A stretch of DNA of 23,391 nt, from positions 1-23,391 of the IMG/VR virus record IMGVR_UViG_3300020474_000120; one strand, given 5' to 3'. A program made the translations under genes and the position numbers. The stretch's first letter is position 1. Every line of letters begins with the position of its first letter. Of the stretch, positions 1-23,391 are shown one piece after another. The notes beneath the pieces are model-generated. The model saw only the letters and a program-made list of their open reading frames with translations. It ran no database searches and was not told the DNA's origin. The stretch comes from a virus.

Positions 1-58
1 CTTCTGCTACAGGGGTCAGTGCGAATAGACCGAGCAGGGCAACTGCGAATGCTTTCAT
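1..58 (-). CDS. Signal-peptide protein, 5' fragment (runs off window)
   Basis: Only the first 19 codons are visible. The translation (MKAFAVALLGLFALTPVAE) has a lysine at position 2, a hydrophobic core and an AxA-like end, which is a typical Sec signal peptide. The product is therefore probably exported to the periplasm, thylakoid lumen or outer membrane. A TATAAT hexamer lies 21-26 nt upstream of the start codon, and an intrinsic terminator ends the preceding gene, so this gene probably has its own transcript. The mature part lies outside the window and the family cannot be named. Confidence 0.6.
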   Translation of the reverse strand, partial: MKAFAVALLGLFALTPVAE

Positions 59-78
59 AGTTTTTCTAGATAAACCTC

Positions 79-84
79 ATTATA
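79..84 (-). promoter_or_regulatory. Candidate -10 box for the signal-peptide gene
   Basis: The minus strand reads TATAAT, followed by GAGG. It lies downstream of an intrinsic terminator and just upstream of the gene starting at 58. No convincing -35 hexamer was found at 16-18 nt. The same TATATAATGAG context recurs near 19074. Confidence 0.4.
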
Positions 85-143
85 TAATGCACCTTAACTG
101 TATCATAAACTACATTTAACCTTGATGTTTTTATTTCTAAACA

Positions 144-170
144 TAAAAAAAGACCCCTGTAGAGGGGTCT
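144..170 (-). terminator. Intrinsic terminator of the outer-membrane-like gene
   Basis: On the minus strand a perfect 8-bp stem (AGACCCCT/AGGGGTCT, 151-158 with 163-170) closes a 4-nt loop and is followed directly by seven T residues (150-144). This is the standard Rho-independent layout. It lies about 45 nt past the stop codon at 217. Confidence 0.9.
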
Positions 171-216
171 GTAAGTTCCGATTGTAGAGACCGCACGAAC
201 GATGTCTCAATCTTAT

Positions 217-573
217 TTAGAATGTGAACTTCACACCTGCTTTAGCACCCCAGTCGATGTCGTCAGCATTAGTTACTCCAGAGATTTCTCCGTAGAACTT
301 ATCGTATGAACCACCAAGGTATCCAATGAATTCTACATCACCGAACTCGTCACTTGTCTCTGTGTGAGTCACTGTAGGACCACCAGATACATAGTATCCA
401 ATTCCACCTTCAGTTGATCCTTCGTATCCAAACTGTGCTTCTAGTCCACCAGATGAATATGCTCCATCAGGATATGAACCTGTTGCTTCCAAGTTAACGT
501 ATGGACCAGCAAAAGCTGCACCAGCGAATAGGAATGGAGATGCTGCTACTGCAGCGATTGTTGATTTGATCAT
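217..573 (-). CDS. Small predicted outer-membrane beta-barrel-like protein
   Basis: This 118-residue protein has a clear Sec signal peptide (residues 1-22, ending in AGAAFAG). After it comes a glycine- and aromatic-rich body with alternating polar and hydrophobic strands (for example GIGYYVSGGPTVTH, EFIGYLGGSYDKFYGEI). It ends in VKFTF, and a C-terminal phenylalanine is the usual beta-signal of outer-membrane barrels. A mature length near 96 residues would allow only a small barrel or an oligomeric one. It resembles short porin-like proteins that I recall as common in cyanomyoviruses. The gene is monocistronic, with a promoter at 682-708, a structured leader and a terminator at 144-170. The location is inferred from the signal peptide and terminal residue, and the function is unknown. 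Confidence 0.75.
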   Translation of the reverse strand: MIKSTIAAVAASPFLFAGAAFAGPYVNLEATGSYPDGAYSSGGLEAQFGYEGSTEGGIGYYVSGGPTVTHTETSDEFGDVEFIGYLGGSYDKFYGEISGVTNADDIDWGAKAGVKFTF

Positions 574-675
574 TTTTGTTTTTTATTTCTCGCAAGATAT
601 ACTATTCCTGCGGATGTGAGACTACCCCGACATGGGAGTCTTTTCGCAGGGTTACGATCTTTCGGGTCCTGTGTA
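574..675 (-). promoter_or_regulatory. Structured 5' leader RNA, candidate cis-regulatory element
   Basis: The leader is about 100 nt between the inferred transcription start (about 675) and the ATG at 573. On the minus strand CCTGCG (650-645) pairs with CGCAGG (612-607). Inside it, AGACT (641-637) pairs with AGTCT (623-619), and CCC with GGG. CAGG (671-668) can pair instead with CCTG (650-647), which competes with the outer stem. CCCGA (666-662) is complementary to TCGGG (630-626) in the hairpin, allowing a pseudoknot. Competing stems plus a possible pseudoknot suggest a riboswitch-like or translational control element. Its identity is unknown; wcaG-type leader RNAs, known from cyanophages, are one possibility to test. 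Confidence 0.5.
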
Positions 676-681
676 CGTTAT

Positions 682-708
682 ATTATAGCACATAATCTGA
701 AAAGTCAA
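682..708 (-). promoter_or_regulatory. Sigma70-like promoter of the outer-membrane-like gene
   Basis: The minus strand has TTGACT (708-703), a 15-nt spacer and a perfect TATAAT (687-682). The spacer is slightly short of 17 but both hexamers are strong. The predicted start is near 675, directly ahead of the folded leader. Confidence 0.7.
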
Positions 709-747
709 CCTTTGGTATATTAGGATACAATATGAGCAATATAAGTT

Positions 748-1041
748 TTACTTATTGTTTAGATAGACTCCTCTTATCTGAGGTAAGTATATTAATAGGA
801 AAGACGTGACCCAGAAAGCGATGAAGACGTATAGATGACCTCCTTTGTTCGGTGAAAATACAAATCCTAGGGTAATAAAAATCACCCATAAGTAATCAAC
901 TATCCCATGAAATGTCTGCCATCCCTGACCATATTTGTCTATTAAATTCTGCCTTTGATCTGCTGCCCAAGGCGATACGTGTCTCATCATAACGAAACCT
1001 TCGTTAAAGAACATAATGAAAAATCCAATCCAAAAAATCAT
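748..1041 (-). CDS. Small integral membrane protein at the end of the baseplate operon
   Basis: The protein has 97 residues with about three hydrophobic spans: residues 1-18 (MIFWIGFFIMFFNEGF), 45-63 (around VDYLWVIFITLGFVF) and 69-88 (LYVFIAFWVTSFLLIYL). Short polar loops rich in R, H and K lie between them. No known family was recognised. It starts 3 nt after the stop of the beta-helix gene with no clear Shine-Dalgarno site, so translation is probably coupled. Its place as the last gene of a late tail operon would fit an accessory membrane or lysis-related role, but nothing in the sequence shows that. Confidence 0.65.
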   Translation of the reverse strand: MIFWIGFFIMFFNEGFVMMRHVSPWAADQRQNLIDKYGQGWQTFHGIVDYLWVIFITLGFVFSPNKGGHLYVFIAFWVTSFLLIYLPQIRGVYLNNK

Positions 1042-1043
1042 AG

Positions 1044-2189
1044 TTAATTAAGGTTAATCTGTGTACCACTGATGGTCATAACTCCTCCTGCTAGAATTGA
1101 CGCAATTCCTGATATGTTATGATTATATTGAGCACTACTTGTTACGTTATGAATACCAGTAATAGTTTGTGTATAAGTTCCTGAGTTTGTAAGAGTTGTA
1201 TTACCAGTAACAGTCTCGTTAAAAGTTCCTGAGTAGGTGGATGTATGATTTCCACTGATGGTTTTAGTTTGATTACCAGTTACAGTACTTGTATTATTAC
1301 CTGTAAGTGTACCAATAGTATTTCCAGTCACTCCATATGTTAAGTTTCCTGCAGTTAATTGTACAAGAGAATTACCTGTTCCTACAGTAAATGAAAATGC
1401 ATTAGGAGATTTTGCTGTTGGAATTGGTTTTGCTGGTAAACCTGCAACAAAAACTTCTGCTCTAGCTAAAAGGTTAGCTGATAGATCTCCACCAGCAGTG
1501 ATATTCATTGATCCAGATGAAATAATATTAAATGATGCTCTAGGATCTAACAACTGTCTGATAGTATACTCACCAAAAACAGTTTGTGTAACTGCACCTG
1601 TAACGTTATTATTAATAAAGGTTGTATCTGTTTTAAAAGTATTACCTATGACCTCAACAGAACCACCTGCACCGCTACCGCCCTGTATAAGGACTTTACT
1701 TCCTTTTAGGTGTAATTCTGTGTCTGCAGTTACGTTGACGTTGTTGCCCTTCATATGGACGTCTCCACCCACTGCCTCCATATTGATATCACCAAAGACT
1801 TTTAGACTCAGTGGTTTCTCTTCATCTTGTTTATTTTCTACCTCAATACTTAAAGTATCACCAACTTTAACAATCATCTGTCCATGAGGACGAACAGTCA
1901 TTCCACCACCACTCTCATCATCACCAATCTTTCCACATCCAAGGAAAATATTTCCCATCTCATCCATGTTTAGAGATTGACCGTTATCTGTGCAAACAAT
2001 ATAGGTTACTCTACCATCTTCATTCTGTGCTTTCATCTCTTTAACACCATTCAACTTATTAGCTGAAGATGTTCTTTGAGTTCCAGAATGAGGAGGTGTT
2101 GGGATCGTTTCATTTAAACCCTCTCCCGTAGGCAGACCGTCATTGGATACCTGCTTAAAATATTCTCCTATAGATTTAGATTTACTCAT
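1044..2189 (-). CDS. Baseplate spike beta-helix protein (gp5 C-terminal-like)
   Basis: The protein has 381 residues from the ATG at 2189. A TTG slightly upstream is also possible, but the ATG forms an ATGA overlap with the preceding stop and is preferred. The N-terminal ~200 residues contain strand-rich segments (SLKVFGDINMEAVGGDVHMK, VNVTADTELHLKGSKVLI) like VgrG/gp5 spike proteins. The last ~90 residues are a run of short repeats of the form TxTGNxTxT (TGNNTSTVTGNQTKTISGNHT), as expected of the trimeric beta-helix that forms the membrane-piercing needle of T4 gp5. It follows the gp5 OB-fold gene, so the spike looks split over two polypeptides. The role is inferred from repeat pattern and context. 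Confidence 0.7.
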   Translation of the reverse strand: MSKSKSIGEYFKQVSNDGLPTGEGLNETIPTPPHSGTQRTSSANKLNGVKEMKAQNEDGRVTYIVCTDNGQSLNMDEMGNIFLGCGKIGDDESGGGMTVRPHGQMIVKVGDTLSIEVENKQDEEKPLSLKVFGDINMEAVGGDVHMKGNNVNVTADTELHLKGSKVLIQGGSGAGGSVEVIGNTFKTDTTFINNNVTGAVTQTVFGEYTIRQLLDPRASFNIISSGSMNITAGGDLSANLLARAEVFVAGLPAKPIPTAKSPNAFSFTVGTGNSLVQLTAGNLTYGVTGNTIGTLTGNNTSTVTGNQTKTISGNHTSTYSGTFNETVTGNTTLTNSGTYTQTITGIHNVTSSAQYNHNISGIASILAGGVMTISGTQINLN

Positions 2190-5041
2190 GATGGGCAATC
2201 AACATAACGTCCAGTTCCGACCTTCGCATAACCGAGAAGATCTCGTGTCTCACTATCTAGACATGCTAGTGAAGCAAGAGCATTTGCTCCAAAACCACCA
2301 CCACCAATAATATCAACGGTAGGAGCAGTATCATAAATTGTACTTCTATCAATCACATCAAAACCTATTACAAATCCAGCAGTATTAATTCTAGCAACAA
2401 CCTTATCAGACTCACCATTGATAAACACTCTAGGAACACTTGTATAACCAGATCCAGGTCTAGTTAAAGTTAGAGAGTCTAACACACAGTTTACAGTTTC
2501 TGGTCTATTAGGAACAAAGTTTCTTCCTCTCTGTGTGATACGAATTTCAGTAACATATCCATTATTATCAAGAAGAGGAATACCCATAGCACCCCATCCT
2601 TGACCAGTGATAGCAAGATTTGGTGGTAAGAGATATGGGTCACCTGGATTATCAATAGGAATCTCAATAATCTTTCCATTATTATCAACAATAGGTGAAC
2701 CAATAGTAGGTTCTTTAAATTGTGGAGTTGACTGGGAAACTGTTGCGATAGGTGTAGACTCTTCCTGTCCTAGAATTACAACATCAGCAAATGCTCCAGT
2801 TCCATTAATGCTAAATTTCATATCTTCTGGACCTTCAATATTAGCATCTTCTGCAATTCCAACAACCACTGCAGATATATTTTCTTGAATCATAAATGTT
2901 CCATATAAATTTCCACCGATGATATCACTCTCAGAAATATTAGTACCAAATAAAGTATAACCCATAATTGTATTATTTGGAATACCCTCACTAGTAATAC
3001 TATATGTGATGAACTCGCCTTCCTGATAGTTTGTTCTATCTGCTGTTACTTCAATACTATACTGAGTAAAGTTTAATTCTGTAGGTACTGTAGGTGTAAC
3101 AGGATCTGGGTCTTCTGTTTGTGCTAGAAGTTGGTTAACTAGATTTTGAGGAGGATTTTGTGCAGGTGCAGCAACTGTAGTGCTAAGAGCAGGTGGTAAA
3201 AATGGACTTCCTTGTGATGGACTAGACGCTGGTGCTACACCGATAGTAACAACAGCAATATTAGAGATAAAATTAGCAACAGGAAGACCAGTAGAATAAT
3301 CAATTCTTACACTAAAATCTTGAGGTGTATCATTTATAGTATCTTTATAAGTCTGAACTGTAATGAATCTTTCTGTTTGATTAGGTCCGAATCCTAATAT
3401 ACCATCGTTTGCGATGTAATCAGTTCCTGCTTTAGCACTACCATCTTGAGTTTTAAATTCAATAGAACTGGATACAGAGGTAAAACCACTTCTTCTAACT
3501 CTAATTGTTGCTAGATCTCCTTCAAGGACATTAGTATCTTCAATTTCATATGTAATAACTTTAGTAGATACATCTTGATCACCACCAGAAGGAAGAGTTC
3601 CTGCACCACCCTCAGGGTTACCACCGTAGATAGGTGAGTTTGCACCACCTACAGGTAAAGCAGGGAGACCACCAAAGAAAAATCCACCAGTTAACTCAGG
3701 AGTATCATAGTCTCTAGCATCTTTACAAATACTTTGTCCATAGTCTAAAGGACCATCTTCGATTGCTTTAAGTAAATCATCTAAGAAATTATCCTCATCT
3801 TTCTTTTCCTTTTTACTACATCTCTTATCAGTATCACCACACTTAGAATCAATACCACCACAAGAAATACCAAGAAGTCTCATGATTTTAAACATAGCAC
3901 CACCAACCAGATTCAATGCACCAGATGCAATACTAATGATTGCTTGAAGAGGACCTAGTACAGCATCAAGAAGGTTTGAAACAAGGCTAACAATCTTATT
4001 GATGATTGCATTTACAAAGATATCAACTTGACATGTTGCTGCTCTGAATACTTTAAGTAGATAGTCAAATATCAAAGAGGTAACAAAATCTACAAGTCTT
4101 TCATAAATGTCTTCAATACTACAACCAATCTTTTCTAGAGCATTTTCAAGGAATTTTTGAACTCCATCTAAAATGCCTGCAAATGGCGTTAAAATAAGTT
4201 TTACAAGTTTTTCAATACCTTTTTTCAATGCAGCAATAATCTCACCCTTAACTCTTGCTAGGGCAGATCTAATAATACGTAAGACTTTATTGATATATCC
4301 TTGTGCTTTATTAGCATAACTCATAATCTCACCATTGACTCCACTGGTAAGATAGTCTCCCAAGTTTCCTCGACTGTCCTGCACCATCTTGAATAAATCT
4401 GCTAGGACATATTTTAGTGACTTTTTAGTGTCGTCATTACATTCAGCATTAGCAGTAGCTACACATACTTTACTACCGAATGAATTAGTTACGCTATTCT
4501 CTCCAGAATGTTGTCCATCTGCGACACTAAATGTTGTTTCAGATCCACCAGCAATTTGTCCTGATCCTTTGTTTGGATTTTCTTTGTCGTTTGCTGGTTG
4601 ATCAGTAACATTATTAGTTCTTTTATTAACTTGCTGTTGAAAAGCTAAGCATTTTTCGTCAGTATCATCCTGTATTTTCTCTGGTGGTGTTTCTTTAGAT
4701 CTTGCAACAGTACCAATAGATGCAAGAATTAAAGGTATATTATTATCACCATCTAACCAAGCACCAAACACCCAATCACCTTCTTCTAGGTTAGCAGTAG
4801 CACCACTAACTCCACCATTTTTATATGGTATTGTTACTGGTAATGCAGAATGTGCCCATGGTAAATCTTTAGTAGGAACAGATTTACAATCTGAACTATG
4901 AACCGAAACTATTCTAACTCTAAATCTATTTGACTGCTTTGGTTCATCTATTTCTTCTACTTGCCCAATCCAAAACCCTCCACCATCCTGTCCAATTTGG
5001 TGGATCGGTAAAAGAGAATTAATGGTTGGATCAGTAGACAT
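2186..5041 (-). CDS. 5: Baseplate hub gp5-like protein with OB-fold and Calx-beta domains
   Basis: The protein has 951 residues. Residues ~18-110 (GFWIGQVEEIDEP through LEEGDWVFGAWLDGDNNIPL) match the N-terminal OB-fold of gp5/VgrG spikes, which docks on the gp27-type hub. Residues ~200-410 are helical and hydrophobic with scattered cysteines. About 495-600 (DTNVLEGDLATIRVRRSG ... DGSAKAGTDYI) is a Calx-beta domain, and a second related beta domain follows (~665-775). The C-terminus has a repeated GY..xPxVxIxGGGxGA pattern (for example PGSGYTSVPRVFI, APTVDIIGGGGFGANA), known from phage tail proteins. No lysozyme domain, present in T4 gp5, is visible. The large insertions may be surface adhesion or structural modules. 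Confidence 0.75.
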   Translation of the reverse strand: MSTDPTINSLLPIHQIGQDGGGFWIGQVEEIDEPKQSNRFRVRIVSVHSSDCKSVPTKDLPWAHSALPVTIPYKNGGVSGATANLEEGDWVFGAWLDGDNNIPLILASIGTVARSKETPPEKIQDDTDEKCLAFQQQVNKRTNNVTDQPANDKENPNKGSGQIAGGSETTFSVADGQHSGENSVTNSFGSKVCVATANAECNDDTKKSLKYVLADLFKMVQDSRGNLGDYLTSGVNGEIMSYANKAQGYINKVLRIIRSALARVKGEIIAALKKGIEKLVKLILTPFAGILDGVQKFLENALEKIGCSIEDIYERLVDFVTSLIFDYLLKVFRAATCQVDIFVNAIINKIVSLVSNLLDAVLGPLQAIISIASGALNLVGGAMFKIMRLLGISCGGIDSKCGDTDKRCSKKEKKDEDNFLDDLLKAIEDGPLDYGQSICKDARDYDTPELTGGFFFGGLPALPVGGANSPIYGGNPEGGAGTLPSGGDQDVSTKVITYEIEDTNVLEGDLATIRVRRSGFTSVSSSIEFKTQDGSAKAGTDYIANDGILGFGPNQTERFITVQTYKDTINDTPQDFSVRIDYSTGLPVANFISNIAVVTIGVAPASSPSQGSPFLPPALSTTVAAPAQNPPQNLVNQLLAQTEDPDPVTPTVPTELNFTQYSIEVTADRTNYQEGEFITYSITSEGIPNNTIMGYTLFGTNISESDIIGGNLYGTFMIQENISAVVVGIAEDANIEGPEDMKFSINGTGAFADVVILGQEESTPIATVSQSTPQFKEPTIGSPIVDNNGKIIEIPIDNPGDPYLLPPNLAITGQGWGAMGIPLLDNNGYVTEIRITQRGRNFVPNRPETVNCVLDSLTLTRPGSGYTSVPRVFINGESDKVVARINTAGFVIGFDVIDRSTIYDTAPTVDIIGGGGFGANALASLACLDSETRDLLGYAKVGTGRYVDCPS

Positions 5042-5044
5042 TTA

Positions 5045-5272
5045 TCAATCGTCGTAAACTAAACACTCAGGTTCTTCTGGATGCTGATCGCAGAATAACT
5101 CAAGTGCATTAGGATCATGGTGATCCCCACTTTCGATCTCATCCTTATGATGCTCAACATAATCTTCTAACTCATGTAGTTCCTCCTCAATATGACGACG
5201 CATTTGTGGATTAGTAGTTGGATCTTGAAGGATTTCTTTGTCTTTTTCTATATGTTTTTCTATGTTTTCCAT
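5045..5272 (-). CDS. cp12: CP12 Calvin-cycle inhibitor (cyanophage auxiliary gene)
   Basis: This is a 75-residue, acidic, highly charged protein. Its C-terminus, ALELFCDQHPEEPECLVYDD, has the CP12 signature: two cysteines (C61, C70) separated by eight residues, a Pro-Glu-rich loop, and a terminal V-Y-D-D tail that enters the GAPDH cofactor site. The N-terminal part is predicted to be helical or disordered (HIEEELHELEDYVEHH). The N-terminal cysteine pair of plant CP12 is absent, as in several cyanobacterial forms. CP12 bridges GAPDH and phosphoribulokinase and shuts down carbon fixation. In cyanophages it is thought to shift NADPH and carbon toward the pentose phosphate pathway. The gene is embedded between hub genes, with 3-nt and 14-nt gaps. 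Confidence 0.85.
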   Translation of the reverse strand: MENIEKHIEKDKEILQDPTTNPQMRRHIEEELHELEDYVEHHKDEIESGDHHDPNALELFCDQHPEEPECLVYDD

Positions 5273-5286
5273 ATTTGTTTTGGTAT

Positions 5287-6660
5287 TTAAGTTTCTAATA
5301 TTCCATATGAATCTCTCCTAAGAGATAACATGGTTGTGACTCTTTTCTCGATTTTATTATAAAACCTTGAAAGAGAGGTTATAAGATAAAATCCACTGTG
5401 ATCTTGATCGACAGATTCTATTTCTCTATCTTTTTCAGTGGACATATTTTGCAGTTGTACTTTGATAACATCACCAACTACTAACTGCAAATTACCAGGG
5501 ACTACTACACGCAACCCTTGAGTATTTAGGAGATAATTCCTAGATATTGCTTGCGGGAGCGTCTCTGGGGTACGATCTTTAAAAGCTAAATCATTTGCCG
5601 CTGGATCTTGACCACTATAATATGATTCATCGTCTAGTATAGCAGAAACAATTCTAGTTGGACGTTTTGCAAGAGATTGCTGACCTGGAGTTAGATACTC
5701 TTGTGATCCTAAATGTGCTAATTTATTCCAAGATTTATTAGCAGAATAAGTTGATTCATCATATTCTCCTGTAGAAAAGTTATAATACTGACATCGTAAC
5801 GCATATGCACCAGTTCTAAGTCCCTGCATCAAATTAATCTCAGATGTAAACTGAACATCAAGTAAAGTTGCATCTGTTTCTACACCAGCAGAGTCTTGAA
5901 AAGTTTTAATAAAACTCTTTTGACCTGCATTATTAAGACCTAATTTATTTTTAACATCCATCAAGGAGTCAATTGATCTAAAATTATACCCTTTAGCAGA
6001 TTCATAGAAAAAGAATCCAGCAGTTCCTTCAGAATACTTTCCATCAACAGTTTCAGCACCTTCACCATCACCCTTTCCACCTGCTCCAGTTGGAATAGAT
6101 TGATCTTGTAATTTAGCACATATAGCAAAAGGAGTTAAATTTTTAGGTATGATAGTTTTGTAATTATCACAAGGATCCATATTACTTTCATAATCTTTAG
6201 CAGTGTTAAGACCCTCTTCACCTAAAACTTTTTTAACAATCTGATCTGGTTTACCAGATAATGTTTTCTTTATTCTAGTTTGTGGATCATCAAGTGCTTC
6301 TGCAGAAATCAAACCTAGATTATAGTTTTGTATCTTACCAGAATTGATTCTATCTCCAACTCTATAAACTTTAAATGCGTAACTATAATCATTATTATCT
6401 GGTCCTTCTACATCAATCTCAACCAACTCACCACCAGTAATAGGACCAGATCCACTCCCAATTAAATTTTTACCACTATCATTAATATTCAAGTTAGCAC
6501 TAATAAATGGTTTAGAAATATCTTCATAATAAGTAAAACCAAACACAAGATCACCTATTTCTACTGGGGCTTTCTTTGCATATGGTCCCTGTAGCATAGA
6601 GATTCTAATGCTTTTAAAAATATATGTCGCAGGATTAGTATTATTTTCAGCAAGAGACAT
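5287..6660 (-). CDS. Baseplate hub protein, gp27-like
   Basis: The 457-residue protein lies directly between the tape-measure-like gene and the gp5 OB-fold protein, where a hub subunit that seats the spike is expected. The N-terminus (IRISMLQGPYAKKAPVEIGD, then YAFKVYRVGDRINSG and YNLGLISAEAL) has the strand pattern of gp27/gpD-type hub domains. In those domains tube-like beta domains alternate with a connecting segment that binds helices. The C-terminal third includes LRVVVPGNLQLVVGDVIKVQ and FYLITSLSRFYNKIEK, typical of the last hub domain. T4 gp27 is 391 residues. It begins with a TAATG overlap with the upstream stop. The assignment rests on pattern and gene order. Confidence 0.6.
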   Translation of the reverse strand: MSLAENNTNPATYIFKSIRISMLQGPYAKKAPVEIGDLVFGFTYYEDISKPFISANLNINDSGKNLIGSGSGPITGGELVEIDVEGPDNNDYSYAFKVYRVGDRINSGKIQNYNLGLISAEALDDPQTRIKKTLSGKPDQIVKKVLGEEGLNTAKDYESNMDPCDNYKTIIPKNLTPFAICAKLQDQSIPTGAGGKGDGEGAETVDGKYSEGTAGFFFYESAKGYNFRSIDSLMDVKNKLGLNNAGQKSFIKTFQDSAGVETDATLLDVQFTSEINLMQGLRTGAYALRCQYYNFSTGEYDESTYSANKSWNKLAHLGSQEYLTPGQQSLAKRPTRIVSAILDDESYYSGQDPAANDLAFKDRTPETLPQAISRNYLLNTQGLRVVVPGNLQLVVGDVIKVQLQNMSTEKDREIESVDQDHSGFYLITSLSRFYNKIEKRVTTMLSLRRDSYGILET

Positions 6661-9365
6661 TAAGCGGTACCTAATCTACTGAGATGAAGTGGAGCATATA
6701 CTGATGCAAATGGATCTGTCTGTGGTTGCATAAAAGTGCTACCACCCATTGATTCTCCTTTATCAGAACCACCACTACCTGAAAATCCAGATTTACTTGT
6801 AATAGTCTGTAAGGCACCCATTAATTGTTGCTGTCCTTGTGCAAGAAGAAGTGCTTCTTGACTTAACTGTCCATTATTAATATTAGGCATAAACAAAGAT
6901 CCAACTGTCTGGGGTGCTTCTATATTATTACTTGTATTATCTGTTGGAGGAGTTATATTTGTAGATTGATTTAGTGTCTTGGAACTATTCTTAGTAAACT
7001 CTAGAGGATCTACAGCAGATGATAGTCCATCATATCCACCAGGGTGTCTTTCTAAGTGTAGGTGTGTGTTATCAGCAGCCATATCACCTGTACCTGGCCA
7101 ATACTTCACCTTAGCAATTGTTTCACCCTTGCTAACCTCTTGTCCTTTCTCTACTGTTGGATCAACATGACCATATAGAGTTGCATCTCCTGCATCACTG
7201 GTTACAACAACAGCAGATCCGTGCATAAAATCAGGAATAACAGAAGTTACAGTACCATCTTCCATAGCAGTAACAGGAGATCCTCTATCAACACCTATAT
7301 CAATTCCTTTATGATCTTGAGATCCATATGATAAATTTCTAGGACCAAATTTACTTGTGAGCACTGGTCTTCCTTGTGGTAAGACTGCAGAATAATCAGT
7401 ATCTTCTCTCTGTCCTGTAAACATTTGTGCGACTTGTTTAGCACCACTCTTTGCACCACTCATTAGGTCACCAAAAAGTCCTCCAGCGTTAGCAGGAGCA
7501 CCAGTAAGTAAGTTACCAATACCAGTGTTTACACCACCTAGACTTAGATTAGTTAATCCAGATGCTTTTACTAATTTTCCTAGATTAGGACCAACTGCAG
7601 ACTTTAAGAATTGTCCCATAGGACCTAAAGTACCAAGAACTTGGTTAATTGCTGCAGCAATACCACCAATAGCAAATTGGAAAGGCATTTGTAATGCATC
7701 AGTCATATGCTGACCCATTTCATTAACAAGTTGTCTTCCTCCAAATGGAGTGAAGGTTACGACCTCACCACTTGCTTCACCACCTTGGAATGCTCCTATA
7801 TTAGTAGGATTGTCTAAGAAGTACGATCCACCACTAGCATTTTTAACTTCTCCTGTTTCTACACCTTTACTTTCTAATAAAGTTTTGTTAGCGTTCTCAA
7901 CATTTTCATCACCATACGCTCTCCACGTACCCCATCCTCCGACTTCATCAGGAACAACACCCAAGAAATCAATCGCATTCAAGAATTTTCTACCAGACTC
8001 ACGTATATTGGCGTCAATAATAGCCATGGCTTTATTAGACTGATCAAAATTTCCAGTCCTGATGAGTGAGTTAATACCTTCAAACAAACCACGGAAAGGA
8101 GCTCCTATTATCTCCATTCCACTAGACAAACCAGCAGTAATATCTGCAATACCATTCCTCATCGCATTTTCTCCATCACCACGAATCCAATCATCAACAC
8201 CACGAGTCCACTCACCAACATATCCCACTAACGTACCTACACTTAAAACTGTTGCTACACTTGATAGTCCTGCTGCAAGCATTCCTGCAGTACCAGTTGC
8301 ACCACCAATAATTGCTGCATCAGCGCCAGAGTCAGCATAATCAAGCATAGCATTAGCATAATCACCAGTCATCAAGTTTATAGTTCCAGTAATGGAAGAT
8401 AAGAGAGGAATTGCATGAGCCGCTCCACTTCCTCTAACTACGGTATTAGCATTTTTAAGAGACTTTAAAGGATTCAGATTCTTTAAATTTAATGCACCAT
8501 CAAATGTATTTGAAATTTTATTTGTGACAGGAGTAATATTTTTAATTTTGCTGAGATCCTTAACACCATCAACTTTACTAGTAACTTTTCCTATATCAAC
8601 TACATCATCAACCTTACCTACTCCTTCAGGAATAGCTTCTTTAACTTTGTTGAGGTTTTTTACATCCACAACTTGTGAAGTACTCGGCATTAACTGATTT
8701 GCTGGTTTTACACTACTACTTTTGAGTAAATTCGGTTTAGGAGTAACATCAATCATTCTCCTATTAGGAAGAACATTTTTGTTACGTAAAACATTTGAAA
8801 GTAATCTGGTTAAACCTCTCGTTCCTACCGCAGCAGCAATTATTGCACCCCATTTAGCTATAGCAGCGATAACCCCACCAATATTACTAGCTAAAAACTT
8901 AATTAAATCTCCTAACCAAGTAGGTTTTTTGACTTTTTCTGAAGTTATAGTACCAGATAAGTCTTCTGTTTTTTCTAATTGTGTTTCTTGTTGATCAAAT
9001 TTACTAATAGCACCACTTGTACTTGCGGATAGAAGAAGTTGATTTTGTGCTTCTAGTAATTGATTAGTTTGTCTTTGCTCACCTAATTGTGCTTGTAGAA
9101 CTGCATCTTCACCATATTTGGTAATATCTGAACTGCCTGTAGTAGCAAGAGCAGAAGATCCAGACATCAACTGATTCACAGTTGTGCCTTCTACCAACAT
9201 TGATGATGTAGGAGTTGTTACGGAAACCGAGGCAGGTTGATTTGGAGCAGGGTCGTTACCGCCCTTACCGTCTCCATCATTCTTCTTTCTGTTTCTGAAG
9301 CGATCAATTATATTTTCAATAATACCTTGTTGAGCCGCTTCATATCCTTGGGTTCCTGACGCCAT
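6660..9365 (-). CDS. Tape-measure-like tail protein with M23 peptidase domain
   Basis: This 901-residue protein has a glutamine-rich, coiled-coil-prone N-terminus (~90-120), hydrophobic stretches near residues 155-180 (ASNIGGVIAAIAKWGAIIAA) and 350-385, and Gly/Ser/Ala-rich middle parts. It follows the gp26 frameshift pair, the standard position of a tape-measure gene. Residues ~665-785 are a M23/LytM metallopeptidase domain: DHKGIDIG (zinc His ~685 and Asp), a second conserved His in LYGHVDP, and the HLH motif (~768-770). The HxxxD and HxH zinc ligands are intact, so peptidoglycan endopeptidase activity is likely. It could open the cell wall during injection. The C-terminus is Gln-rich. The start overlaps the previous stop (TAATG). 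Confidence 0.7.
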   Translation of the reverse strand: MASGTQGYEAAQQGIIENIIDRFRNRKKNDGDGKGGNDPAPNQPASVSVTTPTSSMLVEGTTVNQLMSGSSALATTGSSDITKYGEDAVLQAQLGEQRQTNQLLEAQNQLLLSASTSGAISKFDQQETQLEKTEDLSGTITSEKVKKPTWLGDLIKFLASNIGGVIAAIAKWGAIIAAAVGTRGLTRLLSNVLRNKNVLPNRRMIDVTPKPNLLKSSSVKPANQLMPSTSQVVDVKNLNKVKEAIPEGVGKVDDVVDIGKVTSKVDGVKDLSKIKNITPVTNKISNTFDGALNLKNLNPLKSLKNANTVVRGSGAAHAIPLLSSITGTINLMTGDYANAMLDYADSGADAAIIGGATGTAGMLAAGLSSVATVLSVGTLVGYVGEWTRGVDDWIRGDGENAMRNGIADITAGLSSGMEIIGAPFRGLFEGINSLIRTGNFDQSNKAMAIIDANIRESGRKFLNAIDFLGVVPDEVGGWGTWRAYGDENVENANKTLLESKGVETGEVKNASGGSYFLDNPTNIGAFQGGEASGEVVTFTPFGGRQLVNEMGQHMTDALQMPFQFAIGGIAAAINQVLGTLGPMGQFLKSAVGPNLGKLVKASGLTNLSLGGVNTGIGNLLTGAPANAGGLFGDLMSGAKSGAKQVAQMFTGQREDTDYSAVLPQGRPVLTSKFGPRNLSYGSQDHKGIDIGVDRGSPVTAMEDGTVTSVIPDFMHGSAVVVTSDAGDATLYGHVDPTVEKGQEVSKGETIAKVKYWPGTGDMAADNTHLHLERHPGGYDGLSSAVDPLEFTKNSSKTLNQSTNITPPTDNTSNNIEAPQTVGSLFMPNINNGQLSQEALLLAQGQQQLMGALQTITSKSGFSGSGGSDKGESMGGSTFMQPQTDPFASVYAPLHLSRLGTA

Positions 9366-9541
9366 TATCGGTTGTTTTGTTGTTTTAGTTCCTCAAGATG
9401 CTGAGACAGAAGTGCAACGTATACAATTCTTTCCCAAGGCATCATATTATCTAGCTCAGTCAAAGAGTATTTATGATGATGCATCAAAGCAAAGTTAGTT
9501 TGAAAGTACTCCTCCAAGTTAGTATGAAAGAGTGCTATGCG
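9365..9541 (-). CDS. gp26 -1 frameshift extension (tail assembly chaperone, gp51-like)
   Basis: These are 58 codons in the -1 frame relative to gp26, ending in LLSQHLEELKQQNNR with the stop overlapping the next ATG (TAATG). The frame opens at 9571 with no ATG until residue 20 of the extension (MHHHKYSLTELDNMMPWERI) and no Shine-Dalgarno site. A normal start would therefore lose the conserved-looking front part (RIALFHTNLEEYFQTNF). Slippage at T TTT TTC (9547-9541) would fuse it to residue 236 of gp26, giving a 294-residue product. In tailed phages the two overlapping frames before the tape-measure gene encode tail assembly chaperones made this way (lambda G and GT). In cyanophage genomes the ORF here is, as I recall, usually labelled gp51. 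Confidence 0.65.
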   Translation of the reverse strand, partial: RIALFHTNLEEYFQTNFALMHHHKYSLTELDNMMPWERIVYVALLSQHLEELKQQNNR

Positions 9542-10248
9542 AAAAAACTCTGTAGCCCCGAAATAGTATACTCACTCTCTTTTTTAGTTTTTGGATTCTT
9601 AACTTTAAAAGTATGCTGTAATTTAGGCATAGTCTCAAAGAACTTTGCAAATTTATCAAATTGTTCTTGAGTCATGCTCTCAATAAAGTTTGCAAGTTCC
9701 TTTTTACTACAATCTTTTGACTCAGTTACATCTTCACCCTCAAAAATTTGATCAATACAGGTAGTAATAAAGTCTAGTCCGTCCACATCATCACCCTTAT
9801 CATTCAACCCAGTGTTAATAAAGTGTTCAATGCTTGGATACTTCATGATTACACCGACCTTATCGGTAATCATAATTTTAGGATCATGTCCCTTTGGTTT
9901 AAATACTTGAACATCAGAAATATTGATTTCATGTGAGACCTGAGTCTTATTATCATCTAAGCATGTAACATTTAATGTTACAATCTCTCCAACAGATGCT
10001 GCACGGATCTTTAGAAAAAGATATTCTAGATCAAAACTAGGAAGACTCGCAGGTTTTATACCACGAGTAAGAATACAGGCACTGAGAGTATCAATAACTG
10101 ATTGAGTAATTTGTTTTTCGTCTTTTGAGTCCATAGCAATAAGAAGAATCTTTTCTTCTTTTACTAAAAATGGACGATATTTTATTTTTTTACCGCTCGA
10201 TGGTAGTTCCAATTCATAGGTTGGTGCGGTAACCTTTGGTAATGCCAT
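9535..10248 (-). CDS. 26: Baseplate hub subunit gp26 / tail assembly chaperone
   Basis: The 237-residue protein starts MALPKVTAPTYELELPSSGK. The sequence resembles the T4 baseplate protein family that includes gp26 (PF12322): KKIKYRPFLVKEEKILLIAM, a central LEYLFLKIRAASVGEIV, and a helical C-terminus (EQFDKFAKFFETMPKLQHTF). In T4, gp26 acts in hub assembly and is cytoplasmic or a minor structural protein. The last codons AGT TTT TTC GCA TAG contain a perfect slippery heptamer that leads into a longer form (see the extension). The upstream gene ends 24 nt before the start. Confidence 0.8.
   Translation of the reverse strand: MALPKVTAPTYELELPSSGKKIKYRPFLVKEEKILLIAMDSKDEKQITQSVIDTLSACILTRGIKPASLPSFDLEYLFLKIRAASVGEIVTLNVTCLDDNKTQVSHEINISDVQVFKPKGHDPKIMITDKVGVIMKYPSIEHFINTGLNDKGDDVDGLDFITTCIDQIFEGEDVTESKDCSKKELANFIESMTQEQFDKFAKFFETMPKLQHTFKVKNPKTKKESEYTISGLQSFFA
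9541..9547 (-). promoter_or_regulatory. Programmed -1 ribosomal frameshift site (T TTT TTC)
   Basis: The minus strand has T TTT TTC in the gp26 reading frame (codons 234-236: AGT TTT TTC). This X XXY YYZ heptamer lets both tRNAs re-pair after a one-base backward slip. The zero-frame stop TAG is one codon further on. The -1 frame then continues for 58 codons to the tape-measure start. Confidence 0.7.
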
Positions 10249-10272
10249 AATAAATGCAAGTTATATAAGTAT

Positions 10273-10971
10273 TTAGCCTGAAAAAAGCATGTCTCTTCCT
10301 TGATCATTATACGCTACTCTGTGTTTTGAGTAATAAAAATTAGCAGTACACTTTACAAGTTGACTACTTCCAAATGAAAGTGGAATTGCTTCTACTGCAT
10401 AAGGAAACACTTCTTGTAATACATGAACTGTAGAAACTCTACTAGTTTCACCTTTAGGACCTTTCTCTGCTTTAGCAATTCTAACTGTACAATGGTAATT
10501 TTCTGGAAATTGTAGTCTAGTAGTTCTATTATTATCAAACTTTGATGCCGACATTGCTTTTTCTTCACTTGCGCCTATATCAAGATTTTGTACTGTGTCG
10601 ATTTTACTACCATCAGCATTAAATTCTTGGAAAATATACTGATACCAAGTATTCATAAACTTGAAAGGACTCATATTAGCATCACACATCCAACCGAGTT
10701 GAAAATCAGTAAACATTTTTTGATGAACATAGTTTGTAACACCTTCACCCATAAATCTTCCAGTCATTTGTCCAGTAGCAGCCTGTGCTCCAGGAAGAGT
10801 TACCTCATCTACGAATTGTTCATGAAAATTAAATCCAGTGTAGAATTTTTGCTGCTCTAGTTTACTTTTAACTCCATCATCTTTATCGAAGTCAAACTTC
10901 ACACGAAATCCAGTGGTGAGCGCCATGCCCCCACCTCTCGCTATGTTTGACATTAAATCTCTATATGACAC
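10273..10971 (-). CDS. Tail-tube-fold baseplate protein (gp19/gp54-like)
   Basis: This is a 232-residue protein, the first gene of the minus-strand baseplate operon. The order of elements resembles tube-fold proteins (gp19, gp48, gp54): HEQFVDEVTLPGAQAATGQM, then TNYVHQKMFTDFQLGWMCDA and SPFKFMNTWYQYIF, then VLQEVFPYAVEAIPLSFGSS near the end. In these proteins a loop such as LPG is followed by strands, a helix with W, and closing strands. It probably initiates or caps the tail tube on the baseplate. The listed start is GTG (SYRDLMSNIARGG). An ATG at 10953 (MSNIARGGG) has an AGAGA at a suitable distance and would remove six residues. The exact T4 equivalent is uncertain. Confidence 0.6.
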   Translation of the reverse strand: MSYRDLMSNIARGGGMALTTGFRVKFDFDKDDGVKSKLEQQKFYTGFNFHEQFVDEVTLPGAQAATGQMTGRFMGEGVTNYVHQKMFTDFQLGWMCDANMSPFKFMNTWYQYIFQEFNADGSKIDTVQNLDIGASEEKAMSASKFDNNRTTRLQFPENYHCTVRIAKAEKGPKGETSRVSTVHVLQEVFPYAVEAIPLSFGSSQLVKCTANFYYSKHRVAYNDQGRDMLFSG

Positions 10972-10975
10972 TTGA

Positions 10976-10983
10976 TCTAAATA
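10976..10983 (+). promoter_or_regulatory. Candidate late promoter for the gp4 block
   Basis: TCTAAATA is close to the T4 late consensus TATAAATA (6 of 8). It lies 20 nt before the gp4 start in the divergent gap. The plus-strand block gp4 to gp53 has no other space for a promoter inside the window. Confidence 0.4.
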
Positions 10984-10998
10984 TTATGTGACCTACAG

Positions 10999-11006
10999 TA
11001 TTTATG
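10999..11006 (-). promoter_or_regulatory. Candidate late promoter for the baseplate operon
   Basis: The minus strand reads CATAAATA, matching 7 of 8 of the T4 late consensus. It overlaps the gp4 start codon on the other strand and would start RNA about 20 nt before the first baseplate gene. Confidence 0.45.
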
Positions 11007-11441
11007 GCTTATTCTGGAAAGTATAGACCCTCCAACCCTAAGAAGTATCGAGGTAATCCAACTAGAATTATCTATAGATCCATGTGGGAAAAGAAGTTTA
11101 TGATATTCTGTGATAGAAATAAGTCTATTGTAGAGTGGGGAAGTGAAGAGATAATTATACCCTATCGTTGCCCTACTGATGGGAAAGTTCATAGGTATTT
11201 TCCAGATTTTTACATCAAAGTCCTTAATAAAGAGGGTAAATTTAAGAAATATATTATTGAGGTAAAACCTAAAAAGCAAGTTGCTGGTCCTGATAAAACT
11301 CCTAAAAGAAAAACTGCTGCGTGGAAACGTGATGTTTTGACTTTTATGAAAAACAAAGCAAAATGGGAAGCAGCGGAAAACTATTGTGATGATAGAAGAA
11401 TGAACTTCATGATACTCACGGAAGATCACTTAAATGTCTAG
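11004..11441 (+). CDS. 4: Head completion protein gp4
   Basis: The protein has 145 residues. The sequence MAYSGKYRPSNPKKYRGNPT, then SMWEKKFMIFCDRNKSIVEW, PYRCPTDGKVHRYFPDFYIK and IIEVKPKKQ is the familiar gp4 (gp50) head completion protein of T4-like phages. It has a TnsA/restriction-endonuclease-like core: a Glu in the WEKKF helix, the Asp of YFPDF and the E-V-K of IIEVKPK make a PD-(D/E)XK-like triad. It acts on filled heads before tail joining. It opens the plus-strand block, and its end overlaps the next gene by 8 nt. No clear Shine-Dalgarno site precedes it. Confidence 0.85.
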   Translation: MAYSGKYRPSNPKKYRGNPTRIIYRSMWEKKFMIFCDRNKSIVEWGSEEIIIPYRCPTDGKVHRYFPDFYIKVLNKEGKFKKYIIEVKPKKQVAGPDKTPKRKTAAWKRDVLTFMKNKAKWEAAENYCDDRRMNFMILTEDHLNV

Positions 11442-12060
11442 TACTATATTTGAACAAGTAAAAGAAGCAGCGGGTTCTGAGAAAAGATCACTTTCTTGGT
11501 ATCGTCGTCAGGTAAAGTCGATTGCGAAGAATTATACTGTTGATTTGCTCAAAAGTGACGAAAACTACGATGCTAGTGCTACACCAGACTTCCAAGATAG
11601 TAATGAACTCCGCAACGAAGTTAGAATCGGACATTTATACCTCTTTGAATATAAGGCAACGTCAAAAACTCCATTTCACGATACATTTCCCCTAGTTTAC
11701 GTCATAGACAGGAAAGCAGACCACTTTATAGGTGCTAATCTGCACTATATTAATCCAAAATCTAGATATTCAGTTATAGATAACTTAATTAACAACGATT
11801 ATCTTAAGGTTTCTCCCAACTCCGTCCATAAATATTTGAGTAATAATGTGAATGGTTACCTTCTTGACTTAGGTAAGGACGAATGGGATACAGCAATTTT
11901 CTTGCCTATCGAGAACTTTATCGTTACAAAGTCTAAAAAAAGTTATTCTAAACGAAGAGTTTGGGAGGACGCCACAAAAGCGAAGACTCATAAAGGAGCA
12001 TTTAAAATTCCTAGAGATATTGAGTTTTACAGTGGAGCACAAAATTCTAACATTGTTTAA
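11434..12060 (+). CDS. Conserved T4-like cyanophage protein of unknown role
   Basis: The 208-residue protein starts with a helical region (FEQVKEAAGSEKRSLSWYRR) and continues with a strand-rich core (IGHLYLFEYKATSKTPFHDT, FPLVYVIDRKADHFIGANLH), ending in a basic tail (VTKSKKSYSKRRVWEDATK). I recall similar proteins next to gp4 and gp48/gp53 in cyanomyoviruses but no assigned function. The basic C-terminus and position between a head completion protein and tail proteins would fit a DNA-contacting packaging or neck protein; that is inference. It overlaps gp4 by 8 nt and the next ATG follows its stop directly. Confidence 0.75.
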   Translation: MSSTIFEQVKEAAGSEKRSLSWYRRQVKSIAKNYTVDLLKSDENYDASATPDFQDSNELRNEVRIGHLYLFEYKATSKTPFHDTFPLVYVIDRKADHFIGANLHYINPKSRYSVIDNLINNDYLKVSPNSVHKYLSNNVNGYLLDLGKDEWDTAIFLPIENFIVTKSKKSYSKRRVWEDATKAKTHKGAFKIPRDIEFYSGAQNSNIV

Positions 12061-13092
12061 ATGATTAATCAATCAGCAGAATCAGGTAATTACGTTCATG
12101 GTTTTCGATATCCATTTGATATGTCTATCGAGAAAGAGTCGGATTATATTAGATTTCAGTTTTTTAAGTATAAAGCACCTTTTCAACGTGGTCAGGAAGG
12201 TGGGGTGACTGGAGGAGCAAATCTCTCAGGTTATTACGGTGAAAGTAATGAAGGATCTCTAGGAGAAAAAGCTGGAGATGATGTTCTCATGTATATGCCT
12301 CAGGACGTTAGTACATCTATGTCTTCATCATGGGGTGGTAAAGAGATATCTAACGCTGCTGCTGGAGCACTCTCTGCATATTCAAATTATGTGACTAATC
12401 CAAATCAAAAACAATTAATTGAAAATTTTCAAGCTGGTATAAAAGGATTAGCAGGATTACCTACTAGTGCTGGTGCTTCATTAGTAAGAATGGGATTAAG
12501 TGCAACTGGTGCTCAATCTAACTTAACACAAAATGATATTTTAGGAGGAACTTCTGGTGTTATTTTAAACCCAAATACAGAAGTATTATTTGGTGGTCCT
12601 TCTATACGTAATATCGGGTTTAAATTTAAAATGATGGCAAGAAGCGAACGTGAAGCACGAAGAATGCTAAAGATTTGTCGAATGTTCCAATATCATGCAT
12701 CTCCAAAATTGGGTATGGAGGTAGATCTTAAAGATATGTTTGTAAGAGCTGTTGATGGAATTACAAATATAAAAACATTTGGATTTTTTAAAGGATCTGA
12801 TTTATCCAAAAAAGGAGGAGCAAATGAAAATGAATTTGCTGTTAATAATTTTATTCAGATCCCTAATTTATGTTTATTTAAGTATATGTCTGGTCCCGAT
12901 ATAAATCCATACCTTAACCAGTATAAAGCATGTGCTATAACAAACGTTGATGTTAATTTTACTCCAGATGGATCTTATTCAACTTTGATAGGTGGATATC
13001 CATCTGCAGTAGAGTTGAGTATATCTTTAGTAGAAACAAAACTCATTTATCAAAGTCAAATTGATATGAATCCAGATGAGGTAAGTAACTAA
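12061..13092 (+). CDS. 48: Baseplate tail tube cap protein, gp48-like
   Basis: The protein has 343 residues. The N-terminus (FRYPFDMSIEKESDYIRFQF) is followed by a low-complexity Gly/Ala/Ser region. The C-terminal half has the tube-type fold: NIGFKFKMMARSEREARRML, KICRMFQYHASPKLG, a strand pair around LCLFKYMSGPD, and the closing ACAITNVDVNFTPDGSYSTL ... AVELSISLVETKLIYQ. This last pattern (PDGxY, then a beta-strand ending in xExK) matches the ends of T4 gp48 and gp54, which cap the baseplate and start tail tube growth. gp54 is an alternative. It shares one base with the gp53 start. Confidence 0.75.
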   Translation: MINQSAESGNYVHGFRYPFDMSIEKESDYIRFQFFKYKAPFQRGQEGGVTGGANLSGYYGESNEGSLGEKAGDDVLMYMPQDVSTSMSSSWGGKEISNAAAGALSAYSNYVTNPNQKQLIENFQAGIKGLAGLPTSAGASLVRMGLSATGAQSNLTQNDILGGTSGVILNPNTEVLFGGPSIRNIGFKFKMMARSEREARRMLKICRMFQYHASPKLGMEVDLKDMFVRAVDGITNIKTFGFFKGSDLSKKGGANENEFAVNNFIQIPNLCLFKYMSGPDINPYLNQYKACAITNVDVNFTPDGSYSTLIGGYPSAVELSISLVETKLIYQSQIDMNPDEVSN

Positions 13093-13757
13093 TGTATTTT
13101 TCTATTTTACCAAATATTAAATATGACGTTAAACCTCAAAGTTTTCCATTTTCTTCTTCTGATTATGTTGAAGTAAATAACTTTTTTAGGAGATACAGTA
13201 TTAATGAAGATATTTTTGACTTTTCGGTATTTTTGAACAAATATGCCTTAAACCAAGGTGTAAGAATAGAGACTCTTGCTGATACAGTTTATGGTAGACC
13301 TGAACTTGATTGGGTAGTCGCATTGACTAATAATATTACCAATATCTACGAAGATTGGCCAATGGACGAAAATGTTTTGCAAGAGTGGGCAGAGGGTAAA
13401 TATGGATCTACTGTATACAGCGATTTAGCATATTATGAGATATCTGCAGATGTGAAGAATTCTAATGGGTTAGCAGTTTTAAAAAAAGGTCAAAAAGTAG
13501 ATTCTAAGTTCTATAACGAATCTTTCTCTTATAACAATGGAGATGCTGCAAATACGGTTATTAATGTATCTGGATCTTCTATTGCGTCTCCAGTTACTTT
13601 GTGGGAAGAAATAACAAGAAAAAATGAAGAAAAAAGAAGTATATGGGTACTAAAACCAAGGTATATTGAACCCCTACTTAACTCATTAAAAAAGCAGAGC
13701 AAATATGGAAAATGCTCTGCTTATCTGAATAAGAAATTAAAAACTACTTTAAAGTAA
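13092..13757 (+). CDS. 53: Baseplate wedge subunit gp53
   Basis: This 221-residue protein has the gp53 wedge family pattern: MYFSILPNIKYDVKP at the start, FFRRYSINEDIFDFSVFLNK, then RIETLADTVYGRPELDWVVA and LTNNITNIYEDWPMDENVLQ. The YGRPELDWV... NNIxNIYEDWP core is highly characteristic; a LysM-like fold is known for this protein. It joins the six baseplate wedges to each other around the hub. It is the last gene of the plus-strand block and converges on the gene at 13834. Confidence 0.85.
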   Translation: MYFSILPNIKYDVKPQSFPFSSSDYVEVNNFFRRYSINEDIFDFSVFLNKYALNQGVRIETLADTVYGRPELDWVVALTNNITNIYEDWPMDENVLQEWAEGKYGSTVYSDLAYYEISADVKNSNGLAVLKKGQKVDSKFYNESFSYNNGDAANTVINVSGSSIASPVTLWEEITRKNEEKRSIWVLKPRYIEPLLNSLKKQSKYGKCSAYLNKKLKTTLK

Positions 13758-13770
13758 CGCGACTTTTTTG

Positions 13771-13829
13771 GTCAAAAATTGGCGGGAATTTTTTTCCCAC
13801 TTTCATGGAATTGAAAAACCAATTTTGAC
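13771..13829. terminator. Inverted repeat between convergent genes, probable terminator region
   Basis: GTCAAAAATTGG (13771-13782) and CCAATTTTGAC (13819-13829) are inverted, with a one-base difference, and enclose a smaller hairpin (GGGAA, T-rich loop, TTCCC, 13784-13798). The block sits exactly between the converging gp53 and the small gene downstream of gp32, where a bidirectional transcription stop would be useful. The inner part is one copy of the 33-bp repeat. Confidence 0.5.
13781..13813 (+). repeat. 33-bp imperfect intergenic repeat, copy A
   Basis: It matches copy B (18048-18080) at 29 of 33 positions without gaps. It includes a GCGGGAA..TTTTTT..CCAC hairpin-like half followed by TTTYATGGAATTG. 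This copy lies between two convergent genes. Confidence 0.7.
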
Positions 13830-13833
13830 TTCA

Positions 13834-14055
13834 TTAAAAGTGTTCGTTTTTCCAACCTTGTCCCAACCAATTATCCCTTTTAAATGCAGGGATAACTTCG
13901 TTGACAAGGAACTTACGATTTTGTTCTGCAATCTTCAATGATTTAGTTTCAAGAGTAGATACTCTTGACTCAAGTTGAGATGCAAACCACACAGCACCAC
14001 CTGCTTGAACAAGCAAGAAGGATAGCACTGCAAATGGAATCTTAAGATCTTTCAT
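13834..14055 (-). CDS. Small N-anchored coiled-coil protein downstream of gp32
   Basis: The protein has 73 residues. Residues 6-25 (IPFAVLSFLLVQAGGAVWFA) form one hydrophobic span, and residues 27-50 (QLESRVSTLETKSLKIAEQN) have a heptad-like pattern. The tail contains NWLGQGWKN. It looks like an inner-membrane-anchored coiled-coil protein. Its start overlaps the gp32 stop (TAATG), so it is co-translated with gp32. This layout resembles small spanin-type or membrane-tethering proteins, but no such motif is decisive and the function is unknown. Confidence 0.7.
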   Translation of the reverse strand: MKDLKIPFAVLSFLLVQAGGAVWFASQLESRVSTLETKSLKIAEQNRKFLVNEVIPAFKRDNWLGQGWKNEHF

Positions 14056-14957
14056 TAGTCTTCAGCAAGACGAGCGAAGTATGATAGAGCGTCGTCATCA
14101 GACTCGGCACCACCAGTAGGAGCAGGTTCTGCAGGAGCAGACATGCGTTCACGGAATGGAGATTGTGCAACTGGTTGAGGTTCATACTCTTCAGTATCAA
14201 CACCTAAGTCAGGACGTTGAGGAGCAGAAGATATACCTAAAACCAAGTTAAGACGTGATTCAAGTGCTTCATAAGTTTTAAACTCAGATGGAGCAGTGAA
14301 TGATTCAAGACTGTGCTCACTCTTATAGATTGTCTCTAGTTCTTCATCATCAGTTTTGAGTGCCGCAGAAACAGCAAACTCACTAGAATCATAGTTCCAG
14401 AAACCTGCAACAGTTTTGATTTTTAATTTGAAATCAGCGCCTTCCCATAAGTCAAATGGATTAACAGGAGTCTCATCTTGAAACTCAGGTTTCATCGCCG
14501 CCATGATTTTATCAAAGATTTTCTTACCATAACGGTAGAGGAAAACTTTACCTTCATTCTCGGGATTTTTTGGATCTCTTACAACATATATGTTACTGTA
14601 GTAAGAAAGCTTTCGCTTTTGCTTACGTGCAACTTCTTTATCACTCTCAGTTCCTGAGTTCCACAGTTTGTTGTTGTAGACACTTACAGGATCTTGCTGT
14701 CCTAAGGTAGTGAGAGAGTTCTCGATGAACCAACCACCTGGTCCTTGGAAAGCATGAGAATAAAGTTTTGCCCATGGGAGTGATTCACCCTCAGGTTGAG
14801 GAAGGAATCGGATAACGGCGTAACCGTTACCAGAAGCGTCAAGTTCGGGCTTCCAAAACCTCTCGTCGGCACTAGAATTAGTACTGGACTTTTCAAGTTC
14901 CTTCTGAAGGAACTCAAAACTTGAATTGGACTTACGCTTTAAATCTGAAAAAGACAT
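14055..14957 (-). CDS. 32: Single-stranded DNA-binding protein gp32
   Basis: The 300-residue protein has the gp32 layout: a basic LAST-type motif near the start (LKRKSNSS, residues 6-13), the core entry DERFWKPELDASGNGYAVIR and FLPQPEGESLPWAKLYSHAF, then FLYRYGKKIFDKIMAAM and FDLWEGADFKLKIKTVAG, and an acidic C-terminal tail (ESDDDALSYFARLAED). It coats ssDNA during replication, recombination and repair. The region of the T4 zinc ligands (H-C-C-C) reads WFIENSLTTLGQQDPVSVYN, with no cysteines, so no zinc is bound. It is driven by a strong promoter at 15012-15040 with a repeat-containing leader. Confidence 0.92.
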   Translation of the reverse strand: MSFSDLKRKSNSSFEFLQKELEKSSTNSSADERFWKPELDASGNGYAVIRFLPQPEGESLPWAKLYSHAFQGPGGWFIENSLTTLGQQDPVSVYNNKLWNSGTESDKEVARKQKRKLSYYSNIYVVRDPKNPENEGKVFLYRYGKKIFDKIMAAMKPEFQDETPVNPFDLWEGADFKLKIKTVAGFWNYDSSEFAVSAALKTDDEELETIYKSEHSLESFTAPSEFKTYEALESRLNLVLGISSAPQRPDLGVDTEEYEPQPVAQSPFRERMSAPAEPAPTGGAESDDDALSYFARLAED

Positions 14958-14985
14958 AGGATTATTTGGATTAATTTGGATACTG
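14958..14985 (-). promoter_or_regulatory. A/T-rich repeated leader of gp32, candidate autoregulatory operator
   Basis: Three ~9-nt units TATCCAAAT, AATCCAAAT and AATCCTATG run up to and include the start codon. The leader has no visible Shine-Dalgarno site or hairpin here. T4 gp32 represses its own translation by binding an unstructured A/T-rich leader, so these units may be the binding array. That is inference. Confidence 0.4.
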
Positions 14986-15011
14986 TTTTATGATGTCCTA
15001 TCACTTGTTAC

Positions 15012-15040
15012 ATTATAAAGGGCAAAGGGTCGGACGTCAA
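15012..15040 (-). promoter_or_regulatory. Near-consensus sigma70 promoter of gp32
   Basis: TTGACG (15040-15035), a 17-nt spacer and TATAAT (15017-15012) on the minus strand. The -35 overlaps the stop codon of the upstream DUF1825 gene. The predicted start is near 15005, giving a leader of about 48 nt. It would be read by host RNA polymerase early in infection. Confidence 0.85.
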
Positions 15041-15381
15041 GTCCCTTCGCCGCTATTTAATTTTCCTTTCATTGTGTTGACTTTCTTTCTTAGATCCTCA
15101 AACATATCTTTGACTGTTAGATTAGGATCTCCACCGAGCATAACAACTGCATTACGCATGTTTTCTACTACAGTTTTTGCTTCTTGGTCATCACTCAACT
15201 GCATTCTAGCATACATGATTTCTTGCTTCTCTAGGAGAGACATCAGGACTTCAAGATATTCTGCTCTACGGTCGTTATCAAGAACAGGAAAACTCATAGC
15301 ATATTTGAAACACATTTGCTGTAGTTCCATCATTTCTTGTAGTTCTCCACGAACCATCTCTGATCTAAAAAATTCGCTCAT
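15037..15381 (-). CDS. DUF1825 family protein
   Basis: This 114-residue helical protein matches the DUF1825 pattern shared by cyanobacteria and their phages: MSEFFRSEMVRGELQEMMEL at the start, a central EVLMSLLEKQEIMYARMQLS, then DDQEAKTVVENMRNAVVMLG and a C-terminal VKDMFEDLRKKVNTMKGKL. The function is unknown. It starts with an ATGA overlap with the gp33-like gene and ends over the gp32 promoter, so it is part of the exonuclease/gp33 transcript. Its consistent position next to late-transcription genes could mean a role in host RNA polymerase takeover, but the sequence does not show this. Confidence 0.8.
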   Translation of the reverse strand: MSEFFRSEMVRGELQEMMELQQMCFKYAMSFPVLDNDRRAEYLEVLMSLLEKQEIMYARMQLSDDQEAKTVVENMRNAVVMLGGDPNLTVKDMFEDLRKKVNTMKGKLNSGEGT

Positions 15382-15599
15382 ACCAACATTAATTTTGCTC
15401 TAGAAGTACGTTTAATAAAGTTTAATTTTTGTGCATCAAACTTTAGTTTTTCTTTCAATGGTTTTGAGATAAGTTTAGGAACGGTTTCCAATTCTATCTC
15501 ATTCTCTTCACAGTAGTGAATTATAGCATCAATATAGTTCATATCCTTATTGTTGAGGACTATGCGTTCCACTTCCTGCGAAAATCTCGCGGTTGTCAT
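15378..15599 (-). CDS. 33: Late transcription coactivator gp33-like
   Basis: The protein has 73 residues from the ATG at 15599 (MTTARFSQEVERIVLNNKDM), 4 nt after the stop of the exonuclease. An earlier ATG at 15638 would add 13 residues but lies inside the upstream gene. The body NYIDAIIHYCEENEIELETV and PKLISKPLKEKLKFDAQKLN is the pattern I know from cyanophage gp33. T4 gp33 bridges RNA polymerase (beta flap) and the sliding clamp and enables gp55-dependent late transcription. Its position next to gp32 matches the T4 32-59-33 cluster. It is shorter than T4 gp33 (112). Confidence 0.65.
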   Translation of the reverse strand: MTTARFSQEVERIVLNNKDMNYIDAIIHYCEENEIELETVPKLISKPLKEKLKFDAQKLNFIKRTSRAKLMLV

Positions 15600-15603
15600 A
15601 AAT

Positions 15604-16308
15604 TTATCTTCTAATAGTTTGCTTCTTTCCATGTGCAACTTTGTATTCGTCTATGTATTGTAGGAGTGACTCCAAATATATTTTTTTAACTGGACGAACT
15701 ACCACCTGTGTGTCTCCGTCTTCACAGGCGACAATAGTTACAAGTTGCTCAACACGGGTGTTATATCGTTCAAGTAACATACAAGCATATGCAGTCTCTT
15801 GAACAAAGTAGTCGTATAATCTCTCGTCCGTCTTTTGTTTTGCTGAGGTTTTGAAATCTATGATGGACAAAACTCCATCGAATTCAGCGATACAATCAAC
15901 ACGCCCCGCTAGTTCAAGTTTATCTGAATAAAGAGCGACCTCTTGAGCGTATATATTATTTATACGGTCTAAAGTAGGGCGAGAATGCTGAAACATCAAG
16001 ACGGGGAGGGGAGAAGACTTAAACTTTTTTAAGTCTAAATCATTATTAAAATAATCCTCAGCAATAGAGTGATATTTTGTTCCTCTACCTGTTGCTTGGG
16101 AGGTAACACGGTTTGCTTCTGCTTCACCGACACGTCTCCTCCATTGCATGATAGCTTTCATCTTCTTTTTATTACTTCCAATCACAGTGGTGACTGAAGG
16201 ATATTTCTTACCCGAAGGAGTAAGATAAACCCTCTTACCTGTTTCTTTATCTGTAATAGATTCTAGTTCAATTGGTTCTAGGTCACCAACATGTTTGAAT
16301 AGTATCAT
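15604..16308 (-). CDS. PD-(D/E)XK exonuclease (RecB/MGME1-like)
   Basis: This 234-residue protein has the nuclease signature in order: RGTKYHSIAEDYF (residues 75-87, the RGTxxH motif), QEVALYS (E123), GRVDCIAEFDG (D138), IIDFKTSAKQK (D151 and K153) and YFVQETAYACMLLE (the downstream Q..Y helix). This is the arrangement of RecB-family single-strand exonucleases such as mitochondrial MGME1. It probably trims ssDNA or flaps during phage replication or host DNA breakdown. The start overlaps the PhoH stop (ATGA). A FmdB-like or T4 Dda role is not supported. Confidence 0.8.
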   Translation of the reverse strand: MILFKHVGDLEPIELESITDKETGKRVYLTPSGKKYPSVTTVIGSNKKKMKAIMQWRRRVGEAEANRVTSQATGRGTKYHSIAEDYFNNDLDLKKFKSSPLPVLMFQHSRPTLDRINNIYAQEVALYSDKLELAGRVDCIAEFDGVLSIIDFKTSAKQKTDERLYDYFVQETAYACMLLERYNTRVEQLVTIVACEDGDTQVVVRPVKKIYLESLLQYIDEYKVAHGKKQTIRR

Positions 16309-17060
16309 AAACCAAGATTGATTTTATTAACAATGTAAGATTTAACAAGTCCAGATCGAACGATATCATCAATACCAAATTCAATCATAGAGAACTCATC
16401 CATCTCTTGTAAAATGCGTTGGAAGTCAAGGATACCATCTTTCTCTGCAGTCTTTTGTAGATCAGTTTGTGCAACGTCACCTGCAAATATAACTTTAGAG
16501 TCTTGACCTATACGAGTGATGAGACTATCAAGTTCATGGAAGTTTAGGTTCTGACATTCATCAACAATAACAATAGCATTGTCGAGAGTAGTTCCACGAA
16601 GGAAAGATGTACTCCAGAACGAAATAGTTTCTTGTGCTTTTAGATTACTATAAAGCATTTCAAATGATGGGTCATCAGGCATCTCAAACATATGCTTGAC
16701 CATATTTTTATATGGTATCTGATACAAAGATGACTTGTCCTCATGATCTCCAGGAAGGAAACCAATCTCACGAGTAGCAACTAATGAGCGAACAATATAC
16801 ACTTTATCATAAAGTGAGTCTTCAGACAAGACATCACGAAGAGCAAGATACAATGCGATAAATGTTTTACCTGTACCTGCACATCCATAAACAAATAAGT
16901 TCTTTTGTTCTTCCCATGCTTTAAACATCAGTTCTTGATTCTCTGTAAGAGAACTAATATCTAAAAGATACTTCTCATTAATGGGACGTTTTCTTCTTAG
17001 TAGTTTTTTACTCATACCTGGTGGAACTGGAATTGTATATTTACTTTTTGATCTAGGCAT
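16305..17060 (-). CDS. phoH: PhoH-like P-loop ATPase
   Basis: The protein has 251 residues. It has the Walker A motif GCAGTGKT (residues 59-66), the PhoH segment VYIVRSLVATREIGFLPGD (~87-105), the Walker B IVIVDECQNLN (D167, E168) and the sensor-like VIFAGDVAQTDL. PhoH is a widespread cyanophage gene related to the ATPase half of RNA helicases. The Pho name comes from E. coli regulation, and its role in phage is not settled (RNA metabolism and phosphate response have both been proposed). It is flanked by a small conserved gene 2 nt upstream and the exonuclease downstream with an ATGA overlap. Confidence 0.92.
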   Translation of the reverse strand: MPRSKSKYTIPVPPGMSKKLLRRKRPINEKYLLDISSLTENQELMFKAWEEQKNLFVYGCAGTGKTFIALYLALRDVLSEDSLYDKVYIVRSLVATREIGFLPGDHEDKSSLYQIPYKNMVKHMFEMPDDPSFEMLYSNLKAQETISFWSTSFLRGTTLDNAIVIVDECQNLNFHELDSLITRIGQDSKVIFAGDVAQTDLQKTAEKDGILDFQRILQEMDEFSMIEFGIDDIVRSGLVKSYIVNKINLGL

Positions 17061-17062
17061 AA

Positions 17063-17305
17063 TTAAAGTGTTTTTACTGTAGAACCTGGGACTTGCTGAA
17101 CTTTTCTAAGAACATCGTTCCAACCTGGTTTAGTTTTTCTCAACTTATCTTTCCACTCTCCAACTTCTTGTGCTGCAGCACATCCTTTAGACCAATCTTT
17201 ATCCCAATCAGGATTATCTATCCTCCATTGTTCATAGTTAGCGATAGTCATGGAGAGTTCTTTTTCCTCTCCAGTTTTTTTATTTTTTACTGGATATGTG
17301 GGCAT
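17063..17305 (-). CDS. Small conserved cyanophage protein with MPTYPV start
   Basis: The protein has 80 residues. It starts MPTYPVKNKKTGEEKELSMT, followed by the aromatic/acidic segment YEQWRIDNPDWDKDWSKG and a basic tail. The MPTY..xxxTGE..E opening recalls FmdB-type zinc ribbons, but the metal-binding cysteine pairs are gone (only one Cys). It may be a degenerate ribbon fold. I recall similar proteins next to phoH in cyanomyoviruses. It lies 1 nt after the oxygenase stop and 2 nt before the phoH start, so it is in the same operon. Function unknown. Confidence 0.75.
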   Translation of the reverse strand: MPTYPVKNKKTGEEKELSMTIANYEQWRIDNPDWDKDWSKGCAAAQEVGEWKDKLRKTKPGWNDVLRKVQQVPGSTVKTL

Positions 17306-17306
17306 G

Positions 17307-18026
17307 TTATTGGGGGGCTTGTTTATTTTCTAATGACTTCCATTGATCAGGAAGCATTCGAGGTTCATAAAGATGAGCTTTTGTTTCAGCTACTGAATCA
17401 GACTTGGTGTTTATATATGGTGGTTGTGATACCGTAATATTAAAACTGAAACTAATTCTATCCTCTGGTGTTTGATTTAGATAAGTACCATGTTCTAGAA
17501 ATGCTGGCCACAGTAATAGCAGTCCTGGTTTAAGAGGCATTCTTTTTTCACCCCATTTCATACTATTTAAAAACATAATAATATTATTGTTAGTACAATT
17601 CATGGGGTTCTTAATTACTAACTCACCATCGTTACCGTTGGTCTGTAAATAGTATACACCAGAAATGTCAGAATTACCATGGGCATGAATGGGTGCGTGT
17701 TCACCCTTGGATGTTTTTGTAAACCAAGACTCAGTGATTGCAAATGGAATAGGATTTACCATTCCAAGTTGAAACAGATAATCTAAAAAATGATCTTGTA
17801 AAAATTTGGTGAACTTTGGTGTTTCTTTTACAATATTAGTTGCAAACATGTGACCTTCTTCATCACAAGAAACTTGATGAGAACTGGTGTGATTATATGT
17901 ATGAGTATTTTTCACCATTTCATCTGGTTTATATACTGAATATAATTCTTGATTTATCTCTGATTGTTTTGATCCCAGTAACTGTTTTGAATACACTGGA
18001 GTAGGAAATATATTATGTAAAGGCAT
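17307..18026 (-). CDS. 2OG-Fe(II) oxygenase, TIGR02466-like
   Basis: This 239-residue protein carries the double-stranded beta-helix dioxygenase ligands: HAHGNSDISGVYYLQ (H114/H116, pattern HxHxNSxxSGVYYL of TIGR02466 proteins), the distal His in LLLWPAFLEHGTYL (H179) and an Arg for the 2-oxoglutarate carboxylate in EDRISFSFNI (R190). The N-terminal MPLHNIFPTPVYSKQLLGSK is also typical (IFPTPV). Such enzymes are frequent in cyanophages; the substrate (protein, nucleic acid or small molecule) is unknown. A second oxygenase lies at 20367-20900. The upstream gap holds copy B of the 33-bp repeat. Confidence 0.85.
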   Translation of the reverse strand: MPLHNIFPTPVYSKQLLGSKQSEINQELYSVYKPDEMVKNTHTYNHTSSHQVSCDEEGHMFATNIVKETPKFTKFLQDHFLDYLFQLGMVNPIPFAITESWFTKTSKGEHAPIHAHGNSDISGVYYLQTNGNDGELVIKNPMNCTNNNIIMFLNSMKWGEKRMPLKPGLLLLWPAFLEHGTYLNQTPEDRISFSFNITVSQPPYINTKSDSVAETKAHLYEPRMLPDQWKSLENKQAPQ

Positions 18027-18047
18027 CAGGTTTTTAAGGCATTTTTT

Positions 18048-18080
18048 TGCGGGAAATTTTTTTCCACTTTTATGGAATTG
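18048..18080 (+). repeat. 33-bp imperfect intergenic repeat, copy B
   Basis: It matches copy A (13781-13813) at 29 of 33 positions. On the minus strand it starts in the last codons and stop of thyX and runs into the leader of the oxygenase gene. The GGGAA...TTCC part can form a small hairpin followed by an A-rich stretch rather than a T-run, so it is not a normal terminator. Confidence 0.7.
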
Positions 18081-18732
18081 GGTTTTCGTTTTTCGGTATC
18101 CATTCTAGTGCTTCAGAAACGATAGGGAATTGTTCACAGAACACACGCTTTGCATCGTTAGCAATGTCCATGTGTTCTTTTTGTGTACCATGAGCAGAAC
18201 GCAATTCAATGTAGTGAATCCACGACCGAACAGATCCAGTCATGTAGATTCTAGTTGGTGTTGCTAGAGGTAGAACCATTCTAGCACACTCTTTCGCAAT
18301 TCCAACCCTCAACATTTGTTTATAGATATCCATCCCTTCAGTGAAGTAACGTTTGATAGCAATCTCAAGTTCTTGCTTAGTGAAAGGATCAACATCATCA
18401 ATAGAGTTCTGTCTGTTCTTATCATCTTGACGACGAAGATCAAACATAGGAATACTAGTCGCTAACATAGAACTATCAGCATAACGTTGTGAAAATTCCT
18501 GATAGGTAAACGAACGATGTCTTAAAATCTGTGCAGCAATTGCTCTTGTAGTTTCAATTTCCAAAGTCATGTGTGCCTGCTCAAAGACAGACCAATGTTG
18601 ATGCTTAATACAATAAGTTAACAGACCTGCAACCTTAGGATTTTCCTGATTGTTTGGGTTGCTTACCCTCGCTACATACCCCATCGTTTTCTCTGCGTTG
18701 GGAGTTACGGTTAGAAGTTTTACTGTATTCAT
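18070..18732 (-). CDS. thyX: FAD-dependent thymidylate synthase ThyX
   Basis: This 220-residue protein shows the ThyX signature RHRx7S (RHRSFTYQEFS, residues 71-81) followed by QRYAD. The N-terminal LLTVTPNAEKTMGYVARVS, HWSVFEQAHMTLEIETTRAI and the C-terminal RSWIHYIELRSAHGTQKEHM are family-typical. It makes dTMP from dUMP using methylene-tetrahydrofolate, FAD and NADPH, supplying thymidine for phage DNA. The start at ATG 18732 has AAGGA about 8 nt upstream. Its front overlaps the upstream gene by 98 nt, and its last codons lie in the 33-bp repeat. Confidence 0.95.
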   Translation of the reverse strand: MNTVKLLTVTPNAEKTMGYVARVSNPNNQENPKVAGLLTYCIKHQHWSVFEQAHMTLEIETTRAIAAQILRHRSFTYQEFSQRYADSSMLATSIPMFDLRRQDDKNRQNSIDDVDPFTKQELEIAIKRYFTEGMDIYKQMLRVGIAKECARMVLPLATPTRIYMTGSVRSWIHYIELRSAHGTQKEHMDIANDAKRVFCEQFPIVSEALEWIPKNENPIP

Positions 18733-18907
18733 TAGTAAATCCTTTTTCTTGTTTGCGTAGTAGTTGTTTCTTTTTTAATTGTATCTTAGCACGTCTTAGT
18801 TGAAGTACCATGTATTCTAGTTCTTCTTTTGAGTACATGTTTGGATTTTTCTTTGCTTGTTTCAAAGCCATCTTCGCCAATCTAATTTGATCTTTGATTC
18901 TTACCAT
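18635..18907 (-). CDS. Small basic helical protein overlapping thyX
   Basis: The protein has 90 residues. The first ~55 are a lysine-rich amphipathic helix (MVRIKDQIRLAKMALKQAKK, YMVLQLRRAKIQLKKKQLLR). The rest is polar and lies within the thyX coding region in another frame (YSKTSNRNSQRRENDGVCSE). The first 175 nt are outside thyX, and AAGAG lies before the ATG. The N-terminal part looks genuine. The C-terminal tail may just be read-through to the next stop in this frame. Nucleic-acid binding is possible from charge, but no family was recognised. Confidence 0.55.
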   Translation of the reverse strand: MVRIKDQIRLAKMALKQAKKNPNMYSKEELEYMVLQLRRAKIQLKKKQLLRKQEKGFTNEYSKTSNRNSQRRENDGVCSEGKQPKQSGKS

Positions 18908-19051
18908 TTACATCTCTTCTTGATCGGCATACGTAATACGCTTACCGTTTTCCTCAATGTAGGAAGTAGGATCAGAATAAACTTCTGCTTCTAGTTCTTC
19001 AACAACCATCTTTAATTGCTTGATCATAAGTTTTAAGTGGTTCTTATCCAT
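18908..19051 (-). CDS. Small acidic helical protein (47 residues)
   Basis: The protein starts MDKNHLKLMIKQLKMVVEEL, continues EAEVYSDPTSYIEENGKRIT and ends YADQEEM. The first 25 residues form an amphipathic helix. The stop TAA is followed immediately by the ATG of the next gene, so the two are coupled. A TATAAT hexamer lies 18-23 nt before the start, downstream of a terminator, so the thyX transcript may begin here. Function unknown. Confidence 0.6.
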   Translation of the reverse strand: MDKNHLKLMIKQLKMVVEELEAEVYSDPTSYIEENGKRITYADQEEM

Positions 19052-19068
19052 AACAATATTATCTACTC

Positions 19069-19074
19069 ATTATA
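19069..19074 (-). promoter_or_regulatory. Candidate -10 box for the small gene/thyX transcript
   Basis: TATAAT on the minus strand in the context TATATAATGAG, identical in that stretch to the box near 79-84. No good -35 at normal spacing (a TTGAAA is 22 nt away, inside the terminator). Confidence 0.35.
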
Positions 19075-19084
19075 TATTAGCATT

Positions 19085-19114
19085 AAAAAAGAGGGTTTTC
19101 AAGCCCTCTTTTTA
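19085..19114. terminator. Intrinsic terminator, usable on both strands
   Basis: GAGGG (19091-19095) and CCCTC (19104-19108) form the stem, extended by A-run/T-run pairing on both sides (AAAAAA and TTTTT). It ends the minus-strand gene at 19121. Confidence 0.85.
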
Positions 19115-19120
19115 TTTTAT

Positions 19121-19294
19121 CTACATCAGTACACTTCTGCAGATTCTTTTACAATCAGTTGATTTTAGTACATCGCATTCGATAATACACTCAAAGTAAT
19201 CATCAAGTTTATCGTTTTCATCGGATAATTCTTGTAGTCTAGTATCAAAACGTCGCCATCCATCTAACTGTTGGTGTGATAATATGTTGTGCAT
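19121..19294 (-). CDS. Small cysteine-containing protein (57 residues)
   Basis: The start is the ATG at 19294 because a strong Shine-Dalgarno (GGAGGTCAA-ATG) precedes it. A slightly longer frame exists upstream but lacks this. The product opens MHNILSHQQLDGWRRFDTRL and ends in a cluster of cysteines (FECIIECDVL, STDCKRICRS): four Cys as C-x3-C and C-x3-C, which could bind metal or form disulfides. It is followed by a terminator. No family was recognised. Confidence 0.65.
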   Translation of the reverse strand: MHNILSHQQLDGWRRFDTRLQELSDENDKLDDYFECIIECDVLKSTDCKRICRSVLM

Positions 19295-19341
19295 TTGACC
19301 TCCATGCAATTGAACATGATGTAAGGGAGGGTAGGATTCAT
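19264..19341 (-). CDS. Possible 25-residue overlapping leader ORF
   Basis: MNPTLPYIMFNCMEVKCTTY plus five residues, preceded by GAGGTGATACAA-ATG, a good ribosome binding site. It overlaps the first 31 nt of the next gene in another frame, so ribosomes translating it pass through that gene's Shine-Dalgarno site. It may be a leader peptide that couples translation, or a chance ORF. Confidence 0.35.
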   Translation of the reverse strand: MNPTLPYIMFNCMEVKCTTYYHTNS

Positions 19342-19387
19342 TTGTATCACCTCATTGAATTCTGACTTATGTAGCAAACAATACCAT

Positions 19388-19412
19388 AAAAAAAGGAGAC
19401 TCGAAGGTCTCC
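19388..19412 (-). terminator. Intrinsic terminator
   Basis: The minus strand has GGAGAC, a CTTCGA loop and GTCTCC (19412-19395) followed by seven T residues (19394-19388). It ends the small-gene transcript whose last gene stops at 19425. Confidence 0.92.
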
Positions 19413-19424
19413 TGTATTATACTG

Positions 19425-19610
19425 TTATTTCTCTGCTTTCCTAGGATTGAACAGATTCCAGTGTTTCATATTGAATGGTTCTAAATAAACCCATTTAGCG
19501 TAATGGATACCCCTGTAACATAGCATTGCGAATACTTTGTCGGGAGCGTGTTTCTCAGGATCATACTCTGGTAAATCCGTTGGACCCCAGCTAAAATGGA
19601 TTTTTAGCAT
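19425..19610 (-). CDS. Small aromatic-rich hypothetical protein (61 residues)
   Basis: The product opens MLKIHFSWGPTDLPEYDPEK and includes FAMLCYRGIHYAKWVYLEPF, rich in W, Y, F and H with basic C-terminus (NPRKAEK). GAGG lies 8 nt before the ATG, just past the stop of the preceding 30-residue gene. Likely soluble; no family recognised. It is the last gene before a terminator. Confidence 0.65.
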   Translation of the reverse strand: MLKIHFSWGPTDLPEYDPEKHAPDKVFAMLCYRGIHYAKWVYLEPFNMKHWNLFNPRKAEK

Positions 19611-19614
19611 CGGT

Positions 19615-19707
19615 CTATCCTCTATTCATTTGAAGAAGCATTACCTCTCCATAAATTAAAGATAAAACAACGACCATTGCAAGAGAAATTTCTGCTATTA
19701 CTTGCAT
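19615..19707 (-). CDS. Small single-span membrane protein (30 residues)
   Basis: MQVIAEISLAMVVVLSLIYG followed by EVMLLQMNRG. Nearly the whole protein is one hydrophobic helix. The ATG has an AGGAGG Shine-Dalgarno site 4 nt upstream, and the start overlaps the end of the preceding gene. Its size is like the small photosystem or cytochrome subunits, but it does not match any that I recall. Confidence 0.65.
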   Translation of the reverse strand: MQVIAEISLAMVVVLSLIYGEVMLLQMNRG

Positions 19708-19820
19708 ACTTCCTCCTTGTGTGCGACACCACGGTATACGAGTGTCTTCTTATCGTTTTTCACTTGAGTCTTTGCGCGATTTGTATCGTACTGAACTCCT
19801 CTGTATGTGACTTGTGCCAT
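19698..19820 (-). CDS. DUF4278-like small protein (40 residues)
   Basis: The sequence MAQVTYRGVQYDTNRAKTQV then LVYRGVAHKEEVCK fits the cyanobacterial DUF4278 pattern (xxLTYRGVxY ... YRGxxH). AGGAGA lies 6 nt before the ATG. It overlaps the 30-residue membrane gene by 10 nt. DUF4278 proteins are short and of unknown function and are common in cyanobacteria and their phages, so a host origin is plausible. Confidence 0.7.
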   Translation of the reverse strand: MAQVTYRGVQYDTNRAKTQVKNDKKTLVYRGVAHKEEVCK

Positions 19821-19864
19821 TTTGGATCTCCTAAAGTAGTTGGATGTGTTTAATATCCGTTCCT

Positions 19865-20041
19865 TCAGTCGTCTTTTGCGTCCTTAAAACACATAGGATT
19901 AGTATGTGCTACCACAACCCTTGTTATTTCCAATCGCTCAGATGTATTAGGATTATTACTCACTGAATCTAATAGTTCAGAAGCATGATCACAATCAAGT
20001 GGTGCTCCTATTGCTATTAAACTGAGTAAAATTTGGTACAT
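19865..20041 (-). CDS. Small conserved-looking cyanophage protein (58 residues)
   Basis: It opens MYQILLSLIAIGAPLDCDHA, a hydrophobic start like a short signal or membrane segment, followed by a helical part (SELLDSVSNN, TSERLEITRVVVAHTNPMCF) with two cysteines. No clear Shine-Dalgarno site. I recall similar short proteins in cyanomyovirus genomes but no function. Confidence 0.6.
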   Translation of the reverse strand: MYQILLSLIAIGAPLDCDHASELLDSVSNNPNTSERLEITRVVVAHTNPMCFKDAKDD

Positions 20042-20071
20042 AAAGGATGAACGAACCCGTTCCGAGTCGGC

Positions 20072-20275
20072 TTACTTGCGTCCAATGATGAAAACATCAC
20101 AATCACCTTCGACTTTCGTACGAAAATAATCTATTAGGTACTCCTGTGCATCAGATCCAAGACTCTCATCGCTGAGAACTTCGATCCTGTTTCTATTCCA
20201 CTCTGTACACGACATATCCCAATGGAATGAGTTGTGATCAGCGAGAAGAGATGCTAGAAGTGTGAGTTCTATCAT
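20072..20275 (-). CDS. Hypothetical protein (67 residues)
   Basis: The start chosen is ATG 20275 (MIELTLLASLLADHNSFHWD). A TTG at 20305 would add ten residues, but it would fall at the predicted transcription start and inside a hairpin. The rest (CTEWNRNRIEVLSDESLGSD, AQEYLIDYFRTKVEGDCDVF) is mixed helix and strand, acidic, with two Cys. The promoter at 20310-20315 and a GAAA-capped hairpin precede it. Function unknown. Confidence 0.6.
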   Translation of the reverse strand: MIELTLLASLLADHNSFHWDMSCTEWNRNRIEVLSDESLGSDAQEYLIDYFRTKVEGDCDVFIIGRK

Positions 20276-20286
20276 TTGGATGAACG

Positions 20287-20310
20287 TATAATTGGATTTC
20301 TCCAATTGTA
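20287..20310 (-). promoter_or_regulatory. GAAA-capped hairpin at the 5' end of the 67-residue gene transcript
   Basis: AATTGGA (20307-20301), loop GAAA, TCCAATT (20296-20290), extended by three more positions with one mismatch. The predicted RNA start is within it. A 5' hairpin could protect the mRNA or control initiation. Confidence 0.5.
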
Positions 20311-20315
20311 TTATA
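20310..20315 (-). promoter_or_regulatory. Candidate -10 box (TATAAT) for the 20275 gene
   Basis: A perfect TATAAT on the minus strand, AGTATAATAC, about 35 nt before the ATG. The -35 region is weak. Confidence 0.45.
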
Positions 20316-20366
20316 CTATATAGTGTTTTGAAAAGGTAACAAACGACACAATTCTTAAGATATTCT

Positions 20367-20900
20367 TTACCTTTGCACTGCTCCCACGTAACACCTCACA
20401 TTTCCAGAGATCGTAGTGCCTGTATTGCCTGCTAATACCTGATGTGCTACCCAAGAAGGAAACATAATCATTTGTCCAGGTTTCAATCTAGGCATGTAGA
20501 TAGTGGGCATATCTTCTGATGTATGTAAGGGAGTTTGGTTCTGAATATCTTTGAGGTATGGATTAAAAAATTGAGTCTTAGTTTCTTCAACACTCTGATT
20601 AATTATAAAGCTCCATGTAGTTTGTGCATGACTATGATATCCTTGATAATCATTCACATCATACTTGTTCTTCCATAAATCTACTATATCAATATAGTCT
20701 ACAGGATCTTTCAACTGTCTCAGACAAGAGATAACTTTTTCTCGTAGATATCTTATTGTTTCTTTGGGAATTTTTGTCTTACGTCCATAGGTACTATTAA
20801 CTCCACTCTCCCACGTTGGTTTATAATCACCAGGAATATTAATAAACTTTAGATCAACTTCAAGTTCAAAGATTGGAACAGAAAAGATATCCTTTCTCAT
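20367..20900 (-). CDS. Second 2OG-Fe(II) oxygenase-like protein
   Basis: This 177-residue protein has a dioxygenase core: DYQGYHSHAQTTWSFIINQS (H89, H91), then LKPGQMIMFPSWVAHQVLAG (distal His H153) and TISGNVRCYVGAV (R169 for 2-oxoglutarate). It is shorter than the oxygenase at 17307 and the metal motif lacks an obvious Asp, so metal binding is probable but unproven. The start MRKDIFSVPIFELEVDL parallels the IFPTPV opening of the other. The start overlaps the preceding gene (ATGA). A 6-8 bp inverted repeat spans its stop codon (20332-20339 with 20367-20374), without a T-run. Substrate unknown. Confidence 0.78.
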   Translation of the reverse strand: MRKDIFSVPIFELEVDLKFINIPGDYKPTWESGVNSTYGRKTKIPKETIRYLREKVISCLRQLKDPVDYIDIVDLWKNKYDVNDYQGYHSHAQTTWSFIINQSVEETKTQFFNPYLKDIQNQTPLHTSEDMPTIYMPRLKPGQMIMFPSWVAHQVLAGNTGTTISGNVRCYVGAVQR

Positions 20901-21148
20901 TGCTCATACTGTTTAAAAAATTCTTTCAATGTGGTTTGATAACCTGACTCTTGACTAGGAGGTTCTTTGATCCCCTTCATCTTCTTGTAGTCGTTGTGCA
21001 TCGCTTGGAGTAACCATGCCTGTGCTAGTTGAGTCGGTCCCTCTTTCAACAATTGGATTTGAAATTTCGATAGACCACTCTTCATCTCCAAATACTCCTT
21101 CCTCCACGATAGTGAACTCTGGTGCGAACTGTCTTCGTTCTTCTTCAT
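20897..21148 (-). CDS. Helical protein overlapping its upstream neighbour in another frame
   Basis: The protein has 83 residues from the ATG at 21148 (MKKNEDSSHQSSLSWRKEYL). This start is preceded by AAGGAGG at a 6-nt spacing, one of the best Shine-Dalgarno sites in the window. The second half (KEGPTQLAQAWLLQAMHNDY, QTTLKEFFKQYEQ) looks like a normal soluble helical protein. It shares 194 nt with the gene at 20955-21365 in a different frame, and the strong ribosome site lies within that gene. It ends in an ATGA overlap with the oxygenase. Function unknown. Confidence 0.65.
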   Translation of the reverse strand: MKKNEDSSHQSSLSWRKEYLEMKSGLSKFQIQLLKEGPTQLAQAWLLQAMHNDYKKMKGIKEPPSQESGYQTTLKEFFKQYEQ

Positions 21149-21365
21149 CCCATACCTCCTTAATTTCTTTGATTTGAGCGTCAACGTCTTGCATTGTGTT
21201 CTCTATCTTAACACCAATCCATTTTTGTTTCAACCATTCAATGAAACCTAATGCAAGATGTCGAAGATATGGATTCTTGAATTTCTTCTTGACCCATCTC
21301 CCCAACTTTCTATACCAAGGATCTATTCCTCGTCCAAATTGTTTCTCAAAGGAAAGCAATTTCAT
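20955..21365 (-). CDS. Hypothetical protein, aromatic N-terminus and acidic C-terminus
   Basis: The 136-residue protein opens MKLLSFEKQFGRGIDPWYRK with a basic, tryptophan-rich N-terminal half (LGFIEWLKQKWIGVK) and an acidic half (IKEVWDEEERRQFAPEFTIV, GDEEWSIEIS). The last ~35 residues (Thr/Ser/Asp-rich) lie in the region shared with the gene at 20897-21148 and may be less constrained. The start is coupled to the previous stop by ATGA. No family recognised. Confidence 0.65.
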   Translation of the reverse strand: MKLLSFEKQFGRGIDPWYRKLGRWVKKKFKNPYLRHLALGFIEWLKQKWIGVKIENTMQDVDAQIKEIKEVWDEEERRQFAPEFTIVEEGVFGDEEWSIEISNPIVERGTDSTSTGMVTPSDAQRLQEDEGDQRTS

Positions 21366-21637
21366 TTCTTTTTCTTCTTACCTTTAGGATCTTGTTGTTT
21401 AGCATTCCATAAGTTAGGATTGATTCTACCCTCACTTTGTTTCCACCCAATAAAATCTTTACGATAGTTGTCGTAGTAGTGGTCGAACATATCAACTGCT
21501 TTACTAGACATAACTAAATCGTATCTAGTCTTCGTGTCTAGTTTATACTCGACAAGATACGCAGTGTATGGAAGAGACTTATCCTGTGCATCTTTTGGAT
21601 CACAGTTCTCTTTTAAAATAGTAACCTTATCACTCAA
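21362..21637 (-). CDS. Conserved-looking cyanophage protein with basic tail (91 residues)
   Basis: Start is TTG, overlapping the DUF6433 stop (TTGA), giving MSDKVTILKENCDPKDAQDK; no ATG is available near the front. The centre (LPYTAYLVEYKLDTKTRYDL, VMSSKAVDMFDHYYDNYRKD) is followed by FIGWKQSEGRINPNLWNAKQ and a poly-lysine end (KGKKKKK), which may bind nucleic acid. Function unknown. Confidence 0.65.
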   Translation of the reverse strand: MSDKVTILKENCDPKDAQDKSLPYTAYLVEYKLDTKTRYDLVMSSKAVDMFDHYYDNYRKDFIGWKQSEGRINPNLWNAKQQDPKGKKKKK

Positions 21638-22065
21638 GATCTATTGCCCCATTGAATGCTTGGAAACGCTTCCTCTACACACGCTCTGGTGACCTTCCAA
21701 CGCTTACCAATCTTCTTATCCTTAGCGAGACATAGAACTTCTGCTTCGCCTGCTGTAAGACCTTCTAAGAGGCGGATAAACATAGACTCACGCTTGGTAT
21801 TGTTGATACTTGATCCACCTTTAAAGAAGTGGTACAAGACTCTACATTCTTTTTCTAAGACAGTATGTTCTGTTCCCTCTGGTGCATCGTTCGGTTGGTA
21901 TGGAACAGCACCTTCGGGTAATAAAGATACAATAGACTCATCAAAATTAATAATCAAAACAGATCTAAGTGCTTGAGTATTAAATTGTTGTAGGAGTTTA
22001 ATCTTTTCTTTTTTTGTTTTTGCATTAGATACTTTTTGAAGTACCTCATTAATCAATAGTTTCAT
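21634..22065 (-). CDS. DUF6433 family T4-like phage protein
   Basis: This 143-residue protein matches a conserved T4-like phage family that I know as DUF6433: MKLLINEVLQKVSNAKTKKE, then RSVLIINFDESIVSLLPEGA, VPYQPNDAPEGTEHTVLEKE, MFIRLLEGLTAGEAEVLCLA and the end VEEAFPSIQWGNRS. It is present in many T4-like phages. The function is not established. The start overlaps the upstream membrane protein gene by 17 nt, and the stop overlaps the TTG of the next gene. Confidence 0.8.
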   Translation of the reverse strand: MKLLINEVLQKVSNAKTKKEKIKLLQQFNTQALRSVLIINFDESIVSLLPEGAVPYQPNDAPEGTEHTVLEKECRVLYHFFKGGSSINNTKRESMFIRLLEGLTAGEAEVLCLAKDKKIGKRWKVTRACVEEAFPSIQWGNRS

Positions 22066-22288
22066 CTAGGTCGTCCTCATCGACAAATTTCACTGAGTAT
22101 AATTCCTCATGTATATATTGACCTGTTTGGTCATACATTTCTGGATGCATATTAGAGACTGATTCTTCTTCAGTGTAGAAGTAGTCATGCATGAAGTCCT
22201 TTGCGGTCCACCCTGCTACAATCCCAACACATAAAAATAAAAATGATGATGTTGCTGAGAAAAATAGGACATATGTCGTCGCTTCCAT
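22049..22288 (-). CDS. Small N-terminal membrane-anchored protein (79 residues)
   Basis: MEATTYVLFFSATSSFLFLC followed by VGIVAGWTAKDF gives one transmembrane span (residues 6-27); the rest is acidic and soluble (YFYTEEESVSNMHPEMYDQT, ending DEDDLDETID). GGAG lies 8 nt before the ATG. It overlaps DUF6433 by 17 nt. I recall similar short membrane proteins at this spot in cyanomyoviruses. Function unknown. Confidence 0.7.
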   Translation of the reverse strand: MEATTYVLFFSATSSFLFLCVGIVAGWTAKDFMHDYFYTEEESVSNMHPEMYDQTGQYIHEELYSVKFVDEDDLDETID

Positions 22289-22299
22289 GGTTCAACTCC

Positions 22300-22437
22300 T
22301 TAGTTGTCTATAATTTTCTCCCAACTAAGGTTCAGTTTAAATTTAAACTTTCGCTTTAAGAGGGAGAATGATACGTCTGTCCCTAACTGTTTAATAACAG
22401 GGGACGGTGGCTCTTTCGCTTGCCTCCTTCTAAGCAT
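22300..22437 (-). CDS. Small basic protein (45 residues)
   Basis: MLRRRQAKEPPSPVIKQLGT continues DVSFSLLKRKFKFKLNLSWE and ends KIIDN. Strongly basic, with a proline-containing N-terminus and a strand-like second half. GAG lies 5 nt before the ATG, and its stop is 11 nt before the next gene's start, whose AAGGAG overlaps this stop. A perfect late promoter (TATAAATA) lies 14 nt upstream. No family recognised. Confidence 0.6.
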   Translation of the reverse strand: MLRRRQAKEPPSPVIKQLGTDVSFSLLKRKFKFKLNLSWEKIIDN

Positions 22438-22451
22438 AAGCTCTGTGCCTT

Positions 22452-22459
22452 TATTTATA
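22452..22459 (-). promoter_or_regulatory. Late promoter, perfect TATAAATA
   Basis: The minus strand carries the exact T4 late consensus TATAAATA between the end of the glutaredoxin gene and the small basic gene. RNA would begin near 22445, about 8 nt before the ATG. It would add a late transcript for the 45-residue gene, the membrane protein and DUF6433. Confidence 0.6.
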
Positions 22460-22465
22460 GGGTCT

Positions 22466-22756
22466 TTACCCATTTGGAGTCGTGGATACCATTTTTTTCT
22501 TGACCAGATACTTTGCAGTTTCTACTAGTCCACCAATAGATTTACCGTCAATAATGACGTGTGGGTATCCACCTGCTTCGGGAAATTTCTTAATGAAATC
22601 TTCCTTACTGATGTCTTTACCAACATCAACGTAAGTGATGCGTTCATTGGGAACATTGGAACGTTCAAGTAGTTCATGTAGATGCATACAATGTACACAC
22701 CCTTCTAAAGTATACGCTGTTACATTAAAAAGTTTAATGAATCCTTCTTTATCCAT
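22466..22756 (-). CDS. grx: Glutaredoxin
   Basis: The 96-residue protein has the thioredoxin fold features of glutaredoxin: TAYTLEGCVHCMHLHELLER with a CVHC active site (C20, C23), then ITYVDVGKD and GGYPHVIIDGKSIGGLVETA containing the cis-Pro and the glutathione-binding GG. The usual CPYC is replaced by CVHC. It probably reduces phage ribonucleotide reductase or other disulfides. It starts 2 nt after the preceding gene's stop. A late promoter follows. Confidence 0.85.
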   Translation of the reverse strand: MDKEGFIKLFNVTAYTLEGCVHCMHLHELLERSNVPNERITYVDVGKDISKEDFIKKFPEAGGYPHVIIDGKSIGGLVETAKYLVKKKMVSTTPNG

Positions 22757-22758
22757 AA

Positions 22759-22983
22759 TCAGAATCCCGATGGTTTAGTAGTTTTTTTCTTGATGTCTAA
22801 GACCTCTACGTTTTTTAATACGTTAGGAAGACTTTGGAACCAGTGTGCATTCATCTGATCCCATGTATCAAACTCAACGGAATCACCTGTTGTGTAATTT
22901 ATACGATAGCGATGCCGATCATAAGGTATGTCGCTTGTTTGTGCGAACCATTGTGGATCGTTTTTTGGAATGAGTTTAGTCAT
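22759..22983 (-). CDS. Hypothetical protein ahead of glutaredoxin (74 residues)
   Basis: MTKLIPKNDPQWFAQTSDIP, then YDRHRYRINYTTGDSVEFDT and WDQMNAHWFQSLPNVLKNVE. The middle is strand-rich, followed by a short helix and a basic end (DIKKKTTKPSGF). The promoter -10 lies only 7 nt before the ATG and there is no Shine-Dalgarno site, so the transcript may be nearly leaderless. Function unknown; a DNA- or RNA-binding role cannot be shown. Confidence 0.6.
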   Translation of the reverse strand: MTKLIPKNDPQWFAQTSDIPYDRHRYRINYTTGDSVEFDTWDQMNAHWFQSLPNVLKNVEVLDIKKKTTKPSGF

Positions 22984-22989
22984 GATAAT

Positions 22990-23017
22990 ATCTTAGCATA
23001 TTAATTTAGTAAGTCAA
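22990..23017 (-). promoter_or_regulatory. Sigma70-like promoter for the glutaredoxin transcript
   Basis: TTGACT (23017-23012), a 16-nt spacer and TAAGAT (22995-22990) on the minus strand, directly after the psbD terminator. The predicted start falls on or just before the ATG at 22983. Confidence 0.65.
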
Positions 23018-23020
23018 GAT

Positions 23021-23045
23021 AAAAAAAGGGACGGTTAAGTCCCTT
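23021..23045 (-). terminator. Intrinsic terminator of the psbD transcript
   Basis: The minus strand has AAGGGAC, a 6-nt loop and GTCCCTT (23045-23026), followed by a T-run (23027-23021). Seven-bp stem, T tract present. It closes the psbD plus small membrane ORF transcript. Confidence 0.92.
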
Positions 23046-23053
23046 AATCAACA

Positions 23054-23152
23054 CTATGTTAGGACTGGTCCTAACGTGATACCTATTGCAACAAAGAATA
23101 TGAATTCAAAGATGGATAGATACCCTCCGTATTTTACTAGAAATTGAGTCAT
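23054..23152 (-). CDS. Small membrane ORF after psbD (32 residues)
   Basis: MTQFLVKYGGYLSIFEFIFF continues VAIGITLGPVLT: one hydrophobic helix of about 20 residues. GAGGAG lies 11 nt before the ATG. It starts 26 nt after the psbD stop and is followed by a terminator, so it is co-transcribed with psbD. Its size is like small photosystem II or cytochrome b6f subunits, but it does not match PsbI, K, M, T, X or PetG, L, N as I recall them. Confidence 0.65.
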   Translation of the reverse strand: MTQFLVKYGGYLSIFEFIFFVAIGITLGPVLT

Positions 23153-23178
23153 TTGTGCTTGTGCTCCTCAGCGTTTGT

Positions 23179-23391
23179 TTATAGTGCGTTACCACGAGGA
23201 AGTACTTCCTCAGGGAATACAAAGTTTTCATGTGGTTGGTCAACTGAAGACATCCATGCTCTCATACCTTCATTTAAAAGAATGTTCTTTGTATAGAAAG
23301 TCTCGAACTCTGGGTCTTCTGCTGCTCTTATCTCCTGAGATACAAAGTCGTATGCTCTGAGGTTAAGTGCTAGACCTACGATACCGATTGA
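23179..23391 (-). CDS. psbD: Photosystem II D2 protein, 3' end (runs off window)
   Basis: The last 70 codons of D2 are visible, starting [20 protein letters not shown], then [40 protein letters not shown] and ending VLPRGNAL. The ending [12 protein letters not shown] is diagnostic of PsbD; D1 (PsbA) ends differently. D2 pairs with D1 to form the reaction centre. Cyanophage copies are expressed during infection to replace photodamaged D2 and keep light-driven energy supply going. The stop is TAA at 23179. The 5' part is outside the window. No frameshift is seen in the visible part. Confidence 0.97.

Follow-up and report, generated by a model that had tools for sequence, protein, structure and literature searches.

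A slippery heptamer that probably joins gp26 and gp51 of T4-like cyanophages in a single, frameshifted tail assembly chaperone gene

In the lambda G/GT system the short form of the tail assembly chaperone coats the tape measure, and the long form recruits the tube subunits (PMC5009743). The lambda-type frameshift was described as conserved in long-tailed phages 'except T4' (PMC5009743). In T4 the role of hub assembly chaperone is given to gp26 and gp51, the latter being reported as required yet absent from the virion (PMC3004832). According to papers which cite the study of Vladimirov, Gautam and Davidson (2022, Virology 566:9-15), the genes of the short and long chaperones are separate in some T4-like phages (via PMC10885494), and T4-like phages have polyT slippery sequences in their TAC-N genes (via PMC12846349). 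In the Vandenendeviridae and Andersonviridae the TAC frameshift uses a GTTTTT motif (PMC12846349).

As the citing papers present it, the principle of frameshifted T4-like tail assembly chaperones appears to be already published, and since this 2022 paper on T4-like chaperones exists, our main claim is probably not new. Frameshift-made chaperones are familiar from other long-tailed phages, so that the cyanophage locus does not represent a new kind of system. A description of the gp26/gp51 frameshift in cyanophages was not found in the literature searched, in which the 2022 study is represented by its citing papers. The additions made here to the preliminary description of this DNA are the downstream hairpin and the encoding of the two forms as paralogous genes in T4.

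The DNA analysed, called the window below, is the whole 23,391-nucleotide stretch of the IMG/VR virus record IMGVR_UViG_3300020474_000120. On the basis of sequence comparisons, we are confident that the locus represents a single lambda G/GT-type tail assembly chaperone gene with a programmed -1 frameshift.

Layout of the gp26 locus

The gp26-type protein of the window matched PF12322 (T4_baseplate; E 4.6e-69, 232.9 bits against a cut-off of 24.5, profile positions 2-219 of 219) and, along its length, phrog_150 (E 4.7e-71). Direct reading of the minus strand gave CAG AGT TTT TTC GCA TAG as the 3' end of the gene, with the heptamer in the X_XXY_YYZ register of the gp26 frame. A slip of -1 at this site leads to the reading FFRIALFHTNLEEYF...QQNNR and to the stop TAA at 9367-9365, in overlap (TAATG) with the ATG of the 901-aa ORF. 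The preliminary description had placed T TTT TTC one codon ahead of the gp26 TAG, and had proposed that a -1 slip opens a 58-codon frame whose stop overlaps, as TAATG, the start of the gene it called the tape measure; both could be confirmed by reading, the former at 9547-9541 of the minus strand. It had also stated that no ATG precedes the conserved-looking N-terminal part of this frame, and that the product would have about 294 residues. Indeed, the first start-like codon was a TTG at 9517, and the predicted fusion has 236 + 58 = 294 residues.

Table 1. Features of the gp26 locus in the window
Feature	Position	Strand	Basis
Tail tube protein, upstream of gp26	10273..10971	-	PF23849, phrog_45
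gp26-type protein, zero-frame product, predicted chaperone short form, 237 aa, ATG start	9535..10248	-	PF12322, phrog_150
Slippery heptamer T_TTT_TTC, gp26 frame	9541..9547	-	direct reading
Zero-frame stop TAG, one codon past the heptamer	9535..9537	-	direct reading
Predicted stimulatory hairpin, main stem 9533-9525 with 9516-9508	9505..9536	-	folding energy, clade pairing
-1 frame extension ('gp51' / T-like domain), 58 codons + stop	9365..9541	-	phrog_634, hhalign
901-aa protein with M23 peptidase domain, probable tape-measure protein	6660..9365	-	PF01551, position

The upstream gene encodes the tail tube protein (PF23849 Phage_TTP_2, E 4.9e-45; phrog_45 tail tube, E 4.7e-26). The 901-aa protein downstream is probably the tape measure, as suggested by its position and by the weak matches of the same-position genes of ValKK3 and phiM12 to tape-measure profiles, its own match being to the M23 peptidase domain only (PF01551, E 2.7e-16). 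The order of tail tube, chaperone and tape-measure candidate corresponds to the V-G-T-H order of lambda.

Elsewhere in the window, a gp5-like baseplate hub protein with a Calx-beta domain (PF03160, E 1e-13) is encoded at 2186-5041. By eye, the small ORF at 217-573, with its signal-peptide-like start, resembles a secreted or outer-membrane protein, and the ORF at 18070-18732 appears ThyX thymidylate synthase-like by its RHRSFTYQEFSQRY motif.

Conservation of the heptamer and the downstream hairpin

In the approximately 6,600 codons of the window CDS 35 in-frame X_XXY_YYZ heptamers were counted, and TTTTTTC was found only at the end of gp26. The first sample of relatives consisted of 84 loci (80 IMG/VR contigs, S-PM2, P-SSM2, S-RSM4 and S-WAM2), in all of which the heptamer was invariant and ended one codon ahead of the gp26 stop. 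Distant phages were then added, namely phiM12, a Desulfovibrio phage, Vibrio ValKK3 and V07, Aeromonas avDM6 and AsFcp4, Stenotrophomonas Mendera, Methylophilales Melnitz, S-CRM01, P-HM2 and Ochrobactrum ORM20, together with further IMG/VR scans. The resulting set of 188 loci covers marine cyanophages as well as Methylophilales, rhizobial, Desulfovibrio, Vibrio, Aeromonas and Stenotrophomonas phages. T_TTT_TT[C/T] was present in the gp26 frame in 188 of 188 relatives outside the Ackermannviridae-like phages. Because of this, and because TTTTTTC is the single one of its kind among the 35 in-frame heptamers, the site is more than a chance occurrence. The zero-frame stop follows the heptamer directly in some loci and comes 2, 3 or 8 codons later in a few; even where it is 2-8 codons later, the position of the heptamer with respect to the protein is unchanged. 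The stop was 8 codons later in L149, L169 and L123, and 3 codons later in L161, L167 and L172.

The codon preceding the two Phe codons ended in T in all 88 non-redundant loci, whichever of the amino acids S, N, D, A, T or H it specified. The first Phe codon was TTT in 88 of 88, while elsewhere in gp26 66% of the Phe codons are TTT. The naive chances of these findings (1e-19 for the T-ending codon and 1e-16 for the TTT Phe) ignore relatedness and are indications only. As judged from this codon choice, the constraint acts on the DNA letters as well as on the protein.

The check proposed in the preliminary description, an alignment of the heptamer and frame relation across relatives, was carried out. 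Since the heptamer, the frame relation and the -1 ORF proved to be conserved together, even in very distant phages, the possible objection that the heptamer is lost in relatives which keep both frames does not refute the frameshift; the suggested programmed -1 joining of gp26 to the extension is thus supported by their common conservation.

The Ackermannviridae and Vibrio phage K469 (L092, L094, L095, L198-L212) keep the -1 ORF and lack the canonical heptamer, its replacements before the gp26 stop being ATT TTC, GTT TTC or CTT TTT; the K469 junction is TAATG. The presence of the -1 ORF without the canonical heptamer would therefore indicate a weaker slip site or another route in these phages.

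Downstream of the heptamer, after a spacer of 7 nt, the window can form the hairpin given in Table 1, with an MFE of -10.9 kcal/mol and a z of -2.14 against synonymous shuffles. The mean z of the 48 nt past the heptamer was -1.76 compared with synonymous-codon shuffles, versus -0.1 to -0.64 at nine other offsets. Many relatives have a hairpin 5-9 nt past the heptamer, its sequence differing by clade; in about a third of the sampled loci no clear hairpin was found in the 48 nt tested. A single global hairpin for all 88 loci was rejected, as the window register was only 62% paired and the stem register was clade-dependent; therefore the hairpin was tested clade by clade. In the clade of the window (22 sequences) the 11-pair structure was 96.7% paired, against 42-57% when slid, and in the P-SSM2-like clade (11 sequences) the hairpin was 91.7% paired, against 24-50%. 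The different registers, together with the 62% pairing across the 88 loci, thus suggest that the position of the hairpin is kept and its sequence turns over.

These data also bear on transcriptional slippage, in which the RNA polymerase would stutter on the six Ts and produce mRNAs in the -1 frame. The site is indeed homopolymeric and the run reaches 7-8 Ts in a few relatives, but slippage of this kind usually needs runs longer than six Ts. In most loci the C at the heptamer border ends the run, and a hairpin at ribosomal spacing is not expected from slippage, which we consider very improbable.

The -1 frame domain and its counterparts in T4

The -1 peptide matched phrog_634 (E 4.5e-26). When the profile of the -1 peptides was aligned by hhalign with the C-termini of T4-type gp51, the probability was 97.6% (E 2.7e-12); the control alignment with the gp26 C-termini gave 0.1%. 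On this profile evidence the -1 frame and the C-terminal part of T4 gp51 are homologous. It might be argued that the -1 ORF is a functionless, decaying remnant or a sequencing error, as it stands unannotated in several public records. This has hardly any probability at all, because the frame is open and conserved as protein (551 tblastn matches in several hundred records) across phages of very different hosts. Two other ways of reaching the downstream domain were rejected: readthrough of the TAG, because the gp51 domain occupies the -1 and not the gp26 frame, and the +1 frame, since in the examined loci of the frameshift type it stays open for only 7-82 nt beyond the stop.

The preliminary description gave the downstream ORF as labelled a separate gp51 in T4-like cyanophages, and this is correct for the GenBank records of S-PM2, P-SSM2 and S-RSM4. 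The -1 ORF is unannotated in ACG-2014j, S-MbCM25 and S-WAM2 (L213, L214 and L004), and in none of the cyanophage records examined are gp26 and gp51 joined as one gene. Most GenBank records, S-PM2, P-SSM2 and S-RSM4 among them, would agree with a separate gp51 gene that has its own start and is translated by reinitiation past the gp26 stop; the ATG found a few codons past the heptamer in some clades, and the junction of K469, would also suit such a gene. However, no ATG, GTG or TTG occurred among the initial 20 codons of the -1 frame in 24 of the 88 non-redundant loci, the invariant heptamer and its synonymous constraint would be left unexplained, and T4-type phages have this domain and a PF12322 domain fused in one ORF. 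A separate gene is accordingly a most unlikely explanation. Cyanophage gp26 and gp51 are very probably one gene, as far as can be judged from the sequences, and the locus is misannotated in GenBank.

T4 gp26 and T4 gp51 each match PF12322, and the phrog_634 part is also found on T4 gp51. By these matches the two T4 proteins are paralogs of the one cyanophage gene. Two PF12322 copies were counted in T4 and RB43, and one, with an overlapping -1 frame, in the 17 other phage records sampled. The heptamer was absent from the two-copy genes of T4, Acinetobacter, Krischvirus, Aeromonas 31, Proteus and RB43 phages. In the tree, the short and long copies of the two-copy phages were placed apart from the single-copy group, with weak deep branches. 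The recoding site and gene duplication would be alternative routes to the same protein pair, which is obtained either from one gene with the heptamer or from two genes without it.

Proposed mechanism and comparison with known systems

The AlphaFold2 model of gp26 had a pLDDT of 86. Its top fold match in the PDB was the HK97 tail assembly chaperone gp13 (2ob9), the chains of which ranked 1 and 16 with a TM-score of 0.52 over the target; the E value of 1.1 is not significant alone. The family-profile sequence search of the PDB gave nothing significant. The gene order, the listing of the T4 proteins as hub chaperones and the first rank of 2ob9 (at that E value) make the lambda mechanism the most likely one for the two products, by analogy.

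We infer the occurrence of the slip, its efficiency and what each product does as follows. Most ribosomes would read the gp26 frame to the TAG and make the 237-aa short form. A minority would move back by one base at T_TTT_TTC, where the hairpin about 7 nt downstream would assist them, and would produce the 294-aa form, which carries the gp51 domain as its last 58 residues. If lambda is a guide, the short form would coat the tape-measure protein, the extra domain of the long form would recruit the tail tube subunits, and both forms would leave after the recruiting step. T4 makes the same two forms from the paralogous genes 26 (short) and 51 (long).

The start of the tape-measure gene lay within -12 to +2 nt of the -1 frame stop in 54 of the 88 non-redundant loci, the window having TAATG. 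With the start on the -1 stop, it is mainly the slipped ribosomes that would be placed to reinitiate there. That the frameshift also governs the tape-measure gene is nevertheless a tentative and rather doubtful proposal. If true, one recoding event would tie the tape-measure output to the scarce long chaperone, and the T4 lineage would have lost this coupling with the duplication that gave rise to genes 26 and 51.

The hub assembly chaperones gp26 and gp51 would become the probable tail assembly chaperone of abundant marine phages, and two core genes, entered apart or half missing in the cyanophage records, would be merged. Compared with T4, the likeness is that gp26 and gp51 are PF12322 proteins and that gp51 holds, within one ORF with the PF12322 domain, the C-terminal domain that is here encoded in the -1 frame; the difference is that T4 has two separate genes, on opposite strands and without the slippery heptamer. 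The TAC genes of the Vandenendeviridae and Andersonviridae resemble this locus in their conserved -1 frameshift, in the T-rich site ahead of the tape measure and in the misannotation of the downstream ORF as a separate gene. They belong to other families, however, and their GTTTTT is nearer to the GTTTTC of the Ackermannviridae phage phiMAM1 than to T_TTT_TTC. The lambda G/GT system (Levin 1993; Xu 2004; PMC5009743) shares with the cyanophage locus the short form and the long form extended by a -1 frameshift, the slippery heptamer ending the short gene, and the location of this gene after the tail tube gene and before that of the tape measure, whereas the PF12322 protein, the T_TTT_TTC heptamer and the clade-specific hairpin distinguish the cyanophage locus from it.
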